From Henriciella sp. (GTDB lineage Bacteria > Pseudomonadota > Alphaproteobacteria > Caulobacterales > Hyphomonadaceae), in contig NZ_JAPYPG010000006.1 in assembly GCF_029937755.1 (NCBI RefSeq), positions 124,001-188,000 of the forward strand: 64,000 nt of DNA. Reading direction: 5' to 3'. Below are positions 1 to 64,000 of the stretch, piece after piece. The position numbers and the translations under genes were made by a program. The notes under the pieces are model-generated. The model searched no databases. It was given only the letters and a program-made list of their open reading frames with translations, and had not been told where the DNA came from. Positions within the stretch are counted from its first letter, which is position 1, and every line of letters begins with the position of its first letter.

Positions 1-1
1 C

Positions 2-2203
2 GGCGTTGAAATCTATGACGATTATGGACGCCTGCTCGATCCGAACATGGGCCTCCCGGCGGAAGTCCGGACCGGCGGCGACCAGCTTGGCGGCGAAGGC
101 CTGACCGTTGTTCCGACCAAGTCGGTGGCGCTCTTCTCTGGCCTGGTGGAGGTCGGCCGGTCGGGCAAGGCGAAGGTCACCTTCGACGTGCCGGAGTTTA
201 ATGGCGAGCTGCGCCTGATGGCGGTGGCCTGGTCTGAAAGCGGCCTCGGCACTGCCAGCAAGCCCATGACGGTGCGCGACCCGGCGCCAAGCGAGCTGAT
301 CCTGCCGCGCTTCCTTGCGCCCGGAGATGAGGCGCTTGCGACGGTCTCGATCGACAATATCGAGCTTGACGAAGGCACCTTCACAGCCTCGCTCGATGTG
401 ACGGATCCGCTGGACGTGCCGGCGACTGAGGTTTCGCGCACCATTCCGAATGGCAAGCGGGCCGATGAAGGCGTGCTGATCACCTCCGACGGCGCTGGCA
501 TCTCGGATGTAAGGCTGAGTGTGAACGGGCCGGAGAATTACTCCATAACGCGGAATTATCAGATCCAGTCGCGCTCGCCCTGGCTCCCGGCCACGAGCAT
601 TTCCACGGCCATGATGGAGCCAGGCGACAGTTGGTCGATCCCGGACTCGCTGCTGGTGAATTACAAGCCGGATACAGCCGAGGTGACGATTACCTTCTCG
701 TCGCTACCGCTGGACGCCAATGCGCTCTACACGTCGCTCGCGCGCTACCCTTATGGCTGTACCGAGCAGACAGTGAGCCGGGCCATGCCACTCCTCTATG
801 AGGAACAGCTGGTGGTCATGGGGGCTGATGAGACCGCACGCGAGTCCGCCGACATGCAGGTCCAAGAAGCTGTCACCCGCGTGCTGAACCGCCAGTCGAG
901 TGAAGGTGCTTTCGGCCTGTGGCGCGAAGGCGACCGTAATGCCTCTCCGTGGCTCGGTGCCTATACGACCGACTTTCTCTACCGCGCCAATGCGGAAGGC
1001 TATGAGGTGCCGCAGGAAGCACTAGACCGCGCCTATCAGTCGATGCGCCAGATTGCGCAGGGCGATGCCTGGCGGGTGTATGGCTACGAGACCGATGTCT
1101 GGGAAAGCCGCTGGCATGATGACACGGAGAAGAAGCTGATGCGCCGCGCTTCGGCCTATGCACTCTATGTCCTCGCCAAGGCGGGCAAGGCGGATATGAG
1201 CCGTCTGCGCTACCTGCATGACCGAGAACTCGACGAGATGGAAAGCCCGCTCACGCGTGCTCACCTCGCTGCAGCACTTTCCTATATGGGAGACCGCTCG
1301 CGCGCCAAGAGCGCCTTCGATGCCGCCGAAGACGCGCTCGGTTATGTCAATGATGGCGACTATTACCAGACGCCGCTGCGCGACCTCTCCGGTGTTCTGG
1401 CGCTGGCTGCCGAAACCGGCTTCAACGACCATGTTGCCCGTCTGGCCGAACGCCTCGGGGAAGATGCGCCGGATCCGAGCGAGCTGACGACGCAGGAAAA
1501 GGCGTTTGCGCTGCTTGCCGTCAACGGCATGCGTGGAGACGATGAGTCCGATGGCTTCCGCCTCAACGTGGATGGCCTTGGGCGCGGCAATAACAACGAT
1601 CACCGCTACCGCCTCTCTGCCGAACAGGCGACGAGCGACGTGACCTTCTCGCTCGGTGAGCGTTCTGTACCGGTCTTCCGCACCGTGATGGTGCGTGGTG
1701 AGCCTTCCAGCCCGCCGCCGGCCACCTCGTCGAAGCTGCGAGTGGCAAAGTCAGTTCGCAACATGACGGGCGGACGCGTCGATCTCGGCAAAATCCGCCA
1801 GGGTGAGCAGCTTGTCGTCTCGGTTCAGATCACGCCGGAGCAGCGCCGCACCAATCCGGTCATCGTGGCAGACCTCCTGCCAGCCGGCTTCGAGATTGAG
1901 ACGGTGCTGAAGCCAGCCGATGGGGACCGGCCAAACAATGGTACGGACGGCGCCTTCTCCTGGCTGGGTGAGATCAACGAGGCAAACACCGACGAGGCCC
2001 GTGACGACCGCTTCGTCGCCGCTATCGATGTGCGCGATGAGCCGGTCCGGCTGGCTTATGTTGTCCGGGCGGTGACGCCGGGTGCCTTCGCGATGCCGGG
2101 CGCCAATGCCGAGGATATGTACCGGCCTGACGTCTTTGCCCGCTCTGCGCCGGGACGCGTGACGATCGAGACCCAGAGCGCGGGGACTGGCGGTCAGAAA
2201 TGA
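2..2203 (+). CDS. Alpha-2-macroglobulin family protein, C-terminal part (5' end outside window)
   Basis: The reading frame is open from base 2, so this is the C-terminal 733 residues of a larger protein. The bacterial alpha-2-macroglobulin thioester motif GCTEQ is intact (Cys codon at 758-760) and is followed by the alpha/alpha-toroid-like thioester domain, with a macroglobulin-like beta domain at the C-terminus. Family members of this size are periplasmic, usually inner-membrane-anchored lipoproteins that trap attacking proteases through the thioester. The signal peptide and lipobox would lie upstream of the window and cannot be checked. The stop overlaps the start of the penicillin-binding protein 1C gene by 4 bases (ATGA), the usual pairing for this type of macroglobulin. 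That coupling suggests protease trapping combined with peptidoglycan repair. Confidence 0.93.
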   Translation, partial: GVEIYDDYGRLLDPNMGLPAEVRTGGDQLGGEGLTVVPTKSVALFSGLVEVGRSGKAKVTFDVPEFNGELRLMAVAWSESGLGTASKPMTVRDPAPSELILPRFLAPGDEALATVSIDNIELDEGTFTASLDVTDPLDVPATEVSRTIPNGKRADEGVLITSDGAGISDVRLSVNGPENYSITRNYQIQSRSPWLPATSISTAMMEPGDSWSIPDSLLVNYKPDTAEVTITFSSLPLDANALYTSLARYPYGCTEQTVSRAMPLLYEEQLVVMGADETARESADMQVQEAVTRVLNRQSSEGAFGLWREGDRNASPWLGAYTTDFLYRANAEGYEVPQEALDRAYQSMRQIAQGDAWRVYGYETDVWESRWHDDTEKKLMRRASAYALYVLAKAGKADMSRLRYLHDRELDEMESPLTRAHLAAALSYMGDRSRAKSAFDAAEDALGYVNDGDYYQTPLRDLSGVLALAAETGFNDHVARLAERLGEDAPDPSELTTQEKAFALLAVNGMRGDDESDGFRLNVDGLGRGNNNDHRYRLSAEQATSDVTFSLGERSVPVFRTVMVRGEPSSPPPATSSKLRVAKSVRNMTGGRVDLGKIRQGEQLVVSVQITPEQRRTNPVIVADLLPAGFEIETVLKPADGDRPNNGTDGAFSWLGEINEANTDEARDDRFVAAIDVRDEPVRLAYVVRAVTPGAFAMPGANAEDMYRPDVFARSAPGRVTIETQSAGTGGQK

Positions 2204-4263
2204 TCTGGCTGAAGCGGCTGGCGATTGCCTTTGCGGCATTGCTGGCCGCAGCCTTTGCGCTCGACCGCATTTTCCCGCCTCCGCTGGACAAGTCCGACAT
2301 TGTTTCGGTCATGGTGAGCGATCGCGATGGCCGGCCCCTGCGCGCCATTCCGACGCCTGAACACCACTGGCGCTTCCGGGCGGACCTGGAGGAGATCGAT
2401 CCGGTTTTTATCGAGGCGTTGCTGGAAGTTGAGGACCAGCGCTATTGGAGCCATGGCGGCGTGGACTGGGTGGGCATGGTGCGCGCGGCCTGGAGTTCGG
2501 CGCTGGCCGGGCGCATCGTTTCGGGCGGTTCGACCATCACGATGCAGACGGCACGCCTGCTGGAGCCGCGGCCGCGTACCATCCCTTCCAAGCTGATCGA
2601 GATGTTCCGTGCCCACCAGATCGAGGCGAGGCTCAGCAAGGAGGAGATCCTCGAACTCTACCTCACCCTGACGCCTTATGGCGGTAATATCGAAGGCATC
2701 CGCGCGGCGAGCTGGCACTATTTCGGCCGCGAGCCGGATCGTCTCTCCGACGACCAGATCGCATTGCTGGTTGCCCTGCCGCAGAGCCCAGAAGTGCGCC
2801 GGCCCGACCTCAGGCCGAAAGGTGCCGTCGCTGGCCGCAGGGCCATTGTCTCGAAGCTTGAACGCCTCGGTTATCTGGATGCGGCCCGTGCGGAGGAGGC
2901 GCGAACCTCTACGCTCCCCACCGGCGAGTATGCTTTTCCGGCCAGGGCATGGCATGCGACGGACCGGGCTGCCAGGGACGCGGCAGGCGACGTCCGCTCC
3001 ACGCTTGATGCCAAACTGCAGCAGGAGCTGGAGGCGCTCGCCTATGAGCATGCGAAGGAGTTTGGCAACGAGACGCAAGTTGCCATGCTGGTTGTGGACA
3101 TCCCGACACGCGCGGTGCGAGCCGCTGTCGGGTCGGCCTCGAAGGACTTGCCGGGCGGCTGGCTGGACCTGACCGCGCAGGCGCGCTCGCCGGGATCGAC
3201 ACTCAAGCCTTTCATCTATGCCATGGCCTTCGATGATGGCTCAGCGGCTCCAGATACGCGTATTTCAGACCTGCCGAAACGCTTCAAATCATACCAGCCA
3301 GACAATTTCGACCGGATGTTCCGGGGCGATGTGCGCGTTTCCGAAGCCCTGCAGCATTCGCTCAACGTGCCCGCCGTCCTGGCGCTGGACCGTATCGGGC
3401 CGGAGCGCTTTGCGGCAACACTGGCCCTGGCGGGCGCTCCACCACGCATATCGAAAGGCGCGGACAAGGCGCCAGGTCTTGCCCTCGCGCTTGGCGGGGC
3501 AGGGCTGACCGCGCGGGAACTCGCTGTCATTTATGCGGCGCTCGGTGACGGGGGTCATGCCAAGCCGCTGGTCTGGCGGGCTGACGAGGAAGCGCGAATG
3601 GCAAAGGCCCGCGGCTTTCGGCTGATGAGCCCGGACAGTGCGGAGAAAATCCTGCGCATCCTGAAGAATGCGCCAACGCCGGAAGGCCGCATGCCCGGGC
3701 GGCTGACGGCAAACGCGCCACAGATCGCCTTCAAGACGGGGACATCCTATGGCTTTCGTGATGCCTGGGCTGCTGGGGTGTCCGGCGATCATGCGATCGT
3801 CGTCTGGGTCGGCCGCGCCGATGGCGCACCACGCCCTGGTGCGACAGGCCGGGATACGGCTCTCCCGATCCTGTTCGAGGCCGCTGACCGCGCTGCATAT
3901 CATCTCGGTGGTACTGGCGGTGCGAAAACGCGGCTCATGAGTGAGCGCAGCGCCGAGGCGAAAGGTGCACTGGCTCGGTTTGATCGCGGCGGCCAGGCCC
4001 CGGAAATCCTGTTCCCGCCAAAAGGGGCTGAACTCTGGTCCGGCAGGATCAATGGCAAACCGGCCCGGCCTTTCGTGCTCGCCGGTCGGGGCGAGGGCCG
4101 GCTGCGCTGGTATATCGATGGGACGCCATGCCCACTGGACGATGCAGGCCTGCCGGTCTGGACGCCGGTTCAGTCGGGTTTCTATCGCGTGAGTGCCGTC
4201 GACAGGGAAGGGCGTGAGACAAGTGTTCGGGTGCGAGTGCTTGGAGCATCATCAGCAGGCTGA
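2200..4263 (+). CDS. pbpC: Penicillin-binding protein 1C (bifunctional glycosyltransferase/transpeptidase)
   Basis: This 687-aa inner-membrane, periplasm-facing enzyme polymerises and cross-links peptidoglycan. The N-terminal membrane anchor is at about residues 5-22. The glycosyltransferase 51 domain carries the catalytic glutamate in the EDQRYW motif (E78) and GGSTITMQ. The transpeptidase domain has all three active-site boxes: S333-T-L-K, S387-L-N and K512-T-G-T. A C-terminal beta domain of the PBP1C type (about 595-687) follows. The start overlaps the macroglobulin stop by 4 bases, so translation is probably coupled. Length and domain order are normal for PbpC. Confidence 0.95.
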   Translation: MIWLKRLAIAFAALLAAAFALDRIFPPPLDKSDIVSVMVSDRDGRPLRAIPTPEHHWRFRADLEEIDPVFIEALLEVEDQRYWSHGGVDWVGMVRAAWSSALAGRIVSGGSTITMQTARLLEPRPRTIPSKLIEMFRAHQIEARLSKEEILELYLTLTPYGGNIEGIRAASWHYFGREPDRLSDDQIALLVALPQSPEVRRPDLRPKGAVAGRRAIVSKLERLGYLDAARAEEARTSTLPTGEYAFPARAWHATDRAARDAAGDVRSTLDAKLQQELEALAYEHAKEFGNETQVAMLVVDIPTRAVRAAVGSASKDLPGGWLDLTAQARSPGSTLKPFIYAMAFDDGSAAPDTRISDLPKRFKSYQPDNFDRMFRGDVRVSEALQHSLNVPAVLALDRIGPERFAATLALAGAPPRISKGADKAPGLALALGGAGLTARELAVIYAALGDGGHAKPLVWRADEEARMAKARGFRLMSPDSAEKILRILKNAPTPEGRMPGRLTANAPQIAFKTGTSYGFRDAWAAGVSGDHAIVVWVGRADGAPRPGATGRDTALPILFEAADRAAYHLGGTGGAKTRLMSERSAEAKGALARFDRGGQAPEILFPPKGAELWSGRINGKPARPFVLAGRGEGRLRWYIDGTPCPLDDAGLPVWTPVQSGFYRVSAVDREGRETSVRVRVLGASSAG

Positions 4264-4270
4264 CCGGATA

Positions 4271-4299
4271 AAGAAAAGGCCGCCTCATCGCAGGCGGCC
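4271..4299 (-). terminator. Rho-independent terminator of the acidic-protein gene
   Basis: An 8-bp perfect stem, GGCCGCCT (4278-4285) with AGGCGGCC (4292-4299), closes a 6-base loop. The A-rich stretch 4271-4277 becomes a U-run on the minus strand. It lies between the converging stops of pbpC and the acidic-protein gene. Confidence 0.8.
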
Positions 4300-4329
4300 T
4301 CTCCCGATCTCTCGTGACTGGTGGCCCGC

Positions 4330-6585
4330 TCAGGTCCAGGGATTGAAACGGGTCTTGGGCCGCGTCGGACGGGGGGCTTCTTCGGCATCGCTGCGCTGGT
4401 CGTTATTGCCCTCACTCTCAACCAGAGACAGGGACCTGTCCGGCTCTTGCGGCGGCTCAACGGTTTGCGTTTCGCGTGGTGAGACAGCGTCGAGATCGGC
4501 GTCCGATACGCTTGCCTCCACATAGTCTTCCGCGCGGTCGAGATCGGTGATGTCCGGAATGGCATTGCTTTCGGCCGCTACTCCAGTTTCGCCGGAATAG
4601 TCGTCCGTCGCATCGATATAGACCGGAGCGCGGCTGACGGTTTCCCGCGGTTCGGGAGTGCCGGCAGGTTTGGGGGCCGTCGGCTGGAAGCCGCTGGCCG
4701 TTTGCCCAAAGCCAAGACCGGCGCCCAGGCCGCTAAGTGAGATTGCGCCGGGCGGGCTGGGCTCGGGCGCGGTCGTGGCCTCTCTTTCAAACGGCGCTGA
4801 GAGCGGTTCAGATGTGTCCGATGTCTCGGCCTCAGTTTCGGCAGGGGCTTCGTTTTCAGGGGACCACTCGTCGCCATCAAAGCTGGTCTCGGTCGAAAGA
4901 GCTGACTCTTCCAGCGCATCATCACTTTCAGCCTGTTCGTCAGATGCGTCCGTTTCGGTTCGGGCGACATCCTCAGGCATGGCCATCATTGTGGCGGCTG
5001 TGGCGAGGCCGGAGTCGGTTTCGGAATCGTTTTCCGGGGTTTCATTGACCTCTTCAGCCGAAACCTCCGCACCTTCAGCCTGAAGCCCGCCAGCGCCAAA
5101 GGGAATATAGTGAACATTGGTATCGGCAGCGGAAACCGGTTCGGGCGTATCGTCTGCCTCAGCCGTGCTGTCTGCGACCACTGGCGTCTCTGTGGCGGCG
5201 GGCCAGGTCTCGACGCTATCGTGGTCAGCTTCGTCACTTTCCGTCTCTGACGACACGTCTCCAGGCGCCGCATCCCAGACCGGTGCGACGGAGGCAACTT
5301 CGTCTTCCTGCGGTTCGCTGGTGACGGTTTCGTGATCGGTAGCCGCTTCGGCTGTTTCTTCAACGACGGCCTCAGCCGATACTTCTGCAGAAACGGCCTC
5401 GGGCTCATCTGTCAGGCCCGCTTCATCTTCCAGATCGTCAGCCGCGCCGAAATCATCGGCCTCATCCCCGGGCACCGGTGCAGCAGCTTCAGGCGCTATT
5501 GCGTCAGGTTCATCATCAAGGACGGGCGCATCGTCCGGAGCAACGGAGTAAGACGGGGTCGGCGAGAAGGATTCAGCCTCTTCGAAGTAAGTGTCATCAC
5601 TCTCGTCTGCGCCCTCGTCCGTATCTTCGGCTGCCTGAGCGACATCTTCAGCTTCTGCCTCGACCGTTCCGGCGGCATCATCGGCGCCCAGACCTTCCGC
5701 GGGCTCTTCCGGTGTCTCGCTCAGCTCAGGCTCACTTATGGCCTCCGGTTCGGACGGGTCGGCCGGATGAGCATTCACCTCATCGGCGAGACGCGCAACC
5801 GCGCCGCCGACAAAGGCTTCACTGTCATTGTCTTCCTCGGTTTCATCTGTGTCAGACGCGTTAGAGGTAATCTCTTCGGCATCCGCTTCACTCGAGGCGG
5901 CGCTCGCATCCTCATCAGCGTCCGAGATTTCTTCGACGAGAGCGGCTTCCGGTACACTTGCATCGACGAGATCGTCATCGGGCGTGTCGGGGCCCTCAAG
6001 CGTTTCTTCTACCGCGGCACTGGCGGCGGCTTCGTCAGAGGAGGGCGTGGACCACGGATTGTCCACAGTCTCATCGGCCGGGTCCGGTGTGGCCGCGGTC
6101 AGCGCTGTGGTGTCGTCGCCAGGATCTTCGACAGCGTCGGGGCCAACCGGGATATCTGCTTCTTCGAGAGTGTCTTCGCTGGCGGCGGCTTCTTCTGCCG
6201 ACGAGCTTTCTTCGACCGTCTCGGTTTCTTCTGCGGGGGATGCTTCGGTCTCTGGTTCGGAGAGGCCGGCGAGAAGCGTGTTGATGGCCGCTTCCGTACC
6301 ACGCGCCTCGCGACAGGCATCACGGGCAATAACCGCGACCAGGTCACCATATGTCCCGCCATCGGGGTGCGCCGTGGCGTTGAGGACGGTGGACGTCGCG
6401 TCTTCCAGAGCCTTGCCGTTGTCTGTGCTGAGCAGGACGCGCGCCGGCTCAGGTGTCAGGCGGACGACATAGCCTTCCGTCGCATAAAGGACGTCGCCAT
6501 TGTCCTTTTCGATCCAGTCGATTTTCTTTTGCGCCGTCATGGCGGCAAGGCGGTCAATCAGCTTTTGGGTCGATGGATGAAGCAT
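4330..6585 (-). CDS. Large highly acidic protein of unknown function
   Basis: I do not recognise this 751-aa protein. Residues 1 to about 108 look like a folded domain of mixed helix and strand, starting MLHPSTQKLIDRLAAMTAQK. From about 110 to 690 the chain is dominated by Glu, Asp, Ala, Ser and Thr with almost no Lys or Arg, so it is probably disordered. The last residues are basic (RPTRPKTRFNPWT). No signal peptide or membrane segment is visible, so a cytoplasmic location is likely. The N-domain plus acidic linker plus short basic tail suggests a scaffold or polymer-like tether, but that is inference. Codon-level bias keeps long frames open on the opposite strand. A clear terminator follows it. 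Confidence 0.8.
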   Translation of the reverse strand: MLHPSTQKLIDRLAAMTAQKKIDWIEKDNGDVLYATEGYVVRLTPEPARVLLSTDNGKALEDATSTVLNATAHPDGGTYGDLVAVIARDACREARGTEAAINTLLAGLSEPETEASPAEETETVEESSSAEEAAASEDTLEEADIPVGPDAVEDPGDDTTALTAATPDPADETVDNPWSTPSSDEAAASAAVEETLEGPDTPDDDLVDASVPEAALVEEISDADEDASAASSEADAEEITSNASDTDETEEDNDSEAFVGGAVARLADEVNAHPADPSEPEAISEPELSETPEEPAEGLGADDAAGTVEAEAEDVAQAAEDTDEGADESDDTYFEEAESFSPTPSYSVAPDDAPVLDDEPDAIAPEAAAPVPGDEADDFGAADDLEDEAGLTDEPEAVSAEVSAEAVVEETAEAATDHETVTSEPQEDEVASVAPVWDAAPGDVSSETESDEADHDSVETWPAATETPVVADSTAEADDTPEPVSAADTNVHYIPFGAGGLQAEGAEVSAEEVNETPENDSETDSGLATAATMMAMPEDVARTETDASDEQAESDDALEESALSTETSFDGDEWSPENEAPAETEAETSDTSEPLSAPFEREATTAPEPSPPGAISLSGLGAGLGFGQTASGFQPTAPKPAGTPEPRETVSRAPVYIDATDDYSGETGVAAESNAIPDITDLDRAEDYVEASVSDADLDAVSPRETQTVEPPQEPDRSLSLVESEGNNDQRSDAEEAPRPTRPKTRFNPWT

Positions 6586-6676
6586 CAGGCAGGTCCAGCA
6601 TCTGTTTCAGGTTACAGGTCCGACAACCGGTCTAACCCCTCAGAGGCGAATGATCAAAGCGTAGTGTCGGTCAGTT

Positions 6677-6720
6677 TTGTGAAATTGTAGTCACAACCCA
6701 GAAAGCGGGCATTGTTGTGA
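6677..6720. promoter_or_regulatory. Inverted-repeat operator candidate between divergent genes
   Basis: TTGTGA (6677-6682) and TCACAA (6691-6696) form a perfect inverted repeat with an 8-base spacer. A third TTGTGA copy is at 6715-6720. The spacing differs from the classical CRP site (TGTGA-N6-TCACA), so the cognate regulator is not obvious. It sits in the intergenic region between the divergently transcribed acidic-protein gene and the fatty-acid hydroxylase gene, so it could serve either. Confidence 0.4.
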
Positions 6721-6828
6721 CGGAATGGGACAGAAAAACCGTGGAGCTACTGCAGGCGAGACGGTTTCTGTACGCACCGTTCCTCCTATGTAACGATGTA
6801 TTCACCGTGCCAGGCAGGAATGGAGAGA

Positions 6829-7671
6829 ATGTCGCAAGAGCTGATCATCCGCGTGAGCGTGTTTCTCGCCGTCTTTGCTTCGCTCGCCTGTCTGGAGAGT
6901 TTCCAGCCGAGGCGGCAGGCTGAGCTCAAACGGACGGAACGCTGGCCGGGGGCTGGAGTGCTGTTCGTTTCGGGTGCCGTTCTCGGACGTCTCGCAGTGC
7001 CGACTGGCCTGGCCGGGTTGGCCCTCTGGGCAGAGGGACAGGGGATTGGCCTGTTCAATCTTATCGTCCTGCCCGCATGGATGGTCGGCGTGTTCGCTTT
7101 TCTGATCCTGGACCTTTCCGTCTGGGGCCAACACCTCGCCATGCATAAGGTACCCTTCCTCTGGCGCATGCACAGGGTACATCATTCGGATCCGCACATT
7201 GATGTGGTGACGGCCCTGCGGTTCCATCCCGCCGAGATCCTGGTGTCGCTGGGCTGGAAGGCGGCAGTCGTGGTCGCGTTCGGGATACCGGCCTGGGCGG
7301 CCTTCCTGTTCGAGGTCGCGCTGAATGCCTTCGCGCAATTCAATCATGCCAACTGGGCACTACCGAAGCGCGTCGACACCGTGCTGCGCCAGCTTGTCGT
7401 CACACCGGACATGCACCGGGTGCATCACTCGACCGACCATATGGAGTCCAATCGCAATTTCGGTTTCTGCCTTTCGATCTGGGACAGGCTTTTTCGGCTT
7501 TACAAGGCGCAACCGGATGCCGGTCATGCCGACATGGAGATCGGTCAGAAGGACTGGCGCACGGCGCGCGACCAGGCGCCGATTGATCTGCTCGTTCAGC
7601 CGCTAAAACGGCCCAAGGATCAATACTCGGCAGGTTTGTCCTCGTCGGCCAGCGGCTCCCAGTCAGATTGA
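6829..7671 (+). CDS. Sterol desaturase / fatty acid hydroxylase family membrane protein
   Basis: The protein is about 280 aa with several hydrophobic helices and the di-iron histidine boxes of the FA-hydroxylase superfamily: HLAMH, then HRVHHS, HANW and a second HRVHHS. Members oxidise membrane lipids, sterols, carotenoids or fatty acids using oxygen and a di-iron centre; the substrate here cannot be read from sequence. I prefer the ATG at 6829, which is preceded by GGAGAGA; in-frame ATGs at 6796 and 6820 are alternatives. The last 52 bases overlap the 3' end of the converging thioredoxin-like lipoprotein gene. Confidence 0.85.
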   Translation: MSQELIIRVSVFLAVFASLACLESFQPRRQAELKRTERWPGAGVLFVSGAVLGRLAVPTGLAGLALWAEGQGIGLFNLIVLPAWMVGVFAFLILDLSVWGQHLAMHKVPFLWRMHRVHHSDPHIDVVTALRFHPAEILVSLGWKAAVVVAFGIPAWAAFLFEVALNAFAQFNHANWALPKRVDTVLRQLVVTPDMHRVHHSTDHMESNRNFGFCLSIWDRLFRLYKAQPDAGHADMEIGQKDWRTARDQAPIDLLVQPLKRPKDQYSAGLSSSASGSQSD

Positions 7672-8315
7672 ACGGCCTTGATGTCTGCGAGTAGTCCCTG
7701 GACCGGGTTGTCCGCTTCTGCGTCTGAAAGATTAGACCGAAACCCCTGCACGGTGAGGTCCGGTGCTATCAGCAGGTAGGAGGGCGTCCAGGCGATCTTC
7801 AGCGTTTCGCGAATTGAGGCATCTTCGTCGACAAGCGTGGGAAAGTTGAAGCCCTTCTCCTCAAAAAAGTCTTCGATTGCATTGTACTTTCCATAAGCCT
7901 CATCAGCGCGTTCGGCGCTTGCTGGCGTATGAATGGTGAGCAAGGCGAGATCTTCCCGGTCTTTTACCTCGGTCCACAGCTCCGAAATAAGATCAGCATC
8001 GGCCCGGCTGTCATGACAGTGCAGGCCCCACACAATGATAAGCGTCCACTGGTTCTCCAGTTCCTGCGTCGAGAAGAGAGGGCCAGCGACCATGGTACCG
8101 TCAAAGGCCGGAATCTCGCGTCCCAGGAAAGCATAGTCATAGGGGCGGCCATAATCGTCCCGGGGGACGCCGTCTTCGCCGCGTTCAGCGGTTTCAGGCA
8201 CATCCGCACCCGGAGTGATGAAGCTGGTCGCAGCAGTCTCATTGTCGGAGCCGCCGCTGCCGCCGCAGGCAGCGAGCAGGGCGAGAACACTGGCAGCAAT
8301 CAGGTGGCGGATCAT
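7620..8315 (-). CDS. Thioredoxin-fold (TlpA/redoxin-like) lipoprotein
   Basis: This is a 231-aa protein. A lipoprotein signal ends in LLAAC (Cys17), predicting a membrane-anchored periplasmic protein. The body resembles a TlpA/AhpC-type thioredoxin fold: strand, then the active-site-like WGLHCHD (single Cys100), then a cis-Pro region WTPSYLL. The usual CxxC is missing its first cysteine, so it is not an ordinary disulfide reductase; a peroxiredoxin-like or structural role is possible. The start at 8315 is chosen because AAGGAG precedes it and the signal peptide begins there; an ATG 30 bases upstream is less likely. Confidence 0.8.
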   Translation of the reverse strand: MIRHLIAASVLALLAACGGSGGSDNETAATSFITPGADVPETAERGEDGVPRDDYGRPYDYAFLGREIPAFDGTMVAGPLFSTQELENQWTLIIVWGLHCHDSRADADLISELWTEVKDREDLALLTIHTPASAERADEAYGKYNAIEDFFEEKGFNFPTLVDEDASIRETLKIAWTPSYLLIAPDLTVQGFRSNLSDAEADNPVQGLLADIKAVQSDWEPLADEDKPAEY

Positions 8316-8370
8316 GGAGAGCTCCTTAGGATTATCTGGTCTCACACCTAAAGTGCGATCAGGATAAGAA

Positions 8371-8396
8371 AAAGCCCCGACGATGGCCGGGGCTTT
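8371..8396 (-). terminator. Terminator of the 109-aa lipoprotein gene
   Basis: AAAGCCCCG pairs with CGGGGCTTT around a short loop. On the minus strand the stem is followed by TTTTTC. The same stem core recurs at 8854-8879 and 18904-18932. Confidence 0.75.
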
Positions 8397-8425
8397 CCAA
8401 AAGGGTCATGGAGTCGATCGGCCTG

Positions 8426-8755
8426 TCAGCCGCCACCTGCACCGGGAGCCCGGGTGCGCAAGGCATTGTTCTGGGCGTCGCGAACCCCGTCCTGTGAAGA
8501 CCGCGTGCGGGCGGCCCACTCTGCGCGCGTGGCGCAAATCTTTCTCGGGATCGTGGAGCCCATCTGCTCTTCGCGCTTGCAGATTTCCTCGTCCGGGTCG
8601 TGACCCTGGCGGCGGATCTCGGCACGGACCTCAGGGGTCACCTGAACCATCTGGGTGCCACCGGACGCCAGCCGCGTTCCCGTTCCCGACGAGGAGCAGG
8701 CGGCGGCAATACAGCCGACAGCGGCCAAGGCTGCAAATTGCAGAGTTAGTTTCAT
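8426..8755 (-). CDS. Small lipoprotein of unknown function
   Basis: A 109-aa protein with a signal peptide ending in the lipobox IAAAC (Cys20). The mature part is short and polar and contains two cysteines in an ICKREEQMGSTIPRKIC segment followed by TRAEWA. Similar Cys-flanked RAEW proteins are common hypothetical lipoproteins in Caulobacterales, but no function is known to me. It stands alone with its own downstream terminator. Confidence 0.8.
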   Translation of the reverse strand: MKLTLQFAALAAVGCIAAACSSSGTGTRLASGGTQMVQVTPEVRAEIRRQGHDPDEEICKREEQMGSTIPRKICATRAEWAARTRSSQDGVRDAQNNALRTRAPGAGGG

Positions 8756-8853
8756 TCTGTTCTCCAGGAGATTGTAGCAAGACTTAGGACAACTGTAGCG
8801 CGCTGAGTCTGAAATCTCAAACAGCTTCTGTCCGTATCTTTCCTGCCAGCGAC

Positions 8854-8879
8854 AAAGCCCCGGACTTTGCCGGGGCTTT
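8854..8879 (-). terminator. Terminator downstream of the thiolase gene
   Basis: AAAGCCCCGG (8854-8863) pairs with CCGGGGCTTT (8870-8879) across a 6-base loop, about 55 bases past the thiolase stop. The U-run is short in both directions, so efficiency is uncertain. Confidence 0.6.
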
Positions 8880-8933
8880 GCTCAATATTCGATCATGTTA
8901 GATGGCAAATTGTGCCTGAATGACCCGTGTGGA

Positions 8934-10142
8934 CTAGCTGTAAATCTCGAAGAGACCGGCTGCGCCCATGCCCCCGCCGATACACATGGTGACAACACCG
9001 AGTTTCGCACCACGGCGTTTGCCTTCAAGCAGGATGGAGCCCGTGCAGCGAGCGCCCGTCATGCCGAAGGGGTGGCCGATCGAGATCGAGCCGCCATTCA
9101 CGTTGTACTTTTCCGGATCGATGCCGAGGCGGTCACGCGAGTAAAGGCACTGGCTGGCAAAAGCTTCGTTCAGCTCCCACAGATCGATATCGTCGACCTT
9201 GAGACCGTGACGCTCAAGCAGGCGCGGAACGGCGAAGACCGGGCCGATCCCCATTTCGTCCGGATCGCAGCCGGCAACATTGAAGCCCATGAAACGGCCA
9301 AGCGGCTCGATGTTACGCTTCTTGGCTTCTTCGGCTTCCATGACGACCACGGCTGCGGCGCCATCGGAAAGCTGGGAGGCGTTACCTGCGGTAACATACT
9401 GGCCCTGCTTGACCTTCTGGCCACCGGAGAAGACCGGCTTCAGGCCGGCAAGCGTCTCATAGGTCGTGCCCGGACGGTTGCAGTCGTCACGATCGGCGAC
9501 GACGTCCTGATAGGTCTCTTCGCCGGTCTCCTTGTTGACCAGCTTCATGCGGGTGTTCAGCGGGACGATCTCTTCGGCCATCCAGCCTTTTTCCTGAAAG
9601 TTTGCCGTGCGGCGCTGGCTTTCGGCGGAATACATGTCCTGCGCTTCGCGGGAAACGCCGTACCGGTCAGCAACGATCTCGGCCGTTTCGATCATCGTCA
9701 TCCAGATCGCCGGCCATTCGGCCATCAGCTTGTCTTCGGTGTAACGGTAGGTGTTCATATGGCCGGAACGGGATACCAGCGACAGCGACTCCACGCCGCC
9801 ACCCACGGCAACCGACGCACCTTCGTTGATCACGGTGTGTGCTGCGTTCGCGATAGCCTGCAGGCCGGACGAGCAGAACCGGTTGATGGTCGCGCCAGAC
9901 GTTGAGGACGGGCATCCTGCCCAGAGCGCGGCATTGCGAGCGACGTTGTGGCCGGTCGCGCCTTCCGGTTGGGCGGACCCGAGGAAGACGTCTTCCACCT
10001 CTTTCGGGTCGATCCCGGCACGCTCCATGGCGCTCTTGATGGCGTGGCCGGCCATGGTGATGCCATGGGTGTCATTCAGGGCGCCGCGTCCAGCCTTGGT
10101 CAGGGGCGTGCGGGCCGTTGATACGATGACTGCTTCTCTCAT
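8934..10142 (-). CDS. Thiolase family acetyl-CoA C-acyltransferase
   Basis: This is a 402-aa cytoplasmic thiolase with all catalytic residues: nucleophile Cys90 in NRFCSSG, His357 in [10 protein letters not shown] and Cys387 in [11 protein letters not shown], plus NEAF. It cleaves 3-ketoacyl-CoA to acetyl-CoA and a shortened acyl-CoA, or condenses two acetyl-CoA. Beta-oxidation (FadA-like) and acetoacetyl-CoA (AtoB-like) roles cannot be separated by eye. The start at 10142 follows GGAGGAGACC; a longer N-terminus would be atypical. An acyl-CoA dehydrogenase lies nearby at 11842, fitting fatty-acid or branched acid oxidation. Confidence 0.92.
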
Positions 10143-10304
10143 TTGGGTGGTCTCCTCCGATAAGGCCTTGCTTTTGTTGCGGCGCACCCTAATCGCGGTG
10201 CGAAGTTTACGCTAGTCCCCTACATGCGGCGTTTCGCGCTTCTTCACGTGCAGGGAACCTTGAGCGCTCCAGGGGGCTTGTTTCTCTGACAGGACAGGAG
10301 CTTC

Positions 10305-10676
10305 ATGACTGACAGACCCACTTCCGACATCGACAAGCTGGCTCATTTGCTTGACTCGCAATTCAGGTTGCCGGGGACCCGTCTACGCTTTGGTCTCGAC
10401 TCCCTTATCGGTCTAATCCCCGGTATTGGCGACGCCCTGACTGGCGGGCTGGGCCTCTATATCGTCAACCGGGCCCGGCAGGAGGGGGCGCCCTTCTTCA
10501 TGATCGTGCGGATGCTGTCCAACCTCCTGATCGATACCATCCTTGGCGCGATTCCGCTCGTGGGTGACCTGTTCGACTTCGGTTTCAAGGCCAATCTCAA
10601 GAATACAAGGATGCTGCAGAAGCATCTGGACAAGAAGCATGGTCAGCGGGTCGACACCAGTGAGCCGGTGAGGTGA
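10305..10676 (+). CDS. DUF4112 domain membrane protein
   Basis: A 123-aa protein matching DUF4112: an LRFGLDSLIGLIPGIGDALT segment followed by a second hydrophobic helix with GAIPLVGDLFDFGFKANLKN. The two glycine/proline-rich helices are probably membrane-embedded. Function is unknown. AGGAG lies 5 bases before the ATG. It is divergent from the thiolase gene across 162 bases. Confidence 0.85.
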   Translation: MTDRPTSDIDKLAHLLDSQFRLPGTRLRFGLDSLIGLIPGIGDALTGGLGLYIVNRARQEGAPFFMIVRMLSNLLIDTILGAIPLVGDLFDFGFKANLKNTRMLQKHLDKKHGQRVDTSEPVR

Positions 10677-10801
10677 TCGCCGCTTTCGGGCGGGCGCATG
10701 AATATATCGAAGCGTCCGGAGGTCGCCGACGAGGGTGAGCTGGTACCGTTACCGTTTTCGTTGCAGGATTATCGCTCCAGCGCGAAAAGGAATATACGGT
10801 C

Positions 10802-11200
10802 ATGAGCAATGTCATCGGCGTCGGCGGTGTCTTTTTTCTATGCAAGGACGAAACGGCAACCAAAGCCTGGTATCGTGACGTGCTCGGCATTCCCGTGAAT
10901 GAATATGGCGGCTTCGACTTCCCCCATGCCAGGGCAGCTGAAGCTTTTCCGCAGGGGGCACGCACCGTATTTGCGCCGTTCAAGGCTGGCAGCGATTACT
11001 TCAAGCCATCGGTCGAGACGGTGATGTTCAACCTGATAGTTGATGATCTTGATGCGGTACTTGAGCGCATCGAGACGGCCGGGGTGGAGCAGACACAGCC
11101 GAGCGAAAGCCATGAGTATGGCCGCTTCGCGTGGGTGATGGACCCGGATGGCCGCAAGGTTGAGCTCTGGGAGCCCAGGGAGCCGGTCGAAGCGGGTTGA
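10802..11200 (+). CDS. Glyoxalase/VOC family protein
   Basis: This 132-aa protein has the paired beta-alpha-beta-beta-beta architecture of the vicinal oxygen chelate family: first half FFLCKDETATKAWYRDVLGI, second half VDDLDAVLERIETAGV and a C-terminal WVMDPDGRKVELWEP with the family's metal-ligand glutamate. The first metal ligand position is not an obvious His, so it may be a non-catalytic or altered-metal member. AAAGGAA precedes the ATG. The substrate is unknown. Confidence 0.85.
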   Translation: MSNVIGVGGVFFLCKDETATKAWYRDVLGIPVNEYGGFDFPHARAAEAFPQGARTVFAPFKAGSDYFKPSVETVMFNLIVDDLDAVLERIETAGVEQTQPSESHEYGRFAWVMDPDGRKVELWEPREPVEAG

Positions 11201-11210
11201 TCTCACTCAC

Positions 11211-11244
11211 AAAAATCGGCCGTCCTTAATGATGAAGGACGGCC
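11211..11244 (-). terminator. Terminator of the small secreted-protein gene
   Basis: A 10-bp perfect stem (11218-11227 with 11235-11244) around a 7-base loop; AAAAA at 11211-11215 gives a U-run for minus-strand transcripts. It separates the converging glyoxalase-fold and CC_3452-like genes. Confidence 0.8.
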
Positions 11245-11276
11245 AAAGTGTTCAGAGAGTGAGAATGAAAGCTTAC

Positions 11277-11579
11277 TTAGTCCTTGGCGGCCTTGTTGCA
11301 CTTTGCGAGGTCTTCCTCGGAGAGGCTTTCCTCAGCAGTGCTGAAGGCGGCAAGTGCGCCAACTTCCGAGGCGACTTTCTTGCACGTGCGTACGGTCACC
11401 GTACGGCGGTTGAGTTCAGCGACGCAGGTGTCGCCGTCGCAGTTCCAGAGCGCTTTCGCTGCAATCACGCGCTCGGAAGAATCAACGGGCGTCGTCAGCT
11501 TGGCAGTGAAATTGGTGCCGGCAGCAGCTGGAAGCACGATAGCTGCCATTGCGGCGGTGAGGGAGAGGCTGCGGAGCAT
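11277..11579 (-). CDS. Small secreted protein, CC_3452-like
   Basis: A 100-aa protein with a cleavable signal peptide (about residues 1-20, ending AAA-GTN). The mature part has two cysteine pairs (WNCDGDTC, then RTCKK and AKCNKA) and the pattern LWNCDGDTCVAEL..RTVTVRTCKKVASEVG. This resembles a small periplasmic family known from Caulobacter (CC_3452 family) as I recall it; the assignment is by memory of the pattern only. No function is known. Confidence 0.7.
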   Translation of the reverse strand: MLRSLSLTAAMAAIVLPAAAGTNFTAKLTTPVDSSERVIAAKALWNCDGDTCVAELNRRTVTVRTCKKVASEVGALAAFSTAEESLSEEDLAKCNKAAKD

Positions 11580-11672
11580 GGGAGGAAACCTTGTTTTGAG
11601 AAGTCTTGGTTTGTCGTTCTGCGGGCCATTGTCTTCCGGCCCTGTAGCGCAACACTATGACTGCTGAATATT

Positions 11673-11700
11673 TTGTCAATCGTTCACTGTTGATTATTCT
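11673..11700 (+). promoter_or_regulatory. Possible sigma-70-type promoter for acyl-CoA dehydrogenase
   Basis: TTGTCA (11673-11678) and TATTCT (11695-11700) are separated by 16 bases in the AT-richer intergenic region 11580-11841. Nothing else was seen in that gap. Confidence 0.3.
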
Positions 11701-11841
11701 CTGACACGATCACGGGGCTGCGGTGTCCATTGCGGATTACGCAAGAAAAAAAGTTTTCGGTGTTGACGCAACGGCGCTGATTGAAGCGAGCCTCCCGGCC
11801 AGTATCCTCCCTGAAGATATAAGAATGCCAGGGAGGCACTC

Positions 11842-13152
11842 ATGGATTTCAATATTCCCAAGGACCTTGCCGACTATCTGGTCGTCCTCGACAACTTCAT
11901 CGAGGAAAAGATCAAACCGCTCGAGCAGGCCGACGACAATATCCGTTTTTTCGACCATCGCCGCGAATGGGCGCGTACGGACTTTGACAATGGCGGCTTG
12001 CCACGCCCGGAATGGGAAGAGCTTCTGACGAAAGCCAAAAGGCTCGCCGACGAGGCCGGTCACCTTCGTTATGCGCTCCCCAAGGAGTTTGGCGGGCAGG
12101 ACGGGACCAATCTCGGCATGGCGGTGATCCGTGAGCATTTTGCCCGTATGGGGCTGGGCCTCCACAACGACCTGCAGAACGAACACTCCATCGTGGGCAA
12201 TTTTCCACAGATCCTGATGCTGCGGGACTTTGCGCGCGACGACCAGAAGCATCTGGCCGACGCGGCACTCAAGGGGGAGTTCAAGGCCTGCTTCGGCCTC
12301 ACCGAGCCAGACCATGGCTCTGACGCGACGCACATGGAAACCCGCGCCGTCCGCCAAAAGAAGGATGGCAAGGATGGCTGGCTGATCAATGGCGCGAAGA
12401 TGTGGATCACAGGCATGCATGTCGCCTCGCACATCATGCTGTTCTGCCGCACCTCCGGCGAGGATGGCGATGCGAAGGGAATCACCTGCCTGATTGTCCC
12501 TGCTGATGATCCTGCGATCGAGATCGACGAGTATATGTGGACGTTCAACATGCCGACCGACCACTGCCGCTTCTACATCAAGGACCTCTGGGTACCGGAA
12601 GATGCCGTGTTCGGTCCGCCTGAGGGCGGCCTCGCGCTCGCCCAGCATTTCGTGCATGAAAACCGCATCCGCCAGGCGGCCAGCTCCTGTGGCGCGGCGA
12701 TGTACTGCATCACCGAGGCGATCAACTACGCCAACGAGCGCAAGCCCTTCGGCAAGTCGCTTTCGCACAACCAGGCGATCCAGTTCCCGCTGGTTGAGCT
12801 GGCCACTCAGGCGGAAATGCTTCGTCTCCTGATCTTCAAGACGGCCTGGCAGATTGACCAGATGTCCAAGCCGGACGTCGCGATCTACCTCTCTGACAAG
12901 GTCTCGATGTGTAACTATTATGCGAACCGTTTGTGTTGCGACGCGGCCGATCGGGCGATGCAGGTCCATGGCGGCATGGGGTACTCGCGCCATAAGCCGT
13001 TCGAGCACATCTACCGCCACCACCGCCGCTATCGCATCACCGAAGGCTCGGAAGAGATCCAGATGCGTAAGGTCGCTGGCCACCTGTTCGGCTTCATGGG
13101 GCCCAACAAGGGCAAGAACCGCAACGAGCCTTTCGATTTTGCGATCCGGTAG
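11842..13152 (+). CDS. Acyl-CoA dehydrogenase
   Basis: This 436-aa FAD enzyme introduces the alpha-beta double bond in an acyl-CoA and passes electrons to ETF; the window also encodes ETF-QO at 36909. Substrate-loop motif LTEPDHGSDATHM, FAD-contact region WITGMHVASH, and the C-terminal catalytic segment RITEGSEEIQM with the family glutamate are visible. The C-terminal extension (FGFMGPNKGKNRNEP) is slightly longer than typical. The ATG is preceded by GGGAGG. Chain-length specificity cannot be judged. Confidence 0.92.
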   Translation: MDFNIPKDLADYLVVLDNFIEEKIKPLEQADDNIRFFDHRREWARTDFDNGGLPRPEWEELLTKAKRLADEAGHLRYALPKEFGGQDGTNLGMAVIREHFARMGLGLHNDLQNEHSIVGNFPQILMLRDFARDDQKHLADAALKGEFKACFGLTEPDHGSDATHMETRAVRQKKDGKDGWLINGAKMWITGMHVASHIMLFCRTSGEDGDAKGITCLIVPADDPAIEIDEYMWTFNMPTDHCRFYIKDLWVPEDAVFGPPEGGLALAQHFVHENRIRQAASSCGAAMYCITEAINYANERKPFGKSLSHNQAIQFPLVELATQAEMLRLLIFKTAWQIDQMSKPDVAIYLSDKVSMCNYYANRLCCDAADRAMQVHGGMGYSRHKPFEHIYRHHRRYRITEGSEEIQMRKVAGHLFGFMGPNKGKNRNEPFDFAIR

Positions 13153-13265
13153 GCGATAAGCTGCACCGCACATCTGCCCACAATCCGGGCACTGCATGCT
13201 CTCTCGCAGCTGCGTGAAAGACTCCGGCTTGCTGAAAGGGCGAGTCTGAAATAGGTGTGGGGTAG

Positions 13266-13475
13266 CAGTAACTCCTCCCCGGGAGAGAGCAGGCGCAAGT
13301 GGCCTGCCGCCGAAGGCGCAACCGCCCCGGAAACGCTCAGGCAAAAGGACCGGGAGAGGGACAACACGCTGGAAAGAGGCGGGCCGGTTTCGACTGGCCC
13401 CAGGCCTCGCCGAAGGAGCAAGCCGGCTGCCAGGAATGGCAGCGGCGGAATCTCTCAGGCGCCGAGACAGCGGGG
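13266..13475 (+). ncRNA. Tandem glycine riboswitch (two aptamers)
   Basis: Two glycine-type aptamers lie head to tail directly before gcvT. Aptamer 1 (about 13277-13355) has CGGGAGAGAGC, then GCCGAAGGCGCAACCGCC, then AAACGCTCAGGCAAAAGGAC. Aptamer 2 (about 13366-13473) has GGAAAGAGGC, then CGCCGAAGGAGCAAGCCG, then GGAATCTCTCAGGC. These conserved core strings, the order and the position before the glycine cleavage operon match the known class. Glycine binding should switch on the gcv operon. Confidence 0.95.
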
Positions 13476-13476
13476 G

Positions 13477-13514
13477 CGGCCACTTCCTCGAAAGGCGAGG
13501 GCCCGTGGCCGTTT
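13477..13514 (+). promoter_or_regulatory. Expression-platform hairpin of the glycine riboswitch
   Basis: CGGCCAC (13477-13483) pairs with GTGGCCG (13505-13511), and inside it CCTCG (13486-13490) pairs with CGAGG (13496-13500). TTT follows. It lies between aptamer 2 and the gcvT start, so it may act as a weak terminator or shield the ribosome site. Confidence 0.5.
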
Positions 13515-13530
13515 GACCGCAAAGGGCGCC

Positions 13531-14685
13531 ATGGCAAATCAGGTTTCAGAAGACCTCAGGAAAACACCGCTCCACGGGCTGCACGAATCGCTCGGCGCGA
13601 AACTTGTGCCGTTCGCTGGCTATGAGATGCCGGTGCAGTTTGAAGGCGTAAAGCCCGAACATCTCTGGACGCGCGAGCATGCCGGCCTGTTCGATGTTTC
13701 GCATATGGGACCATGCTTCCTCACGCTCCGTGAAGGCGTCAGCGAGGATCCGGCCGCCCATGACAAGATCGCAGCCATGGTCGAGGAACTGGTGCCGAGC
13801 GCCATCGCGACGCTGAAGCCCGGTCAGGCCCGTCTGACGGTGCTGCTGAATGAGGACGGCGGGATTCGTGACGATCTCATCATCACGCGTTTGCCTGACG
13901 AACATCAGAACGGCCGCCTTTACATCGTTGTGAATGGGGCTGTGAAAGACCAGGACTGGGCGCATTTTGAACAGAAGCTCGCAGGCCGCGCGGTGGTTCA
14001 GCGCGCTGATGACCGCGTGCTGATGGCGCTTCAGGGGCCGAAAGCGGTCGACGTCCTGAAGGATGAGTTTGCCGGGTGCGAGGACCTGTCCTTCATGCGC
14101 TGCATGCTGGCGGCCTGGGGCGGCGCTGAATGCCTCATCAGCCGCTGCGGCTATACCGGCGAGGACGGCTTTGAAATCCTAATCCCTGCCGCTGCCGGAG
14201 AAGAGCTTGCGGCGAAACTGCTCAAGGACGAGCGCGTGAAGCCCATTGGTCTCGGTGCGCGCGACAGCCTGCGCCTGGAAGCCGGTCTCTGCCTCTATGG
14301 CCATGACATGGACACCTCCCGCAACCCGGTCGAGGTCGACCTGCAATGGGTGATCCAGAAATCACGCCGCGAACGCGCCGACTTTCCGGGCGCGGAAGTC
14401 GTGCTTGAGGCGCTGTCCAACGGACCAAAGGAAAAGCGCGTGGGCATCCGCCCACTGGAGCGCGCCCCGGCCCGCGAAGGCACCGAGATTCATGTGAACG
14501 GCGAGGCTGTGGGCGTGGTCACGTCCGGTGGCTTCGGCCCGAGCGTCGATGGACCGGTGGCCATGGGCTATGTCCGCGCCGATCTCGCGGAACCGGGCAC
14601 GCCTGTCGAACTTATGGTGAGGGGGAAACCGCGCGCCGGTGAAGTCGCCGCGCTCCCCTTTGTCGAACATAATTACAAACGTTGA
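13531..14685 (+). CDS. gcvT: Glycine cleavage system T protein (aminomethyltransferase)
   Basis: This 384-aa protein transfers the methylene group from the H-protein aminomethyl-lipoate to tetrahydrofolate, releasing ammonia. It opens with [27 protein letters not shown] and includes [10 protein letters not shown] and the folate-domain segment [12 protein letters not shown]. The frame stays open upstream through the riboswitch, but homology and the AAGGG before the ATG at 13531 fix this start. It is the first gene of the riboswitch-controlled gcv operon; the next start is 12 bases after its stop region. Confidence 0.95.
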
Positions 14686-14696
14686 GGACCAGCCAG

Positions 14697-15089
14697 ATGA
14701 CGCAACATTTCACCCAGCAAGTCACCTTCTACACCGAAGACCATGAGTGGGTCACCGTGCATGGTGACCTGGCCACGGTCGGCATCACCCGTTACGCCGC
14801 CGAGCAACTTGGGGATGTCGTTTTTGTCGAAACCCCGGAGGTCGGAAAGACCTTCAAGAAGGGCGACGAGATGGCCGTGGTCGAAAGCGTAAAGGCTGCG
14901 TCTGATGTGTACGCACCATTGTCCGGCGAAGTCATCGACACAAATGGCGAACTGGCCGATGCGCCGGAAAAGGTCAACGACCATCCTGAAACCGAAGGAT
15001 GGTTCTGCGTCATCAAGTTTTCTGACGGTGCTGAAACCAAGGGCCTGATGGACAAAGACGCCTATTACGAATTCTGCAAGGGGCAATAG
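14697..15089 (+). CDS. gcvH: Glycine cleavage system H protein
   Basis: A 130-aa lipoyl carrier that shuttles the aminomethyl group between P, T and L proteins. The lipoylation site is Lys66 in [10 protein letters not shown]. The TEDHEW N-terminal motif and the length are standard. I choose the ATG at 14697 (GAGGA upstream) over an in-frame TTG at 14682 that overlaps gcvT. Confidence 0.96.
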
Positions 15090-15092
15090 ACG

Positions 15093-16436
15093 ATGCGTTA
15101 CCTGCCGCTCACACCTGAAGACCGCAAATCCATGCTCCAGACCATCGGGGCGAAATCGGTCGATGATTTCTACGCCGATGTGCCGGAGGCTGCGCGTCTG
15201 GGTGGCAAGGTGGAAGGCCTGCCCGATCATCAGGGCGAGCTCGCCGCTGAGCGGCATATGGCAGCGCTGGCGGGCAAGAACCGCACTGCTTCTGAGGGCC
15301 GGTTCTTCGTCGGCTGCGGGGCCTACAAGCACCATGTGCCCGCCAGTGTGGACCATATCATCCAGCGCTCGGAATTCCTGACGACCTATACGCCGTATCA
15401 GCCGGAAATCGCGCAGGGCACGTTGCAAACGCTGTTCGAATTCCAGAGCCAGGTTGCCGCACTGACGGCGATGGATGTCGCCAACGCCTCCATGTATGAC
15501 GGCTCCACGGCCTGCGCTGAGGCTGCGCTGATGGCCTGTCGTGTGACCCGCCGCAAGCGCGTGGTGCTTTCCGGTGGCCTGCATCCGCACTATGCCGCGG
15601 CCACGCGCACCGTCTGTGAGGCGCAGGGCATTGAGGTCGTGCAGTTGCCGCCAGCCGTGGATGACGAGCTGGCACTGAAGGATGCTGTCACGGACAAGAC
15701 AGCCTGCGTGATCGGCCAGAGCCCGAACGTGTTTGGCACGGTGACAGACCTGTCGCCTGTCTCCGAAGCCGCTCATGCCGATGGGGCGCTGCTGGTTTCG
15801 GTTTTCACCGAGACGGTCTCGCTCGGCATGGTCACCCCACCCGGGGAGATGGGGGCTGACATCGCCGTTGGTGAAGGTCAGTCGATCGGCAATGCGCTGA
15901 ACTTTGGCGGGCCATATGTTGGCCTTTTCGCGACCAATCAGAAACATGTCCGTTCAATGCCCGGCCGGCTCTGTGGCGAGACGGTCGATGCCGATGGCCA
16001 GCGCGGCTTCGTGCTGACACTGTCGACGCGCGAGCAGCATATCCGCCGCGACAAGGCGACGTCGAATATCTGCACTAATGCCGGGCTCTGCACGCTTGCG
16101 TTTACGGCTCACATGACGCTGCTCGGCGACAAGGGGCTCACGCAACTGGCCGAACTCAACCATGAGGCGGCCTGCGCACTGGCCGATGCGCTCGAAGGCG
16201 TGGACGGTGTCGAAATCCTGACGCCGCGCTTCTTCAATGAGTTCGCTTTCCGTGTGCCTGGAAATGCCGAAGCCGTCCTCGCCCAGCTCGATGAGCTTGG
16301 CGTGATTGGCGGCGTGCGCGCTTCACGCCTCTTCCCCGGCAAGAAGATGGACGATGTCATCATCACCTGCGCCACCGAGTGTACGACAGAGGACGACATC
16401 AAGGCCTATGCCGACGCTCTCCGCGAGGTCCTTTGA
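15093..16436 (+). CDS. gcvPA: Glycine dehydrogenase (decarboxylating) subunit 1
   Basis: This 447-aa subunit forms the P-protein decarboxylase with gcvPB. It corresponds to the N-terminal half of one-chain Gcv[16 protein letters not shown] start, then [35 protein letters not shown], and [15 protein letters not shown]. The pyridoxal lysine is, as expected, absent here and present in gcvPB. It begins 3 bases after gcvH; its TGA shares one base with the ATG of the next gene. Confidence 0.96.
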
Positions 16437-16747
16437 TGGTCGACACCCCTCAGCACCAGGAAGCCTGGGACCACAAGCGCGCGATCCTCGAATACGAGAC
16501 CTTCCTTGAGGAAATCTTCGAGCGGATCGGCGGCAACCCGGCCAAAACCAAAAGGCGCAAGGACCAGTTCAAGGCGCTGTATGAAGACCCCGCGCTGTGG
16601 CGCGATCCGGAGTCGTTCCGGAAGCTCTATGAGGACCTGCGCAAGGAAATCATCGCGCTCGGCCAGATCTATGTCGGTGCCATGAACAAGCGCATCCATG
16701 AGAAATTCGGACCCAACAGCCCACACAAGGTGGAGGCACGCGTATGA
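16436..16747 (+). CDS. Uncharacterised 103-aa protein embedded between gcvPA and gcvPB
   Basis: I do not recognise this family. It is a highly charged, probably all-helical cytoplasmic protein (FLEEIFERIGG, KLYEDLRKEIIALGQ) with no signal or membrane segment. Its start overlaps the gcvPA stop (TGATG) and its last 4 bases overlap the gcvPB start (ATGA), so it is translationally coupled to both P-protein subunits. The placement suggests a partner or assembly factor for the glycine decarboxylase, which is inference. Composition and codon use match its neighbours. Confidence 0.85.
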   Translation: MVDTPQHQEAWDHKRAILEYETFLEEIFERIGGNPAKTKRRKDQFKALYEDPALWRDPESFRKLYEDLRKEIIALGQIYVGAMNKRIHEKFGPNSPHKVEARV

Positions 16748-18315
16748 CCATGAATTCCCAGGGCCGCTCGACGGCGCCCGCCGATGCAACGACAATATCC
16801 GACATCCATACGATTTCCGGGTCACGTGGGCTGCTTCAGCGTGAGGACCTGATCTTCGAGACCGGTTGCGTCAACAAGACGGGCGTCGACCTGCCAAAGC
16901 CGAAGGGCACGAAATCCCGGCTCGGTGGCGTGATGCGGAAGCGGTCGACAGAGCTTCCCGGCCTCTCGGAACCAGAGACCGTGCGTCACTATGTGCGCCT
17001 GTCGCAAAAGAACTATGCCATCGACCTCGGCCTGTTCCCGCTTGGCAGCTGCACGATGAAGCACAATCCGCGGCTGAATGAGAAAGTCGCAAGGATGCCG
17101 GGCTTTTCCGACATTCACCCGCTGCAACCGCAGGCGACCGTCCAGGGTGCGCTTGAGCTGATCGACCAGCTAGCGACCTGGCTGAAGACGCTGACGGGAA
17201 TGCCCGCTGTCGCAATGAGTCCAAAAGCCGGTGCGCATGGCGAATTCTGCGGGATGATGGCGATCCGTGGGGCCCTGATGGCGCGTGGCGAGATCGAGAC
17301 GCGGACCCGCGTCCTCGTTCCGGCGTCTGCCCACGGCACCAACCCTGCGACAGCCGTGCAGTGCGGCTTCAAGGTCGACGAGATCAAGGCCGACAAGCGC
17401 GGCCGGGTCGATATGGAAGACTTCAAGGCGAAGCTGGAAGACAGTTCCGACATTGCCGGCATCATGCTGACCAACCCTAATACGTGCGGCCTCTTCGAAA
17501 CTGATATTTGCGAGATTGCCGAGCTGATCCACGAGGCGGGTGGGTATTTCTATTGTGACGGCGCGAACTTCAACGCCATCGTTGGGCGTGTGCGTCCTGG
17601 CGATCTTGGTATCGATGCCATGCACATCAACCTGCACAAGACCTTCTCCACGCCGCATGGCGGCGGCGGGCCTGGCGCTGGGCCGACCGTGTTGTCGGAA
17701 GCGCTCGCTGATTACGCGCCCGTGCCCTTCGTCGTAAAGGATGAGGATGTCTATAGCCTCGTCGAAGAAACCGAGGGCGAGGGCGAAGAAGCGTTTGGCC
17801 GGCTGTGCGCCTTCCATGGGCAGATGGGCATGTTCACCCGTGCCCTGGCTTATATGCTGAGCCATGGCGCGGACGGCCTGAAGCAGGCGGCAGAGGATGC
17901 GGTCCTCAACGCCAATTACATCCAGACGCGCCTGAAGACAGTGATGAGCCCGGCCTTTGACGGCTACTGCATGCACGAGGCGCTGTTCTCGGACGCGTTC
18001 ACGGGTGGCGACATCGATACGCTCGATATCTCGAAGGCCCTCATCGACGAAGGCTACCATCCGATGACCATGTACTTCCCGCTGGTGGTTCATGGCGCGA
18101 TGCTGATCGAGCCCACCGAGACCGAGAGCAAGGCCGAACTCGACCGTTTCTGCGATGCCCTCACGGGTATTGCCGAGCGCGCCGCCCAGGGTGATGAGAG
18201 CCTCAAGGGCGCGCCTTACCTTGCTCCCATGCGCCGCCTCGATGAGACGCAGGCGGCTCGCAAGCCGGTCTTGCGCTGGACGCCGCCAGAACCGGAGTCG
18301 ATGGCGGCGGAGTAG
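16744..18315 (+). CDS. gcvPB: Glycine dehydrogenase (decarboxylating) subunit 2
   Basis: This 523-aa PLP subunit decarboxylates glycine and loads the residue onto GcvH. The pyridoxal-phosphate lysine is Lys299 in HINLHKTFSTPHGGGGPG. N-terminal LPLGSCTMKHNP and PAIAMSPKAGAHGE-like segments are typical of the C-terminal half of GcvP. It is the last gene of the operon and is followed by a strong terminator. Confidence 0.96.
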   Translation: MTMNSQGRSTAPADATTISDIHTISGSRGLLQREDLIFETGCVNKTGVDLPKPKGTKSRLGGVMRKRSTELPGLSEPETVRHYVRLSQKNYAIDLGLFPLGSCTMKHNPRLNEKVARMPGFSDIHPLQPQATVQGALELIDQLATWLKTLTGMPAVAMSPKAGAHGEFCGMMAIRGALMARGEIETRTRVLVPASAHGTNPATAVQCGFKVDEIKADKRGRVDMEDFKAKLEDSSDIAGIMLTNPNTCGLFETDICEIAELIHEAGGYFYCDGANFNAIVGRVRPGDLGIDAMHINLHKTFSTPHGGGGPGAGPTVLSEALADYAPVPFVVKDEDVYSLVEETEGEGEEAFGRLCAFHGQMGMFTRALAYMLSHGADGLKQAAEDAVLNANYIQTRLKTVMSPAFDGYCMHEALFSDAFTGGDIDTLDISKALIDEGYHPMTMYFPLVVHGAMLIEPTETESKAELDRFCDALTGIAERAAQGDESLKGAPYLAPMRRLDETQAARKPVLRWTPPEPESMAAE

Positions 18316-18345
18316 GCCGGAACCCCCATCATCAAAATCCTCGCG

Positions 18346-18380
18346 AAATGCCCTGGTCGTGCTGGCCGGGGCATTTTTTT
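18346..18380 (+). terminator. Terminator of the gcv operon
   Basis: A GC-rich hairpin (ATGCCCTGGTC with GGCCGGGGCAT, one internal mismatch) is followed by seven T residues (18374-18380). Confidence 0.85.
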
Positions 18381-18512
18381 AAACCGGGAACGGGCTTTGC
18401 ATGAGCGGGTTGGTCTGGAGGAAGACAAGTTTCTGGCTCTTGCCCGAAATTCATCACTTTCAGGCGCTTAATCTGCTAGGCAGAACGAGACAAATTTCCC
18501 ATATATCTGCGG

Positions 18513-18860
18513 ATGCCGAATACACAGCCCGAGCCGGACGACGAGACAAAGACGACGATGAAGATTGAACAAACCCGGCGCGTGCCCATTCAGTCGGTGA
18601 CTACAGGCCTCAGAACCTTGCTCCGGCAATTCCTGGCGCTGCTCGGGCTGGTTTTGATCATTGTTGCAATCCCGATTGCCTTCGTGACACCCATCCTGCC
18701 CATCGGCCTGCCGATTGCCATTCTCGGGGTGGTGCTGCTCGGCCGGAATGCGATCTGGGGCAAGCGCTGGATGGAGAGCATGCTGGCGCGTAATCCGCGC
18801 CTGGAGCGCTTCGCGCCCAACTGGCTCATGCGCGCTGTCTTTGGCCGCGACAAGGCATAG
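18513..18860 (+). CDS. Small two-helix membrane protein (PGPGW-like)
   Basis: A 115-aa protein with a polar N-terminus and two closely spaced hydrophobic helices (about residues 38-60 and 64-80) separated by a Pro/Gly turn, PILPIGLPIAILG, then a basic tail. The pattern is like the PGPGW group of putative membrane proteins. An in-frame ATG at residue 16 is an alternative start. Function unknown. Confidence 0.7.
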   Translation: MPNTQPEPDDETKTTMKIEQTRRVPIQSVTTGLRTLLRQFLALLGLVLIIVAIPIAFVTPILPIGLPIAILGVVLLGRNAIWGKRWMESMLARNPRLERFAPNWLMRAVFGRDKA

Positions 18861-18903
18861 GTTCTGGTCTCGAAGACCGGCTCGGATAAAACAGACCAAA
18901 GAA

Positions 18904-18940
18904 AAAGCCCCGCCGTTTCCGAGCGGGGCTTTGTGATTTT
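18904..18940. terminator. Bidirectional terminator between converging genes
   Basis: AAAGCCCCGC (18904-18913) pairs with GCGGGGCTTT (18923-18932). A T-rich stretch follows on the plus strand and AAAAA lies on the other side, so it can serve both the small membrane-protein gene and the atp operon. Confidence 0.8.
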
Positions 18941-18961
18941 TTGCTGGTTGCTGGTGAAACC

Positions 18962-19582
18962 CTAGTTCAGCGCTTTCTCGATCTCGTCGAGCGCTTCTGT
19001 AAAGAGTTCGCTGCGCTTGCTGGATCCGGCAAGAATGTCCTTCGAGGCACGCGTGGCTGCGTCTGCAGCGGCACGGCGGACATCTTCGGCGGCTTCAGCT
19101 TCGGCGCGGGCGATGCGAGCTTCTGCCTGAGCCTCGCGGCGGGCCACCTTGTCGGCGAGATCCTTGCGGGCCTGCTCAACCATCAGCTTGGCGTCAGCCT
19201 TGGCCTGCTTGATCATGGCCTCGGCCGTCTGATCAGCTTCCTTCTGCTTGCGCTCGGCTTCAGCCAGCATGGCAGCCGCTTCCTCACGCAGGGCGCGGGA
19301 TTCATCCAGTTGCTTCTGGATGCCTTCTGCCCGTTCATCGAGCGAACGCCCGACGAATTTGAAAGCGCCAAGTGCGCCAGCGATGATCAGGAAAACGACA
19401 AGCGCCGAAAACGCGACATTGGTTGTCGGGTCGGTAAAGGGCTCAAGGATGTGATGAAACCCGGTCGAGCCTTCGTGGCCAGCCGTGTCGGCAGGGGTAT
19501 GATCGTCGGATCCCTGCGCCAGAGCCGCAAGCGGCATCGCAGCAGAGAGGACAAAGGTTGAGAAGAAGCGGGACATGCGCAT
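18962..19582 (-). CDS. atpF: F0F1 ATP synthase subunit b
   Basis: This 206-aa subunit is part of the peripheral stalk. It has a single membrane helix (about residues 56-75) followed by a long charged coiled coil rich in Ala, Glu, Lys and Arg. Unusually, a signal-peptide-like segment (MRMSRFFSTF..LAALAQ) and a polar stretch precede the membrane helix, making it longer than classical b. It is the last gene of the F0 operon, 6 bases after the b' gene. Confidence 0.92.
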   Translation of the reverse strand: MRMSRFFSTFVLSAAMPLAALAQGSDDHTPADTAGHEGSTGFHHILEPFTDPTTNVAFSALVVFLIIAGALGAFKFVGRSLDERAEGIQKQLDESRALREEAAAMLAEAERKQKEADQTAEAMIKQAKADAKLMVEQARKDLADKVARREAQAEARIARAEAEAAEDVRRAAADAATRASKDILAGSSKRSELFTEALDEIEKALN

Positions 19583-19588
19583 GGGCTC

Positions 19589-20125
19589 CTAGTCCTTGTT
19601 CACGCGCTGGACGGCGGACTTGGCGTCCGCGTCGCTGATTTCGACGCCGAACCGGGCCAGCATGACCTGGGTCGTCTCGGTCGCGATGGAGTCGACATTG
19701 GCAAGCGCTTCAGCGCGGACCTTGCGGATACGCCCTTCGGCCTCATCAAGGCGCGTGGCGAGATCGGCATCGACCTTCTGTGTCTCTTCAGCAATCTCTG
19801 CCTCGACCTTGGCGCGAGCCTTGTCAGCCGTCTCGCGGGCCTTCGAGCGCGCTTCAGCCAGGTGAAGTTCCTGCTGCTTCTTGGCTTCCTTGGCCTGCTC
19901 GTCGAGGCGGGCAGCTTCATCAAGCGAGTCGGCGATCGTGTCTCCGCGCTTCTCGATGACGCCACCGAGTTTCGGCAGCACAAAGCGCGACAGGACGATG
20001 TAAAGTCCGCCGAAGAGGATCACCAGCCAGAAGATTTGCGAAGGGAAGTGCCACGGGTCAAATGGCGGAAAGGCGGCGCTTCCAGCTTCTTGCGTGGCCG
20101 ATGCGGCAATCGTCAGGAACGTCAT
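19589..20125 (-). CDS. F0F1 ATP synthase subunit b'
   Basis: A 178-aa second stalk subunit, as usual in alphaproteobacteria. Membrane helix at about residues 29-47 (QIFWLVILFGGLYIVLSRF), then LPKLGGVIEKRGDTIADSLDEA, a hallmark of b/b', and a coiled coil. It pairs with the downstream b subunit as a heterodimer. Confidence 0.93.
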   Translation of the reverse strand: MTFLTIAASATQEAGSAAFPPFDPWHFPSQIFWLVILFGGLYIVLSRFVLPKLGGVIEKRGDTIADSLDEAARLDEQAKEAKKQQELHLAEARSKARETADKARAKVEAEIAEETQKVDADLATRLDEAEGRIRKVRAEALANVDSIATETTQVMLARFGVEISDADAKSAVQRVNKD

Positions 20126-20215
20126 GGCGTAACCTTGCTAAGGCAGGGGCAGCTGCGAATTCGAAAAGGCTGGCCCGGCAGAAACCGCCGGGCCAGCGAT
20201 CGGGTATCTGTCCGT

Positions 20216-20452
20216 TTAAACGACGAACAGGATCAGGATGGAGACCAGGAAGGCAAGGATGCCGAGCGCTTCCGAAAGGGCCATACCGATGAAGAGGTTA
20301 CCGGTCTGCTGCGGGGCAGCGGACGGGTTGCGCATTGCGGCGTCGAGGAACGAGCCGAAGATGTTGCCAACACCGATAGCCGCGCCGATCATGCCGAGCG
20401 TGGCGAGGCCTGCACCGACATATTTGAGGCCGAGAGTGATATCGCCTTCCAT
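20216..20452 (-). CDS. atpE: F0F1 ATP synthase subunit c
   Basis: A 78-aa hairpin of two membrane helices joined by the polar loop RNPSAAPQQ. The ion-binding carboxylate is Glu61 in FIGMALSEALGIL. The glycine-rich first helix (GAAIGVGNIFGS) is typical of the c-ring. No Na+-binding signature is evident, so a proton ring is expected. Confidence 0.96.
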   Translation of the reverse strand: MEGDITLGLKYVGAGLATLGMIGAAIGVGNIFGSFLDAAMRNPSAAPQQTGNLFIGMALSEALGILAFLVSILILFVV

Positions 20453-20570
20453 TTGATGATCTCCTTTGGGAAAGACTGATGTTTAGGTTTGGTGCCCGTG
20501 AAGCCTGTTCGTGCGGGCGCGTCAAGGGTTGTGGCACGGCACGTATGGCCGCACCGGCGAAGTTTTGACC

Positions 20571-21341
20571 TTAGTGAGCCGGGTGAAGTGCGTCGTTGAG
20601 GTAGACGCAGGTGAGGATCGCGAACACGTAAGCCTGTAGGCCGGCGACCAGGAATTCCAGCGCATTAAGCGCAACACCCATCGCGAAAGCAAGCGGCGCG
20701 ATCACGATGTAGGCGCCCCCGAGCGTGGCCAGCGTCACAGCGAAACCTGCGAACAGCTTCAGCATGATGTGACCAGCGAGCATATTGGCGAAGAGACGCA
20801 GCGCGAGTGTGACCGGGCGGGCGATGAAGGAGATAACTTCGATCGGGACCAGCAGGATGTAGATCGGCCACGGCGCGCCTGCGGGGGCAAACAGTTTGAA
20901 GAATTTCAGGCCGTTCTTCATGAAGCCGTAGACGATCACGATCGAGATCACGAGCATTGCAAGCACGCCTGTCACGATCACATGGCTCGTCGTCGTAAAG
21001 GCATAAGGGACCATGCCGATCATGTTCGCGAAGAACACGAAGAAGAAGAGGGTGAAGACGAAGGGGAAGAATTTCAGGCCTTCCTCGCCAGCCGCACCAC
21101 GGACCATGTCGGCGACAAAGCCGTAGCCGATCTCCGCGACCGACTGCATGCGCGACGGCACAAGTTTGCCGCGCGAAGCGGCCATGCCAAAAAACGCCAC
21201 GATCAGCACACAGCCGAGCAGCATGTAGAAAGACGCATTGGTGAAGGAGAGGTCCAGGCCGCCAATTGGCCCGATCTCGATCAGCTTCTTCACCTCGAAC
21301 TGGTGCATCGGGTCGGCGACCTGCCGGAAGGAGAGATTCAT
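20571..21341 (-). CDS. atpB: F0F1 ATP synthase subunit a
   Basis: A 256-aa polytopic subunit forming the proton half-channels. The essential arginine is Arg182 in LALRLFANMLAGH. ATG shares one base with the atpI stop (TGATG). A 118-base gap separates it from atpE. Confidence 0.96.
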   Translation of the reverse strand: MNLSFRQVADPMHQFEVKKLIEIGPIGGLDLSFTNASFYMLLGCVLIVAFFGMAASRGKLVPSRMQSVAEIGYGFVADMVRGAAGEEGLKFFPFVFTLFFFVFFANMIGMVPYAFTTTSHVIVTGVLAMLVISIVIVYGFMKNGLKFFKLFAPAGAPWPIYILLVPIEVISFIARPVTLALRLFANMLAGHIMLKLFAGFAVTLATLGGAYIVIAPLAFAMGVALNALEFLVAGLQAYVFAILTCVYLNDALHPAH

Positions 21342-21733
21342 CAGCCCTTAGTCCCGTTTTCCGGACCGTCTGACTGGTCCGTTGCCTGAAGTTTTCCATC
21401 CGCCATCAACTGGCGATAGGCGCGTATAACATTGAGGATACCGGCTGCAAGGCCGAATCCCAGCATGACAAGCAATCCCCACGGCTTGGTGCCGAAGAAG
21501 TGGTCGATCACCAGCCCGAGCAGGATCCCGACAAACACCGACGCACCAAACTCCGCTCCATAGCGAAGCGCGAGGCCGCCGGCCGAAACCGAGCTGTCCA
21601 TCTCTGCATCGCGCCGCGCTTTCTTCGCTTCCCGTTCAGCTCGTTCTTGCTGGGCCTTCGCGATCCGTTCGCTGAGATCATTCCGCTCTGGACCGGCCAT
21701 GGGAGACGCCTGATTGCCGCTCGAAACAGACAT
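21341..21733 (-). CDS. atpI: AtpI/AtpZ-like ATP synthase accessory protein
   Basis: A 130-aa protein with a charged N-terminal helix and two hydrophobic helices (about 68-85 and 92-110) around DHFFGTKPWG. It leads the F0 operon. In this family it assists c-ring assembly or Mg2+ supply. Only the F0 genes are here; F1 must be elsewhere. Confidence 0.88.
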   Translation of the reverse strand: MSVSSGNQASPMAGPERNDLSERIAKAQQERAEREAKKARRDAEMDSSVSAGGLALRYGAEFGASVFVGILLGLVIDHFFGTKPWGLLVMLGFGLAAGILNVIRAYRQLMADGKLQATDQSDGPENGTKG

Positions 21734-21860
21734 GGGGAGGACCCCCTGTCATTTGCGCCGGAAGCTATTTGAGGGGTCCGGCCAAGTCAAGCCAGTGATT
21801 TGCGCCGTAAGTGTTTGAAATATAGGATTTTTTATGTGAACGCCCATTTGACGCAGCGGC

Positions 21861-24800
21861 TTATTCGGCTGCGACCAGTTCTTCAGCGGCATCAAGGTCG
21901 ACGGAGACGAGTTTCGAGACGCCTTTTTCACGCATGGTGACACCGTAAAGACGGTCCATCCGGCTCATCGTGACAGCGTTGTGCGTGATGACGATGAAGC
22001 GGGTGTCGGTGCGCCGGCGCATCTCGTCCAGCAGGCGGCAATAACGGTCGACGTTTGCGTCATCGAGCGGTGCATCGACCTCATCAAGCACGCAGATGGG
22101 CGAGGGACGTGACAGGAAGACGGCGAAGATCAGCGCGGTGGCCGTCAGGGCCTGTTCACCGCCCGACATCAGGCTAAGCGTGCCGAGGCGTTTGCCCGGC
22201 GGTTGAGCCATGATCTCCAGGCCAGCATTCAACGGATCGTCGTCGTCGACCAGACGAAGCTCGGCCTCGCCACCGCGGAAGAGCGTGGTGAAAAGCGCCT
22301 TGAAGTGTTCGTTGACCCGCTCGAACGCTTCCAGCAGGCGCGCGCGGCCTTCATCATTCAAGGCAGAGACGCCATCGCGCAGCTTGGCGATAGCCTGAAT
22401 CAGGTCTTCTTTCTCGCTCGCCTGGGCGCCAAGGCGTTCAGCAAGTTCCTCGGCCTCAGCTTCGGCTTCCATGTTGACGCCGCCAAGCTGATCGCGGTCA
22501 CGGCGCAGGAAGTCGAGCTTCCGGTCGGCTTCGGATGATTCGAGCGTTTCCAGCTCCTCCTCATCAATACCGGCGCGCGCAAGTGTCATCAGCCCTTCCG
22601 GCATGCGCTGGAATTGCGCGCGGGCGGTTTCAATCGAGTCCTCAAGACGGCTTTCGGCATTCTCCAGCCGCACCTTCGCGCCAGCGAGCGATTCGCGCGC
22701 TTCCATGGCAGCGTTCGATGTCTCCCGGGCAAGCCGTTCGCTTTCGCGCAGGGATCCTTCCTTCTCGGCAAGCCGGTCGGCGGCCTGCTTGCGCTCTTCC
22801 TCGAACTGGGCAACCCGATCGGCGAGATGGTCGATGTCGGCTTGCATGGCTTCCGGCTTTGAGCGGGCGCGCTCGGCTTCTCCGGCGGCCTCCGAGCGGC
22901 GCTTCAAGAGGTTTTCCAGGCGCTTCTCACTGTTGGCAAGTCGGCCAGTCCAGCGTTCGACATCCTTCTGGAAGCCTTCGCGCCGGGCAATGGCCTGCTC
23001 CCGGTTACGCGTAATGTCGGCAAGACGCCCACGGCACTCGGTCTCATGCTCACGGGCTTTGGTCAGCGTTTCGCGCGTCGCCACGGCGATCGCTTCGAGC
23101 CGCTCCAGTTCGGTGTCGTCACCGCCGATTGAGACGAGCGAGAGCGATTCCTCGACCCCACGAAGGTCTGACTCGACACGTGCCAGTGCTTCGCTGGCTG
23201 ATTCGCGTTTCACATCGGCGCGTTCATAAGCCTGCCGGGCTTCGGCCGTGGCCGAGCGGGCGCGGTTGAGTTCGCTTGCCTTGGGTGAGACACCGCGGCG
23301 GGTATCCTTTAGAGCATCCTCGGCTTCTGTCCGGCGCTCTCTTGCTGCAGAAAGTGCGGCCACGGCCTGCTCCAGGGCCTCGCGTGCCGGGGTGATTTCG
23401 CCCTGGGCAGCTTCCAGCCGCGCTTGCTGCGCAAGACGTTCAGCAGCCGAGACCGGGGCATCCGGCGTACGAGTGAACCCGTCCCAGCGCCAGAGATGGC
23501 CTTCGGTTGTGACCAGCCGCTGACCGGGCTTGAGATCGCCAGCCAGACGCGGACCGTCCTCGACATTTACGACGCCGCATTGAGAAAGGCGGGCGGCAAG
23601 TTCACCGGGGGCTTCGACAAATGTGTGCAGCGGCTCAGCGCCGGAAGGCAGGGCATCAGTTTTCACGTCGCGACCAGCCCAGTAGAGCGACGAATCCTTC
23701 TGTGTAGACGCCTGCAGGTCATCGCCCAGCGCAGCGGCTACGGCCTTCTCATAGCCATCGCGCGTCCGTACGCGGTCAATAACCGGCGGGGCCTGTGGCC
23801 CTTCTGCTTTCTTGAGCAGCCGCTCCAGACCGGCAATCTCTGACTCCAAGGTGCGCACGATCTGATCAGCTTCATCCTTGGGGGACTGGGCAGCGGCTTC
23901 GGCTTCCCTTGCTTCTGCGAGCGTGGATTCGGCTGCATCGACAGCGCGTTCGGCGTCGTGAAGCGCAAGTTCTGCGGCCTCTTCGGCCTTTTCCGCGTCT
24001 GCAAGCCTCGTCTGAAGGGCCGCAGTATCGGGCATGTCTGCAAGCTGCTGTTTCAGGCGTGCCGCGTCAGCTTCAAGGCTTGCCTTGCGCCGGCGCTGGG
24101 CTTCGGCGCTTGCTTCTGCCGCCTGGCGCTCAGCCTTCATGGAGGCGAGCTTGGCAGAAACGTCATCGGCGGCTGCCTGCGATTCATTAAGTTGCTGGCG
24201 GGCAGCTTCGAGATCGGCTTTCGCCTTGGTTTCGAGCTCTTCGTTGGCCTTCGGATCCTCGGTCGGGAGGGCGGCGAGATTGTCTTTCGCCTCCTCAAGC
24301 GCCTGTTCGGACTCATCCTTCTGGGCCTGCTCACGCTCGATGTCGTCCATCAGGCGGCGGGCTTCGCTTTCGTGACGGGCCAGGAGGTCGGCGGCATTCT
24401 TGCGCTCTGTTTCCAGCCGCGCCAGATCGATACGTGCCTGGCCAAGCTTTCCGGACACCACGGATTCGGCATCACGCAGGGGCTGAAGGCCGTCGCCTGC
24501 TTCAATGCGGCGGGTTTCAGCCACGGCCGCTTCACGTGAACTAAGTTCGACGGCCTCGCGGCAGCGGGTGAGTTCGGCTTCGGCTTGCGCCTTCGCTTCG
24601 CGGGCCGTTTCCCATTTGAGGTGAGCAAGGAAGGCTTCAAGCGCGGCGATCTTTTCGGAGAGTTCTTTATACTTCCGCGCCTTGCGGGCCTGTCGCTTCA
24701 GGCTTTCCAGCTGGCGCTCGACCTCGGCTGAGACTTCAGAGAGCCGCTCGAGGTTGGTCTCGGCTGCGCGCAGTTTGAGCTCTGCTTCGTGGCGGCGGGA

Positions 24801-25322
24801 GTTAAGGCCCGAAATGCCGGCCGCCTCCTCAAGGATGCGGCGGCGGTTCTGCGGCTTTGAGCCGATCAGCTCCGAGATCTGGCCTTGCCGCACAAGCGAA
24901 GGCGAGTTCGCGCCCGTCGAGGCATCCGCGAAGATGAGCTGGATATCCTTGCCGCGCACCGTCCGGCCATTGAGCTTGTAAGTTGACCCGGCACCGCGCT
25001 TCAGGCGGCGCTGGATTTCCAGCACATCGGCAGCGTTGAATTCCGGCGGTGCTGTGCGACGTGAATTGTCGAGCACCAGCGTGACCTCAGCCAGCTCGCG
25101 GGCCGGGCGCTGCTGCGAGCCGGAGAAGATGAGGTCATCCATCTCGCCGCCGCGCATGGCCTTGGCCGAGCTTGCGCCCATTGCCCAGCGAAGCGCTTCA
25201 AGCAGATTGGATTTTCCACAGCCATTTGGGCCGACAATGCCGGTCAGCCCCGGAAGAACCGGGATTTCCTGCGGGTCGACGAAGGATTTGAAGCCTGCAA
25301 TGCGCAGTTCTGTGATGTGCAA
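21861..25322 (-). CDS. smc: Chromosome segregation protein SMC
   Basis: A 1153-aa condensin ATPase. Walker A GPNGCGKSN is at residues 31-39, the long coiled coils flank a central hinge, and the C-terminal head has the ABC signature LSLMSGGEQALTA and Walker B CVLDEVDAPLDD. Start MHITELRIAGFKSF is canonical. It follows the DsbA-like gene by 23 bases on the same strand; the scpA/scpB partners are not in the window. Confidence 0.97.
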   Translation of the reverse strand: MHITELRIAGFKSFVDPQEIPVLPGLTGIVGPNGCGKSNLLEALRWAMGASSAKAMRGGEMDDLIFSGSQQRPARELAEVTLVLDNSRRTAPPEFNAADVLEIQRRLKRGAGSTYKLNGRTVRGKDIQLIFADASTGANSPSLVRQGQISELIGSKPQNRRRILEEAAGISGLNSRRHEAELKLRAAETNLERLSEVSAEVERQLESLKRQARKARKYKELSEKIAALEAFLAHLKWETAREAKAQAEAELTRCREAVELSSREAAVAETRRIEAGDGLQPLRDAESVVSGKLGQARIDLARLETERKNAADLLARHESEARRLMDDIEREQAQKDESEQALEEAKDNLAALPTEDPKANEELETKAKADLEAARQQLNESQAAADDVSAKLASMKAERQAAEASAEAQRRRKASLEADAARLKQQLADMPDTAALQTRLADAEKAEEAAELALHDAERAVDAAESTLAEAREAEAAAQSPKDEADQIVRTLESEIAGLERLLKKAEGPQAPPVIDRVRTRDGYEKAVAAALGDDLQASTQKDSSLYWAGRDVKTDALPSGAEPLHTFVEAPGELAARLSQCGVVNVEDGPRLAGDLKPGQRLVTTEGHLWRWDGFTRTPDAPVSAAERLAQQARLEAAQGEITPAREALEQAVAALSAARERRTEAEDALKDTRRGVSPKASELNRARSATAEARQAYERADVKRESASEALARVESDLRGVEESLSLVSIGGDDTELERLEAIAVATRETLTKAREHETECRGRLADITRNREQAIARREGFQKDVERWTGRLANSEKRLENLLKRRSEAAGEAERARSKPEAMQADIDHLADRVAQFEEERKQAADRLAEKEGSLRESERLARETSNAAMEARESLAGAKVRLENAESRLEDSIETARAQFQRMPEGLMTLARAGIDEEELETLESSEADRKLDFLRRDRDQLGGVNMEAEAEAEELAERLGAQASEKEDLIQAIAKLRDGVSALNDEGRARLLEAFERVNEHFKALFTTLFRGGEAELRLVDDDDPLNAGLEIMAQPPGKRLGTLSLMSGGEQALTATALIFAVFLSRPSPICVLDEVDAPLDDANVDRYCRLLDEMRRRTDTRFIVITHNAVTMSRMDRLYGVTMREKGVSKLVSVDLDAAEELVAAE

Positions 25323-25345
25323 ACGCAGGCTCCCTTCTGTTGGTG

Positions 25346-26134
25346 TTACTGCGGTTCGGCCTCGCCAGAGGTCGGTTCGACCATGTCCGTATCGCCGGAT
25401 TCGCCTTCTGAGTCTGCTTCCGGCGCAGCCTCGGCCGCTTCCGGAGCATCGGTGGCTGCAGGCTCGGCGGCGGGCGCGTCCTCGCCAAGGGCTTCGTTCA
25501 GCACGGCTTGCATGCCGTCCCAGCGACGCCAGTCATAACCTGGGAGGACCTCGCCATTCAGCAGAACGGTCGGCGTGCCTTCGACACCGTCATTCTCGCC
25601 CTGGGAAACCGACGCTGCGATGGCGCGGCGAATGCCGGAATCCTGCAGGCAGGCGTCAAAGGTTTCGGTGTCGGTGATGCCGTGATTGGCAGCGACCTGC
25701 TGAAGCGCGGCCTTAACCTGTCCGCCTTCGCGCGCAAGGCTGAGGATGCCGCGCTGGCGGTCGAACAGCTCGTCGAGGACGTCGAAATACTGGTCCTCCC
25801 CGGCGCAGCGGGCGATGGCAAAGCCTGCAACGGCGATGTTTGCTGGCGGCGTTGGATATTCGCGGAAGATGAACTTCACCTTGCCGGTTTCGACATAGTC
25901 TTCCTTGAGCTTGCCGACCACGTCATTCTGGAATTGGAGACAGGCCGGGCAGGTCCACGAAGCATATTCGATCACGGTAACCGGGGCATCCTCGGAACCA
26001 AGCACCATTTCATTGACGGCGGCACTATCAGTCGAAGCAGATCCGCTCGTGCCGGCTTCGTCCGCTGATCCACAGGCGGTGATGGCCAGCAATGAGCCGA
26101 CAATCAGGACGGCGCGGCGGGAAATGGCTCTCAT
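25346..26134 (-). CDS. DsbA-family thioredoxin-domain lipoprotein
   Basis: A 262-aa protein. A lipoprotein signal ends AITAC (Cys21), then a DsbA/DsbG-type domain with active site WTCPAC (Cys62, Cys65) and the cis-proline loop EGTPTVLLNG. The C-terminal 45 residues are an Ala/Glu/Pro-rich, probably disordered tail. It likely oxidises or isomerises disulfides in periplasmic proteins. The start at 26134 keeps a proper spacing from AAAGG; an ATG 6 bases upstream is possible. Confidence 0.9.
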   Translation of the reverse strand: MRAISRRAVLIVGSLLAITACGSADEAGTSGSASTDSAAVNEMVLGSEDAPVTVIEYASWTCPACLQFQNDVVGKLKEDYVETGKVKFIFREYPTPPANIAVAGFAIARCAGEDQYFDVLDELFDRQRGILSLAREGGQVKAALQQVAANHGITDTETFDACLQDSGIRRAIAASVSQGENDGVEGTPTVLLNGEVLPGYDWRRWDGMQAVLNEALGEDAPAAEPAATDAPEAAEAAPEADSEGESGDTDMVEPTSGEAEPQ

Positions 26135-26210
26135 GATCATAACCTTTGCTTAAGAATTGAGTCGGAGTGGTTTCCAAGAGGTTAACGGTGCGTCCGGCAC
26201 ACCTGCCGTT

Positions 26211-26756
26211 TCACGGCGTTTCGGTCGTTAGCACAGCCTCACCGAGAGCCAAAACCGTCTTGCGCAGGTCCGGATCCTCGATAGTCGCAACAGAGTCGTT
26301 CAGAAGTTTCTGCTCTTCGGGGCTGAGCGGTCGCTTGCGTTTCCGCGGCGCAGGCTGCCCACCCCGCGAAAGCGGTCCCTGTACGATCCGGACCTCGGCG
26401 ATGTTCCCGCCCAGCGAAGCGGCCACCCGCTGGCGGATCAGGGCGCTCTGATGCTGGACCATCGTGGATGCCGCCGGAATGCATTTTACGGTCAGCACAC
26501 GGCCTTTTGCCTTGCCGCCTGCACCGATCTTCTCAGGTTCGCACACCTTGGCCAGTTGTTCGCCGACAATTTCGGGCCACATCAGCTTCAGCCGTCCGAT
26601 GGCTGGCCCTTTGTCAGGCACCTTTTTGCGCGTGAGCTGCATGGCGACCTTGCCAAAGGAGTTTGGCAGCGCCTTGACCGGGCGGGCTCGCTGATAGCGA
26701 AGCGCCACCCGTGCACGGGCTTCTTCCAGCGGGTCGAGGCTTGACCTGTTCACCAT
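26211..26756 (-). CDS. DUF721 protein, DciA-like
   Basis: A 181-aa protein, from MVNRSSLDPLEEARARVALR. The central segment, with LMWPEIVGEQLAKVCEPEKI and GRVLTVKCIPAASTMVQHQ, matches DUF721, the fold of the replicative-helicase loader DciA. The tail is basic and Pro-rich. Frames extend further upstream to 26912 but would run through mutY. Its ATG is head-to-head with an in-frame mutY ATG (shared CATG at 26754-26757). Linked to smc and the DsbA-like gene on the same strand. Confidence 0.85.
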   Translation of the reverse strand: MVNRSSLDPLEEARARVALRYQRARPVKALPNSFGKVAMQLTRKKVPDKGPAIGRLKLMWPEIVGEQLAKVCEPEKIGAGGKAKGRVLTVKCIPAASTMVQHQSALIRQRVAASLGGNIAEVRIVQGPLSRGGQPAPRKRKRPLSPEEQKLLNDSVATIEDPDLRKTVLALGEAVLTTETP

Positions 26757-26775
26757 GGAGAGGATTGTGCCGCGC

Positions 26776-27837
26776 ATGCGATCAACTGAAAAGGCCGCAA
26801 GTGCGGTTTCACCGGGATTTGAAGGTTTCGCCGGCGCGCTGCTGGACTGGTATGCGCGCAGCGCCCGTGACTTGCCCTGGCGGGTCGGGCCGGCTGAACG
26901 GGCGGCTGGCACAACGCCTGATCCCTATCGCGTCTGGCTCGCTGAGATTATGCTGCAGCAGACGACCGTACCGCATGCGACCCGATATTTTCACGCATTC
27001 ACCCAACGCTGGCCCACGGTCGAAGACCTTGCCGCTGCTGCCGATGGGGATGTCATGGCCGCGTGGGCGGGGCTTGGCTACTATGCTCGCGCGCGCAACC
27101 TGCTGAAATGCGCAAGGGAGATCGCCGCAGCGGGTGACTGGCCACGGAGCGAATCGGGCTTGCGCAAGCTGCCTGGCATCGGGGCTTACACGGCCGGTGC
27201 GGTGGCGGCGCTGGCCTTCGGCGAGCGAGCGCCTGCGGTGGACGGAAATGTAGACCGTGTCTTCGCACGGCTGCTGGCTGCCAAGGGCGACTGGAAAGCG
27301 GAGAAGACGCGTATCGCTTCGCTTGTCCGCGAACTCGTGCCTGCCGACAGACCCGGCGAATTTGCCGAGGCGCTTATGGATCTCGGCGCCACGATCTGTA
27401 CGCCCAAACGCCCGAACTGCCTGATCTGTCCGGTAAGAGACTGGTGCGCCGCCCGCGCCGAGGGCGAACCGGAACGCTATCCGGTCAAGCCGGAGAAAAA
27501 AGCGAAGCCAAAACGCCAGGGCGAGGTTTTCGCGATCTTCCGGGAAAAGGATGTGCTCGTCGAACGCCGGCCTGATAGCGGCCTGTTGGGGGGGATGCTT
27601 GCGCTTCCCACCACCGAGTGGAGCGAAAGCGGCGCCGGCGGGCGACCGGAGTGGGCCAAAGAGAAGGGCGATGAGATTGGCGAAGTGCGCCACGTGTTCA
27701 CGCATTTCGAGTTGAGGCTAACCGTCGTGTGCCTTGATCTCGAGGATACTCCTGAAGGCTTCGAGTGGATGCGGGTATCTCAGGCGGGCGATGCGTTTCC
27801 GAGTGTGTTCAAGAAGGCACTTAAGCTGGCGCTCTAG
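26776..27837 (+). CDS. mutY: A/G-specific adenine glycosylase MutY
   Basis: A 353-aa base-excision enzyme removing adenine opposite 8-oxoguanine. The catalytic glutamate lies in LAEIMLQQTTV, the helix-hairpin-helix is LPGIGAYTAGAVAA, the catalytic Asp is in VDGNVDRV, and the 4Fe-4S ligands are C-x6-C-x2-C-x5-C (CTPKRPNCLICPVRDWC). A C-terminal MutT-like domain follows. I choose ATG 26776 (GAGAGG upstream); ATG 26755 is possible. Its stop overlaps the antiporter stop in CTAG. Confidence 0.95.
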   Translation: MRSTEKAASAVSPGFEGFAGALLDWYARSARDLPWRVGPAERAAGTTPDPYRVWLAEIMLQQTTVPHATRYFHAFTQRWPTVEDLAAAADGDVMAAWAGLGYYARARNLLKCAREIAAAGDWPRSESGLRKLPGIGAYTAGAVAALAFGERAPAVDGNVDRVFARLLAAKGDWKAEKTRIASLVRELVPADRPGEFAEALMDLGATICTPKRPNCLICPVRDWCAARAEGEPERYPVKPEKKAKPKRQGEVFAIFREKDVLVERRPDSGLLGGMLALPTTEWSESGAGGRPEWAKEKGDEIGEVRHVFTHFELRLTVVCLDLEDTPEGFEWMRVSQAGDAFPSVFKKALKLAL

Positions 27838-29567
27838 TCCTGGTCGGCCTTTCTGTACTCCTCATCGCGTTCGGATCCGATCAGGTCACGCACGGTTTCA
27901 TTGGCATAGCCGAATTCCTGAAGGACGCGGCCAGCGAGCTGCAAACCAGCCTCGATGGCGTCAGGAATGACAAAGGTCGCGCCCGCCTTGCGGAGCGTCT
28001 TGCCATGCTCTGCATCGCGAGCGCGGGCGTAGATGGGGACGTTCGAGCGAAGCGAGCGGATGGCCCGCACCATGTTCTCGGCGCTGACCGGGTCATCCAC
28101 CGTCACGATGAAAAGCGAGGCCCCGTAGGCGCCGGCAACCTCAAGGATCTCCTTGCGCGCTGCATCGCCCAGCTGCACCTGCCAACCCTCGTTGCGGCCC
28201 ATCTGCACCGAGTTGAAGCTACGCTCCAATATGACGATGTCAGCCTGCTCTTCTTCGAGGATGCGCGCGATCGTGTGGCCGACACGACCGAAGCCGGCGA
28301 TGATGACATGACCCTCGCGTTCCGAGAAATCATCATTCGAAAGCTTCTCTGGTTCGGGCTGCTTCATGCGCGCGGCAAGGGACTGCCCGAGCCGTGACGT
28401 TAGCGGGATGAGGAGCATGGAGAGACCGGCAATTGCGGTAACCGGTGTAGTCAGTTCCGGTTGCAGGATGCCGGCTCCGGCAGCGGCGGCCATGACCACG
28501 AAGGCAAACTCGCCCGCTGGCGCGAGCAGGAAGGCGCTTTCAGTTGCAACAGGGGCCGACCCGGTAAAGAGGCGTGCCGCGGTCCAGGCCACCAGCGTCT
28601 TGAGAATGAGAAGCCCAGCCAGACCACCGAGAACGATTGGGGCCAATTCGGCAATAACGGTGAGGTCTAGGCCCATGCCCACCGTCATGAAGAATATACC
28701 GAGAAGGAGGCCCTTGAACGGGTCGAGATCAACCTCTGTCTGATGGCGGAATTCCGTCTCGCCGAGCAACAGTCCGGCGAGGAACGCGCCTAGCGCAACC
28801 GAAAGCCCCGCCATGCCCGTCATCACTGCAGCGCCGATCACAACAAACAGGGTCAGCGCCATGAGGAAATCGCGTCCGCCGGTCTGTGCGGCAAGCCGGA
28901 AGACATGTTGCAGAACAAAGCGTCCGGCGATCACGATGATGATGATGGCAATCAGCCCTTCGAACAGGGCCCGCAATACGCTCTGGACGATGTTGACTCC
29001 CGTTTCGGGCGAAAGGAATGAGACAAAGATCAGGATTGGCGCAACGAGAATGTCCTGGAAGAGCAGCACGCCGAAGGCGGTTCGCCCGGCAGGCGTTGCC
29101 GCGCGGTGCTCACTTGTCAGGACCTGCATGACGATGGCGGTTGAGGACAGCGCAAGGGCCAGCCCGATCACGGCGGCCGCCTGCGCGTTGACACCAAAAG
29201 CCCAGAGGCCTGTGCCGATCAGAGCGGCGCTCGCAATCGCTTGTGTCCCCCCAACGCCAAATACGATGCGTTTCATGTCCCAGAGTTTTTCGAAGGACAG
29301 TTCCAGACCGAGCAGGAAGAGCAGGAAGAGGACGCCCAGTTCGGCAAAGGGGGCGGCCGCTTCCGGCTCGGACACGGTGATAAACTGTAGCGGATCCCAC
29401 AGATGCTCGAAGGCACCGAGCCCGTGCGGGCCGAGGACGACCCCTGCAATCAGGAACCCGGCGACGACAGGTAGTTTGAGGGCACGGAAGGCCGGGACGA
29501 TGACGCCTGCCGCAAAGAGGAAGACGAGCATGTCCTTCAGAAATATTTCCTGGCCTTCGTGCCCCAT
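27834..29567 (-). CDS. CPA2 family cation:proton antiporter with TrkA-N domain (KefB/C-like)
   Basis: A 577-aa protein. About twelve membrane helices of the Na_H_exchanger fold, including FLLGLELSFEKLW, LALALSSTAIVMQVL and GVLLFQDILVAP, are followed from about residue 415 by an NAD-binding RCK/TrkA-N domain (HVIIAGFGRVGHTIARIL). Family members are glutathione-gated K+ efflux systems or related antiporters in the inner membrane; the exact ion is not certain. Confidence 0.92.
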   Translation of the reverse strand: MGHEGQEIFLKDMLVFLFAAGVIVPAFRALKLPVVAGFLIAGVVLGPHGLGAFEHLWDPLQFITVSEPEAAAPFAELGVLFLLFLLGLELSFEKLWDMKRIVFGVGGTQAIASAALIGTGLWAFGVNAQAAAVIGLALALSSTAIVMQVLTSEHRAATPAGRTAFGVLLFQDILVAPILIFVSFLSPETGVNIVQSVLRALFEGLIAIIIIVIAGRFVLQHVFRLAAQTGGRDFLMALTLFVVIGAAVMTGMAGLSVALGAFLAGLLLGETEFRHQTEVDLDPFKGLLLGIFFMTVGMGLDLTVIAELAPIVLGGLAGLLILKTLVAWTAARLFTGSAPVATESAFLLAPAGEFAFVVMAAAAGAGILQPELTTPVTAIAGLSMLLIPLTSRLGQSLAARMKQPEPEKLSNDDFSEREGHVIIAGFGRVGHTIARILEEEQADIVILERSFNSVQMGRNEGWQVQLGDAARKEILEVAGAYGASLFIVTVDDPVSAENMVRAIRSLRSNVPIYARARDAEHGKTLRKAGATFVIPDAIEAGLQLAGRVLQEFGYANETVRDLIGSERDEEYRKADQD

Positions 29568-29734
29568 ACCATGCCCTTCCTTTTGCTTGCTCCAAGGCGC
29601 TCCACGCTCACCATAGGCGGTCTGTCCTGCGGCGTCAGCACCTGTCCGAAGACGCTTGGCTGATCACAAGATTCGGGTGGCTTGGACGGTCTGGAAACGC
29701 AACAGCTCTCTCAGGTTCTATCTGGAGATAGCCG

Positions 29735-30334
29735 ATGTTCGAACTGACCGCAGCGTTGATCGTATTCCTGTTCCCGCTGGCCTACAGCCCCGGTCCGGGC
29801 AACATGTTCTTTGCCGCAAATGGTGCACGATTCGGGTTCGCTGCCACCCTGCCGGCCAGTGTTGGTTATCATGTTGCGACCTTGCTGGTGACGCTGGCGA
29901 TCGGGTTCGGTTTCGAGACGACGCTGCAGCGTTCTCCCATCCTGTTTCAGGTTATCAAGTGGGCCGGCTCGGCCTATGTCCTTTACCTTGCCTGGAAACT
30001 GTTTCGCGCGCATGCCATCGACAAGGTCGGCGAAGCCCGTCCGGCCGGCATGTGGGGCGGGGCGGTGCTGCTGCTGCTCAATCCAAAAGCCTATGTAATC
30101 ATAGCGCTAATGTTCAGCCAGTTCCTGGAGGTCGCGGCCTCTTCCGGCGAGGTTATTGCCGTCGGCTGGATCAGCAGCGTGTTCACGCTGAACAACCTGG
30201 TGGCCTTCACTGTCTGGACGCTTGTCGGCGGTCAGATTGCAGGATTGTTCCGGGATGAGGCGCAGGCCCACCTTCTGAACAGGGTGTTTGGTAGCGTGCT
30301 TGCCCTCGTCGCGCTCTGGATGATGTTCGGATAG
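29735..30334 (+). CDS. LysE/RhtB family exporter
   Basis: A 199-aa inner-membrane exporter with about six helices and the family motif SPGPGNMFFAANGARFGF, plus LLLLNPKAYV. Such proteins export amino acids or related metabolites; substrate unknown. Divergent from the antiporter gene across 167 bases. It ends 15 bases from the converging ccrM stop without a clear terminator. Confidence 0.88.
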   Translation: MFELTAALIVFLFPLAYSPGPGNMFFAANGARFGFAATLPASVGYHVATLLVTLAIGFGFETTLQRSPILFQVIKWAGSAYVLYLAWKLFRAHAIDKVGEARPAGMWGGAVLLLLNPKAYVIIALMFSQFLEVAASSGEVIAVGWISSVFTLNNLVAFTVWTLVGGQIAGLFRDEAQAHLLNRVFGSVLALVALWMMFG

Positions 30335-30349
30335 GCCGCGGGATGACGG

Positions 30350-31606
<1,257 letters not shown>

Positions 31607-31633
31607 TCAGGTGGACCGGCTGTGCAGAACGGA

Positions 31634-32785
31634 TCAGACATCCAGCTGCATCTGGCCGCCGGGGCCTTCCGGGGGGCGGAAGAGGTCGGTGCGCAAGCGG
31701 GGCCGGGGCTGGTCAAGGCGCAGCCGGCGGGCCGCCTTCTGGAAACGCTGTGCGATCAGCCGGGCATGAGGACCGCGCCCCCGGCCACGTTCGAACCAGT
31801 TGGCATCATAATCCTGTCCGCCGCGCATGTCGCGCAAGAGGTTGATGATACGCGCGGCCCGGTCGGGATAATGTTCCGCCAGCCATTCATGGACAATGTC
31901 CTTCAACTCGTAAGGCAGGCGCAGGAGAACATAGCCTGCGCTTGAGGCACCGTTTTCGGCGACCGCCTCGAGCAGCCGCTCGATCTCGGGCTCATTCAGG
32001 GCCGGGATGATCGGCGCGGTCATTGCAATCACCGGAATGCCGGCATCGGCAAGTGCGCGGATCGTTTCCAGCCGCTTGTGCGGGGCTGCCGCGCGCGGCT
32101 CCATACGCCGCGACAGGCGTGGATCGAGTGTCGTGATCGATACGCCGACGCGTGCCAGCCCCTTCTCAGCCATCGGCGCAATGAGGTCGATATCACGCTG
32201 GATCAGCGCGGACTTGGTGAGAAGGGTGACCGGGTGATTGTGCGCAGCAAGGATTTCCAGAAAGGTCCGTGTCAGACGTAACCGGCGTTCGACCGGCTGG
32301 TAGGCATCGGTGTTCATGCCGAGCGCAATTGGTCTGACGACATAGGAAGGTCTCGCCAGCTCTCGCTTGAGCAGGGCCGGGCCGTCCGGCTTGAAGAAAA
32401 GCCTGCTCTCGAAATCGAGGCCCGCCGATAGCCCCTGATAGGCATGGGTCGGTCTTGCAAAACAGTAGACGCAGCCATGCTCGCAGCCGCGATAGGGATT
32501 GATGGTGCGGTCGAAGGAAATATCCGGTGAGCGGTTATAGGTAATGATCGTGCGGGCAGCTTCCGGGGTCAGCGTCGTTTCCAGCCGCCCGGCCGCTTCC
32601 TCCAGGGTACCCCAGCCATCGTCAAACGCTTCATGCGTTTCCCGTTCGAAGCGGCCGGTCTGGTTGGACACCGCGCCTCGCCCGCCATGTTCGAACCGTT
32701 CGGCAACGGCTTCGACATCGATCAGGCTGACACGGCCCTTACGCTGGAGTTTCTGCGTCTGTCTCATGCCAGGTAAGGACATCAC
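31634..32785 (-). CDS. Radical SAM protein (PA0069 / spore photoproduct lyase-like family)
   Basis: A 383-aa protein with the radical SAM cluster motif C-x3-C-x2-C in GCEHGCVYCFARPTH, preceded by NPYRGC, and VTLLTKSALIQRDIDL plus TTLDPRLSRRMEPRAA, typical of the PA0069/SplB-like group. These form a 5'-deoxyadenosyl radical; the substrate is unknown. The start could be 32767 rather than 32785. An 80-base gap separates it from the BLUF gene upstream on the same strand. Confidence 0.88.
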   Translation of the reverse strand: MMSLPGMRQTQKLQRKGRVSLIDVEAVAERFEHGGRGAVSNQTGRFERETHEAFDDGWGTLEEAAGRLETTLTPEAARTIITYNRSPDISFDRTINPYRGCEHGCVYCFARPTHAYQGLSAGLDFESRLFFKPDGPALLKRELARPSYVVRPIALGMNTDAYQPVERRLRLTRTFLEILAAHNHPVTLLTKSALIQRDIDLIAPMAEKGLARVGVSITTLDPRLSRRMEPRAAAPHKRLETIRALADAGIPVIAMTAPIIPALNEPEIERLLEAVAENGASSAGYVLLRLPYELKDIVHEWLAEHYPDRAARIINLLRDMRGGQDYDANWFERGRGRGPHARLIAQRFQKAARRLRLDQPRPRLRTDLFRPPEGPGGQMQLDV

Positions 32786-32865
32786 AGAGATTGGAACAAA
32801 ACAAGAACAATTTGCTCAAGTCCTGTGGATACCTGGCCAGCGCCTCCTTACTCGTGCAGGTGTGG

Positions 32866-33282
32866 CTAGGCCCGCATTGTATTGAAGCTGGAGATCATGC
32901 CCCGAAGATAGCTGGGCAGTCCGGCTGGAATGAACAGGTCGATATTGGAGGATAGGGCCAGTCCGTCAGGCAGGTCGCCGACCTCGCACTTCACAGTGTT
33001 GAGCGTCATGGGGGAATCATCGAAGCAGCGGCGAACGCCCGACTCCCTGAAGATGGTAACGACGTGGGCGTGGCGCTCATCCATGCAGATGCGCGCATAG
33101 ATATTCTCCACCGCGGCTTCCGGACCTTCCAGGATCTGGAGGAAATTGAGCCCGTTGAATAAGACGGTGCCCGACACGCCGACCTTGCCATTGTTGCGGA
33201 TGGCGGCTTCGAGAATGTCTTGCAGGTCGTAGGCGGAGAGATCGTCGTCAGCGGTGCTGACATAGGCTAGTCGGTACATCAA
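32866..33282 (-). CDS. BLUF-domain blue-light sensor
   Basis: A 138-aa single-domain BLUF protein binding FAD. Key residues are the photoactive Tyr7 in MYRLAYVS, the flavin-contact Asn30/31 in RNNGKVGVSG, and Gln49 in FLQILEGP. The tryptophan usual near the C-terminal strand (WxM) is replaced by Ser-Pro (FDDSPM), which may alter the photocycle. There is no fused output domain, so it acts through a partner protein. It is in the same orientation as the radical SAM gene. Confidence 0.9.
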   Translation of the reverse strand: MMYRLAYVSTADDDLSAYDLQDILEAAIRNNGKVGVSGTVLFNGLNFLQILEGPEAAVENIYARICMDERHAHVVTIFRESGVRRCFDDSPMTLNTVKCEVGDLPDGLALSSNIDLFIPAGLPSYLRGMISSFNTMRA

Positions 33283-33340
33283 ATGACCTTGCTATCGCGG
33301 TCGGGCGACTTGGTCCGAATTGCTGTCAGGCGTCGATAAC

Positions 33341-33970
33341 CTATATCAAGCGCGCTGCGCTTTGCCGGTTTTGTGACTGACGATTAAATAATATCCAGTC
33401 CTTACCGGTATCTATGTCAATCAGTTGTGGCAGCAGGGAAACGTGGGCCCGGCTTGGCAGGTTTGACCAGACATCCTCCATAGCATGCGGTCCTGACCAT
33501 CGAACGCCCTCGAATACGCGCCGGTCGCGAAGGCTTTGACTGAGACCGAGAAGCCAGAAACCCCCATCGGCCGCGGGGCCGAACACGGCGCCGTCGTGGC
33601 GAAGGTCGCGCGCCGCCCGCAGAAGGTGATGCTGCCCGATGCCTGGTGCGTCCGTTCCTATAAAGATGACGGGGCCAGGCGGCGCGTTCTCCATGGCTTT
33701 TCCCATTCGGTCACCCAGATCGCCGCGCCCTTGCGGCATATGCGCAATGTGTGCTGGCCAGAGACCGCCCAATGTCTCCCCGACGGCACGGGCTGGCTCG
33801 ATGTGCAGCTCGCATGCCCAGCCGAGACCCTTCACAGCCTGCATCGTCTTTGCCGTTGTATAATGTGCGATCCTGCGGGCTTCAGCGCGACCGACATCTT
33901 TTGCCAGCCGCGTCTTCGAGACGCCGATGCGCGGTGGTTTGGTGAAAATCAGCAACGTCGGTCTGGTCAT
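33341..33970 (-). CDS. TIGR04282-type glycosyltransferase (DUF2064)
   Basis: A 209-aa protein with MTRPTLLIFTKPPRIGVSKTRLA at its start, GTDAPGIGQHHLL and FGPAADGGFWLLGL, the pattern of nucleotide-sugar transferases in TIGR04282. That family is annotated for arsenosugar biosynthesis or as rSAM/selenodomain-associated transferase 1. A frame extends upstream to 34015, but the conserved start is at 33970. Its usual partner, a TIGR04283 transferase, is 620 bases away on the same strand. Confidence 0.85.
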   Translation of the reverse strand: MTRPTLLIFTKPPRIGVSKTRLAKDVGRAEARRIAHYTTAKTMQAVKGLGWACELHIEPARAVGETLGGLWPAHIAHMPQGRGDLGDRMGKAMENAPPGPVIFIGTDAPGIGQHHLLRAARDLRHDGAVFGPAADGGFWLLGLSQSLRDRRVFEGVRWSGPHAMEDVWSNLPSRAHVSLLPQLIDIDTGKDWILFNRQSQNRQSAARLI

Positions 33971-34032
33971 GCAATAGCCATCTTGTTTTCGGATGCTTCT
34001 GTGAACCGAACGCATCAGGAGGGGAATTGATC

Positions 34033-34596
34033 ATGATGTCGCTCTTGCGGAGACTATGGCCCGCGGCCTTGTTGCCTTTTCTGGCAGGCTGTTTTGTATC
34101 GGAAGAATCGCTGATCGAAGCAGAGGCTGCTGTCTTGCCCGCCGAAGACGAGATCATCGTCTGTCTCGCCGCAGACGATCCATGTCTGACCCTGCAACGC
34201 CAGGATGACGGCTATCTTGCCGAGGCGCCCAATCCCGAAGAGGAAGACCTCCTCGTGCGTTTCGCACCGCTGATTCAGGCAGGTGGCCGCCAGGTTTTCA
34301 TCGCCGAAGCCGGCCTGCAGACCGAGGACGGAATTGCCTATACCTATGGCCTGGCACGTCGGCTTCCTGCGCCTGATGAGCGCGGGGCGACCATGCAGAT
34401 CGCGGCGCTGGATTGCGAAGAACTCGATGATGCGGTGCTCGGGCAATTCGAGGCAGAAGGTGGGACGATTGGCGCTGGCAAGGTCACCGAGTGCCAGCCT
34501 GTCTCGCTCGACCAGTTGAAGGAAACCCTTCTCACCGCTCACCGGGCTGGGCTGGCGACAGACGCCTGGTGGCAGGCGCACGCGGAAGACCTCTAA
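34033..34596 (+). CDS. Lipoprotein of unknown function
   Basis: A 187-aa protein with a lipobox LAGC after a hydrophobic signal, predicting an anchored periplasmic protein. The rest is acidic with four further cysteines (VCLAADDPC, LDCEELDD, TECQPV). AGGAGGGG precedes ATG 34033; a TTG 6 bases earlier is possible. It is on the opposite strand between the TIGR04282 and TIGR04283 genes and abuts the latter (stop-to-stop overlap of 4 bases). Not recognised. Confidence 0.8.
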   Translation: MMSLLRRLWPAALLPFLAGCFVSEESLIEAEAAVLPAEDEIIVCLAADDPCLTLQRQDDGYLAEAPNPEEEDLLVRFAPLIQAGGRQVFIAEAGLQTEDGIAYTYGLARRLPAPDERGATMQIAALDCEELDDAVLGQFEAEGGTIGAGKVTECQPVSLDQLKETLLTAHRAGLATDAWWQAHAEDL

Positions 34597-35276
34597 CGGT
34601 AGAGCCGGGCGAGACTCTCGGGAGAGGCGCCCATCAGATAGCGTGTGATCAGCCAGGTGTTCCGCCAGCTGCGCTGGCGCCAGCCATCGCGCTCGTATTT
34701 GGCGGCAGAGGTCCGCGCCTCCGCTGAAAGAATGGCGATCCGCTTCTTACCGATGGCCTGCACGATGCGCACATCTTCCATCAGCGGAATGTCGTCATAG
34801 CCGCCGATCTCGTCATAAAGCGCGCGCGAGACCAGCAAACCCTGGTCTCCATAGGGCAGGCCCAGCCACCGGGCCCGGCGATTGGCGCGTGCGGCAATCG
34901 CCTTGGCCATCCGGTCATCGGACCGGTAGGCGAGTGTGAAAACCGCGGCTATTTCCGGCCGGGTGTTCAGATGCTCCATGACGTGCTCGGCCCAGTCGCG
35001 TGAAAGCACCGTGTCAGCATGTAGAAAGAGCAGCCAGTCCCCGCGTGCGGGTTCTGCGCCAGCGATGAGCTGCTTTGCGCGGCCTTTCTCTCCGGCAAGG
35101 ATCCTCGCACCTGCGGCCTCCGCGATCGTTTCGGTCCCGTCGGTCGAGCCCCCGTCGCTGATAATGAGTTCGCGAATGAGGCCCGCGTCCAGTCCTGGCA
35201 TCAGGCTGTCGAGGCAACCAGGCAGGTCTGCTTCGGCATTAAGCGTCGGGATGATGATCGAAATCGGCGCGGGCAT
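34593..35276 (-). CDS. TIGR04283-type family 2 glycosyltransferase
   Basis: A 227-aa GT2 protein with the N-terminal ISIIIPTLNAEADLPGCLDSL, ISDGGSTDGT, FLHADT metal-binding motif and GLPYGDQGLLVSRALYDEIGG. This matches TIGR04283 (rSAM/selenodomain-associated transferase 2), the known partner of TIGR04282. No arsenic radical SAM enzyme is in the window. Confidence 0.88.
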   Translation of the reverse strand: MPAPISIIIPTLNAEADLPGCLDSLMPGLDAGLIRELIISDGGSTDGTETIAEAAGARILAGEKGRAKQLIAGAEPARGDWLLFLHADTVLSRDWAEHVMEHLNTRPEIAAVFTLAYRSDDRMAKAIAARANRRARWLGLPYGDQGLLVSRALYDEIGGYDDIPLMEDVRIVQAIGKKRIAILSAEARTSAAKYERDGWRQRSWRNTWLITRYLMGASPESLARLYR

Positions 35277-35389
35277 CAGTGTCGTCTCTTAATTCAAATC
35301 AGGCTGGCGTCGAGTGCGTCGATCTGCCGGGAACGCTCGGCTCATATACCGCGTTTGATCTTTGTAATTCCGCAAGAAGGAAACGAGAC

Positions 35390-35866
35390 ATGTCAACGAT
35401 TTACGAAACCCTGAAACAGGACCACGACCGCCACCGTAAGCTGCTCGCACAAATCGCCGACACGCAAGGTGATTCGGAAGAGCGCCGGAAGGCGTGGGAT
35501 ACGTTCTTCCACGATGTCAGCGCCCATGCCGCCGCAGAGGAAGAAACCTTCTACTCAAAGCTCATCGCTGACGGGGAAGGCCAGCCTGAAGGCCGTCACT
35601 CGGTCGCCGAGCACAAGGAGCTCGACGACATGATGGAAGAATTGAATGAAATAGAGTTCTCGTCTCCAGCCTGGCTGACCAAGTTCAAGGAAATGCGTCA
35701 CCGTTATGAGCACCATATCGAAGAAGAAGAGGAAGATATATTTCCTGTTGCTGAAGACGTTATTGGCGAAGACGGGAACGAAAAGATCGGATCGGCGTTT
35801 GAGAAGCGTAAGGACGCTGAACTCGAGCTTGTAGACGAGAAAGCCGAGGAGAAGCTCGAAGAATAA
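35390..35866 (+). CDS. Hemerythrin HHE domain protein
   Basis: A 158-aa four-helix bundle. Di-iron ligands appear in KQDHDRHRKLL, SAHAAAEEETFYSK, AEHKELDDMM and YEHHIEEEEEDIFP. Family members sense or buffer O2, NO or iron. The start at 35390 (AGAAGGA upstream) gives the conserved MSTIYETL; the frame opens farther back without need. The acidic C-terminus is an extra coil. Confidence 0.92.
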   Translation: MSTIYETLKQDHDRHRKLLAQIADTQGDSEERRKAWDTFFHDVSAHAAAEEETFYSKLIADGEGQPEGRHSVAEHKELDDMMEELNEIEFSSPAWLTKFKEMRHRYEHHIEEEEEDIFPVAEDVIGEDGNEKIGSAFEKRKDAELELVDEKAEEKLEE

Positions 35867-35967
35867 AAGTTAGTGTGCGCAGGATTAGGCGCCGGACTGC
35901 ACATCCGGTGGATATCCGCCACAAAGAAAGCCCCCGCGTTCCCCTCGCGCGCATCAGGGCTTCCCCG

Positions 35968-36003
35968 GCCCGGAGTGTCCCCTCACACTCCGGGCTATTT
36001 CTT
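35968..36003 (+). terminator. Terminator downstream of the hemerythrin gene
   Basis: An 11-bp perfect stem, GCCCGGAGTGT (35968-35978) with ACACTCCGGGC (35985-35995), is followed by TATTTCTTT. Confidence 0.75.
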
Positions 36004-36005
36004 TG

Positions 36006-36812
36006 TCAGGAGAGTTCTTCGAGCCGGGCCTGAATATTCAGCAGGTCCCGCCAGGCGCGGCTCTTTTCTTCCGGGCGGCGCAGGAGGAAGGCCGGGTGGA
36101 AGATCGGGAACATTGGCGCCTCATAGCCGCCGGGCGTCTTCAGCGCATGTTCGGAGCCGCGCAGCTTCATGATGCCGACGCGCGACTGCAGCAGCGACTT
36201 CGCCGCCACGCCGCCTGCGGCGATAATCAGCTTCGGCTGACCCAGTTCGATCATCCGGTCGACGAAGGGCCGGCAGAGCTCCAGTTCCTCATCGCTCGGA
36301 TTGCGGTTCCCCGGCGGGCGCCAGTAGTTCACATTGGTGATGAAGGTATTTTCCTTGCGCGACAGACCGATGGCGGCGAGCATCTTGTCGAGCAGCTGGC
36401 CGGCCTTGCCGACAAAGGGGAGGCCGCGCGCATCCTCTTCCGCGCCGGGTCCTTCGCCGATGACCATGACCGGGGCGCCCTGCACGCCGTCAAAACAGGC
36501 CGTGTTGCGCGCTGATTCCTTCAGGATACAGCCGTCAAAGCCTTCGATTGCCGTCTTCAGCGCATCGAGCGTTTGTGCATCTGCCGCCAGCGTCTTGGCT
36601 TCGTTGACCCAGTCGGCATGGGTTTTCTTCATCAGGTGGCGCGGCAGCCGTTGCGGCTGCTCATTCGAGGATTTGGGCGCCGGAGCTTCAGCGGTGCGCG
36701 ATTCGGCAGCCTTGCGCAGGGCACGTATCTGGGTCTCGTCGACGTCGACGCCCATCTCGCCCCACCAGTCTGTGAGGGCTTTTAACGCAAGGGAAGGATC
36801 AGTCTGGGACAT
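36006..36812 (-). CDS. Uracil-DNA glycosylase family protein (type 4-like)
   Basis: A 268-aa enzyme removing uracil from DNA. Motif 1 GEGPGAEEDARGLPFVGKAGQLLDKML, the ITNVNYWRPPGNRNPS loop and C-terminal FHPAFLLRRPEEKSRAW are present. An extended N-terminus (1-90) is polar and Pro/Ala-rich. The Fe-S cysteine spacing of thermophilic type 4 enzymes is not intact here (only C95 at the usual position), as is common in the alphaproteobacterial form. Confidence 0.88.
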   Translation of the reverse strand: MSQTDPSLALKALTDWWGEMGVDVDETQIRALRKAAESRTAEAPAPKSSNEQPQRLPRHLMKKTHADWVNEAKTLAADAQTLDALKTAIEGFDGCILKESARNTACFDGVQGAPVMVIGEGPGAEEDARGLPFVGKAGQLLDKMLAAIGLSRKENTFITNVNYWRPPGNRNPSDEELELCRPFVDRMIELGQPKLIIAAGGVAAKSLLQSRVGIMKLRGSEHALKTPGGYEAPMFPIFHPAFLLRRPEEKSRAWRDLLNIQARLEELS

Positions 36813-36908
36813 TCAGACCCTTTGGCATTCGGCGGATTCGACTGTAGACCGTCACCGGACCATGTATAGAGCGGGCTGGCGTGAGCGGCCACAGCTGGGA
36901 GTGATTTG

Positions 36909-38591
36909 ATGAGTGAGACTGTAGAACGCGAATCGATGGAATTCGACCTGGTGATTGTCGGCGGCGGACCGGCTGGCCTTGCGGCCGCTATCCGCGCCAA
37001 GCAAATCGCCAACGAAGCCGGTGACGAACTGGAAGTCGTCGTGCTGGAAAAAGGTGGCGAAATCGGTGCGCACATCCTTTCAGGTGTCGTTGTCGACCCG
37101 TCCGGTCTCGATGCGCTTATCCCTGACTGGCGCGAGCGCGATGACCGCCCGCTCAAGACCGAAGTCACCGGCGACAAGTTCGTCTGGCTCGGGCCGAAGG
37201 GGTCGATGGACATCTCATGGCTACCGATGCCGGGTTATATGAAGAACCATGGCAACTTCACCGGCTCGCTCGCCAATGTGGCCCGCTGGCTTGGCCAGGA
37301 AGCCGAGAACCTTGGTGTTCAGGTCTTCCCGGGCTTTGCAGCCTCCGAAATCGTCTATGGTGATGATGGCGAAGTGAAAGGCGTTGTCGCCGGCGTCATG
37401 GGCATTGCCCAGGATGGCAGCCACAAGCCCGACTATGAGCCGGGTATGGAGCTGCTCGGCAAGTATGTTCTGTTCGCTGAAGGCGCGCGCGGATCGCTGT
37501 CGAAGAAACTGATCCAGAAATTCGACCTTTCCGAAGGCCGCGAGCCTCAGAAATACGGCATCGGCCTGAAAGAACTCTGGTCGGTCCCGGAAGAGAACTT
37601 CAAGGAAGGCTATGTCCAGCACACGCTCGGCTGGCCGCTCGATGACAAGACGGGCGGCGGTAGCTTCCTCTATCACTTCCGCGATGGTGGCGAGCCGTTT
37701 GTCTCGCTCGGCTTCGTTGTGCACCTCAACTACAAGAATCCGTACATGTCCCCCTATCAGGAGCTGCAGCGCTGGAAGCACCATCCTGATATCCTGAAAT
37801 TCATCCAGGGCGGCAAGCGCGTGGCCTACGGCGCCCGCGCCATTACCGAAGGCGGCTATCAGTCCCTGCCGAAACTGACTTTCCCGGGTGGCGCGCTGAT
37901 TGGCTGCTCGGCCGGTTTCGTCAATGTGCCCCGGATCAAGGGCAGCCACAACGCCATCCTCACCGGCATGATGGGCGCCGAAGCCGCGATTGCTGCTATC
38001 AAGGAAGGCCGCCAGGGCGACGAACTGCACGCCTATCAGGAGGCTTATGAAGACTCGGCTGTCCGCAAGGAGCTGTTTGCGGTCCGCAATGTGAAGCCGC
38101 TTCTTTCCAAGATGGGCACCACGCTCGGCACGCTCATGGGGGGTGTCGAAATGTGGACGACCAAGCTGCTCGGTGGCTTCTCCTTCTTTGGCACCATGGG
38201 CCATGGCAAGACAGACGCAGCCGCGCTGGAGCCTGCCTCGAAGCACAAGCCGATCGACTATCCCAAGCCTGACGGCAAGATCAGCTTCGACAAGCTGACC
38301 AACGTCTCCTTCACCAACACCAACCATGCCGAGGACCAGCCGGTCCACCTGGTGGTGAAGGACATGGAGCTGCAAAAGCGGTCCGAGCACGATGTCTATG
38401 CTGGTCCGTCTGCGCGCTACTGCCCGGCAGGCGTCTATGAGTGGGTTGAGGAAGAGGGCAAGGAGCCGCGCTTCCAGATCAATGCGCAGAACTGCATTCA
38501 CTGCAAGACATGCGACATCAAGGATCCGAACCAGAACATCAACTGGGAGACCCCGGAAGGCGGCGGCGGCCCAGCCTATCCGAACATGTAA
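36909..38591 (+). CDS. Electron transfer flavoprotein-ubiquinone oxidoreductase
   Basis: A 560-aa membrane-associated flavoprotein passing electrons from ETF (fed by acyl-CoA dehydrogenases) to ubiquinone. The FAD-binding GGGPAGLAAAIRA is at the N-terminus, the quinone-site amphipathic region is in the middle, and the 4Fe-4S ligands are in RYCPAGVYE and NCIHCKTCDIKDPNQNINW at the C-terminus. ATG 36909; a TTG 3 bases earlier is possible. It is divergent from the uracil glycosylase gene. Confidence 0.95.
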   Translation: MSETVERESMEFDLVIVGGGPAGLAAAIRAKQIANEAGDELEVVVLEKGGEIGAHILSGVVVDPSGLDALIPDWRERDDRPLKTEVTGDKFVWLGPKGSMDISWLPMPGYMKNHGNFTGSLANVARWLGQEAENLGVQVFPGFAASEIVYGDDGEVKGVVAGVMGIAQDGSHKPDYEPGMELLGKYVLFAEGARGSLSKKLIQKFDLSEGREPQKYGIGLKELWSVPEENFKEGYVQHTLGWPLDDKTGGGSFLYHFRDGGEPFVSLGFVVHLNYKNPYMSPYQELQRWKHHPDILKFIQGGKRVAYGARAITEGGYQSLPKLTFPGGALIGCSAGFVNVPRIKGSHNAILTGMMGAEAAIAAIKEGRQGDELHAYQEAYEDSAVRKELFAVRNVKPLLSKMGTTLGTLMGGVEMWTTKLLGGFSFFGTMGHGKTDAAALEPASKHKPIDYPKPDGKISFDKLTNVSFTNTNHAEDQPVHLVVKDMELQKRSEHDVYAGPSARYCPAGVYEWVEEEGKEPRFQINAQNCIHCKTCDIKDPNQNINWETPEGGGGPAYPNM

Positions 38592-38600
38592 GGAAACGGT

Positions 38601-39239
38601 TTGCCTGACGGCGTCCAGAGTTTCGAGTTCAAGCCGGCCCTCTTGCGGGGGCGCGACAACTGGACTCTGGACGGCGGCTTCCTGACCCGGAATGGCGAAC
38701 TGTTCTGCGATCTCGGAATGGTCGATAGTGCGCGCTTCGCCGAGATGTCCTCGCAACGTTCATACGCGGCCTGGCTGGACCTCCATGAAGGCAAGACGCG
38801 CCGTCGCATTGCCTGCAACATCCGCCGTCCGAGTGATCAGAACCGGGAGTTCATGTCGCTGGCTGGTGCGGTGTTCGAACACCTGGCCGAGCGCAAACCG
38901 GAATTGAAAGTCGCGATCGGTGCGGGCAGTGGTGTGCGCTGGGCCTTTTTCATCATGGGCGCGCTTATGGTGCTGGGCGCAATCGCGTTCATGATCGCCG
39001 AAACCATGATGGATGCGCCGCAGAGCGAGATCCTCGTAGCCCTTATCTTTTGTGCATTGTTTGCTGGCGTCGGTGGCCTCATGGCTGCCAATAACCGGCC
39101 ATGGGCACCGCCGCTGGAACTATCCGCCGACAGAGCCCGGCAGGTGATTGCGCGTCTTATGCAGGACAGCGAACCAGCACCCGGAAAGGGTGATGGCGAT
39201 CAACCAGAACAGGATGAAGGGCAAGGCCCCGCCGCCTGA
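38601..39239 (+). CDS. Uncharacterised membrane protein with TTG start
   Basis: A 212-aa protein. The N-terminal 110 residues look like a soluble beta-rich domain (FEFKPALLRGRDNWTLDGG), followed by two membrane helices (about 114-133 and 141-160) and a polar Gln/Asp tail. The TTG at 38601 follows AAGGAAACGG and lies 10 bases after the ETF-QO stop. The 3' end overlaps the converging WecA-like gene by 120 bases. Not recognised. Confidence 0.75.
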   Translation: MPDGVQSFEFKPALLRGRDNWTLDGGFLTRNGELFCDLGMVDSARFAEMSSQRSYAAWLDLHEGKTRRRIACNIRRPSDQNREFMSLAGAVFEHLAERKPELKVAIGAGSGVRWAFFIMGALMVLGAIAFMIAETMMDAPQSEILVALIFCALFAGVGGLMAANNRPWAPPLELSADRARQVIARLMQDSEPAPGKGDGDQPEQDEGQGPAA

Positions 39240-40175
39240 AACGCCAATGGCGGCCGCCACTGCGCACGCTGCTGAAAGGGACCACCAGAGTACAGCGACA
39301 TCCAGATGGCTCCAGCCTGTTCGCCGCAGCGCCTGATAAGCATGGTCGGTATGGGCCTCGAACCAGGGGTCGCGGCGCCGGGCGCGCAATATCAGCGTAA
39401 GAAGCACGTCGATCAGGAAGGGTAGGGCCAGCGTCGCAATGCTCCAGACCGGGAGACCAGAAATGAGCGCCAATGTCGCGAACAGGCCGCCGAGCCCGAA
39501 TGCGCCTGCATCGCCTGCATAGAGCGTTCCGCGCATGTTGTGGACGAGAAAAGCCCCGATAGCCGCGAAGATGACCAGCAGGCCGGCCGGAAATACGCCT
39601 CCCGCTTCTGCCGCCTGACACGCGCCGAGCCCGGCAAACATTACCGCAAGTGAGCCAAGCGACAGTCCGTTGCTGCCATCCATGAAGTTGGCTGCATTGG
39701 AAAAGACGATCAGCCAGAGCGCGGATCCGGCAACCATCGCTGCGGTCAGGGTCAATGTTCCAAAGGGAGAGTCGAGCGACGGAGCAGCGACTCCGAGCAT
39801 CGGCGCGGCAATGCAGATAATGGCGATAAAGCCGAGTTTTGTGGACGGTGCAAGATTGTGAATGTCGTCCCAGGCACCCACACCAGCCAGAAGCACCGAT
39901 GCGGCAAGTGCGATGGCTGTGATCGGCGCTGGACCTGGTAGCCAGTCACTGCCGCCGGTGACTGGGAGAAGTCCATAGGTGAGCGCCAGCAGCGCGAAGA
40001 CGATGGCAATTGCGAGCATGACACCCACGCCGCCGAGCCGCGGCACGGGCGCCCTTTGCGTCTTGCGCTTGCCGTCCGGCGCATCCGTCACACCTGTGCG
40101 CTTCATCAGCTCACAGGCATAGTACGAGATCGCAAAGGCCAGTAACGCGGCAAGTATGGGGATCAGGGTGGCCAT
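39120..40175 (-). CDS. WecA/MraY-family undecaprenyl-phosphate sugar-1-phosphate transferase
   Basis: A 351-aa polytopic enzyme that starts a lipid-linked glycan. Catalytic motifs are WDDIHNL, NAANFMDGSNGL (NxxxxDGxNGL) and GDAGAF, with EAHTDHAYQ (HxxHxYQ-type). The start at 40175 shares one base with the ispE stop (TGATG). It most resembles the WecA/TagO GlcNAc-1-P branch rather than MraY, given no mur genes nearby. Confidence 0.88.
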   Translation of the reverse strand: MATLIPILAALLAFAISYYACELMKRTGVTDAPDGKRKTQRAPVPRLGGVGVMLAIAIVFALLALTYGLLPVTGGSDWLPGPAPITAIALAASVLLAGVGAWDDIHNLAPSTKLGFIAIICIAAPMLGVAAPSLDSPFGTLTLTAAMVAGSALWLIVFSNAANFMDGSNGLSLGSLAVMFAGLGACQAAEAGGVFPAGLLVIFAAIGAFLVHNMRGTLYAGDAGAFGLGGLFATLALISGLPVWSIATLALPFLIDVLLTLILRARRRDPWFEAHTDHAYQALRRTGWSHLDVAVLWWSLSAACAVAAAIGVSGGGALPFILFWLIAITLSGCWFAVLHKTRNHLPGSVGG

Positions 40176-41044
40176 CAGCCGGTTCCGCTCCCGCCGAGAA
40201 GGCTCGGCGCAACCCACCATCCGGGATGGCGCGCCTTCAGCCTATCGCTTGCTGCCTTGAGGTCCAGACGTGAATGGAAAAGTGCAAAGCAACTGGCACC
40301 GGAACCGGAAAGGCGCGCCAGGAGGCATCCGTGGCTTCCGGCCAGTTCGTCCAGAACACCGGCGATTTCCGGCACGCGCTGTATGGCCGGAGCCTGAAGG
40401 TCATTGCGCGTTTCGCTCTCCAGCCAATGGGCAAGTGCCCTGACATCATGCAGCTCTGGCAGGTCGACAAGGTCGAGCGGGGCGCTGGCACCAGCCTCAT
40501 CGAAGGCTCGGAAGACCGGTCCGGTGGGACAGGCCAGTCCAGGATTGACCAGCAGAACGGGCAGTTCGGGGAGGTCGTGCACCGGGATAACTTTCTCCCC
40601 TTCGCCGCGCATGAGGGCAGGGCGCGAAAGAAAGGCCACAGGTACGTCACCACCAAGGCTGGCGGCCAGCGTCATGGCGACGGGCGGCGTAATGGTGCCG
40701 AGCCTGACGAGGATACGCAGCATCGCACCGGCATCGGCCGAACCGCCTCCCAGGCCCGCCGCGACAGGCAGGTCCTTGTGCAGGCTGATCGCAAGCGATG
40801 GAACACGCAGGCCGCGGGTTTCACAGGCGGCCAGCGCCTGCACGACGAGATTGTCTGTCGTGGCGAGGTCGGGGGTCGCGAAGTCGCCATGCAAGGTCAG
40901 GCTCGGCTCGGCGGCCTTGCGTGCGTCGAGACGGTCGGCGGCTTCTGGCCCGGCGAACATGACCAGTGAGTCGAGATCGTGGCGCCCGTTCTCCTTCACG
41001 GGTCCGACATGAAGGAACAGATTGACCTTCGCCGGCGCCAGCAT
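40175..41044 (-). CDS. ispE: 4-diphosphocytidyl-2-C-methyl-D-erythritol kinase
   Basis: A 289-aa GHMP kinase of the MEP isoprenoid pathway. It opens LAPAKVNLFLHVGPVKENGRHDL, the P-loop-like PVAAGLGGGSADAGAM is the GHMP signature, and LSGSGASCFALF is near the C-terminus. The start at 41044 is coupled (TGATG) to the upstream TPR gene. It fits with the polyprenyl synthase and WecA-like genes, all using isoprenoids. Confidence 0.93.
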   Translation of the reverse strand: MLAPAKVNLFLHVGPVKENGRHDLDSLVMFAGPEAADRLDARKAAEPSLTLHGDFATPDLATTDNLVVQALAACETRGLRVPSLAISLHKDLPVAAGLGGGSADAGAMLRILVRLGTITPPVAMTLAASLGGDVPVAFLSRPALMRGEGEKVIPVHDLPELPVLLVNPGLACPTGPVFRAFDEAGASAPLDLVDLPELHDVRALAHWLESETRNDLQAPAIQRVPEIAGVLDELAGSHGCLLARLSGSGASCFALFHSRLDLKAASDRLKARHPGWWVAPSLLGGSGTG

Positions 41045-42786
41045 CAGGGACGCTGCGCCTGGACGGGATAGGGCTTCGGCCCGGTCAGCATCTTGCGCCG
41101 CATATCCTCGATTTCGTCCTGGTCTTCCATAAGGGTGATGGCGCGCTGCCATTGGAACCGCGCTTCGGTCTGCCGTCCGGCAGCCCAGTAGGCATCGCCG
41201 AGGTGATCGCTGATTTCTGCCAGACCGGGCTCAAGTTCGGCGGCGCGTTCGAGATAGCCGATAGCGGCGTCGATATTACCGAGCTTGTAGTGGGCCCAGC
41301 CAAGGCTGTCGGTAATTGCGCCGCTATTGGGGCGCAGGGTCAGCGCCTTGCGGATCAGGTCGAGGCCTTCTTCCAGGTTTATGCCCCGGTCGATCCAGCT
41401 ATAGCCAAGATAGTTGAGCACTTCCGGCGCATTCGGATTGAGCGTCTTGGCGGTCTTCAGATCTTCTTCGGCCAGAGGCCAGAGGCCCATCCCTTCGCGC
41501 AGGGCCCCGCGTGCATAATACAGCCGCCAGTCCGGATTACCGGTCGCGTCGTCAGCGTCGATGATCTCGGTGAAGACCGTAGCGGCTTCGCCTTCCCGGC
41601 CGAGTGAGCGCAACAAGTCGCCCATCTGGATCTTGAGGTCGCGCCCCGGATTGGCTGACAGTGTGTGATAGACGAGTTTGAGCGCCTTCTCTTTCTGGTC
41701 ATCACGGCGCAGGGCCCAGGCCAGCTGGCCGCGCGCGGTCGTGTAATAGGGGGAGCTGGCCGGAATTGTTTCCAGCATTGCGATCGATTCCTCGCGACGC
41801 CCGGCAACGTCCAGGGCATCGGCCCAGAGCGCGCGCGCGGCATGCAGCTCCGGGTCGAGCGTCAAGGCGATTGAGTAGTAGACGCCCGGCAGGTCCGTCT
41901 GCGACTGGGAGGCCAGGGCAGCGGCCGGTACATAGACGGCCACAGCGGCCCCCTCGCGGGCATCGGCGCGGTGAATTTCAAGCCGCTCGCCGGCTTCAAG
42001 GCGGGTGATCAGATCTGTCACGACAGGATTATGACCAGCACTGCTTCGGAAGCGCTCCAGCGTATCGAGCGCCTTTTCGTTCTGCCCAGTGGCCGACAGC
42101 AGGCGCGCATAGTTTTCGGCCGCCATGGCGATCAGCGTTCCGTTCGTATCGATCCGGGAAAAAGTGGCCAGAGCATCTTCGTCATTGCCGCACGCGACTT
42201 CGAGCAGGCCGAGCAGGTTTAGAAGGAGGCTGTCGAGATACGGATCGCCGCTTGAGGCTTCCAGCAAGGCAAGCTGGGCCTCACCGCATTGCCCTTTTCC
42301 AAACAGCGCCCAGGCGCGTAGCGAAGTGAAGACAAGGGAATTAAAAAGGGCTGGCGGCTGCCCTTCGAGGTGCACGGGCACCTCGTCATATCGCGCCCTG
42401 GAAAGGGAATCGGCTGCGAGAACGATCCGTGCAAGGTCGGAATTGACGAGCGTATCGGCGCCGGTCTTGGCGGAGATGGAGCGGGCCAGTTTGAACTGGT
42501 CAGCCAGCAGGGCCGAAAACACCGCGCGGTCTATGATCGACAGGTCATCCGGGCGCGAGCTGGCAACCAGAGCGTACTTGGCTGCCGCCTCGTTCGGATC
42601 GTTGATCAGCGAAGCATAGCGGGCGATCAGAAACTGGCTGTAATTGTCTGCGGAGGCGTTGGTCTGCGCGTCGGCGCGCGCAGCCGCCAGCCGGGCGACA
42701 AGCTCGTCTTCCCGGTTGCCTGACGAAGCGCAGGCGGACAGAAGGAGGACGGCAATGGCAGCAGCGGACCCGAAACGCATAGTCAT
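41044..42786 (-). CDS. TPR-repeat lipoprotein (first of a tandem pair)
   Basis: A 580-aa protein with lipobox LLLSAC after the signal, then many tetratricopeptide repeats throughout; the clearest are LNYLGYSWIDRGINLEEGLD, SLGWAHYKLGNIDAAIGYLE and HLGDAYWAAGRQTEARFQW. Such anchored TPR proteins bind partners at the envelope. I start at MTMRFGSAAAI (42786); frames run further upstream. Its C-terminal third resembles the next gene. Confidence 0.85.
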   Translation of the reverse strand: MTMRFGSAAAIAVLLLSACASSGNREDELVARLAAARADAQTNASADNYSQFLIARYASLINDPNEAAAKYALVASSRPDDLSIIDRAVFSALLADQFKLARSISAKTGADTLVNSDLARIVLAADSLSRARYDEVPVHLEGQPPALFNSLVFTSLRAWALFGKGQCGEAQLALLEASSGDPYLDSLLLNLLGLLEVACGNDEDALATFSRIDTNGTLIAMAAENYARLLSATGQNEKALDTLERFRSSAGHNPVVTDLITRLEAGERLEIHRADAREGAAVAVYVPAAALASQSQTDLPGVYYSIALTLDPELHAARALWADALDVAGRREESIAMLETIPASSPYYTTARGQLAWALRRDDQKEKALKLVYHTLSANPGRDLKIQMGDLLRSLGREGEAATVFTEIIDADDATGNPDWRLYYARGALREGMGLWPLAEEDLKTAKTLNPNAPEVLNYLGYSWIDRGINLEEGLDLIRKALTLRPNSGAITDSLGWAHYKLGNIDAAIGYLERAAELEPGLAEISDHLGDAYWAAGRQTEARFQWQRAITLMEDQDEIEDMRRKMLTGPKPYPVQAQRP

Positions 42787-42934
42787 GTGATGATCGAAAC
42801 TCCTGCCGAGCGCAATTCCATCAAGCAGCACCCGCCCAGATTCGTTCTTTGACCCGACGCCCGGATATTGCTCTGACCCTCGATCCTATTGAGGGCTAAA
42901 GCTTACGAAAACGCAATCACAGATGGGGGCGGCC

Positions 42935-44884
42935 TCAGATATCCTGACGCCTGACCTCGCCTTCATCGCCCAGAGAGACATCCGGTAACGGTTTCTTCTC
43001 TGGCGGAGGGCCCTGGATTCCATTGTCCAGCTTGTCCCTGATGGCGGCACGCTTGTCGTCGCTCGGATAGTCATCGAGGGCCTTTTGCCAGGCTTCGCGG
43101 GCAGCGTCCTTGTCACCGAGATGCCAGTAGATGTCGCCTAGATGGTCCTCGATTTCCCAATGAATATTGGGCGCCAGCTCTTCCCGGCTCTGTTCGATAT
43201 AGCGCCGGGCACCTTCGAGGTCCCCCAGCTTGAAACGGGCCCAGCCGAAGCTGTCGCTGATATATGGATCGGCCGGAGCAAGTGAGTTGGCGCGCGCAAG
43301 AACCCGATAGGCCTCAGTATAATTGTCGGTATGCTCGACCAGGAAATAGCCGAGCGTGTTCAGCATGTAGGGGTCGTTCGGCCGTGCCAGGGCTTCGGTA
43401 CGGATAAGGCGCAGCGCCTCATCAATTTCGTTCGCGTCCGCCAGCGCATTCGCGAGCGCCATGCGCCGGTCATGCGTGTCGTCGAGAGCCCGGGCCTCGC
43501 GGGCATGGTAGAGGGCCTGTTCGAACTCGCCGAATTGCGAATAGATGGCAGAGCTTGACCCGTGAGCGCTGGCCTTCTCGGCATCGGTCTCTGCAAGATC
43601 TGGCATCAGTTCGGCAATTTCGGTCGCCTTTTTCTGATCGTCGAGCAGCGCATAGATCATCATCGCCGTCGAATAGGTGCCGAGTTCCTCGTCATCTTCT
43701 GCAAGGCCGATCGCCTTGTCGAGCGCCGTGCGTGCCTTCTCGGTATGGCCAAGCCGGACCTGTGACTGGGCGATGGCAAGTTGCAGGCCTGCGGTCCGCT
43801 CAGGGGCGGCCTGGGCCACATGTGCGGCGGCCTCGAACATGGTCTCATCATAGAATTCGCCGATGACGGCGAGGCGCAGATCCTCATTGTCGGGATCGAT
43901 CAGAAGGGCAAGCTGATCGAACGCGGACTTGGTGTCGTCGAAACCTCGTATGCGCTCACCGACAAAGGCTGACCGGATGAGGCGCTGATAGGAAAGCGAG
44001 AGCGAGTAGTCGCTGAGTGAGCGGGCAAAGGCCGTGTTCACGTCAGGCGCATCATCATCCAGCCCCCGGCCGGTATCGAGCTGATTGATGGCCGCAGCAT
44101 ATGAAGCTCTCTGTTCCGGTTCTGCTTCGGCCAGACGCGTGTAGAGCGCCTTGGCTTCGTCGAGCCGTCCGAGCCGGCGCAGCAGGATGGCCTGGCGGGC
44201 AATGACCAGCTTCACATGGCTGTAGAGCAGCGTCTGCGGGTCGAATTCATGTTCCGGCGCCTCGATTTCTGTTGGCGTGATGGCCGAATAGACGGCCAGC
44301 GCCTCTTCTTCGCGGCCCGCCACTTCCAGCAGGGCCGCCAGCGACAGGTCACCCGTCAGGCCCGGCAGGCGGGAACCGACCTCGCGGTGGGCATCGACAG
44401 CGGCATTGAAGTCGCCTTCCATGGCGAGATACCAGGCCTTCAGGAAACCAGCCATGATGGTCATGTCACTGCTGTCGAGGGCCGGCTGAAGGGTCTCAAG
44501 CGCAGTGGCAGGGTCGCCCCCGGCAGCATCATCGATCGACAGAACGACCGACCCGAACGGTGTAAGCTCACCGTCCTTGCTCGAATTGGTTTTCACCGAT
44601 GCGATGAAGGCGGCCATGTCTCCTGCCTTGACCGCATCAACAGGCGATTCATAGGCGAGCAGCCCGACCGGCTTGCCGTCTTCAGAGAGTACGGCGGTCT
44701 GCATGGCCGCATCGGAAACATCATAGACGCCGCCATAGGCCGACAGGGCGCCAAGAACTTCTTTCTTGCGGACATCGAGCGCGGCCTGATCTGACTCTGA
44801 CAGATCAGTCCCGGACGGCTGGTTCGCACAGCCTGCAATCGAGAGGGCAGAAAGCGCAATTGCCGATGTCAGAAGCTGTCTCAT
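42935..44884 (-). CDS. TPR-repeat lipoprotein (second of a tandem pair)
   Basis: A 649-aa protein with lipobox SIAGC and TPRs along its length. Its end (SFGWARFKLGDLEGARRYIE, HLGDIYWHLGDKDAAREAWQ) aligns with that of the neighbouring TPR gene, so the two are paralogues. AAAGGA precedes ATG 44884; a longer frame begins at 44971. No catalytic domain is visible; a periplasmic or outer-membrane adaptor is likely. Confidence 0.85.
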   Translation of the reverse strand: MRQLLTSAIALSALSIAGCANQPSGTDLSESDQAALDVRKKEVLGALSAYGGVYDVSDAAMQTAVLSEDGKPVGLLAYESPVDAVKAGDMAAFIASVKTNSSKDGELTPFGSVVLSIDDAAGGDPATALETLQPALDSSDMTIMAGFLKAWYLAMEGDFNAAVDAHREVGSRLPGLTGDLSLAALLEVAGREEEALAVYSAITPTEIEAPEHEFDPQTLLYSHVKLVIARQAILLRRLGRLDEAKALYTRLAEAEPEQRASYAAAINQLDTGRGLDDDAPDVNTAFARSLSDYSLSLSYQRLIRSAFVGERIRGFDDTKSAFDQLALLIDPDNEDLRLAVIGEFYDETMFEAAAHVAQAAPERTAGLQLAIAQSQVRLGHTEKARTALDKAIGLAEDDEELGTYSTAMMIYALLDDQKKATEIAELMPDLAETDAEKASAHGSSSAIYSQFGEFEQALYHAREARALDDTHDRRMALANALADANEIDEALRLIRTEALARPNDPYMLNTLGYFLVEHTDNYTEAYRVLARANSLAPADPYISDSFGWARFKLGDLEGARRYIEQSREELAPNIHWEIEDHLGDIYWHLGDKDAAREAWQKALDDYPSDDKRAAIRDKLDNGIQGPPPEKKPLPDVSLGDEGEVRRQDI

Positions 44885-45014
44885 TGAAGGTCCTTTAGGC
44901 CGGATAACAAACTGTGCCGGGGCAGGCAGAACCTGTCCAGTCCCGCCCATCTGAAACCACGGATGTGGCACAAGTCTGACGTGAACTGCATTTTCAAAAG
45001 GTGAATCCCGGCAA

Positions 45015-46028
45015 TCAGTAGGCTCGCTTCACCGTGAAGTCGGCAAGGTCACCGAGTACATCTCGCCACGGGCTCTCGGGAAGCGATTTCAGCGCCGACT
45101 TGGCGAGGTTCGCATAGGCTTCGGCTTCGGTAATCGTTGCTTCGGCCGCGCCCGTTGTACGGATCAGATGAATGGCGCGGGCGAGATCGCTATCGGTCTG
45201 CTTCTCGATGTCGAGCGCGCGTTCCCAGAAGTCATGGTCCTCGGTGCGGCCACGGCGCCGTGCAATGATGACGGGGAGGGTAATCTTGCCTTCCCGGAAA
45301 TCGTCGCCGACGACTTTGCCGATAACGGAAGTTGCCCCGCCATAATCCAGCACATCATCGACGATCTGGAAGGCGAGACCGAGATTCTTGCCATAGGCGG
45401 CGAGGGCGTCGGCGTGTTCTTCGCTGCCCCCGGACAGCGCGCCCGCGCGGCTTGCCGCCTCAAACAGGGCTGCCGTCTTTGCCTCGATGATGGCGAGATA
45501 GTCCTCTGTCGGCAGGTCGAGCTTGCCCTGTGCGGCCAGCTGGCGGACCTCGCCTTCGGCAATCACGGAAGAGGCGTTTGACAGGATATTGAGGATTTCC
45601 AGCGAGCCGGTCTCCACCATAAGCGTGAAGGCCCGCGCGAAGAGGAAGTCACCGACCAGGATCGAGGCCGAATTGCCCCAGACCGACTTGGCCGCCGGCT
45701 TTCCGCGCCGAAGGTCGCTCTCATCGACGACATCGTCATGCAGCAGCGTAGCGGTGTGAATGAACTCAACTGCTGCCGCAAGCGCGTGCGTTGAATGTCT
45801 TGTGCCGCCGACAGCCTTGGCGGCCGCCAGCGTGATCAGCGGGCGCAGCCGCTTGCCGCCAGCCGAGACAATATAGCCTGACAGGTCGGGAATGATGTCG
45901 ACCGGGCTCTTGGCCCGGGCGGCCAAAAGCGTCTCGACCTGTGTCAGATCCTCCTCCAGGAGGGCCTGCAGGCGGTCGATAACAGTCTTGTCATTGCCGG
46001 AATTGCGCGCTGTGGCAGTTATGGTCAC
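45015..46028 (-). CDS. ispB: Polyprenyl diphosphate synthase (octaprenyl-type)
   Basis: A 337-aa prenyltransferase making the long isoprenoid tail of ubiquinone. First Asp-rich motif LLHDDVVDESDLRRG and second IVDDVLDYGG are intact, plus GGKRLRP. Chain length cannot be read by eye, so octaprenyl versus decaprenyl is uncertain. Divergent from the DUF2007 gene. Confidence 0.9.
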   Translation of the reverse strand: MTITATARNSGNDKTVIDRLQALLEEDLTQVETLLAARAKSPVDIIPDLSGYIVSAGGKRLRPLITLAAAKAVGGTRHSTHALAAAVEFIHTATLLHDDVVDESDLRRGKPAAKSVWGNSASILVGDFLFARAFTLMVETGSLEILNILSNASSVIAEGEVRQLAAQGKLDLPTEDYLAIIEAKTAALFEAASRAGALSGGSEEHADALAAYGKNLGLAFQIVDDVLDYGGATSVIGKVVGDDFREGKITLPVIIARRRGRTEDHDFWERALDIEKQTDSDLARAIHLIRTTGAAEATITEAEAYANLAKSALKSLPESPWRDVLGDLADFTVKRAY

Positions 46029-46127
46029 GAGGGGTCCTGTCCGGTCGCTCTGGCGAAGTCATACTAGATAGCACCAGCAGGGCAAGCTAGTGCTGCGGTT
46101 AAGGGCCGCATATAGCGGAAGGTGATT

Positions 46128-46337
46128 ATGGAAGAAGTGTTCCGAACGAACGATCCCGTCAAGTTGAGTTACATACGCCACCTGCTATCGGAGGCCGGTA
46201 TCGAGGCCTATGTGCTCGACGAACACACGGCCTATATCGATGGGCGCGGGCCGCTGGTACCGATCCGTGTGGTGGTGCACCCGGATGATGCCGACCGGGC
46301 CCGCCGCGAGCTGAGCGAGCTCGACCAGGATGGCTGA
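46128..46337 (+). CDS. DUF2007 putative signal-transducing protein
   Basis: A 69-aa protein, MEEVFRTNDPVKLSYIRHLLSEAGIEAYVLDEH..., matching DUF2007 (ferredoxin-like fold, PII-like proposals). GGAAGGTG precedes ATG 46128. It overlaps the next gene by 8 bases. Function unproven. Confidence 0.85.
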   Translation: MEEVFRTNDPVKLSYIRHLLSEAGIEAYVLDEHTAYIDGRGPLVPIRVVVHPDDADRARRELSELDQDG

Positions 46338-47073
46338 GCAGGAGGTGACGACCGACGCCTTCCTGGGTGGTCATGTCACTGTTTTTCAACCGAAAAAGGG
46401 CTTTCGCGCGGGCACTGACAGCGTGCTGCTGGCTGCCGCCCTCGACGCGAACCAGACAGGCGAGGCCTGCGAGTTTGGCTGCGGGGCAGGCGGCGCGCTC
46501 TTCCCTGCCGCCTGGCGGCTGAAAAATACAAGTTTTACAGGGCTTGAGGCCGATCCGCTCATGCTCGATCTTGCCCGGAAGGGCATTGCCGAGAACGGCT
46601 TTGGCGACCGTGTCAGCGTGCGCCAGCAGGACATTGGCGCCATTCCCGCCGACTGGGAGAACCGGTTCGACCTCGCTTTCTCCAATCCGCCCTTCTTCGA
46701 GGCGGGGAAAACCACCCAGCCGGGCGCAGGCCGTCAGGCCGCCTATGTGGAATCCGTCCCGCTGAAGGATTGGGTCGGGGCCATGCTCCACACGCTGAAG
46801 CCGAAGGGCCGTTTCGTGATGATCCACCGCGCCTCCGAACTTGCGCGCATCCTTGCCGCCATCGAACGGCGCACGGGCGAGATCACCGTCATGCCGGTTC
46901 GATCTTTTCCCGGCGCGGATGCAAAGCGCGTTATCGTGAAGGCCCGCAAGGGCCTGCGCGCCGGCTCGATGCGGCTGCTCGCCGGCATCGACCTCTACGA
47001 GTCGAAGGGTGGTCCGCGGAGCCCGCTGATCGAGTCCATCACGCGAGACGGGGCAGATCTGTCCTGGGGATAA
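46330..47073 (+). CDS. tRNA1(Val) (adenine(37)-N6)-methyltransferase-like protein
   Basis: A 247-aa class I SAM methyltransferase. SAM motif EFGCGAGGALFPAA and the amino-methyltransferase catalytic NPPFFE (N/D-PPY/F type) are present. The start HVTVFQPKKGFRAGTDSVLLAAAL is the TrmN6/YfiC signature. It likely methylates A37 of tRNA(Val). Coupled to DUF2007 by the overlap. Confidence 0.88.
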   Translation: MAEQEVTTDAFLGGHVTVFQPKKGFRAGTDSVLLAAALDANQTGEACEFGCGAGGALFPAAWRLKNTSFTGLEADPLMLDLARKGIAENGFGDRVSVRQQDIGAIPADWENRFDLAFSNPPFFEAGKTTQPGAGRQAAYVESVPLKDWVGAMLHTLKPKGRFVMIHRASELARILAAIERRTGEITVMPVRSFPGADAKRVIVKARKGLRAGSMRLLAGIDLYESKGGPRSPLIESITRDGADLSWG

Positions 47074-47099
47074 GGGGGAGGGTATTCCGGCAAATGCGG

Positions 47100-47132
47100 A
47101 GTCCGAAAACAGTCCGGTGACAGTCCGGAAAC
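47100..47132 (+). repeat. Three 11-bp tandem repeats
   Basis: AGTCCGAAAAC, AGTCCGGTGAC and AGTCCGGAAAC lie head to tail at 47100-47110, 47111-47121 and 47122-47132. The 11-base period places each unit on the same helix face. They lie between the methyltransferase stop and the 47-aa gene start. Confidence 0.75.
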
Positions 47133-47198
47133 AGCCCAGTTTTGAAAGCGTTCCGGCCGGCTTTCCGACACTGCCCGCTTTCATGCTATGATGCTCGC

Positions 47199-47342
47199 AT
47201 GCAGGCCTGGTTCACCCTTCTGATGATTTCCGGCGGGCTCCTCAGCGTCGCCGCCGGCGCGCTGGCGCATCCGAAATTCTACGCGGCCGTCTTCAACAGG
47301 AAGACCGTCGAAAGCGCGGACCACGATCACGCTTGCGACTAG
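47199..47342 (+). CDS. Possible 47-aa single-helix membrane protein
   Basis: MQAWFTLLMISGGLLSVAAG starts a single hydrophobic helix, followed by LAHPKFYAAVFNRKTVES and a His/Asp-rich end ADHDHACD, a plausible metal site. It is short, so coding status is uncertain, but the hydrophobic pattern, charged tail and lack of a competing frame support it. Confidence 0.5.
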   Translation: MQAWFTLLMISGGLLSVAAGALAHPKFYAAVFNRKTVESADHDHACD

Positions 47343-47423
47343 CTACCCAGACCCCACACTTTCGAAAGCGACCGTCTTGCGACTGAACAGTAGGCGGAGG
47401 TCTAGAAGCTCAGTTTGAGTTAC

Positions 47424-48707
47424 TCAAAGATCGCGGAAGAAGAGCCGCCCGTCACGGGCGACAAAATAGAAGCCCACCTGTCCGATGAGCGCTCCAGTAT
47501 CGGGGTCACCGAAAATCTCTGTTTCCCCAATCCGCACGACATAGTGCTTTGACCGCGGGTCGGGGTCGCCTGGCGGCCAGGGTTCTCCCGTGGGCGTGAC
47601 GCTTGCCGGTAATGGGGTGGCCAGGTTATCGAGCTTGCGGAAGCCGCTGTTGCAGAAGCCGAATCCCTTATATTCAGGATCGGTCAGGACGCGCATATAA
47701 TAAACGTCTTGCGGCGGCTCGGTCCCGGCCATCTCCACCGACCTTGGAATGAGCGGATAGACCTCGCGATAGGCTGTGCCATCCGGACCATTATAGCGAT
47801 CCACATGGCCACCGCCGGAGCGTGTGAGCGTGCCATAGTCAGAAATGTGGCCGGCGGAGCGGTCTCGTCTGTAATTGCGCCAGGTGTTTCCGTTCGCGAA
47901 TATCTCGTTCGGGAACCCGAAAAGGTTGCGATAGAGATCGATATCCTGACGCATAATGTCTTCAAGGTGAACATAATCAGCGTTCGCGTAGCGATCCATG
48001 CTAAAGACCGCCTCAACCCATTCATCCTTTAGCTGCGCCGCTCCCATGGCCGGACAGCGCGCATCAACCCAACCGTACGTGCCAGGCCCCTGAGGCGGCT
48101 TTGGACCGATTAAATTGTAGCCATGGGCGCCGGGGAGCGCGCCGATCTGCTCATAGTCCGCTTCCGCCTGTTCGCGTCACGCCTTCCATTCCTCAAGCGT
48201 TGCTTTCTCCACGCTGGCACCGACAAACTCGATTTTCGCTAACGGACTTTCATAGGCATCATCCGTCTTGTAGCCCCAGCCCTGGCTCAAATCCTCGATA
48301 TCATCAAACCAGATTGCGAGCGGGCGAAGATCCTCTGGGATTCGCTCTTGACCCTTCTGCGGATCGGATGTGTAGGGCTCCCATCTGTCGCCCTCACACA
48401 TGTCGATGGTTGTGATCGCGATCGCATGCCTGTCCCCGGCTGGCTGGTACATCATCTCCGGCGCCAGGGCCGTAAACGCCGTGTCCGTTGTGTGGATATT
48501 CTCGAATGCGGTGTAATTGCAGGCAACGACATAATCAAAGCTGACCGTCTCGCCGGTTTCCTTCAATTTGAAGTCGGCTTTAAGGCTGTAGAAAAACCCG
48601 ACAGGACGCCCTGCCTCGGAGGACGATGGTGCCGATGGCGAACAGGCTGAAAAGCCCAGGACGGCAAGGGTAAGAAACCTGGCACGTTGGCGAAGGCGTG
48701 TCTTCAT
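47424..48707 (-). pseudogene. Secreted lipoprotein gene interrupted by one in-frame TGA
   Basis: From ATG 48707 the frame reads MKTRLRQRARFLTLAVLGFSAC (signal and lipobox) for 176 codons to a TGA at 48177-48179, then continues in the same frame for 250 codons to a TGA at 47424. The join reads LEEWKA-[TGA]-REQAEADYEQIGALPG; sequence and codon use look protein-like on both sides. A TGG-to-TGA change (Trp) is the simplest explanation. The product would be a 427-residue Trp/Tyr-rich lipoprotein of unknown function. If TGA terminates, a downstream ATG at 48047 could start a 207-aa fragment without a signal peptide. Confidence 0.6.
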
Positions 48708-48757
48708 GGCGGTCTCCCGGTCTCGGCTGGGGAGATAGGATCAACCTGAAGTAAATT
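48702..48757 (-). repeat. Copy 1 of a duplicated gene leader
   Basis: Contains the first codons and leader of the 48707 gene. GGATCAACCTGAAGTAAATT and CTTCATGGCGG are shared with 49531-49585; only about 8-9 positions in the middle differ. It suggests a duplicated promoter/leader. Confidence 0.85.
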
Positions 48758-48831
48758 CCGCCCTAAGCCCGGCAGCGAAATTGCCGCCACCGGGCTTTCG
48801 TAGGTTGCGGACCGTGTGGCGCTGTCACGCG

Positions 48832-49536
48832 CTATTCCCCCGACATGTATTGAACGTTTATCGCCGTACATCGAGCCAGCCCGCTATCGTCTGGATAGGG
48901 GTGGAGGATCGTTCGAAAGTAATTGTTCATCCGGTGCATTTCGCGGCCGTCCCAAAGCTTGGCACACCACTCCGGTCTTCTTGATTGATCTGGAGGCTGC
49001 CAGGCAAATTCTTCCTGATTGACGAGACAACCCGGTTCGCACCGAACCAAGATACCGGTGTCTGACGGTCTATGCGGCACTTGATCAAGGGGCGCGAGTT
49101 CGGAAACCCTTACCTGATAGGGGCCGGATAGATGTGATGCCAAAAGGCCGAGGGAAATCCGCGTACAATAGGCAGGCGTTTGGGACGTGGCCTTGCGAAT
49201 ATCACCGTCCCGGAAAACACATTTCCGTTTCCCGGACTTGTCCTGCGCACACATTTCGTTGCTGCCAACCGTCCATTCGACGCACCAGTCCGGTACCAGA
49301 AGTCCCATCTGTTCATCACGGACCAGTCAGCAACCCGGCTTGCATTCCAACTCAACCGGCTCGTTGGCGCTAGGCAAATCATCGATCCGGGCGGCCCTTA
49401 TGCTATCGTAAGTATTAGGCTCAGTCTGCGCAAACATCTGAATGTTCGGCGAATTCTGGAAAAGAAAAAGGGTGGAAAGCTCGCATGACAAGATGATGCT
49501 CACCACAAGCCCGGTGCGGCGGAGAGGTGACTTCAT
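48832..49536 (-). pseudogene. Cysteine-rich secreted protein gene interrupted by one in-frame TGA
   Basis: ATG 49536 (GGGAG upstream) starts MKSPLRRTGLVVSIILSCEL, a signal-like segment, and runs 69 codons to TGA (49327-49329), then 164 codons in the same frame to TAG 48832. The stop falls right after a CKPGC motif; the downstream part contains a related CEPGC motif (ILVRCEPGCLVNQEEF), and the residues after each are similar (LVRDEQ / LVNQEE). About ten cysteines suggest disulfides in the periplasm or outside. Not recognised; nonsense mutation, sequence error or recoding cannot be separated here. Confidence 0.5.
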
Positions 49537-49585
49537 GGCGGGCTCCCGGTCTGGTCGGGGCAATAGGATCAACCTGAAGTAAATT
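49531..49585 (-). repeat. Copy 2 of a duplicated gene leader
   Basis: Near-identical to 48702-48757 and in the same orientation, placed at the same position relative to an ATG-AAG start. The repeat ends at AAATT on the far side from the gene. Confidence 0.85.
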
Positions 49586-49752
49586 CTGGCTAAACGGCGC
49601 TTTCAATTTTTTTCGTTGTGATGCAGGCATGAGCGCTTGCTCATCTCCACGATGACCAGGCTTGCCCCCGCGCCTACACCCCGCAGTTGCGAAATTTGTG
49701 ATCTGAGAGTAGGCCGGACCCCTCATATTCTGGCTACCGATTCAGGCGCCCC

Positions 49753-50652
49753 ATGACAGCACCGACCGCGCGCGAAAAACCCGCTTCCTTCCAGGACCTG
49801 ATCCTCAGGCTGCAGAGCTATTGGGCCGCTCAGGGCTGCGCCATCCTGCAGCCCTATGACATGGAGGTTGGCGCCGGCACCCTGCACCCGGCGACCGTGC
49901 TGCGCGCGCTGGGGCCGAAGGACTGGCGCGCGGCTTACGTACAGCCCTCGCGCCGCCCGGCCGATGCGCGCTATGGCGAGAACCCGAACCGGCTTGGCCA
50001 TTACTACCAGTTCCAGGTCATCCTGAAGCCCAACCCGGCAAACCTGCAGGACCTCTATCTCAACTCGCTCTACGAGATCGGTATCGACCCGATGGTCCAC
50101 GATATCCGCTTTGTGGAAGACGACTGGGAGAACCCGACGGTGGGGGCCTGGGGGCTTGGCTGGGAAGTCTGGTGCGACGGCATGGAAGTCAGCCAGTACA
50201 CCTATTTCCAGCAGGTCGGCGGGCTGGATGTGTTCCCGGTATCCGGCGAGCTGACCTACGGGCTGGAGCGCCTCGCCATGTATGTGTTCGGCGTCGACAA
50301 TGTCTATAATCTGCCGTTCAACGACCCGGCCTCGGAAGTGCCGCTCTCCTATGGCGATGTCTTCCTGCAGAATGAGCGTGAGCAGTCGGCCTTCAATTTC
50401 GAACTGGCCGATGTCGACATGCTGCAGACCTGGTTCACCGGCTGCGAGAGCCAGTCCAAGGCGCTGCGCGAAGCGGGAAAGCCGCTGCCGGCCTATGACT
50501 TCGCGCTGAAAGCCAGCCACGTCTTCAACCTGATCGATGCGCGCGGCGCGATCTCGCCGACCGAGCGCCAGGCCTTTATCGGCCGGGTGCGTGACCTTGC
50601 GCGTGGGGCGGCCGAACTCTGGGCGAAACAGGAAGAGGAGCGCGCGGCATGA
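49753..50652 (+). CDS. glyQ: Glycyl-tRNA synthetase alpha subunit
   Basis: A 299-aa catalytic subunit of the alpha2-beta2 enzyme. Signature segments are [58 protein letters not shown] and [12 protein letters not shown]. It is followed by a lipoprotein gene (4-base overlap), and glyS comes next, so the two subunits are not directly adjacent. Confidence 0.97.
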
Positions 50653-51128
50653 GGCTCGCTGGCATTATGATGTCGTCTCTGGTGCTGGGGCTCGCAGCTT
50701 GCGGCGGGAACGGCCCCGATGAGGGCGAAACCGAGCCCGAGGCCACCGCGCCCACCATCGCCACCGACATGGAAAGTCCGGTCGAGGACCCGTTCTGCGC
50801 CTTCACGGCGGAGAATACCGATACGAGCGGCGAGGGCGGCAGCTACGTCTTCGTCACCTCGATGGGCGACGCGGTCTATCACGGCTATGCCAAGCTCGAC
50901 GGCGAAGTGACCCGGCTGACCGAGGTCGAGGCCGGTTTCGGCGCGGGTATGGAAACGCGCCGCTATGTCACCGAAGATGACAGCGTCGAGCTTGAAGTGA
51001 TCCTTCTCGATCCGCGCGACGGGCAGGCCGAAAGCGAGCATTCCGGTTCGGTCCGCGTGATTTACCCGGTTGAGGGGGACGCCGTGAAATTCTATGGCGA
51101 GTGCGACTATGACGAGACCGGCGAATGA
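50649..51128 (+). CDS. Lipoprotein of unknown function between glyQ and glyS
   Basis: A 159-aa protein with signal and lipobox LGLAAC (Cys18), a polar acidic linker, then a small domain with two cysteines ([10 protein letters not shown] and YGECDYDE) likely forming a disulfide. The start overlaps the glyQ stop by ATGA. Not recognised; it separates two genes normally adjacent. Confidence 0.85.
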
Positions 51129-51166
51129 GCCGGCCGATGACCACAAACGGGGCGCGCTGAACCGCC

Positions 51167-53389
51167 ATGGCAGACCTACTACTCGAACTCTTTTCCGAAG
51201 AGATCCCGGCGCGCATGCAGGCGAAGGCCGAAGCCGATCTCAAGGCCGCCCTCGAGAAAGGCCTCGCTGAGGCGGGCGTCGAGTTCGAGCGCGCGGTGGC
51301 GCTGTCGGGCCCGCGCCGCCTGGCGGTCTGCGTTGAGGGGCTGCCGGCGAAGTCCGCCGATGTGAAGGAAGAGAAGAAGGGCCCGAAAGTCGGCGCGCCG
51401 GAGAAGGCCGTGGAGGGCTTCCTGCGCGGGGCAGGGCTCACCTCCATCGACGAGGCCGAGGTGCGCAGCGACCCGAAGAAGGGCGACTTCTATGTCGCCG
51501 TCCGCGAAGTGCCGGGCCGTCCGCTTCAAGACATCGTTGCTGAACTGGTGCCCGAGATCGTGCGCGGTTTTCACTGGCCGAAATCGATGCGCTGGGGCCG
51601 TGGCGAGCTGCGCTGGGTGCGCCCGCTGCAGCGCGTGCTCTGCGTCTTCGATGGCAAGGTGGTCGACTTCGAGATCGACAGTCTCAAGTCTGGCAACCAG
51701 ACCGAAGGCCACCGCATCATGGGCCGGGGGCCGTTCGAGATTACCTCTTTCGAGGACTACAAGCGCGTTCTGGAAAGCGACGGCTGTGTCGTCCTCTCGC
51801 GGGAGGATCGCCGCCTGCTGATCGATGAGCAGGCGCATGTGACCTGTCTCGAAAAGGGCCTTGAACTGGTCGAGGACAAGGGCCTGCTCGACGAGGTGAC
51901 GGGGCTGGCGGAATGGCCGGTCGTCATCCTGGGCGAGATGGATCCGGACTTCCTGACCCTGCCGAGCGAAGTCATCCAGCTTTCCATGCGCACGCACCAG
52001 AAATATTTCGCCGTGCGCGACCCGAAGACGGGCGATCTTGCGCCGAACTTCGTCGTCGTCGCGAATATCGAAGCGGCCGATGGCGGCGAGGCGATTGCGG
52101 CGGGCAATTCGCGCGTGCTGTCGGCGCGGCTCGATGATGCGCGCTTCTTCTGGGACAATGACCGCAAGATGCCGCTGGAAGAGATGGCGAAGAAGCTTTC
52201 GACCATCGACTTCAAGAAAGAGCTGGGCACGATTGCCGACAAGGTGGAGCGCGTCGCTGCGCTGGCGCGCGAACTGGCGCCGAAGGTCGGGGCTGAGCCG
52301 GATGTGGCGGAGCGCGCCGCGCGCCTCGCCAAGGCCGATCTGGTCTCCGGCATGGTCGGTGAGTTCCCCGAACTCCAGGGCGTTATGGGCGGCTACTATG
52401 CGCGTGAGCAAGGCGAGGCGGACGCCGTCGCCACCGCCATCGCCGAGCACTACAAGCCTGTCGGCGCGTCGGATGACGTGCCCTCAGAGCCGGTGAGCAT
52501 CGCTGTGGCGCTGGCCGACAAGCTCGACACGCTGGTCGGCTTCTGGGCCATCGACGAGAAACCCACCGGCTCGAAAGACCCGTTCGCGCTGCGGCGCGCC
52601 GCGCTGGGCGTCGTGCGGATCATTCTGGAGAATGAGGTTCGGGTTGGTTTGCAAACAACAGTCATCCGTCCATTCGCGCGAGCAGGCGTCCGCATCGTTC
52701 TTCAGCGCGCAGTGGAAAGACAGGATAAGATCCAAGAGCTTTTTGACGCTGGAGTGCTGACGGAGAACCAAGCGAATAGGCTTCTTCTCGAAAGCATTGA
52801 GCAGGCAAATCAGGAGCGTGATCTGGCACTCGGAGACGAGGCATGGGCGAAGACCAGCGTCGTAATCCAAGACCTCCTCGCCTTCTTCGCTGACCGCCTC
52901 AAGCAATATCTCCGCGATGCTGGCGCGCGTCATGATCTGATCGACGCTGTCTTCGCCCTTGGCGAGGATGACCTCGTCCTGATCGTGAAGCGCGTCGAGG
53001 CGCTGGGCGCGTTCCTTGAGTCCGATGATGGCGCGAACCTGCTGGCGGGCTACAAGCGCGCGGCGAATATCCTCAAGGCGGAAGAGAAGAAGGACGGCAA
53101 GGCCTATGATGGCGCGCCCGATCCGAAGCTTTTCGAGCAGGAGGAAGAGCGCGCGCTCGCCGAGGCGATTACCGAATCGGTGGCCGCGGCTGAAGCTGCT
53201 CTGCAGGCGGAGGACTTCGAAAAAGCCATGGGAGCGTTATCATCGCTTCGCCCCCCTGTTGATGCCTTCTTCGATGCTGTAACGGTCAACGCGGAGCGCC
53301 CGGAATTGAGGCAAAACCGACTCTTGATTCTGGGATCCATCCGTGACGCTTTGCATCGTGTGGCGGATTTTTCGAAAGTGGCAGCATAA
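51167..53389 (+). CDS. glyS: Glycyl-tRNA synthetase beta subunit
   Basis: A 740-aa tRNA-binding subunit. [50 protein letters not shown] and the C-terminal DALR-like [22 protein letters not shown] are canonical. Around residues 488-571 (bases 52630-52880) and in the last 50 codons, the codons TTG, CAA, ACA, AGA, AGG and GGA are common though almost absent in flanks, so these parts look imported or mosaic. Confidence 0.95.
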
Positions 53390-53407
53390 TCTTGCGGGAG
53401 CCCGAGA

Positions 53408-53807
53408 ATGCTCATTGTCGTGCTCCTGGTCGGCCTTCTGGCCTTGTGGATCTGGAGTCTGGTGAAGATGCCTTCGAAACGGGCACGCGAAATCTTCGAC
53501 GCTCATGGACCGGCGCCCTCTGATGTGTCGGATCGGGACCGCGCTTTCGTGCTCGACCTGCATCGCCACTTTGGCACGCGCGACTTTACCTACAAGACCA
53601 TTGCGGACCGTCCGCTGGATCCGCAAATCGCCGGGGCTTTTGGCGTGGAATCTGCAAGCCTGGACGACCGCGAAGAGTTGGGGGTCCGTTTGCCGCAACT
53701 GAAATTACTGGTCTCCTTCGAACCGGGGCGCTATCGCCTCACCGAGGAAGCCGCCCTCATGGCTGAACGCCTGGGGTCTGAACAATCGAGTCTGGAGAAT
53801 TCACATC

Positions 53808-53815
<8 letters not shown>
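53408..53815 (+). CDS. Small single-pass membrane protein
   Basis: A 135-aa protein with one N-terminal membrane helix (MLIVVLLVGLLALWIWSLV) and a charged cytoplasmic-type domain (RAREIFDAHGPAPSDV..RDRAFVLDLHRHF). GGGAG precedes the ATG; the 3' end overlaps the ppdK start by 8 bases. Unknown function. Confidence 0.75.
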
Positions 53816-56501
<2,686 letters not shown>

Positions 56502-56867
56502 TCACCCTAGGGTTGACGGGCTTTAGGGTCCGATCACCTATGCAATTTGTAATCTGGAACCGTTGCGCAAGCGCAACAGTGTAATTTGTAGGCGAGAGGA
56601 TGGTTTACGGCTCTTAACCCGCTGTAAGCCTGAATCTGCTGTATTTTTTGTACGAAAGACAAGAAGCGCTCCGACGGCGCCGGCTGGACTGGGTTCCGTG
56701 CTGACAGAAATGTAAGTCTTCAAAGCCCGCTTTTCGTTGCTATGTGCCGGGTAAGTTCACTATCCAGTCAAATCCAAGCCGGGGCTTGAACAGTGAATGA
56801 ACGAGGCCAACTGGCCTGGTTCATGCTTACTGTGTCAGGAAACGCTGGTGGAAATAAGGGGCAGGTG
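56502..56867. other. Non-coding gap before the cell wall hydrolase
   Basis: A 366-base AT-richer gap. It holds a perfect palindrome GTTGCGCAAGCGCAAC (56562-56577) flanked by AATTTGTA direct repeats (about 56543 and 56583), a TTAAC half-site (56614-56618) that is CtrA-like but lacks a second half, and a GANTC (GAATC, 56632-56636). No coding signal. If translation started at ATG 56793 the gap would be 291 bases. Confidence 0.5.
56513..56541 (+). promoter_or_regulatory. Possible promoter upstream of the cell wall hydrolase
   Basis: TTGACG (56513-56518) and ACCTAT (56536-56541) are 17 bases apart, just after the ppdK stop, in a low-GC gap. Confidence 0.35.
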
Positions 56868-57866
56868 ATGTCACTGAAGAAGACCACGCAGAGCCCGCGA
56901 ATGTTCGCGGACAGGTCCCTTCGCGGCAAAATTGCGCGTTGGTGGCTAGCAAAAACGGATGCCGAGCAGCGGAAATTTGTTTCGCAAGCCGGCATGGCAT
57001 CGGTATGCGCGCTCGGCCTGACCGTTGCGCTGCCCATGATCTCCTCGCTGAACCTGCAGAAGCAGGCAGAGGCCGAGGCCCGTGCGCAGACCGAGCGGTT
57101 TGCCGAGATCCAGGATGCCGGTGACGCTGTGCGGGCGGATCCGAAGGCCCCGCGGCTGATGCAGCATGAATGGATCCGCAACGTCGAATATTCCCTTGAA
57201 CGTGACCCGGACGGCGCGCTGAGCCGCTATGCCGGTCTGGAACGTGATGCTGCCGTCCTTGCCGGTATGAAAAGCTTTGACCCGATCCATCTTGCTCGCG
57301 CAGAAGACATGAGCCGGCAGATGAAGTGTCTTGCCGAGGCCGTTTACTACGAGGCCCGCAGCGAAGCGACGTCCGGCCAGATCGCGGTTGCCGAAGTCAT
57401 CATGAACCGCGTTAAGGATCACCGTTATCCGAACACCGCCTGTGATGTGGTCTATCAGGGGGCAACCCGCACGACCGGGTGTCAGTTTACCTTCACCTGC
57501 GATGGCGCGCTCGATCGCGGCCCGCGCGGCACGCGCTGGGAGAAAGCGAAAACGATCGCCGCCCATGTGATGCTGAAACTGGAAGAGCCGCGCACCGGCG
57601 GGGCGACCCATTATCACGCAACCTATGTGAACCCGGTCTGGAATGCCGGTCTGATCCAGACGTCGCATATCGGCACGCACATCTTCTACCGCTTTCCGCG
57701 GGGCGCCGAGTGGGCCAGTGCACGCGCTGCCCAGCGCGCCCGTAACAAGCGTGAGAATGCCGGTGGTGGCAGCAATTCCAGCTCGACCATCATGACGGTC
57801 GATACCCCGCAGGACACCGACGACCTCAATGCCCGCTCGCTGAGCGTGCTGAACCCGGCTCCGTAA
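56868..57866 (+). CDS. Cell wall hydrolase (SleB-like, Hydrolase_2)
   Basis: A 332-aa protein. One hydrophobic segment near the N-terminus (MASVCALGLTVALPMISSL) anchors it; the C-terminal domain has CLAEAVYYEARSEATSGQIAVAEVIMNRVKD, the Hydrolase_2 signature with the active-site glutamate, and THYHATYVNPVW. It likely cleaves peptidoglycan. AGGGGCAGGTG precedes ATG 56868; an in-frame ATG at 56793 is weaker. Confidence 0.9.
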   Translation: MSLKKTTQSPRMFADRSLRGKIARWWLAKTDAEQRKFVSQAGMASVCALGLTVALPMISSLNLQKQAEAEARAQTERFAEIQDAGDAVRADPKAPRLMQHEWIRNVEYSLERDPDGALSRYAGLERDAAVLAGMKSFDPIHLARAEDMSRQMKCLAEAVYYEARSEATSGQIAVAEVIMNRVKDHRYPNTACDVVYQGATRTTGCQFTFTCDGALDRGPRGTRWEKAKTIAAHVMLKLEEPRTGGATHYHATYVNPVWNAGLIQTSHIGTHIFYRFPRGAEWASARAAQRARNKRENAGGGSNSSSTIMTVDTPQDTDDLNARSLSVLNPAP

Positions 57867-57874
57867 GGATTTCC

Positions 57875-58537
57875 ATGACCGAAGGACGCCTGTTCGAGGA
57901 CGTCGACACTTATATCAACAGCCTGTTTGCGGTTGAGGACGCGGTGCTGACACGCGCTGTCGAGCGCTCCACCGCGGCAGGCCTGCCCGAGATCCAGCTA
58001 TCGCCCGGACAGGCGAAGCTGATCTACCTGCTGGCGAAGATGATCGGCGCGAAGCGCATGCTCGAAGTCGGTACGCTGGGCGGTTATTCGACCGTCTGGC
58101 TGGGCCGCGCCTTGCCCGACGATGGCGAGCTGATCAGTATCGAACTTGATCCCGGCCATGCGAAGGTGGCCCGTGAGACACTCGTCGATGCCGGCCTCGA
58201 CAAGACATGCCGGATCATCGAGGGCAGGGGCCTCGACGTGATGAACACGCTGACCCCTCATTTCGACATGGTGTTTCTGGATGCCAACAAGGATGGCTAT
58301 CCGGCCTATCTCAAACAGGCTATCCGGCTGGTGCGGCCCGGCGGCCTGATCGTGGCCGATAATGTCGTTCGTGAAGGGGCCGTGCTTGAGCCGTCAAAGG
58401 TCGATCCGAACGCGATTGGTGCCGCCGCCTTCAACCAGGCCCTCGCCAGCCACCCGCAGCTTGAAGCTATCGTCCTCCAGCAGGTCGGCATCAAGGGCCA
58501 TGATGGCCTCGCCGTGGCGCGCGTGAAGGACGACTGA
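57875..58537 (+). CDS. O-methyltransferase (class I SAM, family 3)
   Basis: A 220-aa protein with MLEVGTLGGYSTVWLGRALP (SAM motif I), IELDPGHAKVA, and FLDANKDGYPAYL (metal-binding D of catechol-type enzymes). AAGGA precedes the ATG, 8 bases after the hydrolase stop. Substrate unknown. Confidence 0.88.
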   Translation: MTEGRLFEDVDTYINSLFAVEDAVLTRAVERSTAAGLPEIQLSPGQAKLIYLLAKMIGAKRMLEVGTLGGYSTVWLGRALPDDGELISIELDPGHAKVARETLVDAGLDKTCRIIEGRGLDVMNTLTPHFDMVFLDANKDGYPAYLKQAIRLVRPGGLIVADNVVREGAVLEPSKVDPNAIGAAAFNQALASHPQLEAIVLQQVGIKGHDGLAVARVKDD

Positions 58538-58541
58538 GCGC

Positions 58542-59351
58542 CTACTCCCGCGGCCCGAGATTCTTGATCATGGTCTTTTTCAGCCGGTTGGGCATGAAAC
58601 GGGCGGCGAAGCGCGTGCGCTCGGCCATCTTGCCGGCCATGTAGTGGGTGTCCTTGCCATGGGCGGCATCCCACGCCCTCTCCGCGGCGATCTCGACGGG
58701 ATAAACGTCCTGGCCGGACTCCCGGATCATGTCGGACATCTTCTCATTGGCGCCGTCGGCCTTGCCCATGTCCAGGATGGGCGTGTCGATGAACCAGGGC
58801 ATCAGCGAGGTCACCCGGATGCCGAGATTGGAGAACTCCACGTCAAGCGCTTCGGTCAGGCCGCGCACGGCGAATTTGGTCGCGGAATAGACAGCCAGCT
58901 TCGGCGCGCCGAACACGCCGGCGGTGGACGCGGTGTTCACGATGCGTGAGCCGGGTGTGGCGCGCAGCAGGGGCAGGGCGGCCTGCACGCCATTGATGAT
59001 GCCCTTCACATTGACGTCGACGACCCAGTCATTGTCCTCGCCGGTCATTTCCTCGAACCAGCCATGCCGGCCGACACCGGCATTGTTGAACAGCACCGTC
59101 ATCCGGCCATCGGTTGCCTTGCCGAACTGTTCGATGGCGGCTTTCCAGTCGTCGCGGCTGCGCACGTCGAGCTTTGCGGTGACGCAATTGTCCTCGCCGA
59201 TCTCCTTTGCGACTTCGGCAAGGCCGTCCTCGTTCACGTCATAGAGGCCAACGAACCAGCTGCGGTCTGCAAACAGTTTGGCGGTCGCCTTGCCGATGCC
59301 GGATGCGGCGCCGGTGATGAAGATGCTCTTTCGGCCTGTGGCAGTGCCCAT
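58542..59351 (-). CDS. Short-chain dehydrogenase/reductase
   Basis: A 269-aa NAD(P)-dependent oxidoreductase. TGAASGIG (cofactor), NNAGVG, catalytic Ser in NTASTAG, and YSATKFA (YxxxK) are all intact. Substrate unknown. It converges on the O-methyltransferase gene. Confidence 0.9.
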   Translation of the reverse strand: MGTATGRKSIFITGAASGIGKATAKLFADRSWFVGLYDVNEDGLAEVAKEIGEDNCVTAKLDVRSRDDWKAAIEQFGKATDGRMTVLFNNAGVGRHGWFEEMTGEDNDWVVDVNVKGIINGVQAALPLLRATPGSRIVNTASTAGVFGAPKLAVYSATKFAVRGLTEALDVEFSNLGIRVTSLMPWFIDTPILDMGKADGANEKMSDMIRESGQDVYPVEIAAERAWDAAHGKDTHYMAGKMAERTRFAARFMPNRLKKTMIKNLGPRE

Positions 59352-59415
59352 GAATTCCCAGTCCTCCCGTTTTGCCGCCCGTGTCTTGCATGGCGCGGCT
59401 TATCGGGAAACAGGT

Positions 59416-60267
59416 TCACGGCAGGTCGAGGCCGACGTCAAGGTTTGACGCAGAGTGAGTGAGCGCGCCCACCGAGATGTAGTCGACGCCGGTCTCGGCA
59501 ATACCGGCAACGGTGTCGAGGGTCACGCCACCGGACGCTTCGGCCTTGCAGGCGCCATCAATCATGGCGACGGCCTTCCTCAGTGTGGCATTGTCCATAT
59601 TGTCGAGCAGCACCGCATGCGGCTTGTGGGGCAGGGCCTCTTCCAGCTGGTCGAGCGTGTCGACCTCCACCTCGATCATGCGCAGGTGTCCGGCATAGTC
59701 ATGCGCGCGTTTCAGCGCCCCGCTGACAGAGCCACAGGCGGCGATATGATTGTCCTTGATCAGGATCGCATCATCGAGGCCATAACGGTGCGAGGTGCCG
59801 CCGCCACAGCGCACGGCGCGTTTCTCCAGCGCCCGGTGGCCAGGGGTCGTCTTCCGGGTGCAGACGATCGTTGCATCCGTATGCTGAACTTTTTCGGCAA
59901 AGGCCGCCGTCAGCGTGGCAATGCCGGACAGGCGGCCGATGAAGTTCAGCATCGTGCGCTCCGCCATCAGGATGGAACGCGCATCACCAGACATCGTCCC
60001 GATCAGCGTGCCGGGCTCAAGCCTGCCGCCATCCTGCAGGGCCTGGTCCAGAGTTACACTCTCATCGATCAGCTTCAGGGAGTGCGCGGCGGCGTCCATG
60101 CCGGCAAGGATGCCCGGCTTGCGGGCCCGGATCTCGGCGGTGATGCGGGTGCCCGGCAGGATCGTGGCGTCGGTCGTCAGGTCGCCCGCACGGCCAAGGT
60201 CTTCCGCCAGCGCGAGACGGACGATGGGATCGAGGATAGGGGCGGGCAGGGGTGGTGGCAGGATCAT
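59416..60267 (-). CDS. nadC: Nicotinate-nucleotide pyrophosphorylase (carboxylating)
   Basis: A 283-aa enzyme converting quinolinate and PRPP to nicotinate mononucleotide. LVRLALAEDLG-type N-terminus (IVRLALAEDLGRAGDLTTDA), TRKTTPGHRALEKRAVRCGGG and DNHI are typical. ATG 60267 overlaps the nadB stop by 4 bases; last gene of the NAD operon. Confidence 0.95.
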   Translation of the reverse strand: MILPPPLPAPILDPIVRLALAEDLGRAGDLTTDATILPGTRITAEIRARKPGILAGMDAAAHSLKLIDESVTLDQALQDGGRLEPGTLIGTMSGDARSILMAERTMLNFIGRLSGIATLTAAFAEKVQHTDATIVCTRKTTPGHRALEKRAVRCGGGTSHRYGLDDAILIKDNHIAACGSVSGALKRAHDYAGHLRMIEVEVDTLDQLEEALPHKPHAVLLDNMDNATLRKAVAMIDGACKAEASGGVTLDTVAGIAETGVDYISVGALTHSASNLDVGLDLP

Positions 60268-61811
60268 TCCGGTCTCTCGCATTGATGCAGCCCGTTGCCG
60301 CGCGTCAGGAAGGTGCGCCGGGCAAGCTGCCGGCTGTCCGGGAAATCCGAACGGAAATGCCCGCCGCGGCTTTCCTCACGCTGGAGGGCGGCGTCGACCA
60401 TGAGCTGTGCGGTGACCAGCGCGCGGGCCGGGCCGTGGGTGTCTTCCAGCGTGGCGATCTCCTCGCGCAGGGCGCTCAGGCCCTCAGCGGTCCGGACAAC
60501 GCCGCAGCGCTCGGCCATGCCATAGCGCAGCGTCATGAGCGCATCGGCTGGCAGGTCGGGCGCGACCTCGGCCGAAGCCGCGCCGGGCTTGGTCAGAACG
60601 GTGTTCTTCAGGCGTTCGGCAATACGTTCGGCAAAGACGACCGCCTCCAGCAGTGAGTTCGATGCCAGCCGGTTGGCCCCGTGGGCACCGGTTGAGGAAC
60701 ACTCCCCGCAGACCGACAGGGCCTCCAGCGTGGAGCTGCCCCAGGCATCGGCCACAACGCCGCCCATATGATAGTGCGCGGCCGGGGCGACCGGGATCGG
60801 TTTGATGCGCGGGTCGATGCCCGCCGCCATGCAGGCGGCAAAGACGGTGGGGAAGTGGGCCGGAAACTCCTTGCCGACAGCGACAGTGGCGTCGAGAAAG
60901 GCGCCCTTGCCGGCGCTAATCTCCGAATGGATCGCGCGGGCGACCTCGTCGCGCGGGGCGAGTTCGGCCTTGTCATGATAGTGCGCCATGAAGGGCACGC
61001 CCTTGTGGTTGCGCAGGATCGCGCCTTCACCGCGCAGGGCTTCGGTGGCCAGCGGCGCCGGATCAAGGCCGACATCCATGGCGGTGGGGTGAAACTGGAC
61101 GAATTCCGGATCGGAAATGAGGGCGCCGGCCTTCCACGCCATGGCGATGGAGTCGCCACGCGATTGCGGGGGGTTGGTGGTGACCCTGAACAGCCCGCCG
61201 GAGCCGCCCGTGCAGAGCACGGTATGGCGCGCGGTAAGCGGGGCGAGGTGTCCGTCTTTGTCTTCAGTCACGATGCCGGATATGCGGCCATCATCATCCT
61301 GCAACAGGCTGACAGCGCGATACGGCCATTTCAGCGTGATGTGTTCGGCATCCTTCACCGCGGCCGTCAGCGCGCCCATGATCGCCTTGCCGGCAAGATC
61401 CCCGGCCACGCGTGCGACACGGGGATGGGAGTGGGCGGCTTCCAGTGACAGGGCAAGTGCGCCTTCCGGCGTGCGGTCGAAGGGCACGCCGAGCGCGATG
61501 AGGTCCAGCACGCGGGCCGGGCCTTCTTCGGCGATCAGCCGGGCAATGACCGGATCGACCAGGCCTGCCCCGGCGGCGACCGTATCACTGGCATGGGTTT
61601 CCGGACTGTCGAGCGGGTCGAGCGCGGCAGCAAGGCCGCCCTGCGCCCAGGCCGATGAGGCGGCCTCGCCAAGCGGAGCGGGCGCGATCACGGTGACCGG
61701 CCGCGGGGCAAGGCGCAGCGCCAGGAACAGGCCGGCAAGGCCTGCGCCGACGATCAGTATGTCGTCCTCATCTGCTGGCGTCGCAGACTGGATGCGTTTC
61801 AATTCTACCAT
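60264..61811 (-). CDS. nadB: L-aspartate oxidase
   Basis: A 515-aa FAD enzyme making iminoaspartate. FAD motif VGAGLAGLFLALRLAP, SSAWAQGGLAAAL and AAHYHMGGV are intact. It sits 21 bases after the second secreted paralogue and overlaps nadC. Confidence 0.95.
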   Translation of the reverse strand: MVELKRIQSATPADEDDILIVGAGLAGLFLALRLAPRPVTVIAPAPLGEAASSAWAQGGLAAALDPLDSPETHASDTVAAGAGLVDPVIARLIAEEGPARVLDLIALGVPFDRTPEGALALSLEAAHSHPRVARVAGDLAGKAIMGALTAAVKDAEHITLKWPYRAVSLLQDDDGRISGIVTEDKDGHLAPLTARHTVLCTGGSGGLFRVTTNPPQSRGDSIAMAWKAGALISDPEFVQFHPTAMDVGLDPAPLATEALRGEGAILRNHKGVPFMAHYHDKAELAPRDEVARAIHSEISAGKGAFLDATVAVGKEFPAHFPTVFAACMAAGIDPRIKPIPVAPAAHYHMGGVVADAWGSSTLEALSVCGECSSTGAHGANRLASNSLLEAVVFAERIAERLKNTVLTKPGAASAEVAPDLPADALMTLRYGMAERCGVVRTAEGLSALREEIATLEDTHGPARALVTAQLMVDAALQREESRGGHFRSDFPDSRQLARRTFLTRGNGLHQCERPE

Positions 61812-61832
61812 GTGATCAGCCCCGCAGTCTCA

Positions 61833-62285
61833 TCATGAGATGGCGCCCTCGGCGCGTCGCCATTCGGCGGGAAAGGCCCCGCTGCCCAGCAGGACGCCTT
61901 GAAGGTGGGATTCGCTCTGTATTCTCAGCTGGAAATTGTCTGGCAGGTAATTCTCGGTCGGCTCTCCTGCGAGGAAGGTATCGATGGTGGAGGTCACCGT
62001 GGCGATGTCCTCGTCGATCTCGACCGCGCAGCTCTGTTCGACGACATAGCGCACCCCTGCAGCCGGGCAGTCCTGCTCAGCGGTGAGTTCGCAATCGAAG
62101 TTCAGCGGATCTTCGGTCGGGATGAGACGGGCCTGGCCATTGAAGCGGCAAATATCATTGAGGTCGGCCTCGAAGGTCCAGAGGCCGGCGAGGTTGGGAG
62201 GCAGCGTATCGGTCTGGGCCAGCACCGGTGCCGCCGGCGTTACGGCCATGAGAACGGAAAGGGCGAGGGCTGCTCTCGAAATCAC
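61833..62285 (-). CDS. Small secreted protein B in the nad operon (GTG start)
   Basis: A 150-aa protein with a signal peptide ending VLAQ. It starts at GTG 62285, overlapping the stop of paralogue A (GTGA), with GAGGAAGG upstream. The frame runs upstream to 62510, but that part overlaps A and does not look like protein. Shared pattern with A: LWTF..C..G..R..P...DCEL.A...C...G..YVVEQSC...I....IDTFL...YLPDNFQLRIQS. Unknown function; periplasmic. Confidence 0.8.
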   Translation of the reverse strand: MISRAALALSVLMAVTPAAPVLAQTDTLPPNLAGLWTFEADLNDICRFNGQARLIPTEDPLNFDCELTAEQDCPAAGVRYVVEQSCAVEIDEDIATVTSTIDTFLAGEPTENYLPDNFQLRIQSESHLQGVLLGSGAFPAEWRRAEGAIS

Positions 62286-62740
62286 GAAATGCCTTCCTCG
62301 GCGCGGATGAAGATGGCGGGCGCGGTCGCAGCCGAGACGAGCGAGCCATACATGCGTTTGGTGCTCTGGATCGTCAGCGCGAAATTGTCCGGGACATAGA
62401 CGAGACCTTCGAGCTTCGACTCCAGAAACTGGTCGATCTCCGAGCGGATGGAGAGCTGGTTGTCGAAGCGGCGCGCGGTGCATTGCTGCAACACGACCGA
62501 GCGGCCCCACATGGAGCAGACTTCCACAGCGGTCAGCTCGCAGTCATAGACCCCGGACTCTGCATCCGGGGTGAGGCGCATCGTGCCGGTCATGACGCAT
62601 TGGCCTTCGCGGTAAGGCTTGGTCTGGAAGGTCCAGTTGCCGAGGATGTCGCCCGGATCCTTGTCGCCTTCCGTTGCCTGCGCGCCGGGCGTCATGACGG
62701 CGAGGCAGGCAGCGAGGCAGGCGGCAAGGGCAAGGCGCAT
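62282..62740 (-). CDS. Small secreted protein A in the nad operon
   Basis: A 152-aa protein with a signal peptide (about 1-22). It contains ILGNWTFQTKPYREGQCVMTG, VYDCELTAVEVCSMWG, VVLQQC and YVPDNFALTIQS, aligning along its length with paralogue B, with four conserved cysteines. It lies 73 bases after nadA. Not recognised; the lipocalin-like size and N-G-x-W start are only suggestive. Confidence 0.82.
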   Translation of the reverse strand: MRLALAACLAACLAVMTPGAQATEGDKDPGDILGNWTFQTKPYREGQCVMTGTMRLTPDAESGVYDCELTAVEVCSMWGRSVVLQQCTARRFDNQLSIRSEIDQFLESKLEGLVYVPDNFALTIQSTKRMYGSLVSAATAPAIFIRAEEGIS

Positions 62741-62813
62741 CGGGACAGCTCCGGGAGGCGGGCGTTTTGTTCTCGACGCCAGAAGACCGCGTCAAAGGGG
62801 CGAGATCAAGGCG

Positions 62814-63962
62814 TTATCCTGCCGAAATGACCTCGATTTCCATCGGCTTGAGACCTGTCTTGAAGGCCAGCGGACTGTCGGTCTTCGGCAGGTTCAGCAT
62901 CGCATCGATAGCGGCTTTCGCTTTCACGCGGACCTCTTCGTCGATCTCGACCTCGTGCTTCATCTCGATCAGGCAGTCGAGAATATTCTCGAGTGTGATC
63001 TGCTTCATGTGCGGGCAGAGATTACACGGGCGCACGAAGTTCACGCCGGGGTTTTCGGCGGCGACATTGTCGCTCATCGAGCACTCGGTCAGCAGGACGA
63101 CCTTGTTCGGGCTGTTGTCCTTCACATAATTCGCGAGCGCGGCGGTGGAGCCGGCAAAGTCGGCCGCTTCCAGCACGTCCGGGGGGCATTCCGGGTGCGC
63201 GAGGATCATCACGCCTGGATGGGCTTCACGCAGCTGGCTCACATCATCGGCATTGAACAGCTCATGCACTTCGCAGGCGCCCGGCCATGTAATGATGCGG
63301 ATATCGGTCTGCGCGGCGACATTCCTGGCAAGGTACTGGTCCGGCACGAGGATGACCGTGTCGGTGTTCCATTCCTTGGCGATGGCCTCGACGACCTGCG
63401 CGGCATTGGAGCTCGTGCAGGTGATGTCACACTCGGCTTTTACGTCGGCGGTCGTGTTCACATAGGTGACGACCGGATAGTCCGGATAGCGCTCCTTGAT
63501 CAGGCGCACATCGGGGCCGGTGATCGAGGCGGCCAGCGAGCAGCCGGCTTCAAGGCTCGGGATCAGCACGGTCTTTTCCGGTGCGAGAATCTTGGAGGTC
63601 TCGGCCATGAAGTGCACCCCGGCCTGGACGATGACGTCGGCATCGGTCTCGGCCGCTTCGCGTGCGAGCTGAAGCGAGTCACCGGTAAAATCGCCGACGA
63701 GGCGGAAGATGTCCGGCGTCATGTAATTGTGCGCGAGGATGACGGCGTTCCTGGCCTTTTTCAGGCGGTTGATCTCGGCCACAAGCGGCGCGATCGACGG
63801 CCACTCCATCGGGGTGATGAAGTCGGAGACGAGGGGATAGAGATCGTCGGTCTCTGCCTTGACGGCATCGTCATAGGCCAGTCCGCGCGCGTCTGCAGCG
63901 CTCTGCGCGCGCAACGGTGTCGGGGTCGGGCAACCCGGTCCGGAATCAATCAGTCTGGCCAT
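62814..63962 (-). CDS. nadA: Quinolinate synthase A
   Basis: A 382-aa 4Fe-4S enzyme condensing iminoaspartate with dihydroxyacetone phosphate. Cluster ligands: Cys141 in EAGCSLA, Cys in AHPECPPDV, and Cys in [30 protein letters not shown] is typical. ATG 63962 follows GGAGACTGACC. First gene of the leftward nadA-A-B-nadB-nadC unit. Confidence 0.95.
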
Positions 63963-63980
63963 GGTCAGTCTCCATGCTTT

Positions 63981-63995
63981 TGCTCAATATGAGCA
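63981..63995. promoter_or_regulatory. Palindromic operator candidate upstream of nadA
   Basis: TGCTCAATATGAGCA is a perfect inverted repeat (TGCTCA-ATA-TGAGCA) ending 19 bases before the nadA start. A TGCTCA/TGAGCA palindrome before nadABC genes is what I recall for NadQ-type regulators in alphaproteobacteria; the regulator gene itself is not in the window. Confidence 0.55.
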
Positions 63996-64000
63996 TTATG

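Follow-up and report, generated by a model that had tools for sequence, protein, structure and literature searches.

Two neighbouring Henriciella genes for putatively exported proteins are each interrupted by one TGA, probably through nonsense mutation

We describe two neighbouring genes, each interrupted by a single in-frame TGA, in a 64,000-nucleotide stretch of DNA (hereafter the window) from a genome that we take to be a Henriciella, a marine genus of the Hyphomonadaceae. The most probable explanation is that a rare and often-lost accessory gene pair has recently acquired two nonsense mutations, which would be ordinary gene decay without any special reading of the code. Gene 1 looks like a lipoprotein gene of an unnamed family, while gene 2 would encode a small cysteine-rich protein. 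That both proteins are secreted is our assumption, made by eye on the basis of an N-terminal hydrophobic stretch in each and, in gene 1, a lipobox-like LGFSAC. In the course of events that we propose, two accessory genes for putatively exported proteins, sharing a common duplicated leader, would have received one nonsense mutation each. The features are listed in Table 1.

Table 1. Features of the interrupted gene pair, in window positions.
Feature	Position	Strand	Basis
Gene 1, lipoprotein-like, unnamed family, one interrupting TGA	47424..48707	minus	ORF reading and uninterrupted relatives
Premature TGA of gene 1, codon 177	48177..48179	minus	column is Trp in 8 of 9 relatives, Asn in 1
ATG-started ORF behind the gene-1 stop, 207 aa	47424..48047	minus	ORF list
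Gene 2, small cysteine-rich protein, N-terminal hydrophobic stretch, one interrupting TGA	48832..49536	minus	ORF reading and relatives
Premature TGA of gene 2, codon 70	49327..49329	minus	relatives have Arg, Leu, Asn
ATG-started ORF behind the gene-2 stop, 158 aa	48832..49308	minus	ORF list
Leader of gene 1	48708..48758	minus	leader alignment
Leader of gene 2	49537..49586	minus	leader alignment
Leader motif CGGNRTTWAYNNCAGGTTGA, copy before gene 1, 0 mismatches	48741..48760	minus	motif scan
Leader motif CGGNRTTWAYNNCAGGTTGA, copy before gene 2, 1 mismatch to the pattern	49569..49588	minus	motif scan

The first-pass annotation had claimed two neighbouring minus-strand genes, each split by a single in-frame TGA, and this description holds: the frames are open behind the stops and are matched by relatives. 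Gene 1 starts with an ATG at 48707 and has, after its TGA, 250 open codons until a TGA that ends at 47424, while gene 2 starts with an ATG at 49536 and continues for 164 open codons until a TAG that ends at 48832. These continuing frames are not there by chance, since none of 2,000 letter shuffles of the stretch behind each TGA was free of stops, for gene 1 and gene 2 alike, and since the proteins of relatives match both genes across the stop. In Henriciella aquimarina LMG 24711 (G002), both genes are uninterrupted and stand side by side, in the same order and place as in the window, flanked by frames that we take to be a methyltransferase and glyQ. The H. aquimarina copy of gene 1 is 44% identical to that in the window; its copy of gene 2 is 81% identical, of equal length and without a gap. 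Relatives carrying two separate genes, the outcome that would have spoken against interruption, were looked for and none was seen.

We then considered which residue relatives have in place of each stop. For gene 1, nine relatives were aligned (eight from a search of 398 genomes of the order, plus the copy at L038), and the column is Trp in all but one of them, the exception being Asn in a Henriciella metagenome-assembled genome (MAG; G025). This agrees with the earlier proposal that a Trp codon was turned into a stop. The count is made without the window gene and without two fragments (from G206, the same stretch as L039, and from G011) that lack this column or do not show it clearly. For gene 2, the three relatives that have the region show Arg (G002), Leu (G179) and Asn (G095), and Cys in no case; the copies in G179 and G095 are distant relatives, and the latter carries a stop of its own elsewhere. 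What marks a pseudogene, orthologues without the interruption and with a sense codon in its place, was accordingly seen in nine relatives for gene 1 and in three for gene 2. The gene-2 protein also contains two CxPGC...WC repeats (window 49344-48964), which are present in the G179 and G095 homologues as well. The stop of the G095 homologue is one TAG (L051 1848-1846, minus strand) with an open frame behind it, in a column where G002 and G179 have Trp.

Ribosomes would be expected to stop at either TGA and to yield truncated products, which up to the stop amount to 176 aa for gene 1 and 69 aa for gene 2. Such products would presumably not work, making both genes pseudogenes or nearly so. The first start behind the stop is 44 codons downstream in gene 1 and 7 codons downstream in gene 2, where the 207-aa and 158-aa ORFs begin. 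The 207-aa ORF could give only a piece of the protein without export signal.

How exceptional these two stops are within the window was assessed by comparing it with ORFs of at least 80 codons from G026 (120 kb from the same place) and G002 (20 kb). The matched window parts came to 58,311 bp for G026 (57 best matches) and 18,195 bp for G002 (16 best matches). Interior stops were found there only in gene 1, in both comparisons, and in gene 2, in the G002 comparison only, G026 being without gene 2. All other flagged stops lie at the 5' end of a match and precede its first in-frame start codon (ATG, GTG or TTG), which comes at most 19 codons after the last stop. Three of them precede glyQ in the G002 comparison, where those at 49591 and 49630 were judged by their position upstream of the third.

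Both gene families are rare. Among 29 genomes of the genus, 4 have gene 1, its own included; among 398 of the order, 10 do. Gene 2 was found at E 0.01 in 3 of the 29 genus genomes (the third being a short match, E 0.006) and in 4 of 105 genomes of the family (the weakest at E 0.004), and at E 0.001 in 4 of the 398 genomes of the order. Damage is seen in further copies as well: G206 and G011 have only fragments of gene 1, and the match to the G192 copy breaks off some 55 bases short of the point where an IS6 transposase frame starts. This IS6-family frame (L046 941-1447, minus strand) lies directly behind the truncated copy. On the best reading, genes 1 and 2 form a dispensable pair that has often been lost in the order. 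We prefer relaxed selection on such a pair because the families are rare and are decaying elsewhere; if the pair is dispensable, mutations in it would persist, and relaxed selection would account for two adjacent hits. Finding both hits within one pair is a hint, though no proof, that the two proteins function together. Strict pairing of the genes is spoken against by G095 and G179, both of which have relatives of gene 2 but no gene-1 match at E 0.1.

The age of the gene-2 break was approached through dN/dS, calculated between the window and G002 with our own Nei-Gojobori-type script. Gene 2 gave 0.33 overall, 0.43 before the TGA and 0.27 after it. The break looks recent because dN/dS behind the TGA is 0.27 and there is no indel, but such a low value would fit continued full translation as well, and this one pairwise comparison cannot separate the two. 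The dS of gene 2 to G002 is 0.287, compared with 0.61-1.05 for six neighbouring genes, while that of gene 1 is 1.27 before the stop and reaches saturation at its C-terminal end. Taken in steps of 60 bases, DNA identity to G002 ranges from 0.73 to 0.97 over 48681-49580 and from 0.30 to 0.62 over 47421-48140. Gene 2 and its leader are thus closer to G002 than the six neighbours are by dS, and gene 1 is further away. This makes the locus a mosaic, probably one produced by recombination.

The two genes had been described as having near-identical leaders, and this was borne out by alignment, in which 51 of 57 columns are alike, with an unbroken run of 24. The gene-1 leader also resembles that of H. 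aquimarina gene 1, with two differences by eye in the last 90 bases before the start. Since the gene-1 and gene-2 proteins show no likeness past the first residues (by eye), the leader plus first codons were probably duplicated or exchanged. Scanning for the motif CGGNRTTWAYNNCAGGTTGA with at most one mismatch gave two hits in the window genome and three in G002, all before genes belonging to one or other family. The remaining 27 genomes of the genus had three hits (a single one in each of G021, G023 and G028); a backward control of the motif gave nine hits over the 29 genomes. The motif is absent at the one-mismatch limit before the gene-1 copies of G026 and G025; by eye, a similar string precedes the G026 gene, and an inverted similar string is found in G332. 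The TTAA-N7-TTGA of the leader might conceivably be CtrA-like. The motif, which in two genomes stands only before these families, gives a minor hint of a private regulator.

Searches gave no hint of function. In Pfam and NCBIfam, five proteins (the window pieces and the two H. aquimarina copies) had nothing over cut-off, the best E being 0.14; this covers the pieces and the H. aquimarina copy of gene 1, and likewise those of gene 2. PHROGs and PADLOC gave no match at E 0.01, nor did a tblastn search of PLSDB plasmids, and no relative of gene 2 was found in viral contigs. The best PDB matches had E values of 0.65 and 0.68, and structure predictions were poor, with mean pLDDT of 42.4 and 29.2.

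Nonsense mutation is not the only way to explain the stops. Sequencing or assembly error at one or both TGAs, with genes that are whole in the organism, is unlikely but is the alternative to be taken most seriously. The draft assembly comprises 36 contigs, each stop sits at an ordinary sense codon of relatives within otherwise well-aligned sequence, and the low dN/dS behind the gene-2 stop is what an intact gene would show. Random errors, however, would have no reason to strike two accessory genes side by side. No further interior stop was seen where the window could be matched to G026 and G002, and gene 2 has no indel relative to its relative. We infer that the stops are in the organism rather than only in the assembly. 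A quite improbable alternative is leaky read-through of UGA by the ordinary Trp tRNA, producing a little full-length protein and, in gene 1, inserting the residue that most relatives have. A TGA followed by C is a leaky context, and C follows both TGAs; the Trp column of gene 1 and the low dN/dS behind the gene-2 stop point the same way. That context is not special, however, since C also follows 8 of the 33 TGA-ended long ORFs of the window (a number that probably includes the gene-1 TGA), and none of the three relatives has Trp at the gene-2 column. Moreover, the one Trp tRNA in the list of tRNAs, with anticodon CCA, folds its anticodon stem with 5 bp, unlike a tRNA-Trp form with a 4-bp anticodon stem that is reported in PMC13092985 to read UGA.

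A wider change of the code finds no support either. TGA had been called a genuine stop in this region, and indeed it is the commonest stop of long ORFs, ending 33 of 51 in the window (at least 150 codons from stop to stop, non-overlapping, and not all of them need be genes). There is no UCA anticodon among the 40 tRNAs listed, a list that lacks any Ile tRNA and is therefore incomplete, possibly owing to unassembled rRNA operons; a suppressor tRNA might thus still lie outside the assembly. With TGA in such common use, no UCA tRNA listed and a 5-bp Trp stem, we consider UGA reassignment or a suppressor tRNA unsupported.

Programmed UGA recoding, such as selenocysteine insertion, had been raised for exclusion in gene 2, where the TGA adjoins a CKPGC motif, and we now regard it as exceedingly improbable. 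Searches of the genome gave no match to selA (4 of 14 control genomes match, E. coli among them, 1 over cut-off). For selB there were seven matches, none over cut-off, located in open frames 214 to 891 codons long (controls: 14 of 14 match, 2 over cut-off), which we take to be other translation GTPases. Of 562 first-look candidates for tRNA-Sec, 150 were scored, giving nine matches but none over cut-off (controls: 14 of 14 match, 5 over cut-off); ARAGORN assigned these to Ser, Ser, Leu, Gly, Leu, Ser, Tyr and Gly, and the ninth to Glu. Recoding has in its favour the cysteine motif and a hairpin behind the gene-2 TGA, for which 9 of 200 shuffles were as good (z -1.90; plain RNA folding of 63 bases, with no SECIS model). 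The uninterrupted G002 copy forms the same stem, however (36 of 200 shuffles as good, z -0.96), and the fold behind the gene-1 TGA is unremarkable (169 of 200, z +0.96). With neither stop column holding Cys in the relatives compared, no selA, nothing over cut-off for selB or tRNA-Sec, and a hairpin that is not specific to the TGA, selenocysteine was rejected. This removes one candidate for UGA recoding, and it illustrates that a TGA beside a cysteine motif can mimic selenocysteine and yet be a plain nonsense mutation.

Besides the low dN/dS and the hairpin behind the gene-2 TGA, one more point counts against two nonsense mutations: premature TGAs in two neighbouring genes, with no other found in the window, are coincidental if no functional link exists between the genes. 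A more elaborate scenario would have a co-regulated surface or periplasmic pair that is repeatedly switched off by single stops, with leaky UGA reading leaving a trace of full-length product and the leader serving as the operator of a dedicated regulator. The stops that can be cited for such switching are the two TGAs in the window and the TAG in the distant G095 copy of gene 2, and we give this scenario little credence. If the two stops are real, as nonsense mutation has it, the locus captures two linked accessory genes shortly after their loss.

Three known systems are close enough for comparison. Bacterial selenoproteins are made by decoding UGA with a SECIS hairpin and SelA, SelB and SelC. 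The window genes resemble them in having an in-frame TGA, which in gene 2 lies beside cysteines, but differ in that no machinery was found, the relatives compared have no Cys at the column and the hairpin is not tied to the TGA. With the UGA-reading tRNA-Trp reported in PMC13092985, the window genome has in common that its single listed Trp tRNA is CCA; it differs in the five pairs of the stem and in using TGA as the commonest stop of the window's long ORFs. The pair also resembles bacterial pseudogenes that arise by nonsense mutation, with a single in-frame stop, a frame that is kept, uninterrupted relatives and an accessory gene that is often lost. What sets the present case apart from these is that two neighbours have been hit, once each, behind the same duplicated leader.
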